From: Rickettsiales bacterium | GTDB taxonomy: Bacteria > Pseudomonadota > Alphaproteobacteria > Rickettsiales > UBA1997 | Length of the DNA: 47,125 nucleotides | Reading direction: 5' to 3' | Assembly: GCA_005787525.1 (NCBI GenBank) | Contig: SYAR01000060.1 | Span: 1 to 47,125, forward strand | Part shown: positions 1-47,125 of the stretch, one piece after another | Layout of the letters: each line of letters begins with the position of its first letter | How positions within the stretch are numbered: position 1 is the stretch's first letter | Notes under the pieces: model-generated | Seen by the model: the letters and a program-made list of their open reading frames with translations, nothing else | What the model was told of the DNA's origin: nothing | Database searches by the model: none | Position numbers and translations under genes: made by a program

Positions 1-501
1 AGCCTTTTTACCATTGGCCTTAGAGCAATGTCCAATTTCTACTCTCAATCTATGGAGATACTCCTCAGACGAATATTTAGAATAAAAAAGTTAAAAGTTA
101 CGTGTTGATAAAATTTGTAGGGGTGTAAGCCCTTGAGGGGGAGTCGCAGAGCCAACTTGTTGGCGATGCGGTGGGGGGTCAAAATACCGATATAATCAAC
201 GCTCTCGAGCCAAAGTAAAATTTATAAAAAACAATTTTCAAAAAAGATTAAGCGTTTATCCGTAAAGAAATTCAAAAATAATTTCTCGATTTCAAATATA
301 AATCCAAAAAGCTTTAAATTTTATAACTTGATTTTATTTTTCTCGTCGCTTAGAATCGAAAATGAGTAAATAAATTTGTGGTTTTAACAATCATTTTTTA
401 TCAAAGAAATTAACTTTTCTTCCTACTCAATCGTGGTTTTTGGGCGTTTAAATGAAATTAATTTCTGCCTAATTGTCCTTAAGTAAAATAAATAAATCAA
501 T
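1..501. other. Non-coding leader upstream of rpmI
   Basis: I see no convincing gene in this stretch. Bases 1-106 are open in more than one frame on both strands, so a fragment of a gene cut by the window edge is possible but cannot be assigned. Bases 121-180 form a G-rich island (39 of 60 bases are G or C) in otherwise very AT-rich DNA. Bases 181-501 are AT-rich and probably hold the promoter and 5' leader of rpmI-rplT, but I cannot point to a clear -35/-10 pair. No infC gene lies directly upstream of rpmI, unlike the common infC-rpmI-rplT order. Confidence 0.5.
145..170. repeat. Hairpin in a G-rich island
   Basis: CGCA (145-148) pairs with TGCG (167-170) and GCCAA (151-155) with TTGGC (160-164). 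Two opposed GA dinucleotides separate the stems, a tandem G-A mismatch arrangement, and the tetraloop is CTTG. G-runs flank it on both sides. It could be part of a small RNA or a dispersed intergenic element. It has no partner elsewhere in this window. Confidence 0.4.
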
Positions 502-705
502 ATGCCAAAAGTAAAAACAAATAGCGGTGCCAAGAAGCGTTTTCGCGTTACAGGAACTGGAAAATTAACTCACAAACAAGCCGGAAAAAGACACAATCTT
601 GGAAAAAAAAGTCAAAAACGTATTAGAAATTTACGCAAAGGTGTAGCTCTCTCCGAGGGTCATGCACACAGCATTCTAAAGTTCAAAATGCCTTACAGTC
701 GCTAA
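502..705 (+). CDS. rpmI: 50S ribosomal protein bL35
   Basis: This is the small, very basic large-subunit ribosomal protein bL35, 67 aa, the usual length of the family. It starts [14 protein letters not shown] and contains the conserved HNLGKKS stretch, both hallmarks of bL35. It lies 44 bp upstream of rplT on the same strand, the standard bL35-bL20 pair. The ATG is preceded by an A/T-only leader with no recognisable Shine-Dalgarno. In other bacteria bL20 represses this operon by binding the mRNA leader; no such structure could be confirmed here. Confidence 0.97.
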
Positions 706-749
706 GGTAATTTAAAATATGTTGAAAATAATCTAAACTAGGAGACAAA

Positions 750-1109
750 ATGAGTCGAGTTAAAAGAGGCGTTACCAAAAGAGCGCGTCATAAAAAAATT
801 CTTAAAATGGCAAAAGGCTATCGTGGTCGCGCCAAAAATTGCTTTAGAGTTGCTATTGAAAAAGTGGAGAAAGCATTACGTTATGCCTATCGCGATCGTA
901 AAGCCAGAAAAAGAGATTTTCGTGGTTTGTGGATTCAGCGTATTAATGCCGGAGTTAGAGAGCACGGAATGGTTTATTCAAAATTCATTAATGGTTTGAA
1001 AATAGCAAAAATTGATCTTGATCGTAAAGTTCTTTCTGATTTGGCGATTCGTGACAAAGAAGCTTTTGCCAAAATCGTTGAAAAAGCTAAGACATCTCTC
1101 GGAGCATAA
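750..1109 (+). CDS. rplT: 50S ribosomal protein bL20
   Basis: Large-subunit assembly protein bL20, 119 aa, a typical length. It begins MSRVKRGV and carries the basic N-terminal tail ([15 protein letters not shown]) that threads into 23S rRNA, followed by the globular half with RRDFRGLW-like and [13 protein letters not shown] segments. It is the second gene of the rpmI-rplT operon. An AGGAG Shine-Dalgarno lies 6 bp before the ATG, one of the few clear ribosome binding sites in this window. A hairpin just after the stop probably ends the transcript. Confidence 0.97.
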
Positions 1110-1112
1110 ACT

Positions 1113-1149
1113 AATTTAGCGGTAACGGTTGAACTTTTATCGCTAAATT
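1113..1149 (+). terminator. Possible terminator after rplT
   Basis: A perfect 9-bp inverted repeat, AATTTAGCG (1113-1121) with CGCTAAATT (1141-1149), has a 19-nt loop and lies 3 bp after the rplT stop. The T-run that follows is weak and interrupted, so intrinsic termination is plausible but not certain. Confidence 0.4.
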
Positions 1150-1358
1150 TACTATATAATTTCGGGAGTTTTTATATTAAATCCAAAATTTATAAAGTAA
1201 ATTTGTGTAAATTAATTTATGCTTTTGTTGAATTAAATATAAAGCTCCAACAATCAATATTAAGTAAATCAAACCCGCGTTTTTCCGTAAGGATTCGCGA
1301 CATTTTTTCTAAGCAAAATTAAAAAAATTTTGCTTATTTAAATTCTTAAATTCTGTCA

Positions 1359-1787
1359 ATGAAGCTGTTTAGAGCGTTAGTTAAATTTGATAAAGAAAAT
1401 AAAATCGAAAATATCGTTGTTGTTGATGATGGTTTTTCGTGGAAGGCGCTTTTTTTTAATCCATTATGGTTTTTATTTCACCGAATGTGGATTGAATTTA
1501 TAATGTTTGTGTTGATATTTTTCTGTTTCGGCATCTTTTCTAGATTTGGAGATTATGATATTTTTATGGAAATATCATTAATTTTTATGATAGCTTTAAA
1601 TTCAAAAACTTGGTATATTGATTTTTTAACAAAGTACAAAAAATATACTTTTGTTGGTGCGGTTTTTGGTTCAAATGCAGTTGAGGCTAAAATAAAAACT
1701 ATTGAACAGATTAAATTAAATAATAAAGAAAATCCTGAAGAAATTATATTTAGCGAATCTTTGCTAAATCCAAAATATTTTAAGTAA
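1359..1787 (+). CDS. DUF2628-type membrane protein
   Basis: A 142-aa protein. Residues 1-45 contain a soluble N-terminal stretch ending in the DGFSWKALFFNPLWFLFHRMW signature region that typifies DUF2628 proteins (residues about 25-45). Two hydrophobic helices follow, at about 46-63 and 69-91, then a charged cytoplasmic tail. The function is unknown. In many alphaproteobacteria members of this family lie in or beside the histidine cluster next to hisH, and here hisH begins 15 bp downstream on the same strand, so the context supports the family call. The two genes are probably co-transcribed. Confidence 0.75.
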   Translation: MKLFRALVKFDKENKIENIVVVDDGFSWKALFFNPLWFLFHRMWIEFIMFVLIFFCFGIFSRFGDYDIFMEISLIFMIALNSKTWYIDFLTKYKKYTFVGAVFGSNAVEAKIKTIEQIKLNNKENPEEIIFSESLLNPKYFK

Positions 1788-1802
1788 ATCTGAGGTTTTT
1801 TA

Positions 1803-2432
1803 ATGAAAATTATAATTATTGATTATGGAGCGGGAAACGTACAATCGGTTTCGAACGCCATTAAAGAGATTGATGGTCAATCAGATATAATTATTTCAAA
1901 TAAAGTGGTCGATTTAAAATCGGCAAACTATTTTATTTTACCCGGAGTTGGAGCCTTTGGCGACTGCATGGAAGGGCTCAAAACGGTCGACGGCTTTCTT
2001 TCTGAATTACGTAATCAAGTCTTAAAATACAAAAAACCTTTTTTGGGAATTTGTGTTGGCATGCAGGTTTTGGCTTCCTCAGGTTTAGAAAATGGCGAGC
2101 ATCAAGGTTTGGGATTTATTAATGGTAAGGTTGAAAAAATTGTTGGCGATGAGAATTTAAAAATTCCGCATATGGGTTGGAATTCATTAAAAATAAAACA
2201 GCCGAAACATCCGATTTTTAAAGATATTAAAGATGAAGAAAATTTTTATTTTGCCAATTCTTACCACTTTATTTGCCAAAATGATAATAACGTTTTGGGC
2301 TATGTAGAATATGGCTCAAAGATTAACTCAATCATTGCCAAAGATAATATTGTCGGTGCGCAATTTCACCCCGAAAAAAGTGGCGAAGTGGGGCTAAAAT
2401 TCCTCAAAAACTTCTTGGCTTGGCGCCCTTAA
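1803..2432 (+). CDS. hisH: Imidazole glycerol phosphate synthase, glutaminase subunit HisH
   Basis: A class I glutamine amidotransferase, 209 aa. In the HisH family it supplies ammonia to HisF, which makes IGP and AICAR in histidine synthesis. The N-terminal IIDYGAGN motif, the oxyanion segment PGVGAFGDCM, the nucleophile Cys84 in GICVGMQ, and His189/Glu191 in FHPEKSG give a complete catalytic set. No other his gene is in the window, so its HisF partner must be elsewhere. Related HisH/HisF pairs also serve amidine-forming sugar pathways, so the specific pathway is inferred. It is followed closely by midA. Confidence 0.92.
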   Translation: MKIIIIDYGAGNVQSVSNAIKEIDGQSDIIISNKVVDLKSANYFILPGVGAFGDCMEGLKTVDGFLSELRNQVLKYKKPFLGICVGMQVLASSGLENGEHQGLGFINGKVEKIVGDENLKIPHMGWNSLKIKQPKHPIFKDIKDEENFYFANSYHFICQNDNNVLGYVEYGSKINSIIAKDNIVGAQFHPEKSGEVGLKFLKNFLAWRP

Positions 2433-2444
2433 ATCTTGATTCAA

Positions 2445-3491
2445 ATGAAAATTTCAACCTTAATTGAAAAATCTTTATTTGACGAAAAAAAAGGATATTA
2501 TAAAACCAAAAATCCGATTGGTAAAAATGCTGATTTCATAACCTCCCCAGAAATTTCGCAAATCTTTGGAGAGCTTGTGGCTGTTTATCTTCTTCATGTC
2601 GCTTCGCAATCAAAAAATCAGATTTCTTTGGTCGAAATGGGTGCGGGTAAAGGCACTTGGTTTAAAGATATTTTGCAAAGCATAAATAAACTAGCTCAAA
2701 AAAATAATCCGCAAGCGCTTGATTTTCTGAGTCGAACACAATTTCATATTATTGAAATAAATCCAGTTTTACAAAAAACTCAGCAACAAAATTTGCAAAA
2801 TTTTTTAATAAAATGGCATAAAAATTTTGATGATTTTTTGAAAGAAAAAAATGGTGAAATATTTTTTATTTCGAACGAACTTTTTGATTGCTTCGCCATT
2901 GATCAATATGTTAAAACCAATGAGGGTTGGCGCGAGAGATTAGTAAGGTTTAGCGATAAAAAAAATTTACAAAATCCGCAATTTTTTCTTGAAAAATATA
3001 AACCCGAAACTAATAATTTTGTTGAAGAAAAATTGGGAAAATTTTTATCGCAAAATGCTCCGCAAAAAGCGGTTTTTGAATATTCAGAATCCGCTCAAAA
3101 ATTTATGAAAAAATTGTGCGAAGCCATTAAAAAAGCTGGCGGAATGGCAATTAATTTTGATTATGGTTATAGTGAATATGAGTTTGCCAATACGTTACAA
3201 GCCATAAAAAATCATCAAAAAATTGCATTTTTAGAAGGGCTTTTTGATTGCGACATCACCGCTCAAGTTGATTTTTTAGCTCTCGACAAAATTGTTAAAA
3301 ATTTTGGGCTTAATTCTTCTTTAATTACACAAGAAGAATTTTTGTTAAGCTTGGGAGCCCAACAAAGAGTTGAGTTTCTGCTTGAAAAAAATCCGCTTTT
3401 ATCGCAAGAAATTTTAAGCGGATTTTCACGATTAATTGATAAAAATCAAATGGGAAAACTTTTCAAATCCCATATTTTTTGGAAAAAATAA
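2445..3491 (+). CDS. MidA/NDUFAF7-family SAM-dependent methyltransferase
   Basis: About 348 aa, matching the class I SAM-dependent methyltransferase family of mitochondrial NDUFAF7/MidA, which methylates an arginine of a complex I subunit during assembly. Visible motifs are the N-terminal GYY and ADFITSPEISQIFGE segment, the SAM-binding LVEMGAGKGTW, ISNELFDCFAID, and INFDYGY. I chose the ATG at 2445; an in-frame TTG at 2436 would add three residues. The gene follows hisH by 12 bp and is probably co-transcribed. A complex I gene (nuoF) in this window is consistent with the proposed role, but the substrate is inferred from the family. Confidence 0.85.
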   Translation: MKISTLIEKSLFDEKKGYYKTKNPIGKNADFITSPEISQIFGELVAVYLLHVASQSKNQISLVEMGAGKGTWFKDILQSINKLAQKNNPQALDFLSRTQFHIIEINPVLQKTQQQNLQNFLIKWHKNFDDFLKEKNGEIFFISNELFDCFAIDQYVKTNEGWRERLVRFSDKKNLQNPQFFLEKYKPETNNFVEEKLGKFLSQNAPQKAVFEYSESAQKFMKKLCEAIKKAGGMAINFDYGYSEYEFANTLQAIKNHQKIAFLEGLFDCDITAQVDFLALDKIVKNFGLNSSLITQEEFLLSLGAQQRVEFLLEKNPLLSQEILSGFSRLIDKNQMGKLFKSHIFWKK

Positions 3492-3585
3492 AATAAATCG
3501 ATTAATGTGCAAAATAAATTGCAAACAAAATTTTAAAAACTAAAAATAAAAAACAAAATCTTTTTATCTTAATTTATTTTCAAAA

Positions 3586-4827
3586 ATGACTCTTAACATA
3601 TTTAAAACAATTCAAAGATTCAGAAAAAACCGCAAAGGATTTTCTCTCATCGAAATTTCGGTAGTGATTTTAATAATCGGTGTATTAATAGCTGGCATTT
3701 CTCAGGCTTCAGATATGATTGATGACGCAGCTTTAAAAGGAGCGAGAACCGCATCTAAGGGGTCGAGAGTTGGTAGAATTAAAGATTTAGTTTTGTGGTT
3801 AGATGCCACCTCGGATGGGGCTTCTCTTACGGCACTTAATAAACAAGCTGTTGATAGTGAAACCGTTACGCAATTGAAAGATTTGAATCCAAGATCGAGT
3901 GCCAAGCTTACATTAACTGGAAATTCAATTTTTAATTCTAATAAAGTTAGTGGGTTGCCAGGACTTAATCTAAACGGTTCAGTTTTTTTTAAATTAACCG
4001 ATAGATTTGATAATTCAACAATCGATTACACAATTTACTTGGTTTATCAACCCCTTGGTCTGCCATCCAGCGGAAACACGCAAGTTATTTTTGAAAAAAG
4101 AAGTTCAGAAGGAGCAACTTTTCCATATAGATTAGAGATTGACTCTAACGGATTTTATAAATTTTCTGATAGCACCGGCGCTGCCTTTGGTGCCAAAAAA
4201 GCCTCCACAGGAAAGGTTAACATAATTAGGCTAAACAGAAGTTCTTCCGCAAATTTAACTATATTGGTAGATGATGTGCCTCAAGCCATTGTTGGAACTG
4301 GAGGCACTTCTGCTATAAATACAGATGAATTAATAATCGGTGCTAAAAATGCCGCAACTCCAACAAATCATGCCAATGGTAGATTGGGTGAGTTAATAAT
4401 TTATGAGCGCGATCTCGCAGTTTCTGAAAAAGCTGATATCGAAACTTATTTATTCAAAAAATGGAAAATTGAGAAAGATGCTACGAAAGCAGGTGTTTGC
4501 TCAACTAGCACTGTTGCTAATTCTGTTGGCACTATGGCGGTTGGTGCCACTAGTTTTTCTTGTTTGCCTGGATATGCTTATACACAGCCAGGGGCGGCGC
4601 CAGGTTGTTCAGGGGCGCCTAACTTGACCTTTACTAACACGGGCAACGCGACTTGTGCTCAATCACATTGTTTTGTTTTACCTTCCCTAAAAGTTACTCA
4701 GACTATGGTTCTTCCTGGCACTGGTATTAGCCTTACTTGTAAAAATGGCGGTACTAATCCATCTAGCTGTACTTGCTCTTCTTCAAACTGGACTATCACT
4801 TGTACCATCACTGGATCTTGCACATAA
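3586..4827 (+). CDS. Large prepilin-like protein with LamG-like domain and Cys-rich tail
   Basis: A 413-aa protein with a class III (type IV prepilin) leader. Residues 1-18 are basic, cleavage is expected between Gly18 and Phe19 (RKG/FSLIE), Glu23 is the conserved +5 glutamate, and a hydrophobic helix runs to about residue 40. Residues about 65-300 resemble a concanavalin/LamG-type jelly roll: it opens with DLVLWLDATSDG and closes with LGELIIYERDL and a KADIETYLFKKW segment. The last 85 or so residues hold all ten cysteines of the protein and many Ser/Thr/Gly. It is far larger than a major pilin (about 150 aa). It looks like a tip or adhesive minor pilin, or a type II secretion pseudopilin. 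No pilus assembly genes adjoin it. Confidence 0.75.
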   Translation: MTLNIFKTIQRFRKNRKGFSLIEISVVILIIGVLIAGISQASDMIDDAALKGARTASKGSRVGRIKDLVLWLDATSDGASLTALNKQAVDSETVTQLKDLNPRSSAKLTLTGNSIFNSNKVSGLPGLNLNGSVFFKLTDRFDNSTIDYTIYLVYQPLGLPSSGNTQVIFEKRSSEGATFPYRLEIDSNGFYKFSDSTGAAFGAKKASTGKVNIIRLNRSSSANLTILVDDVPQAIVGTGGTSAINTDELIIGAKNAATPTNHANGRLGELIIYERDLAVSEKADIETYLFKKWKIEKDATKAGVCSTSTVANSVGTMAVGATSFSCLPGYAYTQPGAAPGCSGAPNLTFTNTGNATCAQSHCFVLPSLKVTQTMVLPGTGISLTCKNGGTNPSSCTCSSSNWTITCTITGSCT

Positions 4828-4845
4828 TTTTCGCAAAACTTTTAA

Positions 4846-4880
4846 CAACTTTAGGGGCAAATATCTTGCCCCTAGAGTTG
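4846..4880 (+). terminator. Terminator hairpin after the prepilin gene
   Basis: CAACTTTAGGGGCAA (4846-4860) pairs along its whole length with TTGCCCCTAGAGTTG (4866-4880) through one U-G wobble, leaving a 5-nt ATATC loop. It begins 18 bp after the prepilin stop. The following sequence is T-rich but interrupted, so this may be an intrinsic terminator or an mRNA 3'-end stabiliser. Confidence 0.6.
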
Positions 4881-4964
4881 AATTCCTAAATTCTTTATTC
4901 ATTTGAACTTTTAGATTTCTCCTTTATTATTTTTCTATTCAAATAAATTTAACCATCTTGAATC

Positions 4965-5975
4965 ATGAAAAATATTCAAAAATTTTCCACAGAAAATAGC
5001 GATAATTACGATTTTAATAACCAAAATTTCGATCAAAATATTCAACAAGATTGGCAAGTTGAAGAGGTTTTAAAATTATTTTCAATGTCGTTTAACGACT
5101 TGATTTTCAAGGCCTCGACACTTCATCGTCAAAATCACAATCCCAATGAAGTGCAAATTAGCACTTTGTTGAGCATCAAAACCGGTGCCTGTCCCGAAAA
5201 TTGTAAATATTGTCCGCAGTCTGCACATTATGATACAGGCCTAGAAAAACAAGGCTTGATGCCAATTGATAAAATTTTAGAATCAGCGGAAAATGCCAAG
5301 AAAGCTGGAGCCTCTAGGTTTTGTATGGGGGCGGCGTGGCGTAGTTTACATGATCGCGATGTCGAAAAAATTTGTGAAATCGTTGAGGCCGTCAAAGAGA
5401 CTGGCTTGGAAACCTGCATGACTCTAGGCATGCTTACAGATTCGCAAAGTAAAAAATTAAAAGAAGCGGGCTTGGATTATTACAATCACAACATCGATTC
5501 TTCCGAAGAATTTTACTCAGAAATTATTTCTACTCGTAATTTTTCTGATCGCCTCAACACTTTAAAAAATGTGCGCGAAGCGGGGTTAAATGTGTGCTCG
5601 GGCGGAATTGTCGGAATGGGCGAAACGCGAGAGGATCGCGCCAAAATGTTGATCGTGCTTGCGAACTTGCCAAAACAACCCGAATCGGTCCCAATTAATA
5701 TGTTGGTCAAAGTTAAGGGGACGCCACTTGAAAATGTTGCGAATCTTGATCCTTTTGAATTTATTCGGACAATTGCGGTGGCTAGAATCATGATGCCGAA
5801 AGCAAAAGTGCGATTATCGGCGGGTCGTGAGGAAATGGACGAGCAAACCCAAGCCTTATGTTTCTTGGCCGGAGCCAACTCGATTTTTTATGGCGAAAAA
5901 CTTTTAACAACGCAAAATCCACAAACTCAAAAAGATCAAGAATTATTTGCGAAGCTTGGAATTAAAGGGGTTTAG
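4965..5975 (+). CDS. bioB: Biotin synthase
   Basis: Radical-SAM biotin synthase, 336 aa, which inserts sulfur into dethiobiotin. The 4Fe-4S/SAM motif is complete: Cys76, Cys80 and Cys83 in [12 protein letters not shown]. The auxiliary 2Fe-2S cluster ligands Cys120, Cys151 and Cys211 are present at the same spacing as in the E. coli enzyme, as is an Arg in [10 protein letters not shown]. The N-terminus is about 25 residues longer than usual and Asn/Gln-rich. No other bio gene is nearby, so it is a lone bioB. That fits either a dispersed pathway or salvage of dethiobiotin or another precursor. Confidence 0.95.
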
Positions 5976-6159
5976 AACTATTATTTTTTAAATTATAAAC
6001 GAATATTTTCTATTTAAAAAACCGAAGTTTAAAATAAAATATTTAATTTAAACAAGTTGGTAAAATATTTTTAAATCAAAAAATTATTTTACTTTTATTT
6101 TTTGTTATTTATTTTTAGTAAAAACCCAAAAAATATAATATTTATAAATTGCCACTTTT

Positions 6160-6771
6160 ATGTTAAAAAAACTAAAAAAACTTTTTAATTTTTTCCAATA
6201 TTCTGTCGTAATCCTAGCTGTTGTTATTTTCACCTGGTTTATTTTTACCATAAAAGATTACAATAAAATGGATAAAAATGACCTTCCTTTTTTTGTCATC
6301 CAACAAGGCAAATTATCCCAAAAACAAATTGCCGATTTAACCAAATTTAGCGATGCCAAAAATATTTGGGTTATCAATGATAAAGAAGATTTTAATAGAG
6401 CCACAGAATTGCTAAAACAAAGTGCTGACGCAATTTCTTACGCTAACCAAGTTGGTCGCCTCGATGTGATTTCTATTCTCTTGGGAGTTGTTGCTATATT
6501 ATTTGGGTTGGCTGGGATAATCGGATTTTTGCATATCGAGACCGTAGTTAAAACAAAAATAAGTGAAGCTATTGAGTTAGAATTTAAAGAAGGGGGGCGG
6601 GCTCAACAAATGATTAGAGAAGAAGCAAAAAAATCTTTTGATAAAATGTCAAGTCGCCCAATTGATCCCTCTCTTGGCGAAGAAGGGGATGAAGATGATG
6701 AAGCTGAAGCATATTATGAAGAATTATTTAAAAAAATGAGAGATGAGATTAAAAAAATTGACAATAAATAA
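6160..6771 (+). CDS. Two-TM membrane protein with acidic cytoplasmic tail
   Basis: I do not recognise this 203-aa protein. It has a Lys-rich N-terminus, a transmembrane helix at about 12-30, a loop of about 70 residues, a second helix at about 102-123, and an 80-residue C-terminal tail. The tail contains a strongly acidic stretch (GEEGDEDDEAEA, about 173-184) and ends in a charged helix. By the positive-inside rule both ends should be cytoplasmic and the loop periplasmic. It is followed after 42 bp by an ImmA/IrrE-type metallopeptidase gene on the same strand, suggesting a functional pair. No function can be assigned. Confidence 0.7.
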   Translation: MLKKLKKLFNFFQYSVVILAVVIFTWFIFTIKDYNKMDKNDLPFFVIQQGKLSQKQIADLTKFSDAKNIWVINDKEDFNRATELLKQSADAISYANQVGRLDVISILLGVVAILFGLAGIIGFLHIETVVKTKISEAIELEFKEGGRAQQMIREEAKKSFDKMSSRPIDPSLGEEGDEDDEAEAYYEELFKKMRDEIKKIDNK

Positions 6772-6813
6772 CATCTAAATTTATAATAAGTTAAACATAA
6801 AATTATTTACAAA

Positions 6814-7356
6814 ATGAATCCAAATATTTTAAAAGACATCGAAACTATTCTTTGGAAACATAAAGTTCCAGTAAACATCGAAGAGCAGATTCGTAGCGAA
6901 GGAATTATTTTAAATAAAAGCTATCTAGATTTTGAAAAAGGTACATGTGGCGAATTAAAAAAAGAGAATGGTAAATTTATAATTAACATAAGTTGGGTTG
7001 ATCATTATTATCGTAAAAGATTTACTATGGCTCATGAGTTAGGGCATTTCATTTTGCATAAAGATTTAATTGGCAATGGCGTAGATGACAATAAGGAGTA
7101 TAAAAAATTAAATCGCACCAATAATAAAATTACCAACGCTCAAGAAGCCGAAGCCAATGATTATGCAGCAAAAGTTCTAATGCCAGAAGAAGCGATAATA
7201 GCTCTAGCTAAGTTAACCAAAATAATTAAATCGGTCAAAGGCGAAATTGATATTGATATTCTTTGGTTAGATTATTTATCAAAGAAATTCCAAGTATCTA
7301 AAGAGGCTTTCACCATTCGTTTAGCGAAACTTTCAAATAAAATACTTCCAATTTAA
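6814..7356 (+). CDS. ImmA/IrrE-family metallo-endopeptidase
   Basis: A 180-aa zinc peptidase of the ImmA/IrrE (COG2856) type. The catalytic motif is AHELGH with His74, Glu75 and His78. The third zinc ligand should be a Glu in the family motif EAEANDYAAKVLMP (residues 111-124). Relatives cleave repressor or antitoxin proteins and are common beside phage or toxin-antitoxin repressors, but no helix-turn-helix partner adjoins it here. The upstream partner is instead a two-TM protein with an acidic cytoplasmic tail. Membrane-linked regulated proteolysis is possible, but that is inference. Confidence 0.85.
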   Translation: MNPNILKDIETILWKHKVPVNIEEQIRSEGIILNKSYLDFEKGTCGELKKENGKFIINISWVDHYYRKRFTMAHELGHFILHKDLIGNGVDDNKEYKKLNRTNNKITNAQEAEANDYAAKVLMPEEAIIALAKLTKIIKSVKGEIDIDILWLDYLSKKFQVSKEAFTIRLAKLSNKILPI

Positions 7357-7367
7357 AATTAATCTTC

Positions 7368-7832
7368 ATGTCAAACTACGAAAAAAAATTAAATGAAATG
7401 GGAATTGCACTTCCTACTCCCTCAGCGCCTGTTGCCAATTATGTTGGCTTCGTAAAAACCGGAAATCTAATTTTTATTTCTGGGCAATTGCCGATGGAAA
7501 ACGGCAAATTGCAAGCGATTGGTAAAGTAGATATTGAGGTTTCTGTTGAAGAGGCGAAAAAAGCCGCTCGTTTGTGTGCTATCAACATTATCGCTCAATT
7601 AAAGTTAGCTTGCAAAGGCGATCTTGATAAGGTTGCTCAATGTATAAAGCTTGGAGTTTTTGTTAATGGTGGCGCCAATTTTAAAGATCATCCAGCGGTC
7701 GCCAATGGAGCTTCTGATTTAATCGCCGAAGTTTTTGGCGATGCGGGTAAGCACGCTCGAGCAGCGGTTGGTTCGGGCTCGCTTCCTTTTGGAGTGGCGG
7801 TTGAAGTTGATGCAATTTTTGAAGTGCTTTAA
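7368..7832 (+). CDS. RidA (YjgF/YER057c/UK114) family protein
   Basis: A 154-aa member of the Rid family, whose best-known members hydrolyse reactive enamine/imine intermediates released by PLP enzymes. Family features are visible: the VKTGNLIFISGQLP segment, the A(R/C)LCAINIIAQLK helix, and the C-terminal HARAAVGSGSLPFGVAVEVDAI strand-turn-strand region with the Arg that contacts the substrate carboxylate. It is longer than classic RidA (about 128 aa), as in other Rid subgroups. It starts 11 bp after the ImmA-type gene and may be co-transcribed. PLP dehydratase and aminotransferase genes elsewhere in the window are conceivable sources of substrate. Confidence 0.88.
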   Translation: MSNYEKKLNEMGIALPTPSAPVANYVGFVKTGNLIFISGQLPMENGKLQAIGKVDIEVSVEEAKKAARLCAINIIAQLKLACKGDLDKVAQCIKLGVFVNGGANFKDHPAVANGASDLIAEVFGDAGKHARAAVGSGSLPFGVAVEVDAIFEVL

Positions 7833-7907
7833 AAATTTCTCAAAAAAATAGTGCTTTGATTTTTTTTTAAATTAGTTTTGATAAAAATAATTTAAATAAT
7901 AAATTCC

Positions 7908-8690
7908 ATGTTGCTTTTCGACAAAGTTTTAAGAAATCTCATCAAAATTTCTTTGGTGGTGATAATTCTTTTTGCAATTTTATTTGCCACCTCTTTAGTT
8001 TTAGATTGGAGAATGAAAGAAAATAATAATGTTTCTCAAAAAGTTATAGTTGGGCGCGGGAGTGCTGAAGTAAAAGCTATTCCCGATGTTGCAAATTTCG
8101 TTTTTTCGGTAAAAAAAATGCAAAAAGAAGCCAAGGATGCTCAGCAAAAAATGATTGAAATATCAAATTTAGCTTTGCAAATTCTTGACAAAAAAGGTGT
8201 TGCTAAAAAAGATATTAAGACCATAAATTATTCAACTTATCCAGAATATAGCAAATCCCCAGAGTGCTCAGACGGCTTTTGCTCCGCCTCAAAAAATACC
8301 CTTAAAGGATTTGTTTCCAATCAAACTTTTTCTGTTAAGGTTCGCGATATCGTCAAGGCTTCGGAAATATTGAATGAGCTTTCTTCGCTTGGGGTTGAAG
8401 AGGTTGGGGGATTAACCTTCGTCATTGATTCCATGGAAAAAATAAAATATCAAGCGCGAATGCAGGCAATTGTAAATGCCAAAACCCAAGCCCAATCAAC
8501 GGCAAATGCTCTTAATGTTAAACTCAAAAGAATTGTAAAATTTGCAGAAGATGAAAATAATGGCTTTCAACCGCTTTATGCAAGAAGTGCAATGGCTTTA
8601 AATGATAATAATGAATTCAAAAATCCACAAATTCAGGCTGGCGAAGAAACAATTCGCTCTTCGGTGATTGTTACTTATGAGTTTGAATAA
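7908..8690 (+). CDS. SIMPL-domain (DUF541) envelope protein
   Basis: A 260-aa protein with an uncleaved N-terminal helix (about 10-33) followed by a SIMPL/DUF541 domain. Typical elements are the opening GRGSAEVKAIPDVANFVFSV strand, the KKGVAKKDIKTINY region, and the C-terminal half with repeated Ala/Gln-rich helix AQSTANALNV. Members are periplasmic or outer-membrane-facing oligomers of poorly understood function, linked in some bacteria to oxidative stress. The stop codon overlaps the ATG of xth by one base (TAATG), so the two are translationally coupled. Confidence 0.82.
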   Translation: MLLFDKVLRNLIKISLVVIILFAILFATSLVLDWRMKENNNVSQKVIVGRGSAEVKAIPDVANFVFSVKKMQKEAKDAQQKMIEISNLALQILDKKGVAKKDIKTINYSTYPEYSKSPECSDGFCSASKNTLKGFVSNQTFSVKVRDIVKASEILNELSSLGVEEVGGLTFVIDSMEKIKYQARMQAIVNAKTQAQSTANALNVKLKRIVKFAEDENNGFQPLYARSAMALNDNNEFKNPQIQAGEETIRSSVIVTYEFE

Positions 8691-9478
8691 TGAAAATAAT
8701 TTCGTGGAATATTAATTCGCTTCGTTTGCGTTTGCCTTTGTTAAAAAAATTCGTTGAAAATAATTGTCCCGATATAATTTGTTTGCAAGAAATTAAAGTT
8801 TGCAATGAAGACTTTCCCTTGGCGGAAGTTCGCTCCTTGGGATTTGACTTTGTTGAGTTTGACGGCGAAAAATCATATAATGGCGTTGCAATTTTTTCAA
8901 AATATCCGATTAAAAAAGTTGAGAAAATCGACGTTTTAAATTATGGACATAAGCGTCATATTTTTGCCCAAATTAAAACTCCAATTGACGAAATAAATCT
9001 ACATAATTTTTATGTGCCGGCGGGTGGCGATATTCCTGACGTTACGCTGAATACAAAATTTGATCATAAATTAAAATTTGTTGATTGGATGAGTGAATAT
9101 TTTTTAAAAAATTCTCAACCAAAAACAATTATTTTGGGAGATTTAAATATTGCTCCCAAGCCACAGGATGTCTGGTCGCATAAGCAATTATTAAAAGTAG
9201 TTTCGCACACTCCAATCGAAGTTGAAAAATTAGAAAAATTACAGAAATCTTCGGATTTTATTGATTCGCATCGTTTTTTGGCGGGCGAAGATTTAAAATT
9301 ATATAGCTGGTGGAGCTACAGAGCCAAGGATCCGTTGCAATCCAATCGCGGACGTAGGCTTGATCACATTTGGATAACGCCAGATTTAAAATCTGCTTTA
9401 AAAGATGCTAAAATTTATCGTGATTTTCGTTTAGAAAATTCTCCTTCTGATCACGTGCCGATTGAAATTATATTTTAA
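8690..9478 (+). CDS. xth: Exodeoxyribonuclease III-type AP endonuclease (copy 1)
   Basis: A 262-aa endonuclease/exonuclease/phosphatase-fold enzyme of base-excision repair. All active-site motifs are present: ISWNINSLR, CLQEIK (metal-binding Glu), YVPAGG, LGDLNIAP, the SWWSYR and RRLDHIW segment, and the C-terminal SDHVPI with the catalytic His. It nicks DNA at abasic sites and trims 3' blocks. It is coupled to the SIMPL gene. A second, diverged member of the same family lies at 35094-35927, so the two may divide substrates. This copy lacks the GGQDLQAR region of the second copy. Confidence 0.93.
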   Translation: MKIISWNINSLRLRLPLLKKFVENNCPDIICLQEIKVCNEDFPLAEVRSLGFDFVEFDGEKSYNGVAIFSKYPIKKVEKIDVLNYGHKRHIFAQIKTPIDEINLHNFYVPAGGDIPDVTLNTKFDHKLKFVDWMSEYFLKNSQPKTIILGDLNIAPKPQDVWSHKQLLKVVSHTPIEVEKLEKLQKSSDFIDSHRFLAGEDLKLYSWWSYRAKDPLQSNRGRRLDHIWITPDLKSALKDAKIYRDFRLENSPSDHVPIEIIF

Positions 9479-9804
9479 TTTTCTGATTAAATATTCACTA
9501 ATCCTACTTACTCAGTCTTCGCCAAAGAAATATTCACATTCTAAATTGATCAGATTCTCAAAATGACAACACAATTTTTTAATTATTAAAGTGATTTAAA
9601 ATTTATTGAGTCTTAGATTAGTATAATTATATTTTATTATGTAAAATTTAATTTTACGAACTGCTAACGCAAACCCGCAAAATGCGTGTTGGGTGCGGTA
9701 AAAACAATCTTTCCCGATTTGTTATTTACCGCATCCAGACCCAATTTCAAATAAAAAACAAAATATTTTTTAAGTTCGATTGATAAAAATAACGAAATTT
9801 TTAT
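9479..9804. other. Convergent intergenic gap between xth and the aminotransferase
   Basis: This gap separates the 3' ends of xth (+) and the class IV aminotransferase (-). No ORF or RNA gene is evident. It holds the hairpin listed at 9689-9744 and, at 9662-9672, the word TGCTAACGCAA that recurs in the tandem repeats near tRNA-Arg (15436-15517). The rest is AT-rich sequence with no clear structure. Confidence 0.5.
9689..9744. terminator. Long hairpin, probable bidirectional terminator
   Basis: GGGTGCGGTAAA (9691-9702) pairs with TTTACCGCATCC (9725-9736) with one G-U wobble. The loop itself can pair further (AACAATC with GATTTGTT, one bulge). TTGGGT (9689-9694) can alternatively pair with ACCCAA (9739-9744). 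It lies between convergent genes, where a shared terminator is expected; no strong T-run follows on either side. Confidence 0.45.
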
Positions 9805-10662
9805 TTAAGAATCAATAAAATTTTCATAAGCATCTTTTAGAATCTTTGCCAATGTTGGCGATGAGGCGTTTTTTTTGCCAGAAATTTCTTGTCCATTAAT
9901 TTGAAAAACGGGACGAATTATTAAAGTTGAGCTCGTTAAAAAAACTTCACAAGCTTGCATCATTTCATCAATTCCAAATTTTTTTTCGATAACATTAATA
10001 TTTTTTTCTCGAGCAATTTTAATTAAACGATTGCGTGTGATACCGCATAAAATATGATTGTTGGCGGGGTGGGTAATTAAGTTCTTTTTGGCATCAACTA
10101 TAAAAACATTAGCGTAAGTTGCTTCGGTAACAATGCTGTCTCGCACAAAAATCGCATCATCAAAACCGGCATCTTTGGCCTTTTGATTGACCAAAGTTGA
10201 AGCTAAAAGATTAACAGTTTTTATATCGCATCTTTGCCAGCGAATATCGTCGTGGGTCATTGCCGTGTATCCTTTGGCAAACTCTTCGGGGCTAATAATT
10301 TTTTTCGCAGAAACCGTGGCGATTATGGTGGTTTTTAAATTTTTCGGGCAACAAGGAATTCGATTGGCAACGCCTCGCGTTATTTGTAAATAACAAAATG
10401 CCGAGGTCGCAAAATTATTTTTAGAAAATAATTCAAGCTGAGTTTTTTTTAATTCTTCGAGAGTAAAATTATGTTCAATATTTAGTTCGCCAAGACTACG
10501 CATTAGGCGTTGAAGATGAAGATCGCCATCAACTAAATTGCCATTTTCAAACAGCGTACCTTCATAAGCTCCATCGGCGAATTGAAAACCGCGATCTTCG
10601 ATATGAACAAAGCAATTTTCGTGAGGTAAAAATTCACCATTTAAATAAGAAATACGAGTCAT
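9805..10662 (-). CDS. dat: D-amino-acid aminotransferase (class IV PLP)
   Basis: A 285-aa fold-type IV PLP aminotransferase. The segment RWQRCDIKTVNLLASTL with Lys148 as the PLP lysine, followed by DAIFVRDSIVTEATYANVF, matches D-alanine/D-amino-acid transaminases more closely than branched-chain enzymes. The N-terminal HIEDRGFQFADGAYEG is the usual family signature. It would interconvert D-Ala and D-Glu, supplying peptidoglycan precursors, which fits the mreD-mrdA genes in the window. Its ATG lies 1 bp after the eno stop, so the two form an operon. A branched-chain or 4-amino-4-deoxychorismate role is less likely but not excluded. Confidence 0.85.
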   Translation of the reverse strand: MTRISYLNGEFLPHENCFVHIEDRGFQFADGAYEGTLFENGNLVDGDLHLQRLMRSLGELNIEHNFTLEELKKTQLELFSKNNFATSAFCYLQITRGVANRIPCCPKNLKTTIIATVSAKKIISPEEFAKGYTAMTHDDIRWQRCDIKTVNLLASTLVNQKAKDAGFDDAIFVRDSIVTEATYANVFIVDAKKNLITHPANNHILCGITRNRLIKIAREKNINVIEKKFGIDEMMQACEVFLTSSTLIIRPVFQINGQEISGKKNASSPTLAKILKDAYENFIDS

Positions 10663-10663
10663 G

Positions 10664-11941
10664 TTATTTTTTTAAAATTGACTTGCCGGCATATTTGGCT
10701 TGGCTTCCGAGATAATTTGAAATCCGCAAAAGTTCATTATATTTTGCGGTACGATCGGAGCGACAAAGCGAGCCGGTTTTAATTTGTCCAGCATTGGTGG
10801 CGACGGCAATATGAGAGATTGTGGCATCTTCGGTTTCACCCGAACGATGCGAAATTATATTATTATAGCCGGCATTTTTAGCGATATTAATTGTTTGTAA
10901 AGTCTCGGTTAGAGTGCCGATTTGATTGACTTTAACCAAAACCGCATTTGCCATTTTTTCTTTAATACCATTTTCTAAAATTCGTGGATTGGTAACAAAT
11001 AAATCATCGCCAACAATTTGAGTTTTATCTCCTAAAAGTTTAGTAATTTCTTTCCAGCCAGCGAAATCATCTTCGGCGAGAGGATCTTCGATGGAGAAAA
11101 TTGGATAAGAATTTACTAATTCTTGATAATATTGAATAATTTGAGAGTTGTTGAGCTTCTTGTTTTCGCCGGATAAATTATAAATACCATTTTCATAAAA
11201 TTCCGAAGAAGCGCAATCCAAAGCGAGCATGATGTCGGAACCTAATTTGTATCCAGCTTGAGTCGTTGCTTGAGAAATAAAATCAAGAGCCTGACGTGCC
11301 GAATCCAAATTCGGGGCAAAGCCTCCTTCGTCGCCAACATTGGTATTAAAGCCTTGTTTTTTAAGTGTAGATTTTAGGTGATGAAAAATTTCAACGCCGG
11401 CGCGAATTGCGTCTTCGATGGTTGTTGCACCGACGGGTGCAATCATAAATTCTTGAATATCTATTTTATTGTCGGCATGCTTGCCACCATTGATTATATT
11501 CATCATCGGTACCGGCATTAAATTACTATTCGACCCACCTAAATATTCAAAAAAAGGTTTTTTGGAATTGTTGGCGCAAGCGCGAGCGCAAGCCAGCGAA
11601 ACCGCTAAAATGGCATTGGCACCGAGGTTGGATTTATTTTTAGTGCCATCGAGATCAATTAAAATTTCATCGATTTTTTGTTGATCGGTGGCGTCAATTC
11701 CGCAAAGTTTTGAAGCCATGATCGAGTTAACATTTTCTACTGCTTTTAAAACCGATTTTCCTAAATATTTTTTTGCGTCGCCATCGCGAAGTTCGCAAGC
11801 TTCGAGCTTTCCAGTTGAGGCTCCAGAAGGAACAGCACAAGAGCCAATAGTGCCATTTTCAAATTTAACCGTCGCTTCAATCGTTGGATATCCGCGTGAG
11901 TCAAGAATTTGCAACGATTTTATTGATTTTATAATATTCAT
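10664..11941 (-). CDS. eno: Enolase
   Basis: Phosphopyruvate hydratase of glycolysis/gluconeogenesis, 425 aa, standard length. It begins with [19 protein letters not shown] and contains [20 protein letters not shown], the Mg ligands in [11 protein letters not shown] and GDDLFVTN, the catalytic Lys region [13 protein letters not shown], and SHRSGETED. All key segments are intact. It is the first gene of a two-gene minus-strand operon with the aminotransferase. In alphaproteobacteria eno is commonly followed by ftsB or pdh genes, so pairing with a D-amino-acid aminotransferase is an unusual order. Confidence 0.97.
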
Positions 11942-12029
11942 GGATAATAATTTGTAATATAGATTTATTGTAATAAAATTTCTTACAATAAATTTTTCTT
12001 AAAATACATTAAATGTCAATTTCCAAATT

Positions 12030-12263
12030 ATGTTTCTGCTTAGAATTATAGTTTTTATTGTTATTATTATTTTCACCCTTCCTTATTTAAAAAAAGGCGC
12101 TGATATTGTTATGAAAAGGATACCTAACGAATTTTCTAATTCCGTCAATAATTTAAAGAAACAAGCTAAAGAAGTAATAAAAAATAATTTACAATTTACT
12201 ATTTTTTTCTATTTCTTCGCTACTTTCTCTCTCTTTGAACGTTTCAAAATCTTTTTTAAATAA
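12030..12263 (+). CDS. Small membrane-anchored protein, uncertain
   Basis: A 77-aa ORF starting 88 bp from, and divergent to, eno. Residues about 2-20 are a transmembrane helix (LLRIIVFIVIIIFTLPYL), followed by a charged amphipathic segment with an SVNNLKKQAKEVIKNN helix. The last 25 residues are hydrophobic and overlap the 3' end of the minus-strand gene at 12189-12896 by 75 bp. The unusual tail-to-tail overlap and lack of a Shine-Dalgarno make it only a possible gene. The first 50 residues look more protein-like than the tail. Confidence 0.4.
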   Translation: MFLLRIIVFIVIIIFTLPYLKKGADIVMKRIPNEFSNSVNNLKKQAKEVIKNNLQFTIFFYFFATFSLFERFKIFFK

Positions 12264-12896
12264 AATTTTAAACTGTTCTCGACGATTTTTTTCTAAAGCA
12301 TTTATGTTTTTACGAAATTTTATCAATGCTTGTTTTATTAACTTCTTTTTATCGGGAGAAAGTTGATTATAAATAGTAATTTGTTTTTGATAATAATCTT
12401 GCTGTTCCTTTGGAAGCGATCTATCTCCAACGTTAAGAGTTCCGCTCGATATATAGCTGTGAATAGTAATTAAATTCTGAATATTCGATATTTTTGAAAT
12501 TTCGTTATTTAGAATTTTGTTATATTCTACCATTTTATTGCCAAAATCTTGATTAATACTTTGGAATTTTTTTTGTTGGGTCGGCGTTAATTTTTTAATC
12601 GAGGATTGAAAATCCTTATGTTCGGCGAGATTTTTATCAAGAATTGCTTTTTGTTGCGGGGTAAGTGTTGGAGCGTTGGCTGGTGGCGTTGGAGCGGATG
12701 CTCTGACATTGGAACCAGCTTGGGGTTGTGGTGCGGTGGCTCTGATATTGGAACCCTGCTGAACAGGGATTCCAACATTTCTAGTTTTATTGACTTGAGT
12801 ATTGCCGGCTTGAGTGTCTTGATTTGCAGTTTGAGCTAAAGATTGGGAGCTTGCAAAAAAAGCTAAAAAAATAATTATTTTTTTCATTTTAATCAT
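12189..12896 (-). CDS. Secreted Lys-rich helical protein A
   Basis: I do not recognise this 235-aa protein. It has a signal peptide ending near residue 22 (SSQSLAQ). A Pro/Ala/Gln-rich linker follows, with a tandem repeat of 13-14 residues (GSNIRATAPQPQ then GSNVRASAPTPP). The long charged helical region carries LTPQQKAIL, LTPTQQKKF and LSPDKKKLI segments. These resemble the LTxxQ motif of Spy/CpxP-type periplasmic chaperones, but similarity by eye is weak. It is encoded 6 bp after the related secreted gene at 12903-13490, and the two are surely one operon. An alternative ATG lies three codons in. Confidence 0.7.
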   Translation of the reverse strand: MIKMKKIIIFLAFFASSQSLAQTANQDTQAGNTQVNKTRNVGIPVQQGSNIRATAPQPQAGSNVRASAPTPPANAPTLTPQQKAILDKNLAEHKDFQSSIKKLTPTQQKKFQSINQDFGNKMVEYNKILNNEISKISNIQNLITIHSYISSGTLNVGDRSLPKEQQDYYQKQITIYNQLSPDKKKLIKQALIKFRKNINALEKNRREQFKILFKKDFETFKERESSEEIEKNSKL

Positions 12897-12902
12897 GTTT
12901 TG

Positions 12903-13490
12903 TTATTTTGGTTTGTCATTTTGTTGATCAGGATTTCCCGGAGAAGGCAAATCAAAACCAGTGATTTTTTTCATTTCTGCACGATGGCGATCCATTTCTT
13001 TTTTAACCAATTCTCTTTTTTCTGGAGATAAGCTTCTCATCATTGCGCGGTGCTTTTCCATTTTTTCTTTTTGTTCGGGAGAAGCGTTGGCGTAGCGTCC
13101 ATTGCCACCTCTTCCTTTGCCATCACCCATTCCATATGGTTGATTTTTATAGCCATCTTCTCTTTCAGAGATTTGATTTTTATTACCATCTTCATTTTCG
13201 GAAGAATCTTTATTGTCTCGAGAATCGCTTCTATTTTCTTCGCGTTTTTTCTTTCTTTCTTCTTTTGAATGACCTTTATTTTCTTCGCGACGTTTATCGA
13301 TTTTTTCTTTTTTTTCAGGAGAAGCGTTGTCATAGCGTTGTTCCCTTTTTTCTTTTTTAGATTTTGAAGAATCTAATGCCTCTTGAGTTGTTGTCAGAGT
13401 TGAGGCGGAAGCTGGTGCCAGATTTTCTTGGGCAACTAATTTTGTTGCGAATAAAGAAAAAATTGTTGATAAAAGAATTAATTTTTTCAT
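12903..13490 (-). CDS. Secreted Lys/Glu-rich repeat protein B
   Basis: A 195-aa protein with a clear signal peptide (cleavage near LVAQ/EN, residue 21). It is otherwise almost entirely hydrophilic, rich in Lys, Glu, Arg, Asn and Asp. Two copies of a NASPE(K/Q)KEK(I/M)(D/E)K motif stand at either end of a low-complexity middle (about residues 55-57 and 134-144). The C-terminal part, RSLSPEKRELVKKEMDRH, ends near TGFDLPSPGNP. The repeated helix-forming S-P-E-x-[KR] segments suggest a periplasmic helical protein of the Spy/CpxP sort, or a nucleic-acid or polyanion binder. The function is unknown. Confidence 0.68.
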   Translation of the reverse strand: MKKLILLSTIFSLFATKLVAQENLAPASASTLTTTQEALDSSKSKKEKREQRYDNASPEKKEKIDKRREENKGHSKEERKKKREENRSDSRDNKDSSENEDGNKNQISEREDGYKNQPYGMGDGKGRGGNGRYANASPEQKEKMEKHRAMMRSLSPEKRELVKKEMDRHRAEMKKITGFDLPSPGNPDQQNDKPK

Positions 13491-13572
13491 AGATTTTTGA
13501 TTGCGAATTTAAATTAAAAAAAGACTTAATTTAATTACAAAATTACACAACCAATTTGAAATGCAAACAAAA

Positions 13573-15319
<1,747 letters not shown>

Positions 15320-15330
15320 ATTTATAAATT

Positions 15331-15405
15331 GCCCTCGTAGCTCAGGGGATAGAGCGGGGGTTTCCTAAACCCCGAGCGCATGTTCGAGTCATGCCGAGGG
15401 CACCA
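15331..15405 (+). tRNA. tRNA-Arg (anticodon CCT), CCA encoded
   Basis: The full cloverleaf is visible. The acceptor GCCCTCG pairs with CGAGGGC, the D-stem is GCTC/GAGC, and the anticodon stem is GGGGT/ACCCC with loop TTCCTAA giving anticodon CCT. The variable loop has 4 nt, the T-stem is GCATG/CATGC with loop TTCGAGT, the discriminator is A, and CCA is encoded (15403-15405). It starts 11 bp after the ccmG-like stop. The 3' end from 15381, plus 11 bp of flank, is duplicated downstream at 15525-15560. Confidence 0.95.
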
Positions 15406-15416
15406 AAATTTTGTAA
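15381..15416 (+). repeat. Direct repeat copy 1: 3' end of tRNA-Arg plus flank
   Basis: These 36 bases run from the T-arm of tRNA-Arg through the CCA into the flank and recur without change at 15525-15560. The copy ends in the perfect 10-bp palindrome CAAAATTTTG followed by TAA. An intact tRNA on one side and a detached 3' end on the other is the pattern left by tRNA-targeting integrases (attL/attR), but no integrase gene is present. Confidence 0.85.
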
Positions 15417-15445
15417 GAAGGATTTGATTTATGTTGTGCTAACGC

Positions 15446-15523
15446 AGGCGAATTAAATTTAGGTCGTGCTAACGCAACGACTGCAAGGCGAATTAAATTT
15501 AGGTCGTGCTAACGCAACGACTG
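15446..15523 (+). repeat. Two tandem 40-bp repeats with hairpin cores
   Basis: Thirty-eight identical bases occur at 15446-15483 and 15486-15523, period 40. Each contains GTCGTGC-TAAC-GC(A)ACGAC (15463-15481 and 15503-15521), a 7-bp stem with one bulged A and a TAAC tetraloop. A partial third unit begins at 15436 with GTGCTAACGCA. The array sits exactly between the two copies of the tRNA 3' end. Confidence 0.85.
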
Positions 15524-15524
15524 G

Positions 15525-15560
15525 TGTTCGAGTCATGCCGAGGGCACCAAAATTTTGTAA
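15525..15560 (+). repeat. Direct repeat copy 2: detached tRNA-Arg 3' end
   Basis: This is a 36-base exact copy of 15381-15416, starting at the T-loop of tRNA-Arg and including CCA and the palindromic tail. No acceptor 5' strand, D-arm or anticodon arm precedes it, so it is not a functional tRNA. The preceding bases differ (ACTGG instead of GCGCA), which places the duplication boundary here. Confidence 0.85.
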
Positions 15561-15748
15561 TTTTTGTTGTTTAATTTTTAATATTTTAAAAAGCAAAAAA
15601 TTTTTTTTCATAAAATTTAATTTTTTTGTTTACAATTAAAATAAATTTTCTAACTTGCGCCACTCTTTTTATATTTTTTTATAGACATTCTTTTCAAAAA
15701 TTGTTTAAATTTTTGTTTTTTTTATTAATTTTCTACCCTTAAAAAGAA

Positions 15749-17101
15749 ATGGAACCAGAACAAGAATACGACCGAAGATCCTCTTCAAATTCAAAAATTC
15801 ATTATTTGCATTCTGCGGATAAGAAATCCGTAAAATCGAATAAGAATTCGACAATAAAATCCAAAAATTTAAACCGAGAAGAGGCTTCTAGCTCTAGTCT
15901 TGTTGCCGTTAATGATTTTATAAAAAATTCTTTACCATCAACCCCCGTTTATTGCCTGCGTCCTGCAATTATAAAAAAAGCGGTTGATTTTTTTGCAGAA
16001 AATTTTGAATCATCAAAAAATCCGACAGAAATTTTATATTCGGTAAAAAGCAATCCTGATCGTCAGGTTTTGGCGCATTTATTCGAAGCTGGAATTAAAC
16101 ATTTTGATGTCGCTTCAATCGTTGAAGTAAAGCTTATTAATGAGCTTTTTGGCGATAAAGTTAAGATGTATTTTATGCATCCAATTAAATCTCGCGAATC
16201 AATTAAAGAAGCCTATTTTGATTTTGGAATTAGGGATTTTTCTTTAGATTCTTTCGACGAATTGCATAAAATTTTAGATTCAACCGATAATGCTAAAGAC
16301 TTAGGGCTTCATGTTCGCTTGTCGATTCCAAATTCGCATTCCGCAATTGATTTATCTGGAAAATTTGGGATTCTTCCTTCTGAATCGGTAGGCTTATTAA
16401 GAAAAGTTCGCGCTTCTGCCATCAGGCTTGGAATTTGTTTCCACGTTGGCTCTCAATGTATGGATCCAGTTGAATATAGAAACGCTATCATGATTACCAA
16501 AGAAGTCGTCGAGAACGCCAAAGTTAATCTTGATGTGCTCGATGTTGGTGGTGGCTTTCCATCAATTTATCCAGGCATGACTCCACCAAATCTTCAAAGT
16601 TATTTTGATGAAATTTTTGATTCAATCAATCAACTAAATTTAAGCGGTAAATGTAAAATTTGGTGCGAACCGGGAAGAGCTTTAGTTGCGGAAGCGGGCT
16701 CTTTAGTTGTCAGAGTTGAGGGGCGTAAAAATAATATGCTTTATATCAATGACGGAACTTATGGTGGCTTGTTTGATGCGGGTTATCCGGGTTTTATTTA
16801 TCACACAAAAGCCATTCGTGTTGCGAAAAAATCGGCACTTTCTTCGCAAAAAGATGCTTTCGGATTTTATGGTCCAACCTGCGATTCGCTTGATACCATG
16901 AAGGGTCCATTTTATTTGCCAGAAAATATTGGCGAAGGGGATTACATCGAAATCGGTCAGCTTGGAGCTTACTCGCGAAGCATTCGAACCGAGTTCAATG
17001 GTTTCAATAAAAACATTCAAATTGAAGTTAAGGACGAGCCATTGGAGTCGATGTATTTGACTTCATCTTCTCAAGAATCATCTAACAAATTTAAATTTTA
17101 A
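15749..17101 (+). CDS. Ornithine/lysine decarboxylase (fold type III PLP)
   Basis: A 450-aa alanine-racemase-fold decarboxylase of the eukaryotic-ODC type. The PLP lysine is Lys100 in ILYSVKSNPD. Other motifs are FDVASIVEVKLI, HVGSQCMDP, the phosphate-binding DVGGGFPSIYPG, CEPGRALVAEAG, and GPTCDSLDTM with the catalytic Cys-Asp. It should make putrescine (or cadaverine); residues by eye do not settle the substrate. The first 50 or so residues form an extra low-complexity Ser/Lys/Asn tail absent from most relatives. It is followed after 6 bp by a deoxyhypusine-synthase-like gene, so this is a polyamine operon. Confidence 0.88.
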   Translation: MEPEQEYDRRSSSNSKIHYLHSADKKSVKSNKNSTIKSKNLNREEASSSSLVAVNDFIKNSLPSTPVYCLRPAIIKKAVDFFAENFESSKNPTEILYSVKSNPDRQVLAHLFEAGIKHFDVASIVEVKLINELFGDKVKMYFMHPIKSRESIKEAYFDFGIRDFSLDSFDELHKILDSTDNAKDLGLHVRLSIPNSHSAIDLSGKFGILPSESVGLLRKVRASAIRLGICFHVGSQCMDPVEYRNAIMITKEVVENAKVNLDVLDVGGGFPSIYPGMTPPNLQSYFDEIFDSINQLNLSGKCKIWCEPGRALVAEAGSLVVRVEGRKNNMLYINDGTYGGLFDAGYPGFIYHTKAIRVAKKSALSSQKDAFGFYGPTCDSLDTMKGPFYLPENIGEGDYIEIGQLGAYSRSIRTEFNGFNKNIQIEVKDEPLESMYLTSSSQESSNKFKF

Positions 17102-17107
17102 TTCGCT

Positions 17108-18139
17108 ATGACCGCCAAAAAAGTTACAAAAAAAGATTTGCTAAAAAGACAAATTAAACATATCGATATTACATCTTTCGATGCGCGTCCAATAATTAAG
17201 CAAATGGATGATATGTCTTTTACTTCGAGAGATTTAGCGCGTGCCACTGAAATTTTTAATATGATGTTGGTCGATAAATCTTGCTCAAATATTTTAACTT
17301 TGGCGGGCTCAACTTCTGCCGGCGGTTGCATGAAGCTTTATGCTGATATGATAAAATATAACATGATTGACGCAATCGTTGCGACGGGCGCTTCGATTGT
17401 TGATATGGATTTTTTTGAAGCCTTGGGATTCAAGCATTACCAAGGGACGCCGTTTATCGATGATAAATTTTTACGCGATAATTATATCGATAGAATTTAC
17501 GATACTTACATCGATGAACAAGATTTGCAAAAATGCGATAATGCTATTTTTGAAATCGCTAATTCATTGAAGGCAAAACCTTATTCTTCGCGTGAATTTA
17601 TTGCCGAAATGGGCAAATATTTGCAAAAAAATGCCAAGAAAAAAGATTCATTAATTCAATTGGCTTACGAAAATAATGTGCCAATTTTTTGTCCAGCTTT
17701 CACTGATTCTTCGGCGGGATTCGGTTTGGTTTTGCACCAAGTTAAAAACCCAAAATCACATCTTACAATTGATTCAATTCGCGATTTTCGTGAACTTACC
17801 GACATTAAAATTAAAGCCGGCACCACGGGATTATTGATGATTGGCGGTGGTGTGCCAAAAAATTTCGTACAAGATACGGTGGTTTGTGCCGAAATTCTTG
17901 GCAAAGAAGTCGATATGCATAAATATGCAATTCAAATTACCGTTGCCGATCAAAGAGACGGAGCTTGTTCTTCTTCAACTTTGAAAGAGGCTTGTTCTTG
18001 GGGTAAGGTTGATACTGCTTATGAGCAAATGGTTTATGCCGAAGCTACATCGGTAATTCCTTTGTTAGCATCAAGCGCTTATCATGAAGGTAATTGGAAA
18101 AATAGAAAAAGAAGAAATTTTAGTAAATTATTTGACTAG
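17108..18139 (+). CDS. Deoxyhypusine synthase-like protein (possible homospermidine synthase)
   Basis: A 343-aa protein of the deoxyhypusine synthase family. NAD-binding segments are visible (ILTLAGSTSAGG, IVATGASIVDMDFFE, GTTGLLMIGGGVPKN). CSWGKVD places Lys300 at the position of the enimine-forming active-site lysine of the eukaryotic enzyme. Bacteria lack eIF5A, so bacterial members are thought to act on small polyamines, for example forming homospermidine by aminobutyl transfer from spermidine or putrescine. Its position 6 bp after an ODC-type decarboxylase fits a polyamine role. The exact product is inference. Confidence 0.85.
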   Translation: MTAKKVTKKDLLKRQIKHIDITSFDARPIIKQMDDMSFTSRDLARATEIFNMMLVDKSCSNILTLAGSTSAGGCMKLYADMIKYNMIDAIVATGASIVDMDFFEALGFKHYQGTPFIDDKFLRDNYIDRIYDTYIDEQDLQKCDNAIFEIANSLKAKPYSSREFIAEMGKYLQKNAKKKDSLIQLAYENNVPIFCPAFTDSSAGFGLVLHQVKNPKSHLTIDSIRDFRELTDIKIKAGTTGLLMIGGGVPKNFVQDTVVCAEILGKEVDMHKYAIQITVADQRDGACSSSTLKEACSWGKVDTAYEQMVYAEATSVIPLLASSAYHEGNWKNRKRRNFSKLFD

Positions 18140-18265
18140 AATTATAAAATACAATTTCTATCCTTAACAAAATTAATCAATATCAATTTTTGGTCAAAAA
18201 TTTGAACAAATTTAATAAATTATTTTTACAAAAATAAGAATTTAAATTATATTGTCGACTATTGA

Positions 18266-18271
18266 TATAAT
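18266..18271 (+). promoter_or_regulatory. Possible -10 box upstream of mreD
   Basis: A perfect TATAAT lies 28 bp before the mreD ATG. The best -35 candidate at normal spacing is only the weak TTAAAT, so the promoter is tentative. It is placed where a start site for the mreD-mrdA-acyltransferase operon is needed, since the upstream gene ends at 18139. Confidence 0.3.
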
Positions 18272-18298
18272 TGCAACTAACGCTGTTTTTTTATTATC

Positions 18299-18796
18299 AT
18301 GCTTGAGCAAAAATCAATTACAAAAATCAGTTTACTTTATCTTTTCGCAATATTTTTAACAATTCTAAATCTATCTAATATCAAAATCTCCGGATTCGCT
18401 GATATCATGCCACTTCTTGATTTGATGGCAATTTTTTATTTTACAATTTTCAAAGATAAATTTAGTTTGTGGTTTGTTTTTCTTTTAGGAATTTGGAATG
18501 ATTCTTTAAACGGCAACATTTTGGGACTTACTTCATTATGCTACATAATACTCATTAAATTATTCATGCTGTTTAATAATAGAATTTTGTTACGAGAAAA
18601 ATTTATACAAATTTGGCAACAATTTGTGGCTTTTTGCTTTTTATTTTTATTTGTAAAATGGACCATTTTTGTTATTATTAGCGGTAAACCAAGTTCATTT
18701 GGTTCGTTATTTTTGCAATTATTTTTATCATCATTTTTTTATGTTTTGATGCATAAATTTTTTGATTATCTAAGCGCAAAATTGTTGGGAGAATAA
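18299..18796 (+). CDS. mreD: Rod shape-determining protein MreD
   Basis: A 165-aa polytopic inner-membrane protein with about five hydrophobic helices and the MreD-type segment LDLMAIFYFTIFKDKFSLWFVFLLGIWNDSLNG (quoted in part: GIWNDSLNG near residue 68). MreD belongs to the elongasome that guides lateral wall synthesis. PBP2 (mrdA) begins 1 bp after its stop, the usual mreD-mrdA order. mreB and mreC do not precede it here, so the shape operon is split. Sequence identity of MreD is always low, so the call leans on context. Confidence 0.85.
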   Translation: MLEQKSITKISLLYLFAIFLTILNLSNIKISGFADIMPLLDLMAIFYFTIFKDKFSLWFVFLLGIWNDSLNGNILGLTSLCYIILIKLFMLFNNRILLREKFIQIWQQFVAFCFLFLFVKWTIFVIISGKPSSFGSLFLQLFLSSFFYVLMHKFFDYLSAKLLGE

Positions 18797-18797
18797 A

Positions 18798-20624
18798 ATG
18801 CTCCGAGATATTAGAAAAAATAAAATTTTTAACCGAAGAGCGATGGTGCTTGGAATGGCTCAATCTGGGCTGGCAAGTCTTTTAATTTTACGTCTCGGAT
18901 ATTTACAAATTTGGAAACATGATGAATATAAAAATCAATCAGATAGCAATCGTATCAAGCCTTTAATTAATCCATCAGGTCGCGGAACTATTTTTGATAG
19001 ATATGGCCTCCCACTTACGCGCAATGAAAGCAATTTTCGTCTTCTTATTTATCTTGATAAAAAAAGAAATGTCGCCGATGCTATTGAAAAAATTTCTCAA
19101 ATTCTTGGCAGTAGTGAAGATGATAAAAAAATGTTTTATGCCAAAGTAAAAAATGCTAAAAGAAAAAACGTAATTTCTCTTATTGATAATCTTGGTTGGG
19201 ATGATTTAGCAAGAATAGAAACCAGTTTTCACAAACTTCCAGGAGTTTCAATTGAAAGCGGAATCATTAGAAAATATCCATATCCATATGAAACGGCGCA
19301 TTTCTTAGGTTACGTTTCTTTGCCAGCTGAAAAAGAGATCGAAGAAAGTGAGCAAAATTTATTCATGCATCCAGATTTTAGAATTGGAAAATCTGGCATT
19401 GAAAAAACTTTTGATGCTGCACTTAGGGGCAAATATGGCGTTAAATATGTTGAAGTTAATGTGCATGAAGTCCCGCTTCGGACGCTTTCTGTAAAGCAAC
19501 CAATCGATGGCTCAAGAATTAATCTTACCATAGATTTTGGTTTGCAAAAATTTGTCACGGAAAGAATAAAAAACGATGTGGCTTCGGTGGTGGTTATGGA
19601 TGTTAAGACTGGCGAGATATTGAGCTACGTGTCCTCTCCGTCTTTTGATGCAAATAATTTTGTTGAAGGAATCTCTAAAGACTATTGGAAACAGCTTAAT
19701 GAAGATCCAAGAAAGCCACTAAACAATAAGCCGATTTCAGCACTTTATCCGCCGGGCTCAACATTTAAATTAATGGTGGCACTTGGTGCTCTAGAAGCCG
19801 GCTATAATCCCTCAAATAGAGTTTTTTGTAACGGCTCATATCAATTGGGTAAAAGAACTTTTCATTGTTGGCAGGAAAAAGGGCATGGCTCTCTTGATCT
19901 AGTCGGAGCAATAATGAATTCTTGTAATGTTTATTTTTATACTCTTGCCAATCAAATCGGTTATGAAAAATTCACTGAGATGTCAAAGAGATTTGGATTT
20001 GGCGAAAAATTTGACATAAGTTTATACGGCGCTAAGGCTGGAATGGTGCCTTCCGAAGAATGGAAGCGTAAAGTATTCAATCAGCCTTGGGTTAAAGGCG
20101 ATACTTTGAATACCGCAATTGGTCAAGGTAATGTTTTATCAACGCCTTTACAACTTGCGGTGGTGGCTTCTAGAATTGCTAATGGTGGAGTTCCAATTAA
20201 ACCATATTTGGTTCGTAATAGTAATATTTTTAAGCAATATGACGCTTTAAAAAATGATCCAATCGTCGATCGGAATTTTTTAAAATTAGTGCAAGAAGGC
20301 ATGAGGAAGGTTGTAAATGAGCCGGGCGGAACGGCTTACGGCAAAAAAATATTAACCCCAGGTTTTGAAATGGCCGGAAAAACCGGAACCTCGCAAGTTA
20401 TTTCCAAAAGAGAAAAGGAAATGACAAAAGCCGAAAGCGAAAATAATGCCAATCACGCCATTTTTATTGGATACGCTCCCGTGCATGATCCAAAATATGC
20501 AATTTCGGTTGTTGTTGAGCATGGCAAGAGTGGATCAATGGCTGCGGCACCAATTGCTAAAGATGTTCTAACCGAAGTTCAGGGTTTAAATAAAATACTC
20601 AAAAACAATAATATTATTTCTTAA
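18798..20624 (+). CDS. mrdA: Penicillin-binding protein 2
   Basis: Elongation-specific class B transpeptidase, 608 aa. An N-terminal TM helix (about 15-34) is followed by the PBP dimerisation domain (about 55-225, with GRGTIFDRYGLPLTRN) and the transpeptidase domain. The catalytic motifs are S321-T-F-K324, S375-C-N377 and K528-T-G530, all intact. It cross-links peptidoglycan with RodA during cell elongation. GGGAG just upstream of the ATG is a fair Shine-Dalgarno. An acyltransferase gene starts at the base after its stop. rodA is not in the window. Confidence 0.95.
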   Translation: MLRDIRKNKIFNRRAMVLGMAQSGLASLLILRLGYLQIWKHDEYKNQSDSNRIKPLINPSGRGTIFDRYGLPLTRNESNFRLLIYLDKKRNVADAIEKISQILGSSEDDKKMFYAKVKNAKRKNVISLIDNLGWDDLARIETSFHKLPGVSIESGIIRKYPYPYETAHFLGYVSLPAEKEIEESEQNLFMHPDFRIGKSGIEKTFDAALRGKYGVKYVEVNVHEVPLRTLSVKQPIDGSRINLTIDFGLQKFVTERIKNDVASVVVMDVKTGEILSYVSSPSFDANNFVEGISKDYWKQLNEDPRKPLNNKPISALYPPGSTFKLMVALGALEAGYNPSNRVFCNGSYQLGKRTFHCWQEKGHGSLDLVGAIMNSCNVYFYTLANQIGYEKFTEMSKRFGFGEKFDISLYGAKAGMVPSEEWKRKVFNQPWVKGDTLNTAIGQGNVLSTPLQLAVVASRIANGGVPIKPYLVRNSNIFKQYDALKNDPIVDRNFLKLVQEGMRKVVNEPGGTAYGKKILTPGFEMAGKTGTSQVISKREKEMTKAESENNANHAIFIGYAPVHDPKYAISVVVEHGKSGSMAAAPIAKDVLTEVQGLNKILKNNNIIS

Positions 20625-21425
20625 ATGGTTATAAAAATTCCCTTAACAAATTTAAAACTTCGGATTGAACTTTGGGAAGTTAAGGCAATTTTTAGGCTGT
20701 TATTAAGAAAATTAGCTTATAGTTTTTTTGTGCAAAAAATAATAACTTTCTTGATATATTCATATTTAATATTTGTTTATAAAACTAGTACTAAAAAATT
20801 TATTGGTACTGAAAAGATTTATAAAAAAATAGAAGATAAAAGGCCAATAATTTTTGCTTTTTGGCATAATCGCTTAATGATGATGCCATTCTTTACTCAC
20901 AAATTTAAAAAGAAAATAAAAAATCATAATTTTATGACTCTGGCATCGAAACATGGCGATGGAAGATTTGTTGGAATGGTTATGGAAAAATTTGGTCTAA
21001 TTTCAATTTTAGGTTCAACACAAGATGGCAGAAAAGCTTCTCGCGGTATTGATTATTCAAGCATGAGAAAAATAATAGATGGTTTAAAAAATGGATATTC
21101 TTTGGGCATTACTCCCGACGGACCAAGGGGCCCTAATCAACAAATTAATGGCGAGTTAATAAATATTGCGCGCCTTACAAAATCCTGTGTTATAGCGCTA
21201 TCTTATTCATCTTCGAATTTTAAAATTATTAAAAAAAGTTGGGATCAATTTAAGATTCCTTTGCCATTTTCAAGATTATGTTTTGTTGTTGATGAAATTT
21301 ATTTTGAAGTTGAAAAAAATTCCGAAAATGATAAAGATTTTTTGAAACAAAAAAATGATATCACCGAGCGTTTAAATTTTGTGCAAAAAAAAGCCGATGA
21401 ATTTTTAAATAAAAATTATGATTAA
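20625..21425 (+). CDS. DUF374-type lysophospholipid/lipid A acyltransferase-like protein
   Basis: A 266-aa membrane-associated acyltransferase-fold protein. One N-terminal hydrophobic helix (about 37-53) precedes FAFWHNRLMMMPFF, ASKHGDGRFVG and ITPDGPRGPNQQ. These are the motifs of the DUF374 branch of the LPLAT superfamily, which includes Kdo-lipid acyltransferase candidates in alphaproteobacteria. It probably acts on LPS or phospholipid at the inner membrane. Its ATG abuts the mrdA stop with no gap, giving tight coupling to wall synthesis. Confidence 0.85.
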   Translation: MVIKIPLTNLKLRIELWEVKAIFRLLLRKLAYSFFVQKIITFLIYSYLIFVYKTSTKKFIGTEKIYKKIEDKRPIIFAFWHNRLMMMPFFTHKFKKKIKNHNFMTLASKHGDGRFVGMVMEKFGLISILGSTQDGRKASRGIDYSSMRKIIDGLKNGYSLGITPDGPRGPNQQINGELINIARLTKSCVIALSYSSSNFKIIKKSWDQFKIPLPFSRLCFVVDEIYFEVEKNSENDKDFLKQKNDITERLNFVQKKADEFLNKNYD

Positions 21426-21442
21426 GCAAAAACTCAAAATTC

Positions 21443-21531
21443 ATCGCGTATACGGCGATTTATTCGCCGTGAAGCGATTTGCGTTAAAAAATTAATTAGT
21501 CTCTCAAAAATACCGCTTTCAATCTTAAATC
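21443..21531 (+). repeat. 89-bp direct repeat, copy 1, with REP-like palindrome
   Basis: The first 36 bases (21443-21478) fold as ATCGC/GCGAT outside and CGGCGA/TCGCCG inside, with an asymmetric internal loop and a TTTAT loop. The remaining bases continue identically in copy 2. Only one base differs over 89 (T versus C in the inner stem). Confidence 0.85.
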
Positions 21532-21535
21532 TAGG

Positions 21536-21582
21536 TTATTTGCGTTAAAAAAATAGCCTAAACGGCTATTTTTAGCAAATAA
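21536..21582. terminator. Bidirectional intrinsic terminator
   Basis: AAAAATAGCC (21549-21558) pairs with GGCTATTTTT (21564-21573) around a TAAAC loop, giving a T-run on either strand. An outer stem, TTATTTGC (21536-21543) with GCAAATAA (21575-21582), extends it. It is well placed to end both the mreD operon (+) and the nuoF-ispDF transcript (-). Confidence 0.75.
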
Positions 21583-21583
21583 C

Positions 21584-21611
21584 GGGATCATGAGCGAAGC
21601 GAAGCAATCCC
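21584..21611. repeat. GGGAT...AGCGAAGCGAAGC...ATCCC stem
   Basis: GGGAT (21584-21588) and ATCCC (21607-21611) bracket a GAGCGAAGCGAAGC core. The word resembles short intergenic repeats containing AGCGAAGCAATC that I recall from several alphaproteobacterial genomes, including Rickettsiales; that comparison is from memory and unchecked. Confidence 0.45.
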
Positions 21612-21681
21612 AGTCGTGAATCTTTTTCGAAGAAAAAGATGAAACGTTTATCAACAGGAAAATCTAAAAAACCAAAATCTT

Positions 21682-21770
21682 ATCGCGTATACGGCGATTT
21701 ATCCGCCGTGAAGCGATTTGCGTTAAAAAATTAATTAGTCTCTCAAAAATACCGCTTTCAATCTTAAATC
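21682..21770 (+). repeat. 89-bp direct repeat, copy 2, with REP-like palindrome
   Basis: This copy matches 21443-21531 in 88 of 89 positions by eye. The palindromic head is 21682-21717; its single change (TCGCCG to CCGCCG) weakens one pair at the top of the inner stem. Sequence outside the 89 bp is unrelated. Confidence 0.85.
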
Positions 21771-21853
21771 AGGCGATTGAATTTAAGGACGAGTCTGCGT
21801 AAGCCTACTCTAAGGTAGGCGCGCAAAGACGAGTTCCGCAAAATTCGGTCGCA

Positions 21854-23056
21854 TCATTTAAGAGTGGAAGCGGTATTTATTAGAACCGAGGCAATGGCTT
21901 GGCAAGCGATGCCCTCCTCTCTCCCAATAAATCCAAGCTTTTCGGTGGTGGTTGCTTTAATATTAATTCTTTGTGTCGAAATTCCTAAAATTGCCGAAAG
22001 CTCTTCCTTCATTTTGTTTTTATATTTTAAAATTTTGGGTTTTTCGCAAATTATTGTTAAGTCAATATTCAAAATTGAAGCACTAAATTTTTGAATAAGT
22101 TCGTAAACTTTTTTAAGCATTTCGCGCGAATCGCAATTTTTCCATTTTTGCTCGCTCGGCGGAAAATGTTCGCCAATATCACCTTGACCAATAGCTCCTA
22201 GAAGCGCATCAATTAAGGCGTGAATGCCAACATCGCCATCGGAATGAGCTAGAATTTTTTTATCAAATTCAATTTCTGTTCCGCAAAGTCGAATAAAATT
22301 ATTTTCATCATTTTCAATTTTACGAAAACCGTGAACATCAAAACCAATGCCAGATCTGGTTTCTTCGCGATAATCATCGATTAAAAATGGAATCATATGT
22401 TTGGCGCGATCATAATCTTCTTCGGTGGTAATTTTAAAATTATTTTGTGAGCCGGGAACAATGGCGACGGGTATTCCCGCATATTCATTTAAAGCTGAAT
22501 CATCAGTAAAATTTAAATCTTTAAAGGCAATGTGAGAATTTAAAATATCTTGATATAAAAATCCTTGTGGAGTTTGTGCCCGCCACAAATTTTCTCGCTC
22601 TAAGGTCCATTCGATTTTACCATCGCCAATTTTTTTAATGGTATCTTCAACGGCGATTGCCGGAATAACGGCGGGATGGCTTTCGAGTTTTTCTAAAATT
22701 CCGTTGATTATTCTCTTGGAAACGAAGGGGCGAACACCGTCATGAATCAAAACTTTGTTAGGTTTATAGTCGATTAATTCTTCTAGTCCGATGCGAATTG
22801 AAGCTTGCCTCGTTTCGCCACCAAAAACAGGATTGAGTAAATCTAAACCGATGGTTGATTGTTCGTAAAGTTCAATATCGTCGGGATGAATTACGCATAA
22901 AACATCAGAAACTTGCGGATGATTTAAAAATGCCATAATCGAATGACGAAGCATCGGTATTCCTGCGAGCGGGAGATATTGCTTGGGAATTCCTTCGCCT
23001 CGATTAAAGCGATTTCCTCTTCCGCAAGCGGTAATTAAGGCAACAATTTTTTCCAT
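21854..23056 (-). CDS. ispDF: Bifunctional IspD/IspF isoprenoid enzyme
   Basis: A 400-aa fusion of two MEP-pathway enzymes. Residues 1 to about 230 are the cytidylyltransferase IspD (ACGRGNRF, IPKQYLPLAG, LIHDGVRPFV). Residues about 235-400 are the cyclodiphosphate synthase IspF, with metal ligands Asp240 and His242 in GIGFDVHGF, AHSDGDVGIHAL, and ATTEKLGFIGREEGI. The fusion is typical of alphaproteobacteria and some epsilonproteobacteria. Its presence means this organism makes isoprenoids by the MEP route, unlike Rickettsia species, which lost it. It lies 17 bp downstream of nuoF and may be co-transcribed. Confidence 0.96.
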   Translation of the reverse strand: MEKIVALITACGRGNRFNRGEGIPKQYLPLAGIPMLRHSIMAFLNHPQVSDVLCVIHPDDIELYEQSTIGLDLLNPVFGGETRQASIRIGLEELIDYKPNKVLIHDGVRPFVSKRIINGILEKLESHPAVIPAIAVEDTIKKIGDGKIEWTLERENLWRAQTPQGFLYQDILNSHIAFKDLNFTDDSALNEYAGIPVAIVPGSQNNFKITTEEDYDRAKHMIPFLIDDYREETRSGIGFDVHGFRKIENDENNFIRLCGTEIEFDKKILAHSDGDVGIHALIDALLGAIGQGDIGEHFPPSEQKWKNCDSREMLKKVYELIQKFSASILNIDLTIICEKPKILKYKNKMKEELSAILGISTQRINIKATTTEKLGFIGREEGIACQAIASVLINTASTLK

Positions 23057-23073
23057 GATTTTAGTGAATAAAA

Positions 23074-24348
23074 TTATATTTTATCTTCAATTCTTTTAAC
23101 CATTTCTTCGCGGAAATTTTTGATCAAACCTTGAACTGGCCAAGCTGCAGCGTCGCCCAAAGCACAAATAGTATGACCTTCAATTTGTTTGCTTAAGTTG
23201 TAAAGTTGATCGATTTCTGCAACTTTGGCGTCACCCTGAACCATGCGGTCCATGATTCGCATCATCCAACCCGTGCCTTCGCGACAAGGTGTGCATTGAC
23301 CACAAGATTCATGTTTGTAAAAATGTGAAAGTCGGGCGATGGCGTCGATGACGTCGGTCGATTTATTCATAACGATAACTCCCGCCGTTCCAAGCCCAGT
23401 GCCGACCGCTTTTAGCGAATCAAAATCCATTAAAACCGTATCGCAAATGTCTTTTTTAATTAATGGCACTGAAGAGCCTCCCGGAATTATTGCCAACAAA
23501 TTATCCCATCCGCCGATAACTCCGCCAGCATGTTTTTCAATTAATTCTTTGAGTGAAATTCCCATTTCTTCTTCGACATTGCATGGTTTGTTGACATGTC
23601 CAGAAATGCAAAATATTTTAGTGCCGGTGTTTTTCTCGCGACCAATTGAAGCGAACCACTGAGCTCCGCGACGCAAAATTTCTGGAACAACCGCAATTGA
23701 TTCAACATTGTTAACCACCGTTGGGGATCCATATAAACCAATTAAAGCGGGGAATGGTGGTTTAAGTCGAGGTTGACCTTTATTGCCTTCAAGACTTTCT
23801 AAAAGAGCGGTTTCTTCGCCACAAATATAAGCGCCCGCACCACGATGAATAAAAATATCTAAATTCCAATCTGAACCGCAGGCATTTTTGCCAATTAATT
23901 TGGCATCATAAGCTTCGTCGATGGCTTTTTGTAGCGCGACGGATTCATTATAATATTCGCCACGAATATAAATATAACAAGTGTTGGCATTGATTGCTTT
24001 CGATGCAATTAAACAACCTTCGATTAATTTATGAGGTTCGTTGCGTAAGATGTCGCGATCTTTACAAGTGCCCGGCTCGGACTCATCGGCATTGATAACT
24101 AAATAATGCGGTTTGCCAATTTTTGGATCAGTTTTTTTGGGAACAAAAGACCATTTGGTGCCAGTTGGGAAGCCTGCCCCACCTCTTCCTCTTAATCCAG
24201 AATTTTTTACTTGTTCAATTATCCACTCACTTCCATTATCAATAAATTTTTTCGTTTGCGACCAGTCGCCTCTTTGCTTAGAGCTTTCTAAATTGTTTGA
24301 TTGAAATCCGTATAGATTGGTAAAAATTTTATCTTGTTCTTTGAGCAT
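23074..24348 (-). CDS. nuoF: NADH-quinone oxidoreductase subunit F
   Basis: The NADH/FMN-binding subunit of respiratory complex I, 424 aa. Visible are the NADH glycine-rich region [13 protein letters not shown], the FMN region [35 protein letters not shown], and the N3 4Fe-4S ligands CGQCTPC with a fourth Cys in HTICALGD. All are intact. The other nuo genes are not adjacent, so complex I genes are dispersed, as in several Rickettsiales. It is divergent from the secretin gene. Confidence 0.97.
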
Positions 24349-24513
24349 TTTGGAAAATGTTTTAAATTATTGATTACAAAATTAAAATATTTTTTTGAGA
24401 AATTTTAAAAAAATAAACCTAATTTTAGTAAAATTATTTGCTAAAAAAATTTTTTGAAATAACTTATCAAAAATAAAATAAATTTGCAAATTAATAATAA
24501 AATTAAAATTTCG

Positions 24514-26061
24514 GTGAAGGCATTCAAAAAAACCATTAAATATAGCTTTTTGTTTTCGCTAATTTTTTGCGATTTTTCTTGTTCACAAGGCAAGGTAGAT
24601 CCATATTTTGACAATATTGGACTTACCGAACAAGATATAAAAGATTCAATAATAAAATCAAAAATTGATCAAAAAAAAGCTAAAGAAGATGCGATTAAAT
24701 CTGATACTCCAATCCCGCGACTCAATAGATCAATAGTCGCCCCGCCGATTCCAAAAATTGGTGGCGAAAAAATAATTTCTTTTTACGTTACTGAGCAAGT
24801 TCCGCTTCGCGACGTATTAATAGAGCTCGGAAGAATTGCTGAAATTGACGTTGACGTTGATCCAAAAATTTCTGGTGGAGTAATTATTAACGCCAAAAAT
24901 CGTCCATTCAAAGAAATTATTGATCGCATCGCAACGCAAGGTAATCTTCGCTACTCTTATAAAAATAAAGTTTTGTATTTTGAAACCGATAAGCCTTTCA
25001 TGAAAAATTATTTTGTTGATTATCTCGATGATTCACCGCTCTGGGACGATGTTCAGACTAATATCGAAAATATTTTTACTTCAGAAAAAGATTCAACTGA
25101 AACCGAAGGATCATCATCTTCGGCAAGCGTTACGCCCAATAAAACCGCGGGTATGTTAACAATTTACGCTACGCAAAAACAACATGATGCCATTGAAAAA
25201 TATTTGGAAGATGTAAGCAAGCAATCATCAACCCAAGTTTTAATTGAGGCAAAAGTTATTGAAGTTTCTTTATCGGATAAATTTAGGGCGGGGATTGATT
25301 GGTCGCAAGATCTTTTTAAATTTAGTTCGCCCGATGCTGATACTAACTTTGCCGCTATGGCAACTGTCGCAAATCCAGCTTTGAAAATTTTTGGTGGCGA
25401 TATTAATATTGCGGTTGATGCCATGTCAAAATTTGGTTCGACTAAAGCAATTTCTAGTCCGAGAATTCACGCTATGAATAATCAAAAAGCTTCTTTAAAT
25501 TTTGCTGAAAAATTAGTTTATTTTAAAGTTGAGGCACAACAAAGTGCGCAAGGAACAACTACGGGAACAGCAGCCTCAACAGTTGCAACCACCGTTACTT
25601 CAACTAAACAAGAAGAAAATGTTGGAGTGCAAATCGAAATTACGCCGTCGATTAATCTAAAAACTGGTGAAATCACCATGAGTATTTCGCCAAAAATTAC
25701 GCAAAAAACTGGTGACGTAAAAGATCCAGCAACAGCCAACACAGCAAATTTTAGCTATGCTAATTCAGTGCCAATAATTACTACTCGCGAAATAACAACT
25801 ACGGTAAAAATTGTTTCTGGAAATGTGGTTATATTGGGTGGCTTGATGAAAGATACTTCAACTGGAAATCAAGGTGGAATTCCGTTTTTAAGAAGAATTC
25901 CAATTTTTGGTTGGTTATTTAAATCTATGGAAAAATCATCCGATGTTAGTGAAACTGTAATATTTATTAAGGCAACTATTGTAAATAGTGGAACGAGAGC
26001 TAATAAAGTTGATCGTGATTTGCAAGAAAAATATGATGTTAATCGTCGCAATTATTTTTAA
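24514..26061 (+). CDS. Secretin (PilQ/MshL/GspD family) lipoprotein
   Basis: About 515 aa from the GTG at 24514; a TTG at 24484 would add ten residues. I prefer GTG because it gives a normal signal, MKAFKKTIKYSFLFSLIF, and a lipobox-like Cys in CDFSCSQ. A short STN/secretin N-region follows (PLRDVLIELGRIAEIDV), then an N-domain with TAGMLTIYATQKQHDAIEKYL, the QVLIEAKVIEVSLSDKFRAGI start of the secretin domain, and the C-terminal VPIITTREITTTV...GGLMKDT...PFLRRIPIFGWLFKS signature. It should form an outer-membrane gated channel. The size suits an MshL-like type IV pilus secretin. No other secretion gene adjoins it. Confidence 0.88.
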   Translation: MKAFKKTIKYSFLFSLIFCDFSCSQGKVDPYFDNIGLTEQDIKDSIIKSKIDQKKAKEDAIKSDTPIPRLNRSIVAPPIPKIGGEKIISFYVTEQVPLRDVLIELGRIAEIDVDVDPKISGGVIINAKNRPFKEIIDRIATQGNLRYSYKNKVLYFETDKPFMKNYFVDYLDDSPLWDDVQTNIENIFTSEKDSTETEGSSSSASVTPNKTAGMLTIYATQKQHDAIEKYLEDVSKQSSTQVLIEAKVIEVSLSDKFRAGIDWSQDLFKFSSPDADTNFAAMATVANPALKIFGGDINIAVDAMSKFGSTKAISSPRIHAMNNQKASLNFAEKLVYFKVEAQQSAQGTTTGTAASTVATTVTSTKQEENVGVQIEITPSINLKTGEITMSISPKITQKTGDVKDPATANTANFSYANSVPIITTREITTTVKIVSGNVVILGGLMKDTSTGNQGGIPFLRRIPIFGWLFKSMEKSSDVSETVIFIKATIVNSGTRANKVDRDLQEKYDVNRRNYF

Positions 26062-26064
26062 AAA

Positions 26065-26826
26065 ATGAATTCAATTCTTAAATATATTTTAAAAAACGGT
26101 CTTAGAGACCGTTTGTATCTTGGACTCTTCATCTCAATTGCCGTTGCTTTTGCGGTTTCTATATTTTTAGGAACCACTATGCTCGTTGAGCAAAGTCAAT
26201 CGGCAATCGTTTATTCTCTTGCGACGATTAGAACAATTTTATCAATCGGCATGATTCTTTTTGTATGTATTAATGTCAATCGAGCCTTTGAAAATAAAGA
26301 AATCGAATTTATTTTATCCAAATCAATTTCGCGGGAAAAATTTATTCTCGGTTATTTACTTGGTTTTTTTATTGCCAATTTTTTGATTCTTTTGCCAATC
26401 ACCGCAATAGTTTTTTTAGTTTTTTCTGTTAATAAAATCGGCACTCTTTTTTGGTTTTTAACAACGCTCTCGGAAAATTTAATCATCATTAGTTTTGCTT
26501 TATTAAGCTCGTTAATTTTAAAAAATTCTTTTTCGGCGATCCTTGCCTCATTTGGATTCTACGCCCTTTCCAGATTGATGGGAATGTTTGTAATGGCGAT
26601 TGATATGCCCGAAGATTATTCGTCAATTACTCAGGGTGGGTTGGCAAGTGCTTTAAAAATTTTATCAGTTTTATTTCCGCGTCTTGATTTGTTCGCTCAA
26701 AGCTCTTGGGCAATTTATGGAGTAAAGGAAAATGTGGTTTTATTAATTATTCTTTTTCAATCAATTATATATTTATCATTGATGATTTTCATGGCATTTC
26801 ATGATTTTAAGAAAAAACAATTTTAG
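26065..26826 (+). CDS. ABC-2-like transporter permease subunit
   Basis: A 253-aa integral membrane protein with about six helices and an ABC-2 permease layout, including the coupling-helix-like FENKEIEFILSKSISREKFILG segment after helix 2. That segment is the best family marker. No ATPase partner flanks it. It starts 3 bp after the secretin stop and is followed by a conserved-looking membrane-anchored protein. The transported substrate is unknown. Confidence 0.72.
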   Translation: MNSILKYILKNGLRDRLYLGLFISIAVAFAVSIFLGTTMLVEQSQSAIVYSLATIRTILSIGMILFVCINVNRAFENKEIEFILSKSISREKFILGYLLGFFIANFLILLPITAIVFLVFSVNKIGTLFWFLTTLSENLIIISFALLSSLILKNSFSAILASFGFYALSRLMGMFVMAIDMPEDYSSITQGGLASALKILSVLFPRLDLFAQSSWAIYGVKENVVLLIILFQSIIYLSLMIFMAFHDFKKKQF

Positions 26827-26844
26827 ATTTAGTTAGGTTTATTT

Positions 26845-27594
26845 GTGAAAAATTTTAGATTATTTTTTTATATTTATTCTCATAAAATTTTCTTCTGGCT
26901 TTTTGTTTTAGTTTTTGTTTTACAAATATTTTTTTGGAGAATTACCGAAAAATATCGCATAAATTATGACATTGTCCCGCCAGCGCCATCAAAGCATTTC
27001 GTCAAAGGTGCATCATTTGGCGATGAAGAATTTTTGTTTCGAGTTTTAACTTTAAGATTTCAAAATTCTGGTGATGTTTTTGCCGGATTTGTTAGTTTAA
27101 AAAAATATGATTATTCGCGAGTTTATGATTGGATGACAATTTTAGATAAACTAAATCACGATTCAAGAATAGTGCCATCTTTAGCAAGTTATTATTATTC
27201 TCAATCTTCTAATCCGGAACATATAAATTACGTTTTGAAATATCTAGACGAGCATTCTTCGGTTGATATTGATAAAAATTGGTGGTGGCTTTTTCAAGCA
27301 ACTTTTATCGCCAAAAAAGATTTAGAAGATCTTGACAAATCTTTATATTTTGCTGAAAAATTAGCAAAAAATCAAGCGAAAGAGGCTCCACTTTGGACCA
27401 AACAAATGCCGGCATTTATTAGTGAAAAAAAAGGCGATGGATGCATGGCGTTCAAGGTTATAAAAAATTTAATGGATGAAAGTGAAAGTGGTAAAAGACA
27501 AATTTCAGTTGAAGAAATGAATTTCATGCGTCATTTTATAAATAATCGTTTATCCAAATTAAAAAACCAGAATTTTAACCCGAAGAAATGTTAG
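26845..27594 (+). CDS. Membrane-anchored TPR-like protein, function unknown
   Basis: A 249-aa protein starting at GTG. One N-terminal TM helix (about 14-30) is followed by a periplasmic part with the segments PPAPSKHFVKGASFGDEEFLFR, LRFQNSGDVFAGF, YDYSRVYDWMTILDKLN and VPSLASYYYSQS (each quoted in part). I recall similar segments in proteins widespread in alphaproteobacteria beside ABC permease genes, and the helical pairs look TPR-like. It overlaps nadC by 7 bp. Function unknown; co-operation with the upstream permease is an inference. Confidence 0.65.
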   Translation: MKNFRLFFYIYSHKIFFWLFVLVFVLQIFFWRITEKYRINYDIVPPAPSKHFVKGASFGDEEFLFRVLTLRFQNSGDVFAGFVSLKKYDYSRVYDWMTILDKLNHDSRIVPSLASYYYSQSSNPEHINYVLKYLDEHSSVDIDKNWWWLFQATFIAKKDLEDLDKSLYFAEKLAKNQAKEAPLWTKQMPAFISEKKGDGCMAFKVIKNLMDESESGKRQISVEEMNFMRHFINNRLSKLKNQNFNPKKC

Positions 27595-28454
27595 AAAATT
27601 CTTTGAAAACTTTGCCAAAAATTATTGAATCAGCCCTAAAAGAAGATGAGGCTTTTAATGATTTAACTTCAGATTTAACAATCGCCGAAGACACCAAATG
27701 TAAATTTGCAATTAATGCTCGCGAAGATTTAGTTTTCTGCGGTCGAGAAATTATTGAAGAAGTTTTTTCTCAACTTAAAAATTCTTCAAAATTTAAAAAT
27801 TGTACTTTAGATTTGAAATATTTCTTTGCCGATGGAGACGTTGTTAAGGCTAGAGAATCAATTGCTTCTGGTTCTGGCAATGTTAAAATTATTTTGGCCG
27901 GCGAAAGAATAATTTTAAATTTAATTCAACATTTAAGTGCCATTGCAACCGCAACAAAAAAGCATATTGAGGCGTTGAATAATGCGAAAATAAAAATTCT
28001 TGATACAAGAAAAACTTTACCCAATTTGCGTGAGCTTCAAAAATATGCGGTGAAATGCGGTGGCGGACAAAATCATCGCTTTAATTTAGCCGATTTAATT
28101 TTGATTAAAGATAATCATATCAATGCTTGCGGTGGGATTGATGGAGCCTTGGAGAAAGTTTTGGCTTATAAAAATAATGTGAAAATTGAAATCGAATGCG
28201 ATAATTACTTGCAGGTTGTAGAGTGCTTAAAATTTAATCCGCATATTATTATGCTTGATAATATGAATTTTATAGAATTACAAAAATCAATTAATGAAAT
28301 TCGTAAATGCTCCAGAAGCATAGAAATCGAGGTTTCGGGTGGTATTAGTCTAGAAAATATTCATCATTATAAAAATTTTGACATCGACTTCATTTCCATC
28401 GGCTCTTTAACAAATTCTGCAAAAATAGTTGATATTGGTCTTGACTTTATATAA
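27588..28454 (+). CDS. nadC: Quinolinate phosphoribosyltransferase (decarboxylating)
   Basis: NadC, 288 aa, converts quinolinate and PRPP to nicotinate mononucleotide in NAD synthesis. The LDTRKTLPNLRELQKYAVKCGG and HRFNLADLILIKDNHI segments (quoted in part) are diagnostic, as is the late EVSGGISLENI phosphate-binding strand. nadA and nadB are not present here. Its start overlaps the preceding gene, so it is at the end of the secretin-permease operon. Confidence 0.95.
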   Translation: MLENSLKTLPKIIESALKEDEAFNDLTSDLTIAEDTKCKFAINAREDLVFCGREIIEEVFSQLKNSSKFKNCTLDLKYFFADGDVVKARESIASGSGNVKIILAGERIILNLIQHLSAIATATKKHIEALNNAKIKILDTRKTLPNLRELQKYAVKCGGGQNHRFNLADLILIKDNHINACGGIDGALEKVLAYKNNVKIEIECDNYLQVVECLKFNPHIIMLDNMNFIELQKSINEIRKCSRSIEIEVSGGISLENIHHYKNFDIDFISIGSLTNSAKIVDIGLDFI

Positions 28455-28546
28455 TAAATAACAAATTTATAGAGTATAAATAAAGATATATTAAATTATA
28501 TTTTTCATAAAATATTTTAAATATTCACAAACCCTATTTTAATTAA

Positions 28547-30358
28547 ATGACTAATGGTAAAAAGGTTTTTTCCTTTGTTGTTCGGTCAATTAGACCTTTT
28601 AAATTTTATTTATTTTTGCATTTTTTTGTAATAATTTTTACGGCAATAAATATTTCTTTGGTGCCACTTGTTTCAAAAATATTGTTAAATAAAATAATCA
28701 CCACAGACCACAGTCTCGTGATTCAAGAGACTATGCATATCATGATGTTTTTGGCATTTTTAATAGTTTTACCAAATATAGTTTTAAGAATTTCCGATTA
28801 TGCGTGGACGATGTTTTTGCCAAAATTACGACATCAAATTACCCATGAATCAATTCAAAAACTTTTAAATCAATCGCATCATTTTTTTCAAAATAATTTC
28901 TCTGGATCTTTGGTAAATAAGGTTCGAGATTTATTTAATTCGACTCCAAAAATTATCGAAATATTTTTGTATAATTTTGTTGGCGGAATTTTGGCGGTGT
29001 TTTTTGCTTTTCTTGTTCTTAGTTCGATTAATTATTTTTTCGCCATTGGTTTAGTTGTGTGGGTGATTATTATTATTCCGATTGCTTACCGTTCCGCTCT
29101 AATCACTAATCGAGTCTCAATGAATGTGGCTAATCAACAAAGTCGTATTATGGGAAATATTGTTGATATTTTTGCTAATATTCAAAATATAAAATTATTT
29201 TCAAGCGCCAAATTTGAACTTAATCGCGTTGATAAATTTCAGAAAAAATTCGCCAATCTTTATTCGCAAAGAGGTATTTATTTGAATAAATATTACACAG
29301 TTTTAGGATTGATTTCTTCGTTTTATTTTATCATGTGTTTTGCTTTTCTAGTGTGGCTTTACGCCAATAAGAAAGTCACCGTCGGTGATTTTATTTTAAT
29401 TTTTGGAATCAATAATTTTTTACATAATATTATTCAAGATGCGATGAAGCAAATTCGTAATTTTCTTGAAGAATTTAGTGTGATTAAAGAGGCGTTGGAA
29501 GTTATTGAAAAAGCCCGTGAAGTCAAGGATTGCAAAGAAAAAATCAAAGTTTCTAAAGGTGAAATAATTTTTGATAAAGTTAAATTTTCTTATGATGATA
29601 GCAATCCACTTTTTAGCGATAAATCAGTTAAAATAAAGGCGGGAGAGCGAGTTGGCTTAGTTGGACGTTCGGGTAGTGGCAAATCAACTTTTATCAATTT
29701 ATTATTGCGTTTTTACGATGTCAAAGAAGGTAGAATTTTAATTGATAATCAAGACATTTCTCAAGTCTCGCAAGACTCTTTGCATGAAGCGATTGGGGTT
29801 ATTCCGCAAGAGGCAATTTTATTTCATCGTAATTTAATCGAAAATATTTCTTACGGCAACAAAGAGCCTTTAAACAAAGAACAGCTTATGCAAAAAGTTA
29901 AGGATTCAGCACAAAAAGCCTCGGCACATAGATTTATTGAAGCGATGACAGATGGTTATTATTCTCAAGTCGGAGAACGCGGTGTCAAGCTTTCGGGCGG
30001 TCAGCGTCAAAGAATTGCAATTGCACGAGCCTTCTTTAAAAATGCTCCAATTTTGGTGCTTGATGAAGCGACTAGCCAACTTGATTCGGTTAATGAAAAT
30101 ATTATTCAAGAAAGTTTGAAAAGTTTGATGAAAGATAAAACAACTTTGGTAATTGCGCATCGTCTTTCAACTTTGCAAATGATGGATCGAATTTTAGTTT
30201 TTTCCAATGGCAAAATAGTTGAAGATGGGTGCCATGAAGAGCTGCTTGAGCTTAATGGCTATTACAAAAGATTGTGGAGTGCGCAATCGGGCGGAGTTCT
30301 TACTTATCAAATTGAAGGCGGAGCCACGGCAACGCAATTATTTCCTAACAAAACCTAA
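28547..30358 (+). CDS. ABC transporter, fused permease/ATPase (MsbA-like)
   Basis: A 603-aa half-transporter with about six TM helices in residues 1-310 and a nucleotide-binding domain from about 340. Walker A is GRSGSGKS (373-380), the signature is LSGGQRQRIAIARA, Walker B is ILVLDEATSQLD, and the H-loop is in VIAHRLST. All motifs are intact, so it should be an active exporter homodimer. MsbA-type lipid export is the usual role, but multidrug or peptide export cannot be excluded. It is followed 6 bp later by a nucleotidyltransferase gene. Confidence 0.9.
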   Translation: MTNGKKVFSFVVRSIRPFKFYLFLHFFVIIFTAINISLVPLVSKILLNKIITTDHSLVIQETMHIMMFLAFLIVLPNIVLRISDYAWTMFLPKLRHQITHESIQKLLNQSHHFFQNNFSGSLVNKVRDLFNSTPKIIEIFLYNFVGGILAVFFAFLVLSSINYFFAIGLVVWVIIIIPIAYRSALITNRVSMNVANQQSRIMGNIVDIFANIQNIKLFSSAKFELNRVDKFQKKFANLYSQRGIYLNKYYTVLGLISSFYFIMCFAFLVWLYANKKVTVGDFILIFGINNFLHNIIQDAMKQIRNFLEEFSVIKEALEVIEKAREVKDCKEKIKVSKGEIIFDKVKFSYDDSNPLFSDKSVKIKAGERVGLVGRSGSGKSTFINLLLRFYDVKEGRILIDNQDISQVSQDSLHEAIGVIPQEAILFHRNLIENISYGNKEPLNKEQLMQKVKDSAQKASAHRFIEAMTDGYYSQVGERGVKLSGGQRQRIAIARAFFKNAPILVLDEATSQLDSVNENIIQESLKSLMKDKTTLVIAHRLSTLQMMDRILVFSNGKIVEDGCHEELLELNGYYKRLWSAQSGGVLTYQIEGGATATQLFPNKT

Positions 30359-30364
30359 AAAATT

Positions 30365-31108
30365 ATGACCAAAATTACCCAAGCCTTTATTTTTTGTGCT
30401 GGTCGAGGCGAAAGAATGCGACCACTTACTGAATTTACTCCCAAGCCACTTTTGGAAGTTAAAAATAAAAAAATTCTCGATTATATTTTAGAAAAATTGC
30501 AAAAAATTTCTTCTTTAGAAAAAATTATTATCAACGCTTTTTATCTCGCTGACGAAATTGAAAAACATCTTCATTCTTTAAATAATCCAAAAATTATTCT
30601 TTCGCGTGAAGTTGAAAAAGTCGAAACGGGAGGCGGTTTGGTTTACGCGCTCGATAAAATTGATATTGATAAACCGCTTCTAACCTTGAATGGCGATGTT
30701 TTGTGGCGTGATCAAAATAATTTTTCAGATATAGATTTTTTAAGTGAAAATTTTGATATTAACTCGCATGATTTTTTGCTCGGACTAAAAAAAGTTGAAG
30801 ATTATTGGGGTTATGATGGCGGTTCGCAATCTTTTGGAGATTTCGATTTAATTGGTAAAAAATTACATCATAAAAAATCACAAAATGAACAAAAAGTTTC
30901 AATGAGTCATGTTTATGTTGGCTTGCAAATCCTTAATCCAAAGGTCTTGCTCGGCAATCATGAAAAATGTTTTTCAGTTGGAAAATTTTATAAAAACGCT
31001 GTAAATACTGCCAATATTTTAAATCGAATTGAGGGAATTGAATTAAAGGGTGATTACTTCCATGTTGGCACTCCGCAACATTTAGATTTAGCTAATCGAG
31101 AATATTAA
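30365..31108 (+). CDS. Sugar-1-phosphate nucleotidyltransferase (MurU-like)
   Basis: A 247-aa nucleotidyltransferase. It has the N-terminal signature FCAGRGERMRPLTEFTPKPL, the ETGGGLVYAL segment, the metal-binding LNGDVLW, and a C-terminal YFHVGTPQHLDLANRE. Size and motifs fit the MurU (N-acetylmuramate 1-phosphate uridylyltransferase) / short mannose-1-phosphate guanylyltransferase group, used in peptidoglycan recycling in alphaproteobacteria. Its usual partner kinase AmgK is not next to it. Its 3' end overlaps the convergent flavoprotein by 17 bp. Confidence 0.82.
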   Translation: MTKITQAFIFCAGRGERMRPLTEFTPKPLLEVKNKKILDYILEKLQKISSLEKIIINAFYLADEIEKHLHSLNNPKIILSREVEKVETGGGLVYALDKIDIDKPLLTLNGDVLWRDQNNFSDIDFLSENFDINSHDFLLGLKKVEDYWGYDGGSQSFGDFDLIGKKLHHKKSQNEQKVSMSHVYVGLQILNPKVLLGNHEKCFSVGKFYKNAVNTANILNRIEGIELKGDYFHVGTPQHLDLANREY

Positions 31109-32420
31109 ATATTTTTTGTGCCACTGAATTTGCGTCATTTCTAATGTCGGGAACCGCAGTAATTTCAAAGTCGCGACCGATATTTAATCCGCCAACTAAA
31201 TGCACTTTTGCATTATTGCTTTGCACCAAAATCAAATCTTGTTTTAATAAATTTTTATTCACCATCGAGGCGATCAGCGGATAATTTTTAATGTTAAAAT
31301 CAAATCCCAAGCAATTCACCACATAATCGCAATCCAAAGTCATATTATTGGTTTTAATTATAAATTTACCATCGCTTTTTTCGATTGATTTTACCGAACT
31401 TTTAACGATTTCTAACCGATTATCTTCAATCATTTTATTGATTATTTCTAAAGATGAATTGGGAACGCGATGACGAAAAATATTCCAATAAGGCAATATT
31501 TTTTTCAAAAAAATTCTCTTATTTTTTTCATCTAAATTATGCCACAAAGACTTGGTTTTACTGCGAATAGAGTCAATCAAATGACGCAAATCAGTGTTTT
31601 TATTATCTCTTAAAAATTTTCTAAATTTTAACGAAATATTCCTGATTCCTGTTTTAGTATCGCTATCTTCAATAAAATTTATGGGAACTTGATTGGGAAT
31701 AATATTTTGTGGTAAAAAATGTGCTTTTGGAAAATTTCCTCTGCGTGAAATAGCATAAATTTTTCCCGAAAAATTCTTAGCATTAAGACCAACCAAAACA
31801 TCAACTGCACTAAGTCCTGTGCCAATTATGCAAATTTTATCATCAACCTTAAAATTATTTTTTTGATGAAAATTTTGCGAATTTTTTGACCATAAGGGTG
31901 AAATTAATTTTTCATCATTAAGACAATAATTTAATTTAGATTGAGCAAAACTGGAGGAAAGAACGACTTCATCAGCATCAAAAATTGCATTTTCTGTGTG
32001 AATTTTAAAGCCCTCATCAATATCGATAACAGCTTTTTGAATTAATTCATATTCAATTTTTAAAGCATTGGCAAGTTGAAAAAAATCATCACGAAGTATT
32101 TTTAAAAAATGACCGTAAACATTACGAGGAACGAAGCCGTCGGCACCATTTTTTTCATAAATAGTGGGATAATTTTCTTTTAAAAAATCTAAAAAATCAT
32201 TGGGTTGATCTTCAAACGGACTCATTCTTTTAGCGGGAACATTTAAAATATAATTATCATTAAAATCGCTAAAACCCGCTCCCACAGCTTCGGCGCCGTT
32301 TTTTTCAAAAATTAAAAATTTGATTTTAATTTGATTATTTTGCGCAGAAATTTTTTTTAAAATATTGCCAAAAACCATAATTCCACAAAAGCCAAAACCA
32401 ACAATCGCAATCTTTTTCAT
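31092..32420 (-). CDS. FAD/NAD(P)-binding protein (COG4529-like)
   Basis: A 442-aa flavoprotein. The N-terminal Rossmann motif IVGFGFCGIM (residues 4-13), the VGAGFSDFNDNYILNVPAKRMSPF segment, a second dinucleotide fold CIIGTGLSAVDVLVGL in the middle, and the late NCLGFDF and HLVGGLNIGRDF resemble the COG4529 / FAD-NAD(P)-binding family. The substrate is unknown. DUF6356 lies upstream on the same strand, 12 bp away. Confidence 0.78.
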   Translation of the reverse strand: MKKIAIVGFGFCGIMVFGNILKKISAQNNQIKIKFLIFEKNGAEAVGAGFSDFNDNYILNVPAKRMSPFEDQPNDFLDFLKENYPTIYEKNGADGFVPRNVYGHFLKILRDDFFQLANALKIEYELIQKAVIDIDEGFKIHTENAIFDADEVVLSSSFAQSKLNYCLNDEKLISPLWSKNSQNFHQKNNFKVDDKICIIGTGLSAVDVLVGLNAKNFSGKIYAISRRGNFPKAHFLPQNIIPNQVPINFIEDSDTKTGIRNISLKFRKFLRDNKNTDLRHLIDSIRSKTKSLWHNLDEKNKRIFLKKILPYWNIFRHRVPNSSLEIINKMIEDNRLEIVKSSVKSIEKSDGKFIIKTNNMTLDCDYVVNCLGFDFNIKNYPLIASMVNKNLLKQDLILVQSNNAKVHLVGGLNIGRDFEITAVPDIRNDANSVAQKIFNILD

Positions 32421-32432
32421 GATATTTTTAAA

Positions 32433-32672
32433 TTAATTACTTTTTGATTTGCGAATTTTTGTTTGCTCAGAACGATGATGAAATTTTTCATTAATTTTTC
32501 TTACGTTGCGACTTGCGGTGGTCGTAAAAAAACACGGCAAAATAGAATGAGTAATTAATGCAATACCTACTCCTACAAGGTGAGCTCCGCTTTTAAAAGC
32601 GAAAGAAAAATGTTCAAAATATTTTTCATCAGCATCAATTAAATGTTTTTTTATTGGGTTATTTTTTTTCAT
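32433..32672 (-). CDS. DUF6356-family small protein
   Basis: A 79-aa protein resembling a small family widespread in alphaproteobacteria. Features are the HLIDADEKYFEHFSFAFKSG start, one hydrophobic helix (VGVGIALITHSILPCFF, about 34-50), a TTTASR motif after it, and a basic tail with a KINEKFHHR segment. The function is unknown. It probably sits in the inner membrane and is co-transcribed with the flavoprotein downstream. Confidence 0.72.
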   Translation of the reverse strand: MKKNNPIKKHLIDADEKYFEHFSFAFKSGAHLVGVGIALITHSILPCFFTTTASRNVRKINEKFHHRSEQTKIRKSKSN

Positions 32673-32762
32673 AATTTATTTTTTTAAGAAATTGCTATAA
32701 CATAAATTTAGTAAATTCTAAAGTAAAAATATTTTCAACTTAAAGTTGCAAAAAAATTTTAT

Positions 32763-33698
32763 TTATAAATTTCCGCCCGAAATTATTGCTAAAAATTTTT
32801 GATTTTTTGTTTGCGGATTATTTTTGATATATTGTGCGCAACCAGCAAGCGAAAGGGCTGACGTCGGTTCAATTTTTTCTTGAAACTCCTCTTCCAATTT
32901 TTTTTGCCAAAAAATTATTTCTTCTTCGGAAATTTCTAAAATACCATTTAGTTGTTTTAAATAATGAAAACAACGGGGCGCAACCTTCAAAGTCCTAGCT
33001 CCATCCGCAATCGTTTTTGGAGATTCTTCATAGCCAACAATTTTATTTTCCAAAACTGATCGTGATGCATCATTGGCACTCAAGGGCTCGCACCCAAAAA
33101 CTTGTGCTTGTGGCGAAATACCATTTTTGGCAATTAAACAACCCGAAAGTAAACCGCCACCTCCGCAAGGAGCAAAAATTGCCGATACTTCGCCAATTTC
33201 ATTAATCGCTTCCAAGGCACATGTGCCCTGCCCCGCGATGACATCATCATTATCTGAAGGATGAATAAAAAAATAACCTTCTTGTTGTTTTTCTTCGGCT
33301 AAGCGATTGGCTTCACTGCGTTTTTCGCATAAAATTACTTCGGCGCCAAGCTTACGAGTAGCATCGACCTTGATTGGTGAAGTTATTTTTGCCATGTAAA
33401 TTATAACGGGAATATTAAATTTTTTACCAACAAAAGCTACGGCTTGTGCATGATTTCCTGAACTTTGTGCCACAATTTTTGTTGGAAAAAATCCATGTTT
33501 TTCTTTGAAAGCTAAAACCGCATTAAAGGCTCCACGCGCTTTGAAGGAGTTGGTTTCTTGACGGTTATCCATTTTGAAAAATATTTTTGCATCCAAAATT
33601 TCATCAATTTTTTTATTTGCAATAATTGCGGTATTTTTTATATAATTTTTTATTCTATTTTCCGCCAATAAAATATCTTGAAAATTTAACTCATTCAT
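32763..33698 (-). CDS. Threonine/serine dehydratase or serine racemase-like PLP enzyme
   Basis: A 311-aa fold-type II PLP enzyme counted from the ATG at 33698; an in-frame TTG at 33728 would add ten residues. The PLP lysine is Lys53 in NSFKARGAF, with SSGNHAQAVA, the phosphate-binding CGGGGLLSG, and the terminal ISGGN. It matches catabolic-type threonine/serine dehydratases and serine racemases and lacks the ACT regulatory domain of IlvA. The reaction may be Thr to 2-oxobutyrate or Ser to pyruvate or D-Ser. The RidA protein elsewhere in the window would act on the imine products of such an enzyme. Confidence 0.87.
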   Translation of the reverse strand: MNELNFQDILLAENRIKNYIKNTAIIANKKIDEILDAKIFFKMDNRQETNSFKARGAFNAVLAFKEKHGFFPTKIVAQSSGNHAQAVAFVGKKFNIPVIIYMAKITSPIKVDATRKLGAEVILCEKRSEANRLAEEKQQEGYFFIHPSDNDDVIAGQGTCALEAINEIGEVSAIFAPCGGGGLLSGCLIAKNGISPQAQVFGCEPLSANDASRSVLENKIVGYEESPKTIADGARTLKVAPRCFHYLKQLNGILEISEEEIIFWQKKLEEEFQEKIEPTSALSLAGCAQYIKNNPQTKNQKFLAIISGGNL

Positions 33699-33777
33699 AA
33701 TTTTAAGTTTACTTGTTGTGCCATGCAAATTAACATTTTTAAATATTCAATATAAAAAATAAAATTCCATAACAAAA

Positions 33778-35064
33778 ATGAATAAAAATTCTTACAAAAA
33801 AACTAAAATCGGTGAGCATACATTAAGTTTAGAAACACAAATGATGTCTTACGGCTACGACCCCTTTATGTCTGAAGGTTCGGTCAAGCCTCCGGTTTTT
33901 TTAACTTCAACCTTCGCCTTCAAAAGTGCCGAAGATGGTGCTGATTTTTTTGAAGTGGCGACCGGCAAAAAGCCTGCCCCGCAATCTTCGGTCGGCGGAT
34001 TAATTTATAGTCGCATCAATCATCCGAATTTAGAAATCGTTGAAGATCGCATCGCTTTACTTGAAAATGGTGATTCTTGTGCGGTTTTTTCCAGTGGCAT
34101 GGCGGCAATCAGCACAACCTTTTTGGCATTATTAAAACCCAATGATGTAATTGTTCACTCTTCGCCACTTTACGGTGGAACTGAAGGTTTAATTCGTAAT
34201 GGCTTAAAAAATTGGGGGATAAATTCTTTAGAATTTACTTGCGGTTTGGATTATGAAAAAATTTCACAAGCCCTTGAAGAAGGCAAAAAAATTGGAAAAA
34301 TCGGCGCTGTTTTTATCGAGACTCCAGGTAATCCCACCAACGCTTTGGTCGATTTTTCTAAAGTTCGCAAGGCGGTCGATAATTTTAATCGCGAAAATAA
34401 TTGTGAAGTTCCAATTATTTGCGATAACACTTTGCTCGGTCCAGTTTTTCAAAAACCTTTGCTACAGGGTGTTGATTTGGTGTGTTATTCGCTCACCAAA
34501 TATATCGGAGGACATAGCGATTTAGTAGCGGGCGCGGTTGTTGGCAAAAAATCTTTGATGGAAAAAATTCGTTCCGCTCGCATTGCATTTGGATCGCATC
34601 TCGATCCGCATTCTTCATGGATGATTGGGCGTTCTTTGGAAACCTTATATTTACGGATGAATCGCGCCACTGAATCGGCGGAAAAAATCGCCGATTGGTT
34701 AAAGCAAAATTATCCACAAATTAAAATTTATCATTCCAAATATTTGCTCGACAAAAACTATCAAGAAACCTTTAAAAATCAGTGTCTAGGCTATGGAAGT
34801 ACTTTTGCTTTTATGATTAATGGCGGTCGCAAAAATGCTTTTAAATTTATTAATTCTTTGAAAATTTTTAAATCGGCGGTGAGTTTGGGTGGAACCGAAT
34901 CTTTGGTTTGTCATCCCGCTTCGACTACGCATTCGGGCTTAAGCGAAGAATTGCGAAATAAATTTGAAATTTCCGAAGGCTTGATTCGCTTGTCGATTGG
35001 CATTGAAAATCCTGACGATTTAATTGCAGATTTAAAAATTGCTTTCGCCCAAATTGAACTTTAA
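33778..35064 (+). CDS. Cys/Met metabolism PLP enzyme (methionine gamma-lyase / cystathionine gamma-synthase type)
   Basis: A 428-aa fold-type I PLP enzyme. Features are the YSRINHPNLEIVEDRIA segment, FSSGMAAIST, ETPGNPTNALVD, CDNTLLGPVFQKPL, and the PLP lysine Lys241 in SLTKYIGGHSDLVAG. The C-terminal SLGGTESLVCHPASTTHS is typical. The extended N-terminus and an insert around residues 55-75 (ATGKKPAPQSS) resemble the methionine gamma-lyase-like alphaproteobacterial subgroup. The substrate cannot be fixed from motifs alone. It is divergent from the dehydratase gene. A SAM riboswitch was looked for upstream and not found. Confidence 0.85.
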   Translation: MNKNSYKKTKIGEHTLSLETQMMSYGYDPFMSEGSVKPPVFLTSTFAFKSAEDGADFFEVATGKKPAPQSSVGGLIYSRINHPNLEIVEDRIALLENGDSCAVFSSGMAAISTTFLALLKPNDVIVHSSPLYGGTEGLIRNGLKNWGINSLEFTCGLDYEKISQALEEGKKIGKIGAVFIETPGNPTNALVDFSKVRKAVDNFNRENNCEVPIICDNTLLGPVFQKPLLQGVDLVCYSLTKYIGGHSDLVAGAVVGKKSLMEKIRSARIAFGSHLDPHSSWMIGRSLETLYLRMNRATESAEKIADWLKQNYPQIKIYHSKYLLDKNYQETFKNQCLGYGSTFAFMINGGRKNAFKFINSLKIFKSAVSLGGTESLVCHPASTTHSGLSEELRNKFEISEGLIRLSIGIENPDDLIADLKIAFAQIEL

Positions 35065-35093
35065 AAATTTATAAAAATACTGCAAAAAAAATT

Positions 35094-35927
35094 ATGATAA
35101 AAATTGCAACATTTAATGTCAACTCTGTCAAGGCAAGGCTTCCAAGGCTTCTCGAATGGCTAAAATATTCCAATCCGGATATTGTTTGTTTGCAAGAATT
35201 AAAATGCGAAGAAAGTGCCTTTCCTTTTGAGGCCTTGCTCGATGCTGGCTATAATTCGGCGGTTTTTGGACAAAAAACTTATAATGGTGTTGCCATTTTA
35301 TCAAAATATAAAATTGAAGATGTGGTTAAAGGTCTACCCTCTCTAAGCGATAATGATGGCATTGATGGTGGTCAAGATTTACAAGCGCGTTATATCGAAG
35401 CGGTGATTTCATTCAAAGGCGGTGCGATTCGCGTAGCTTCGGTCTATGTTCCAAATGGTGGGGGCGATTTGGCGGAAGGAGAAAAATTGGAAGATTCTAA
35501 AAAATTTATTTACAAAATAAAATTTTTTGAACGCCTTCATGCCCACATTGCCAACCTTTCGCACTATGATGAATTACAAATTTTTGGTGGCGATTACAAT
35601 GTTGCGGGTGAAGCGATCGATATTTTTGATGCTAAAAAATTTGATGGACAAATTTTATTTCATCCACAAGAAAGACAAAAATTTCGCGAGATTTTAAACG
35701 GTGGATTGATTGACTCTTACCGTGCTAAATACCCTCATAATCAAGCCTTCAGCTGGTGGGATTATCGTGGCAATTCTTATGCGCAAAACAAAGGAGCGCG
35801 GATTGATTATTTATTAATTTCACCAAATTGCGCCGATAAAATTATTGATTGCGACATCGAGGACAAAAACGTCCGCGACCAAGAAAAGGCCTCGGATCAT
35901 TGCCCAGTTTGCTTGACGATTTCGTGA
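35094..35927 (+). CDS. xth: Exodeoxyribonuclease III-type AP endonuclease (copy 2)
   Basis: A 277-aa enzyme of the same fold as the gene at 8690-9478 but clearly diverged. Motifs include ATFNVNSVKARL, CLQELKC, YVPNGGG, GGDYNVAGEAID, FSWWDYRGNS, KGARIDYLLIS and SDHCPV. The GGQDLQARYIEA stretch is characteristic of the common alphaproteobacterial XthA form, so this is probably the main exonuclease III. It follows the Cys/Met PLP gene by 29 bp. Confidence 0.93.
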   Translation: MIKIATFNVNSVKARLPRLLEWLKYSNPDIVCLQELKCEESAFPFEALLDAGYNSAVFGQKTYNGVAILSKYKIEDVVKGLPSLSDNDGIDGGQDLQARYIEAVISFKGGAIRVASVYVPNGGGDLAEGEKLEDSKKFIYKIKFFERLHAHIANLSHYDELQIFGGDYNVAGEAIDIFDAKKFDGQILFHPQERQKFREILNGGLIDSYRAKYPHNQAFSWWDYRGNSYAQNKGARIDYLLISPNCADKIIDCDIEDKNVRDQEKASDHCPVCLTIS

Positions 35928-35996
35928 TAAAATTATTAGCCTAAAAGAGCGACGAAGCGCTAATTCAAAACAAAAATTCTAAAAACCTAAATATTC

Positions 35997-36032
35997 ATCG
36001 CGGATACGGCGATTTACTCGCCGTGAAGCGAT
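35997..36032 (+). repeat. REP-like palindrome, third copy
   Basis: The 36-base palindromic head of the 21443 and 21682 repeats recurs here with two or three changes (GGATACGG for GTATACGG; ACTCG for ATTCG). The ATCGC/GCGAT and CGGCGA/TCGCCG stems are kept. The following 50 bases of the longer repeat are not conserved, so the palindrome is the mobile or conserved unit. Confidence 0.75.
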
Positions 36033-36044
36033 TCAACTCAAAGC

Positions 36045-36070
36045 TAAATTTGCAAAGCAAATTTAATTTT
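36045..36070. terminator. Terminator between xth and comM
   Basis: TAAATTTGC (36045-36053) and GCAAATTTA (36057-36065) form a perfect 9-bp stem with an AAA loop, followed on the plus strand by a T-rich run. It separates the convergent xth (+) and comM (-) genes. Confidence 0.6.
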
Positions 36071-36082
36071 TCGACGAGGATT

Positions 36083-37600
36083 TTATATTTTTTTGCGGTA
36101 AGAGATTGCCTCCAGCAAATGTCTCCTTTCAATTTCCTCGCAATTTTCCATATCGGCAATGGTTCTCGCCACCCTTAAAATCCTAGTTATTCCACGAATT
36201 GAAGTTTTGCTTTTTGCCACAAAATTTTGTAAAATATTTTGTAAATCTTCGTCAATTTTACAAAATTTATCAAGAAATTTGCCGTCAATTTTTGAATTTA
36301 ACATTGACAAATTTTGCAATTCTTCAAATTGTGAGAAGCGTTGTCTTTGAACATTTCGAACCTCTAAAACTCTTTGTTTAATAATTTCCGAAGATTCATT
36401 TTTAAAATTATTTTTCTGATCCGCAAAAAAATCAAATTGCCCAACTTCAACAACGATATCGATGCGATCAAGTAATGGACCCGAGATTTTATTTTTATAT
36501 TCTTCGCCACAAATTGGAGCCCTTTTGCATTCTTTGGTAGCATCGCCTAAAAACCCACATCGACATGGATTCATCGCTCCAACTAATTGGAAATTGGCGG
36601 GATAAGTGGCACAAGAATTAGCGCGAGAAATGGTGATTTCTTGATTCTCAAGCGGTTGCCGTAAAGAATCGAGAACTTGTCTTGGAAATTCCGCTAATTC
36701 ATCTAAAAATAAAACGCCATTATGAGCCAAAGAAACTTCTCCCGGCTTCGCCCTCACCCCGCCTCCAACCATTGCTGGCATTGAGCATGAATGATGGACT
36801 TCGCGAAATGGACGCGAGGTAATAAGTTTGCCGTCGTTAATTTTATCGCTAACGCTGGCAATCATATTTATTTCGAGTATTTCCATTAATTCTAAATCAG
36901 GAAGAATACTTGGAATTCGTGAAGCCAACATTGTTTTTCCACTACCCGGTGAGCCAATCATTAAAATATTATGACCACCACTTGCGGATATTTCCAGCGC
37001 TCTTTTGGCTTGCTCTTGACCTTTGACATCAGCAAAATCTGGATATTTATTATTATGAAAATTTTGAAAATTCTCGGGACGATTTAAAATTTGTTCGCCT
37101 TTTAAATGATTGACGAGGCTAAGAATATCAGGGGTGGCGATTACTTCAACATCGCCTGCCCATACTGCTTCTTTGCCATTTGCCTGCGGGCAAATTATGC
37201 CACAACCCAATTGATTGGCTGTTATTGCCGAAGAAATTATTCCCGCGACACTATTTACTGAGCCATCCAAAGAAAGTTCACCCATAATAAAATATTTATC
37301 CAGAAAATATTGTGGCAAAACCCCCATTTCAACCATGATGCCAAGAGCGATTGCCAAATCAAAATGACCGCCTTCTTTTTGTAAATTTGCTGGTGCTAAA
37401 TTGACGGTGATTTTTTCAAAAGGCCAAGAAAGTCCCGTTGAAGTTATGGCACCACGAACGCGCTCTTTGGATTCACCGACTGATTTATCGGGCAAGCCAA
37501 CGATTGAAAAAAATGGATTTCCATTGGAAATTTTGACTTGAACATCAACGGGCGCAGCATCAATACCGCTAAAAGAAAAGGTTTTTGTTTTGGCAACCAT
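36083..37600 (-). CDS. comM: YifB/ComM family Mg-chelatase-like AAA+ ATPase
   Basis: A 505-aa protein. The Lon-like N-terminal domain (residues 1 to about 165, with FFSIVGLPDKSVGESKERVR and NLAPANLQKEGGHFDLAIAL, quoted in part) precedes the AAA+ module: Walker A IGSPGSGKTML and Walker B GVLFLDELAEF. A zinc-finger-like CRCGFLGDATKECKRAPIC follows, then GPLLDRIDI. ComM is a hexameric helicase promoting branch migration during natural transformation in other bacteria. A type IV pilus-like prepilin and a secretin in the same window make DNA uptake conceivable, but that link is inference. Confidence 0.92.
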   Translation of the reverse strand: MVAKTKTFSFSGIDAAPVDVQVKISNGNPFFSIVGLPDKSVGESKERVRGAITSTGLSWPFEKITVNLAPANLQKEGGHFDLAIALGIMVEMGVLPQYFLDKYFIMGELSLDGSVNSVAGIISSAITANQLGCGIICPQANGKEAVWAGDVEVIATPDILSLVNHLKGEQILNRPENFQNFHNNKYPDFADVKGQEQAKRALEISASGGHNILMIGSPGSGKTMLASRIPSILPDLELMEILEINMIASVSDKINDGKLITSRPFREVHHSCSMPAMVGGGVRAKPGEVSLAHNGVLFLDELAEFPRQVLDSLRQPLENQEITISRANSCATYPANFQLVGAMNPCRCGFLGDATKECKRAPICGEEYKNKISGPLLDRIDIVVEVGQFDFFADQKNNFKNESSEIIKQRVLEVRNVQRQRFSQFEELQNLSMLNSKIDGKFLDKFCKIDEDLQNILQNFVAKSKTSIRGITRILRVARTIADMENCEEIERRHLLEAISYRKKI

Positions 37601-37753
37601 ATGGTGAATGATTTAAATGGTGAAATTTTATTTTTTTTATTTATAAAACTTAAATTTTTTAATTACAACAATTATTTTCTACAAGAAATAATTTTTAAAA
37701 ATAATATTAGTGAAATTCAGATAAAATTTATATTTACTAAAAATAATAAAAAA

Positions 37754-37779
37754 CCCGCCGAGAATGCTTTCTCGGCGGG
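37754..37779 (-). terminator. Strong intrinsic terminator (minus strand)
   Basis: CCCGCCGAGAA (37754-37764) pairs perfectly with TTCTCGGCGGG (37769-37779) around a TGCT loop. On the minus strand it is followed by a T-run (the A-run at 37748-37753 and upstream). It is about 300 nt after the PstS-like stop, so it ends either a long 3' UTR or a separate short RNA. Confidence 0.8.
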
Positions 37780-37851
37780 CATGCGTAGCAGAGATTATCA
37801 CTTGGATAAACCCCTCATCTTTCTAAAAAAAGAAGATGCTAGCGTTATCTA

Positions 37852-37897
37852 AATTTCAGTTTTTTAAGTTTAAAAAAAACTTAATTTTTCTGAAATT
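37852..37897. repeat. Long AT-rich hairpin
   Basis: AATTTCAG (37852-37859) pairs with CTGAAATT (37890-37897), with an inner AAGTTT/AAACTT stem and T-rich internal loops. It lies upstream, on the minus strand, of the strong terminator at 37754-37779. Confidence 0.5.
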
Positions 37898-38074
37898 AAG
37901 AGCTAGAGTTATCTTAAGTTAAAGAAGTAACTATCGATAACGTAACTACAACGGCTAAAGGAATAAAAATCATAGTTTCGAAATTTTGACAGTTAAAGAC
38001 GAGAAGCCTATCAACAAGCCAAATTAAAAATAATTTGGTAAGTGAAGACCCCTTAAAAAACTACGAAAGAATTT

Positions 38075-39109
38075 TTACAAATTTTTTCGTAACCCAACCT
38101 CGATCTTTTCAATTTCTTGATCAGATAAAGGTATGAGTCCCGTTTGCATAAGATAGCCCTCATTGCCGAGGGTATTTTTGTTAACAATCTCTGCGATAAA
38201 TTCTCTCATGCCATCAATTAAATTTAGATGTTCTTTTTTATAATAAACATAAAGTGGGCGCGAAATTTTATATACTCCCGAAACAATATTTTCTAGGGTC
38301 GGAGTGTTATCGTTAATTAATGAAGGTTGAATTGAATTTTGATTTTCCTGAATAAAACTAAAGCCAAAAATTCCGAGTGCGTCCTTATCATTTTTCAATT
38401 TTTGTACAATCAAATTATCATTTTCACCCGCTTCAATAAATGCTCCGTCTGATCGAATAATTTGACATTTTTTATGAAGAACATTTTCGTCGGAATAATT
38501 TTTTATGAAAATTAGATTTTTTATGCAAACATCGAGCATAACCAGTTCAACAAAGGCATCGCGCGTTCCCGAAGTTGAAGGTGGTCCATAAATTGCAATT
38601 TTTATTTTTGGAAGATTTTTATCAATTTCTTGCCAATTTTTGTAAAAATTATCAACCAATTCGCCATTAGTATTTGGAACCTTTGCGGATAAGGCTAAAA
38701 AAATTTGTGATTTGGTTAAATTATATTTTTGACCATTAACAGAGTTAGCAAGAACTATACCATCATAACCAATTTTTATTTCACCAACATTAATGCCATT
38801 TTTTGCACATTTTTCTTTTTCGCTCGGTTTGATTTTTCTTGAGGCATTAACAAAATCTGGGAAATCATAGCCAATTCCCGAGCAAAATAATTTAAAGCCC
38901 CCACCCGTTCCTGTAGCTTCAACGATTGGAGTTTTAAATTTTGTTTCTCTGCCAAAAGTTTCGGCAATAGTTGAAACAAAAGGATAAACCGTCGAAGAGC
39001 CAACAATTTGAATATGCGAGCGTTGCGAAGATTTAAATAAAGTATCTAAAGAATTTGCTCCAAATGCCAAATTAGGCAATAAAAGTAGTAAAGAAAATAT
39101 TTTTAACAC
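38075..39109 (-). CDS. PstS-like phosphate-binding periplasmic protein
   Basis: A 344-aa substrate-binding protein starting at GTG 39109, with a clear signal peptide (LLLLLPNLAFGA). Ligand-binding segments IVGSSTVYPF (Thr/Ser loop) and YGPPSTSGTRDAFVE match the PstS/phosphate-binding family, as does GYDGIVLANS. No pstCAB genes adjoin it. It could be a phosphate scavenger or sensor, as in orphan PstS proteins. Its upstream region is shared with bamA and holds a tandem 9-bp repeat (39162-39179). Confidence 0.85.
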   Translation of the reverse strand: MLKIFSLLLLLPNLAFGANSLDTLFKSSQRSHIQIVGSSTVYPFVSTIAETFGRETKFKTPIVEATGTGGGFKLFCSGIGYDFPDFVNASRKIKPSEKEKCAKNGINVGEIKIGYDGIVLANSVNGQKYNLTKSQIFLALSAKVPNTNGELVDNFYKNWQEIDKNLPKIKIAIYGPPSTSGTRDAFVELVMLDVCIKNLIFIKNYSDENVLHKKCQIIRSDGAFIEAGENDNLIVQKLKNDKDALGIFGFSFIQENQNSIQPSLINDNTPTLENIVSGVYKISRPLYVYYKKEHLNLIDGMREFIAEIVNKNTLGNEGYLMQTGLIPLSDQEIEKIEVGLRKNL

Positions 39110-39161
39110 AACCGTTTAAATTTAAGTTAAGAAATTAATTATTTTGTTACGGTCTTGTTAA

Positions 39162-39179
39162 AAAGCACTTAAAGCACTT
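39162..39179. promoter_or_regulatory. Tandem 9-bp direct repeat in the divergent PstS/bamA promoter region
   Basis: AAAGCACTT occurs twice head-to-tail (39162-39170 and 39171-39179), 53 bp upstream of the PstS-like GTG. Adjacent 9-11-bp direct repeats are the layout of response-regulator sites, but the sequence does not match the CTGTCAT Pho-box core. The regulator, if any, is unknown. Confidence 0.35.
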
Positions 39180-39347
39180 TGAAAAATTTTCGTCATTTTT
39201 TCTCAATTTAAAAACAATGTCAAGTTAAAGATTGGATAATTTTTATTGAGAAAATAAAATTAAAATTGCGATAAAATTAAAGCAAAAAGCGGTTGCTTCA
39301 AAAGAGTTTTATTTTTATTGTTTGATAAAAAATTAAATTTCTTAAAA

Positions 39348-41642
39348 ATGCCAAAATCACATCGCCAAAAAACAGCGATATTTAAACCTACATTCAAATT
39401 TTTCTTAGCCTTGTTTTTGTTGTTTGTTTTTGCAAAAAACTCTTTTGCTCAAGATGAAATAATCGTCAAAGGTGTTGATAGAGTTGAGGAGTCGACTATA
39501 ACTCAATATTTTGAAAATTTTAAAATTGATAAAAATTTTAAGAAAAATGTCGAAATAATTCGTAAAAATCTTTTAGAAACAGAGCTTTTTTCAACGGTTA
39601 AAATATTTCAAAAAAATAAAAAAATAATTGTTGAAATCGTTGAGAATCCAATAATTTATGAAACAAAATTTATTGGAAATAGAAAAATAGAAGAAGAAAT
39701 TTTGCTTTCAGAAATCACTCTAAAAAAACGTAGCATATTTTCAAGATCACGCCTAGAGGGTGATATAAAAAGAATTAATGAAATATATGTAAAAAGTGGG
39801 AGATTTTTAACGCAAATAGAACCCAAAATTATCACTAAAGAAAAAAATCGTATCGAATTAATTTACGAAATCAACGAGGGACCAAAAGCCAAAATCGGAG
39901 AAATTTATTTTATTGGCAATAAAGAATTTTCCGATCGCGAATTAGGCGAACAAATTTCTACCAAAAAATCAGTGTGGTGGAAATTTTTATCTTCTAGCGA
40001 TATTTATGATTCCGATCGCATCGAATTTGATAAAGAAATTTTGCGTAGATTTTATAATAATAATGGATTTGCAGACTTTGAAAATACCTCAGCTCTTGCT
40101 CAAATCAATCGCAATAAAGATAATTTTTTCATCACATTTTTAGTTGAAGAGGGCATAAAATATAAATTTGGCGAAATAACAATTAACAACCATGTTGAGA
40201 AATTTGATCCGGAAATTTTATATAAAAATATTTTATTCAAAACCGGACAAATTTATAGTGGCGAATCAATCGAGCAAAGCATTAATAAGATGATAGAAAT
40301 CATGTCAGAAAAATCTTATGCTTTCGCCAATATTGAACCGATTTTAAAACGTGATCGTGATAAAAAAACCATCGATATTGAATTTGTAATTAACGAAACA
40401 CCAAGAATTTTTATAGATCAAATAAGAATATTTGGCAACACGCGCACCATTGATGAAGTAATCCGCAGAGAGCTCAGAATTAGAGAGGGCGATCCTTATA
40501 ATGTTAACAAAATAAATCGCTCTAAACAACGCATTGAAAATTTAGGATTTTTTGAAAAAGTTGAATTTGATACCAAAAGAATTGGTGATAGTGATCGCGT
40601 CGATTTAGAAATTATCGTTAAAGAAAAAAGAACTGGAGAATTGAGTTTGGGAATTGGTTATTCAACCATCGATCGCGCCAATATTAACGCCGGTATTCGT
40701 GAAAATAATTTATTCGGAACTGGCAGAAAAATAGGTTTAAATGTTCAAAAATCATATAGTGCTTTAAGTGCTGATTTGAGCTACACCAAACCCTATTTTC
40801 TTGGCAGATCTCTCGATGCAGGATTTGAAGTTTTCAAAATCAATTCAACCAAAAGAAATTCAAGAATGTATGAATCTGATAATTCTGGATTAAGACTTAA
40901 CGCTGGCTACAGTATTACGGAATTTTTAGATCATCTAGTTTCTTATTCTTACAGCAATCAGAGAATCGGCAACATTACTCAGGGAGTATCTTTGGCAACC
41001 CAATCATTGCAAGGAAATTATTCTTATTCTGCAATTGAGCAAACCATAACTTTTGATAAAACCAATAATCGCTTAAATCCAAAAAAAGGTTATTTTATAT
41101 CGCTTTCTCAAGCCTATAATGGATTGGGAGGTAATATTAGAAATTTAAAACATGAAGGTCGAGCGGGCTATTTTATTCCAACATTTAATAATGATTTTAT
41201 ATTAAAATTTTTAACTCGAGGCGGTGTCATCGATGGCGTAAAAGAAGACGTTAATATTCAAAATAATTTCTTTGTTGGCGGAAATAATTTTAGGGGGTTT
41301 CAATTTTGGGGAATCGGTCCCAGAGCTACTTCTGGTGAAGCTTTGGGTGGAAAAATTTATTACGTCGGAACCGCAGAATTTTCTTTTCCACTTGGGCTTC
41401 CGAGAGAGCTAGGAATAAGTGGAGCCTTATTTTGGGATAATGGAATCTTAAAATCAGTTGATAGCTCCATAAAAAATAGAACAAATGTCATGGATACGGG
41501 AAGACTCCGTTCATCGGCGGGGGTAAGTATTTCTTGGTCATCGCCCGTTGGCCCGATTCGTCTCGATTTTGCTAAAATTATTCGCCAAGAATCTTACGAT
41601 AAAAGTCAAACTTTTAACTTTAATTTAGGAACAAATTTTTAA
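39348..41642 (+). CDS. bamA: Outer membrane assembly factor BamA
   Basis: About 764 aa from the ATG at 39348; a TTG at 39318 would add ten residues. A signal peptide ends at KNSFAQ. Five POTRA domains (to about residue 425, e.g. TKFIGNRKIEEEILLSEI and IRIFGNTRTIDEVIRREL) are followed by the 16-strand beta-barrel with FRGFQFWGIGPRA and a C-terminal Phe (FNLGTNF), the outer-membrane targeting end. It inserts outer-membrane proteins. rseP and lpxD/fabZ genes, common neighbours, are absent. Confidence 0.95.
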   Translation: MPKSHRQKTAIFKPTFKFFLALFLLFVFAKNSFAQDEIIVKGVDRVEESTITQYFENFKIDKNFKKNVEIIRKNLLETELFSTVKIFQKNKKIIVEIVENPIIYETKFIGNRKIEEEILLSEITLKKRSIFSRSRLEGDIKRINEIYVKSGRFLTQIEPKIITKEKNRIELIYEINEGPKAKIGEIYFIGNKEFSDRELGEQISTKKSVWWKFLSSSDIYDSDRIEFDKEILRRFYNNNGFADFENTSALAQINRNKDNFFITFLVEEGIKYKFGEITINNHVEKFDPEILYKNILFKTGQIYSGESIEQSINKMIEIMSEKSYAFANIEPILKRDRDKKTIDIEFVINETPRIFIDQIRIFGNTRTIDEVIRRELRIREGDPYNVNKINRSKQRIENLGFFEKVEFDTKRIGDSDRVDLEIIVKEKRTGELSLGIGYSTIDRANINAGIRENNLFGTGRKIGLNVQKSYSALSADLSYTKPYFLGRSLDAGFEVFKINSTKRNSRMYESDNSGLRLNAGYSITEFLDHLVSYSYSNQRIGNITQGVSLATQSLQGNYSYSAIEQTITFDKTNNRLNPKKGYFISLSQAYNGLGGNIRNLKHEGRAGYFIPTFNNDFILKFLTRGGVIDGVKEDVNIQNNFFVGGNNFRGFQFWGIGPRATSGEALGGKIYYVGTAEFSFPLGLPRELGISGALFWDNGILKSVDSSIKNRTNVMDTGRLRSSAGVSISWSSPVGPIRLDFAKIIRQESYDKSQTFNFNLGTNF

Positions 41643-41729
41643 AATAAATTTTCTATTGATTTATGAAATTATTGTTGCGACAATTGAAAAGATATTTTCG
41701 AAAGTGTTTTTAATTTAACTACGATAAAA

Positions 41730-42692
41730 ATGATCCGCATTTTCAAATTGCCAGAATACTCGCAAATCAAAGTTGCTTCTTTACAAGAATTACCGCATTT
41801 AAATGAAATAAGAAATGCTATCTCGTGGGTTGATTTACAAGATCCCACAATCGGTCAAATCAGAGAGGTCGAAGATTTTTTTGGTATAACATTTCCAACT
41901 AAACAACAGCAAGAAGAGATAGAAACTTCATCGCGTTATCTCGAAAATTCTGGTATTATAAAAATCAACTCAACTTTTGTTAATATAGTTCCTAATACCA
42001 GTGATCTCGAGGAGCATGAAATGTCTTTTATTTTGACTGAAAAGACTCTTTTTACTTTGCGTTTTTTTGATAGCAGAGTGCTTTCCGAAACTGTTAAAAA
42101 AATCAAGCAATTCCCGATGATTTTTACTAATGCTTCAAAAATTTTTGTCGCTATTTTGGAAGCTAGAACAGACTTTGATGCTGACCTTATGGAGTCGGTT
42201 TCAAAATATGTTGCGGAGATTAGTAAAAAAATAAATTATGATAACAAGCTTGATGAAAAATTATTATTAAAAATCAATGAAAATCAAGATTTAACCATGT
42301 CGTTGCGAGAAGCTCTTTTTGATAAGCAAAGAGTTTTATCATCGCTTTTACGTAATGAAGATTTAATGCTCGATAGTTATAATCGTTTAAGAATCATCAT
42401 CAAAGATATTAATTCATTGATTGAGCATGCGAATTTTAATTTCACTCGCTTAGAATATTTACAAAATAGTTTTTTAGGTTTGTTAAATATTGAGCAAAAT
42501 AAGGTTATAAAGACATTTACGGTGGTCTCGTTGATTTTTATGCCTCCAACTCTTATTGCAAGTATTTATGGTATGAATTTTCATCTTATGCCTGAATTGA
42601 ATGCGGAGTTCGGATATCCAACGGCCCTTTGCTTGATGTTTATTTCTTCAATTATTCCTCTGGCAATTTTTAAGCGTAAAAAATGGCTTTAA
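41730..42692 (+). CDS. corA: CorA-family magnesium/cobalt transporter
   Basis: A 320-aa CorA-type channel. It has a long N-terminal alpha/beta and stalk region, two C-terminal TM helices, and the YGMNF signature (GMN) between the helices, followed by an acidic loop (MPELNAEFGY). It pentamerises and imports Mg2+. It ends with a basic KRKKWL tail. The 3' end overlaps the convergent 82-aa gene by 4 bp. No Mg-sensing leader structure was seen upstream. Confidence 0.93.
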   Translation: MIRIFKLPEYSQIKVASLQELPHLNEIRNAISWVDLQDPTIGQIREVEDFFGITFPTKQQQEEIETSSRYLENSGIIKINSTFVNIVPNTSDLEEHEMSFILTEKTLFTLRFFDSRVLSETVKKIKQFPMIFTNASKIFVAILEARTDFDADLMESVSKYVAEISKKINYDNKLDEKLLLKINENQDLTMSLREALFDKQRVLSSLLRNEDLMLDSYNRLRIIIKDINSLIEHANFNFTRLEYLQNSFLGLLNIEQNKVIKTFTVVSLIFMPPTLIASIYGMNFHLMPELNAEFGYPTALCLMFISSIIPLAIFKRKKWL

Positions 42693-42937
42693 AAACCATT
42701 TAAAAGACGATAAATCTTATGCAAATCTTCTTTTGATTGTTCAATTAAGTGCATTATTTCTTTCTTAGATTGGGGATTCATCGATAAAATTTTTATACTT
42801 TCATAGTCGCGAACAAGCAAATCTGGGCCAATATTCGAAGCTTCTAATGAATTTTTATTGGGTTTTTCTATTTCTATTTTAACATTATCTTCGATAAAAT
42901 CTTCAATATTATTTTTTTTAAATAAATTGCTAATCAT
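42689..42937 (-). CDS. Unknown 82-aa acidic/basic protein
   Basis: I do not recognise this 82-aa protein. It has a basic start, a NIEDFIEDNVKIEIEKP stretch, and a C-terminal helix rich in charged residues (KKEIMHLIEQSKEDLHKIYRLL). No TM or signal is seen. Its start overlaps the PerM stop by ATGA, so it is translated with it. In many alphaproteobacteria the gene after PerM is hda (a DnaA-inactivating AAA protein). This protein has no Walker motif and is much too short to be Hda. Confidence 0.7.
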   Translation of the reverse strand: MISNLFKKNNIEDFIEDNVKIEIEKPNKNSLEASNIGPDLLVRDYESIKILSMNPQSKKEIMHLIEQSKEDLHKIYRLLNGF

Positions 42938-43992
42938 TCTTTGTTTAAGTTGTATTTATTATTAAAAATATAACGTATGATGGAAGCTGAAATTGCGGTT
43001 AGGGGGACTGATAAGGCGACGCCCAAAAATCCGAACATCGATCCGAAAAAGAAAATGCCAAAAATCATCCATAGCGGATGAAGGTTGACCTTTTTTCCAA
43101 TTAAATTAGGAACCAAAAAGCTTGACTCGATCACTTGACCCAAAAGATAAACCGCCACGATTAGACCAACGTCAAATAAACTGAAGCCCCATTGGAAAAT
43201 TGCAACAATGATTGCCACTGTAATTCCTATTCCATATCCAATATAAGGCACGAAAGATAAAATTCCCGTAAGAATTCCAATAAAAATTCCGTGATTTAAA
43301 CCTAAAATTCCCAATAAAATTCCATAATATAAAGACAAAATTAAGCACACATTAATTTGTCCGCGAACGAATCCAGATATGGCTTTATCAATCAATACAA
43401 GAATTGTTTTTATTTGGTAAGAATATTTTTTAGGAAGAAAGGATTCAATTTTGCCAATGATCGAATTCCAGTCTTTTAATAAATAAAAAATTAAAACTGG
43501 CATAATAAAAATTATTGATAAAATATTCATCAAAAATGCCGTTGAATTTAGAGCGTTTGTCATGATGTTCCCGACAGCGCTACCACCATCTTTAAAAAAT
43601 TCATTATTTTTAATTAGATCAAAGAAATCATGTTCGATTTCAACGTTAATTTTAGCAAAAAATTCAACAATGTTTGGATAAAAATTGTCAGAAAAATATT
43701 CTAAATATTCGGGAATTGAGTTTAATAAATTAATTCCTTGATTATAAATAAATGGTATAAATATTGCACAAAATATGGCAAAAAATATTAAAAAATTAAC
43801 AATTATAACCGACGTGGCAACGGTTCGGGATATTTTAAATTTTTTAACAGAAAGATTTGCTAATGGATTTAGCAAATGAGCTATTGCTAGCGATAAAATA
43901 AATGGAGTTATAAATAAGCGGATTTTATAAAGTAAAAATAGCGTTATAATAGAAAATATTATAAAGAATAAAATTTTATCTTTGATTTTCAT
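42934..43992 (-). CDS. AI-2E/PerM-family transporter
   Basis: A 352-aa polytopic membrane protein of the AI-2E exporter (PerM/YhhT) family, about eight helices. Typical segments are LLYKIRLFITPFILSLAIAHLLNPL at the start and YGILLGILGLNHGIFIGILTGILSFVPYIG (quoted in part: GILSFVPYIGYGIG), with GQVIESSFLVPNLIGKKVNLHP near the C-terminus. The substrate is unknown. It overlaps the upstream DUF2066 gene by ATGA (43989-43992). Confidence 0.9.
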   Translation of the reverse strand: MKIKDKILFFIIFSIITLFLLYKIRLFITPFILSLAIAHLLNPLANLSVKKFKISRTVATSVIIVNFLIFFAIFCAIFIPFIYNQGINLLNSIPEYLEYFSDNFYPNIVEFFAKINVEIEHDFFDLIKNNEFFKDGGSAVGNIMTNALNSTAFLMNILSIIFIMPVLIFYLLKDWNSIIGKIESFLPKKYSYQIKTILVLIDKAISGFVRGQINVCLILSLYYGILLGILGLNHGIFIGILTGILSFVPYIGYGIGITVAIIVAIFQWGFSLFDVGLIVAVYLLGQVIESSFLVPNLIGKKVNLHPLWMIFGIFFFGSMFGFLGVALSVPLTAISASIIRYIFNNKYNLNKE

Positions 43993-45080
43993 TGTGAAAT
44001 GGCGTTGATTTCGTAAAATCCCTGAATCTGCTTAGAAATTACAATTCCAGCCTTTTCGAAGGCTTTTTCAATGGTGGTGTTGGCGTCGATATAATTAATT
44101 TCTATCTTAACTTCATCTCGTGAAATTGATTTTACAAAAACATTGTTGGTTAATTTATTTTCTTCCATTAGTTTTTTAATATTCAGCCAATCTTCCAATG
44201 TTTTAATTTTAATGTGAATATCAATTATGTTTTTATTCAAAACATTGTCCCCTCCGATCACATTATTGCCAAGATATTCAAGTGTTTTTTCCGCCACTTT
44301 TATAATTAAATCATTGTAAGAAAGGCGATCAACATTGATAAAACTCAAGCGAAATTGTTTTTTTAGAAGTTTGCGTAAATAAACAACATCGACCAAAACT
44401 TTATTTTCAATTTCATCAAAATTAAAAAATAATAAATATGCTCCATCGGCTCCGTTGTTGCTGATAGATCCCTCTAAATTTGAAAAACCAATATTTTTAA
44501 CATTTTGACCATTAATAATCGCAACATTTTCGACATTTGATGTTAAAATCGTAAAGTTTTTTTGTAAATTATTTTTTGAAATAACTCTATCGAGCATTAC
44601 TCGCCAATCATTCTCTTGCTCCCAAATCAAAGGTCTAAATTTTGCCATTTTAACCGGGATTATCACAAATTTTTCTGAATATTTTTCTACTTTATCGATT
44701 GTTTGAATTTCCCGACCTTCGTTTTTTTTATTTAAAATATGTTCAACAAAATCTTTGGCAAAAATTATATTAAAAGTTGCCGAATAAGAATTTCCGCTAA
44801 TTTTTTCATCAACAATCTGCTCCGAGCGAACCATCTCGGCAATTTCACCATCATTTATATTGTCAGATGTTGAGATTGGCAATTTAAGACGCATCAATAA
44901 AACCATAAAAGCGTCTCTTCTGGCGTTTGAAATAACTAAATTTTTGGCATCATTGGGATTTTTTGCGACCGCTTTAGAGCTAATGGAATCAACAAGATAT
45001 ATGTTTTTTGAATCTTGTGCCCAAGCAAAATTCAAGCCAAAAAGCACAAAGAAAATTAAAGCTTGGATAAATTTGAACAT
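43989..45080 (-). CDS. DUF2066-domain periplasmic protein
   Basis: A 363-aa protein with a signal peptide ending near residue 22 (NFAWAQ). The N-terminal half carries SNARRDAFMVLLMRLKLP and SYSATFNIIFAKDFVEHIL, the features of alphaproteobacterial DUF2066 proteins. The rest is less conserved. The function is unknown. The gene sits in the usual alphaproteobacterial place, divergent from purM and upstream of the PerM transporter. Confidence 0.82.
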   Translation of the reverse strand: MFKFIQALIFFVLFGLNFAWAQDSKNIYLVDSISSKAVAKNPNDAKNLVISNARRDAFMVLLMRLKLPISTSDNINDGEIAEMVRSEQIVDEKISGNSYSATFNIIFAKDFVEHILNKKNEGREIQTIDKVEKYSEKFVIIPVKMAKFRPLIWEQENDWRVMLDRVISKNNLQKNFTILTSNVENVAIINGQNVKNIGFSNLEGSISNNGADGAYLLFFNFDEIENKVLVDVVYLRKLLKKQFRLSFINVDRLSYNDLIIKVAEKTLEYLGNNVIGGDNVLNKNIIDIHIKIKTLEDWLNIKKLMEENKLTNNVFVKSISRDEVKIEINYIDANTTIEKAFEKAGIVISKQIQGFYEINAISQ

Positions 45081-45099
45081 GATAAATAAATTTATTTTT

Positions 45100-45129
45100 A
45101 AAATATTTGTTTCAAAAATATTTGTTTAA
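45100..45129. repeat. Tandem 15-bp repeat between DUF2066 and purM
   Basis: AAAATATTTGTTT occurs at 45100-45112 and again at 45115-45127, a period of 15 bp, inside the 110-bp divergent promoter region. It may be a simple AT-rich duplication or a regulatory site; the sequence does not distinguish the two. Confidence 0.4.
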
Positions 45130-45190
45130 ATTATTTTTAGCAATCAAAGATTTATTATTATTCTTAATTTTTACAAAAATATCTTAAAAA

Positions 45191-46183
45191 ATGTCTTCAA
45201 ATTATAAAAAATCAGGTGTTGATATCGATGCAGGAAATGAATTGATTCACAAAATAAAGCCTTTCGCTAAGGCAACTTCAAGGCTTGGAGCCGATTCCGA
45301 TTTGGGAGGATTTGGAGCACTTTTTGATTTAAAAAAATGTAATTTTCATGATCCAGTTTTGGTTTCTTCAACTGATGGCGTAGGCACCAAGCTCAAAGTT
45401 GCGATTGAAACTAAAATTCATAATTCAATTGGAATTGATTTGGTTGCCATGTCGGTTAACGACTTGATAGTACAAGGGGCGGAGCCACTTTTCTTTCTCG
45501 ATTATTTTGCTTGTTCAAAACTTGAAGTCGAGATTGCAACTCAAGTAATCAAGGGAATCGCTGATGGCTGTAAGCTTGCTGGTTGTGCCTTAATTGGTGG
45601 CGAAACCGCCGAAATGCCGGGAATGTATCGGGGAGGCGATTATGATTTGGCGGGTTTTGCGGTTGGAGCAGTTGAAAGAGCGGAGATTTTGCCGAAAATA
45701 ACTTCAAAAGGTGATGTACTTATCGGTCTTGCTTCAAGTGGCTTGCACTCAAATGGCTATTCACTTGCTCGCTATATATTACAACAAAATTCTTTGAATT
45801 TTTTTAATAAATTTAATAATGAAAAAACTCTCGGTGAAGAATTATTAACGCCAACAAAAATTTATGTAAAATCATGTTTATCAGCAATTAAAACTTCGAA
45901 AGTAAAAGCCTTGGCTCATATTACCGGAGGCGGATTGATTGAAAATTTACCACGGGTTTTATCGCCAAATGTTGAGGCAAAAATCGATTATAATTCATGG
46001 CAAAAACCTGAAATTTTTAATTTTTTACAAAAGCTCGGAAAGGTTGAGGATCAAGAGATGCGCCGCACTTTCAATTGTGGAATTGGTATGGTTTTAGTGG
46101 TCGATAAAAATGATGTTTTGGAAATAAAAAATATTTTAGAAAAACATCATGAAACTGTTTACATTATTGGAGAATTAGCATGA
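45191..46183 (+). CDS. purM: Phosphoribosylformylglycinamidine cyclo-ligase
   Basis: AIR synthetase, 330 aa, fifth step of purine synthesis. The GVDIDAGNELIHKIKP start, STDGVGTKLKVA, SVNDLIVQGAEPLFFLDYF, GGETAEMPGMY, GLASSGLHSNGYSL, ITGGGLIENLPRVL and FNCGIGMVLVV are diagnostic and intact. In most alphaproteobacteria purN follows with an overlapping start; here an IleRS C-terminal piece occupies that place. Other purine genes are not in view. Confidence 0.96.
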   Translation: MSSNYKKSGVDIDAGNELIHKIKPFAKATSRLGADSDLGGFGALFDLKKCNFHDPVLVSSTDGVGTKLKVAIETKIHNSIGIDLVAMSVNDLIVQGAEPLFFLDYFACSKLEVEIATQVIKGIADGCKLAGCALIGGETAEMPGMYRGGDYDLAGFAVGAVERAEILPKITSKGDVLIGLASSGLHSNGYSLARYILQQNSLNFFNKFNNEKTLGEELLTPTKIYVKSCLSAIKTSKVKALAHITGGGLIENLPRVLSPNVEAKIDYNSWQKPEIFNFLQKLGKVEDQEMRRTFNCGIGMVLVVDKNDVLEIKNILEKHHETVYIIGELA

Positions 46184-46992
46184 TTGATCGTTCAATTTCT
46201 ATTCATTTACAAGATTTTCCGAATGTTGATTTTATTGATGCAGAAGCTCAATTAATTAATGACATGGATTTGGTTCGCTCGATTTGTTCGACCGCTTTAG
46301 CGATTCGTGATAATAAAAATTTACGAGTGCGCCTACCGCTTCAAAGCCTTACTATTATCGGTAAAGATGCTCAAAGAATTTTACCTTTTAGCGAAATTAT
46401 TGCCGAAGAAGTTAATGTTAAAGAAATTAAAATTGTTGAAGAAATTTCACAATTTGCCGAAAATAAATTGCAAATTAATTTTAAAAAAATTGGGGCTAAA
46501 TTTGGAGCAAAAATTAAAGAAATTACTAACGCAATTAAAGAAGGTGATTGGCAAAAAATTAATGACAAAACCATTAAAATTGCGGGCGTAGAACTTGTTG
46601 ATGATGATTTTGAATTAAAATTAACCACAAAAAATATTGACGAAAAAAAATCGGCAATTTTGCCTTTGGCGAGCAATGATTATTTAGTTTTGTTATCAAT
46701 TGAAATCACCAAAGAGCTAGAGGATGAAGGTATTGCCCGCGATATTGTGCGAGCAATTCAACAAAATCGTAAAGACGCTAATCTTGAAATTACTAATCAT
46801 ATTAATCTCGAAATTTTTTCTTCCAATTCGCGAATTATTGAAGTGGCTGTTAACTTTGAAGATTATATAAAACATCAAGTTTTAGCAAAAAATATTAAAA
46901 TTTTATCACAAAAAAACGTTAATGCAGAAGCGAAAATTTTTAGCAATCAACTTGATGATGGTGATTTGGAAATTTCAATTAGGATCTGTTAA
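46180..46992 (+). CDS. Stand-alone C-terminal part of isoleucyl-tRNA synthetase
   Basis: A 270-aa ORF matching only the C-terminal quarter of type-2 (eukaryotic-like) isoleucyl-tRNA synthetase. It begins at the SIHLQDFP segment that lies near the end of the anticodon-binding helical bundle. It continues with [28 protein letters not shown], and the DUF5915-like C-terminal domain ([24 protein letters not shown], quoted in part). The catalytic Rossmann, HIGH and KMSKS regions are absent. The ATG overlaps the purM stop (ATGA), so it is placed for coupled translation. No internal stop is present. It may be a split-gene part, a recombination remnant, or an assembly join. Confidence 0.8.
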
Positions 46993-47125
46993 AAATAACA
47001 AAGAAGAGTCGCCATAAGAATAAAAACGATATTGCTTTTCAATAGCGTGGTTGTAAAGTCGAAAAGCATTTTCATAACCAACAAAAGCACAAATTAACAT
47101 AAATAAAGTTGATTTTGGAAGATGA
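46975..47125 (-). CDS. queA: S-adenosylmethionine:tRNA ribosyltransferase-isomerase, 3' end only
   Basis: The window ends inside this minus-strand gene. The visible C-terminal 49 residues (frame starting at 47124) read [19 protein letters not shown], then a [20 protein letters not shown] segment and a stop. This is the conserved end of QueA, which makes epoxyqueuosine on tRNA. Its stop lies inside the 3' end of the IleRS piece (18-bp convergent overlap). Together with tgt (13573-14700) it implies a queuosine pathway. Confidence 0.92.

What the first reader, a model, noticed from the sequence alone, without database searches (positions are those of the whole stretch)
46180..46992. An isolated IleRS C-terminal domain, translationally coupled to purM
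The ORF corresponds to the end of type-2 isoleucyl-tRNA synthetase, from the SIHLQDFP segment to the C-terminus, but lacks the whole catalytic core. It starts at an ATG that overlaps the purM stop, exactly where purN normally starts, and remains open to its end. This could be a split synthetase working in trans, a domain with a new job (for example tRNA binding), a recombination scar in a live genome, or a misassembly. The break lies close to a domain border, which makes it more interesting than a random cut.
Basis: partly seen in the sequence, partly recalled or inferred. Interest (0 to 1): 0.75.

Follow-up and report, generated by a model that had tools for sequence, protein, structure and literature searches.

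The report
Isoleucyl-tRNA synthetase split into two genes
In a family of uncultured Rickettsiales-like bacteria, the essential enzyme that loads isoleucine onto its tRNA appears to be made from two genes far apart in the genome (three in some relatives) instead of one, and the fragment seen here beside purM is the half that grips the tRNA.

Summary
In detail: 46180-46992 encodes the C-terminal 270 aa of a type-2 isoleucyl-tRNA synthetase (IleRS), with an ATG overlapping the purM stop. It is not an orphan. The same genome holds one IleRS core (862 aa) on another contig, and that core stops where the fragment begins; together they tile the Priestia IleRS2 structure (39-762 and 770-1008). Misassembly and a decaying scar are effectively excluded: of 31 genomes of this family, 23 show both separate pieces and none a fused gene, and relatives with one or few contigs hold the pieces far apart. 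The fragment is under purifying selection (dN/dS 0.055-0.14) and keeps 96% of residues conserved in fused homologues. Best reading: a two-subunit IleRS assembling non-covalently through a shared helical bundle. The cut lies in a loop inside the anticodon-binding bundle. The gene tree needs at least four changes at this loop within the order. In part of the sister family the core is cut again, inside the editing domain, giving a three-gene IleRS, at a site where sister genera carry an inserted acetyltransferase domain. Split synthetases are known; ten searches of the held papers found no natural split IleRS. Assembly and activity are inferred, not shown.

The parts
46180..46992 (+). C-terminal subunit of split type-2 IleRS, 270 aa
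46246..46314 (+). residues 23-45: predicted helix that corresponds to the last helix of the anticodon-binding bundle, whose other helices are in the other gene
   Evidence: helix in the AlphaFold2 model; Anticodon_1 split 1-87 / 94-145 between the two proteins
46393..46932 (+). residues 72-251: DUF5915, the C-terminal part of type-2 IleRS
   Evidence: PF19302, E 2.1e-30
46169..46174 (+). GGAGAA, ribosome-binding-site-like, inside the end of purM, 5 bases before the ATG
   Evidence: read; the upstream bases of 27 family loci are printed (GGAG is present in many of those that overlap purM); function inferred
45191..46183 (+). purM, upstream gene whose stop overlaps the start of the C subunit (ATGA)
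   Evidence: TIGR00878 447.5 bits; purM upstream in 18 of 27 family loci, 11 of them with the 4-base overlap

Best explanation
A two-subunit isoleucyl-tRNA synthetase. One gene (on contig C17, outside the window) makes an 862-aa subunit with the catalytic site, the editing domain and most of the anticodon-binding helical bundle. The gene at 46180-46992 makes a 270-aa subunit with the last helix of that bundle and the C-terminal tRNA-binding domains. The two proteins are made separately (the small one coupled to purM), then the last helix docks onto the bundle and the C-terminal domains hold the anticodon arm, giving one working enzyme without a covalent link. Shown: both genes, complementary and non-overlapping coverage, conservation, selection, family-wide split. 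Inferred: docking, necessity of both parts, aminoacylation.
For: Own genome: one IleRS core, 862 aa, stop after ...LPFTSEFVWCGLKSVKK, and one C part, each a single hit. The core alone passes the ileS model cut-off (832.8 against 621.4 bits). N part 75-853 = 8c8v 39-762 (table), C part 7-242 = 8c8v 770-1008. Family: C part stand-alone in 27 of 31 genomes (frames 263-292 aa; the other 4 have no hit), and in 6 of 6 more family genomes; N part with its stop seen in 27 of 31; both pieces in 23 of 31; fused in 0 of 31. dN/dS over 10 pairs: C 0.055-0.140, N 0.041-0.109, purM 0.033-0.095. Residues conserved at 90% or more in 25 fused enzymes are kept in 961 of 999 cells in the family; fused leave-one-out 896 of 945. 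AlphaFold2 model of the C part, pLDDT 87.4, pTM 0.70; VIA-align Z 19.7 to yeast IleRS 8wnd and 19.1 to 8c8v over the whole length. No relic of the other half at either locus (0 of 23 N loci; 2 of 20 C loci hit, one being valS next door, one at E 0.009).
Against: No protein, expression or activity data. Complex not modelled (only single chains could be folded). All genomes compared are uncultured-type assemblies known here by handle only. 4 of 31 family genomes lack a C hit (G002, G016, G026, G029; one of them 96% complete). In f15 the C part keeps fewer of the conserved residues (424 of 518, 82%), as expected from long branches but also open to relaxed constraint.
Confidence: 0.92

Rival explanations
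1. The core works alone and the C part has taken another job, for example binding tRNA or acting in purine metabolism beside purM.
For: The core alone passes the ileS cut-off. purM coupling in 18 of 27 family loci.
Against: C part keeps IleRS-typical residues as well as fused enzymes do. Its neighbours vary: purM, lptF, eno, ubiG and valS, lpxC, trhO in different genomes, so no link to purines. It also carries the last helix of the bundle, which the core lacks.
Confidence: 0.05
2. Misassembly, mis-binning or contig-end artefact.
For: The gene ends 133 bases from the end of contig C53; the genome is 92 contigs, 84.8% complete.
Against: Same break in 27 of 27 family genomes with a C hit. G161, a single contig of 1,205,153 bases, has the core at about 768-771 kb and C at 499 kb. 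G120 holds three pieces inside contigs of 134, 192 and 220 kb. G051 and G053 likewise inside long contigs.
Confidence: 0.005
3. Recombination scar or decaying pseudogene, with another IleRS doing the work.
For: Fission by rearrangement must have happened once.
Against: Open frames in every family genome with a hit, dN/dS 0.055-0.14, and the PF00133 search of the own genome shows no second IleRS core (seven matches in five frames, which I read as IleRS, ValRS and shorter synthetases; the 597-aa one reads as ArgRS).
Confidence: 0.01
4. The halves are rejoined by protein or RNA trans-splicing into a normal single chain.
For: Would also need both genes.
Against: After the last conserved motif the family core proteins have only a few residues (about 1-9) and the C proteins start 3-6 residues before the S[IV]HL motif, so there is no room for split-intein halves; both genes have their own start and stop.
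Confidence: 0.015

Closest known systems
Type-2 (eukaryote-like) isoleucyl-tRNA synthetase, Priestia megaterium IleRS2 (8c8v), MupA/MupB
   Same: Sequence, domain order and fold of both halves together
   Different: One chain there; two (or three) genes here
Alpha/beta leucyl-tRNA synthetase of Aquifex (recalled; no paper on it was read here)
   Same: Class I synthetase of the Ile/Leu/Val group divided into two genes
   Different: Recalled cut lies elsewhere (in or near the editing domain); here it is in the anticodon bundle, with a second cut in the editing domain in some relatives
Split AlaRS of Nanoarchaeum (recalled) and bacterial PylSn/PylSc (a passage of PMC4427996, mentions the bacterial N-terminal split gene product)
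   Same: A normally single synthetase encoded in separate genes
   Different: Unrelated enzymes and cut sites
Laboratory-cut E. [quoted passage not shown] seen only as a reference in PMC12069011; content recalled, also a three-piece version recalled)
   Same: IleRS in two or three fragments assembling in trans
   Different: Artificial, type-1 enzyme; here natural, type-2 and inherited across families
NCBIfam NF040702 ileS_w_GNAT
   Same: IleRS with an inserted acetyltransferase domain, as in several relatives
   Different: Scores here are far below its cut-off (281-341 against 1999 bits)

Membership tests
Type-2 isoleucyl-tRNA synthetase | Catalytic HIGH and KMSKS-type motifs and editing motifs in the genome's IleRS core | tested here: met
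   PHYGH 89, TTTPWTLP 278, GTGIVHIAPGFGEDD 381, KLSKR 676 in the 862-aa core; TIGR00392 832.8 bits over cut-off. Motif names recalled.
Type-2 isoleucyl-tRNA synthetase | Type-2 C-terminal region | tested here: met
   DUF5915, MupA/MupB C-terminal match, 8c8v 770-1008, Z 19.1
Type-2 isoleucyl-tRNA synthetase | Single polypeptide | tested here: not met
   Two separate genes
Naturally split aminoacyl-tRNA synthetase | Complementary pieces in separate genes, each intact and conserved | tested here: met
   Both pieces in 23 of 31 family genomes, 0 fused; selection
Naturally split aminoacyl-tRNA synthetase | Pieces bind and form the active enzyme | not testable with these tools
   Needs proteins
Alpha/beta LeuRS | Leucine enzyme | tested here: not met
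   Core is ileS by TIGR00392

The most novel reading that the evidence does not exclude
In two sister families IleRS is an obligate heteromer: two subunits from unlinked genes, and in a clade of the second family three subunits, with even the editing domain divided between two proteins. Fission recurred at least four times at one loop within the order, and the second fission site is the very loop in which sister genera carry an inserted GNAT domain, so IleRS here is a natural case of stepwise fragmentation of an essential enzyme along insertion-tolerant loops.
Probability: 0.75. Interest if true: 0.82.

Novelty: new variant of a known kind. Interest (0 to 1): 0.73.

Why it matters
IleRS is essential and, as far as the searches here show, is otherwise one chain. 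A natural series from one gene to two to three, with repeated independent fission at the same loop, makes a classic question testable: which joints of a large enzyme can be cut without loss, and what follows (non-covalent assembly, dosage balance between unlinked genes, possible later inserts). It also warns annotators: the core alone passes the ileS cut-off and the C part is likely to be left as a DUF, so such splits are easily missed.

Tried and rejected
Misassembly, pseudogene, new function and trans-splicing: see rivals. One common origin of all splits: the C tree alone does not reject it (f1+f15+G051 as one clade p-AU 0.31; all split rows as one clade p 0.052), but joined N+C data do (p 3.2e-6 and 1.3e-59). 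Transfer of the C gene of G051 from the window's family, suggested because both G051 and some family members have it beside lptF: not rejected by the C tree (f1+G051 p 0.197), not shown either. Ancient duplication of the C domain followed by loss of one copy, suggested by G111 (fused gene plus a stand-alone C domain): the stand-alone copy of G111 does not group with the split C parts of f1/f15 in the best tree, so not supported as the general route. Giant ORF around a G127 piece: produced by a withheld stretch that reads N, not real. The AlphaFold2 model of a fused relative (G046) is poor in the catalytic core (mean pLDDT 73.7); only its bundle was used. Split elsewhere in the class: 385 genomes, 38 hits, 34 outside the order: 32 with frames of 902 aa or more, G232 (576) and G479 (117) not inspected.

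Papers: ten searches in the held open-licence library. Passages seen: PMC9352585 and PMC10847448 (the term 'tRNA synthetase' occurs 0 times in either main text), PMC10485003, PMC12069011 (a reference), PMC2688493 (its 'split' concerns rRNA operons) and PMC4427996. All other listed papers: listing only. One search asked for Shiba and Schimmel and for the Deianiraea paper; neither is held, so their content is recalled.

Full report
What is there. The window is the whole of contig C53 of a 1.46-Mb assembly in 92 contigs, 84.8% complete. The ORF at 46180-46992 encodes 270 aa; its ATG overlaps the stop of purM as ATGA, with GGAGAA five bases before it (read). It is the C-terminal region of a type-2 IleRS: MupB/MupA match, DUF5915 and the end of the Anticodon_1 domain (the latter under its cut-off), and residues 770-1008 of Priestia megaterium IleRS2.

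The missing part is in the same genome. A search with the class I catalytic domain found one IleRS core, on contig C17. It is 862 aa, has the expected motifs at residues 89, 278, 381 and 676, passes the ileS model (832.8 bits against 621.4) and stops after ...PFTSEFVWCGLKSVKK, where the window's fragment takes over with [14 protein letters not shown]. On the Priestia enzyme the core covers 39-762 and the fragment 770-1008: together one IleRS, nothing doubled, nothing large missing. Each piece is a single hit in the genome at the limits used.

The split is a family trait. Of 31 genomes of the family (f1), 27 have the C part, each in a frame of 263-292 aa; G002, G016, G026 and G029 have no hit. 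The core was found with its stop codon at the same place in 27 of the 31 (21, one, five); 23 genomes show both pieces and none shows a fused gene. Six further family genomes also have stand-alone C parts (frames 287-356 aa). Across the order, (216 genomes, 198 with a match, only the best 150 rows printed) gives 104 rows of 1000 aa or more, 34 of 360 aa or less and 12 between (tallied). The short rows are 22 of f1, 6 of f15, and G049 (f20), G051 and G111 (f22), G053 (f24), G140 and G152 (f29). For G140 and G152 the frame runs into the end of the stretch held, so they are undecided. G111 has a fused gene, cut by the contig end, and a second, stand-alone C domain about 0.8 kb further on.

The sister family f15 goes further. 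Of 18 f15 genomes, 15 have a C match, 14 in frames of 257-345 aa and one (G090) cut by contig ends. Five (G109, G090, G044, G195, G161) have a complete core ORF of 1132-1293 aa without the C part. In another five (G143, G136, G155, G149, G120) the core itself is two genes: a first of 287-330 aa ending at about residue 318-325 of our core and a second of 565-722 aa starting at about 328-333, plus the C gene. G179 shows the same three pieces but its second is interrupted by a stop or frameshift, and the first piece of G127 borders a withheld stretch. The core was not found in G173 and G065, and C not in G101, G187 and G191. In G120 the three genes lie inside contigs of 134, 192 and 220 kb; in G161, a single contig of 1,205,153 bases, core and C are about 270 kb apart. 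The cut divides the editing domain: TTTPWT goes with the first piece and GTG..H.AP.FG with the second (motif positions; domain limits recalled).

It is selected, and as an IleRS. Between five close family members (10 pairs), dN/dS is 0.055-0.140 for C, 0.041-0.109 for the core and 0.033-0.095 for purM (dS up to 2.7 for the farthest pairs, so those ratios are rough). Of 37 columns conserved at 90% or more in 25 fused enzymes, family C parts keep 961 of 999 cells (96%), f15 424 of 518 (82%), G053 37 of 37, G051 35 of 37, G049 34 of 37; fused enzymes scored leave-one-out keep 896 of 945 (95%). For the core: f1 6322 of 6776, f15 1293 of 1458, fused 7245 of 7537. The C model (pLDDT 87.4, pTM 0.70) matches yeast IleRS (Z 19.7, 260 residues, rmsd 5.5) and Priestia IleRS2 (Z 19.1, 258 residues, rmsd 8.1) along its whole length; the high rmsd suggests a shift between subdomains.

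Where the cut lies. Anticodon_1 is divided 1-87 (core) and 94-145 (C). In the model of a fused relative the joint falls in the loop 788-811 between helices 775-787 and 812-834, a region modelled at pLDDT 80-93 although the catalytic part of that model is poor. So the C protein brings the last helix of a bundle whose other helices are in the core; this is the reason to expect docking (inference). In the family's split core proteins little follows the last conserved motif, and the C proteins begin 3-6 residues before S[IV]HL. PMC10485003 (passages) describes three subdomains in the C-terminal anticodon-binding domain of IleRS2.

History. On 49 genomes with core and C joined, f1 and f15 form one side of a branch (SH-aLRT 96), and the split label needs four changes, all forced by starred branches; holding f1, f15 and G051 together is rejected (p-AU 3.2e-6), as is holding all split rows together (1.3e-59). 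The core tree alone also needs four, the C tree five with G111 counted. The C tree alone does not reject fewer origins, so the claim rests mainly on the core. The counts do not tell gain from loss, but 32 of 34 type-2 hits outside the order are fused, which makes fission the likely direction. G049, G051 and G053 are single genomes. The three-gene genomes sit in one C-tree clade (96/91). The joints look insertion-tolerant: in G049 a 141-aa ORF lies between core and C, overlapping both; in the fused gene of G041 a 27-aa insert sits at the joint; and at the second cut site G109, G090 and G195 carry inserts of 134-146 aa at residue 326 that match GNAT acetyltransferase models.

Surroundings. purM is directly upstream of C in 18 of 27 family loci, with the 4-base overlap in 11; nine have other neighbours. 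Elsewhere C sits after eno, trhO or ubiG, before valS or lpxC, or divergent from lptF. The C gene has moved between operons and been kept, which argues that purM coupling is local, not functional.

What is shown and what is not. Shown: the pieces, their fit, their conservation and their spread. Inferred: that the proteins bind, that both are needed, that the complex charges tRNA-Ile. Names of the families (Gamibacteraceae for f1, Deianiraeaceae for f15) are inferred from their sister relation and a passage of PMC9352585. Ten paper searches (listed under Tried and rejected) found no description of a natural split IleRS; the library holds open-licence papers only.

Noticed in passing
L181, L156 (family f1), L175, L176, L178, L177 (f15), L137 (f5): IleRS genes of the order carry inserted GNAT acetyltransferase domains at several loops (about residues 326, 440 and 509-511 of our core); G044, G109, G090 and G195 have two each.
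   Followed up: partly
L142 (G060), L146 (G103), L182 (G003): DUF559 (nuclease-like) domains inserted in frame inside IleRS; in G003 the piece starts at a contig end.
   Followed up: partly
L150:3-1712 and 2518-3300: G111 has a fused IleRS (cut by the contig end) followed by an extra stand-alone C domain: a possible intermediate, or a spare part.
   Followed up: partly
L131:3637-4062: In G049 a 141-aa membrane-like ORF (weak MFS match, under cut-off) sits between IleRS core and C part and overlaps both by a base.
   Followed up: partly
L070 (G041): 27-aa insert resembling a Rickettsia palindromic element (label recalled) exactly at the IleRS joint of a fused gene.
   Followed up: no
L159:5065-5856 and 5861-8479: In G143 the IleRS C gene lies just upstream of valS.
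   Followed up: no
L151, L168, L169: The C gene is divergent from lptF both in G051 (f22) and in f1 members G014 and G030, although joined trees put G051 elsewhere; shared place or transfer is open.
   Followed up: partly
L188:1196-3184: In G179 the second piece of the three-gene IleRS is interrupted by a stop or frameshift: sequencing error or decay.
   Followed up: no
window 45191-46183 and genome: No purN was found in the assembly although purM is present; only one Formyl_trans_N gene, in an 84.8%-complete genome.
   Followed up: partly
L039, L041: Public records of these relatives carry improbable titles (Rickettsia typhi, Rhizobium sp.), probably mislabelled assemblies.
   Followed up: no
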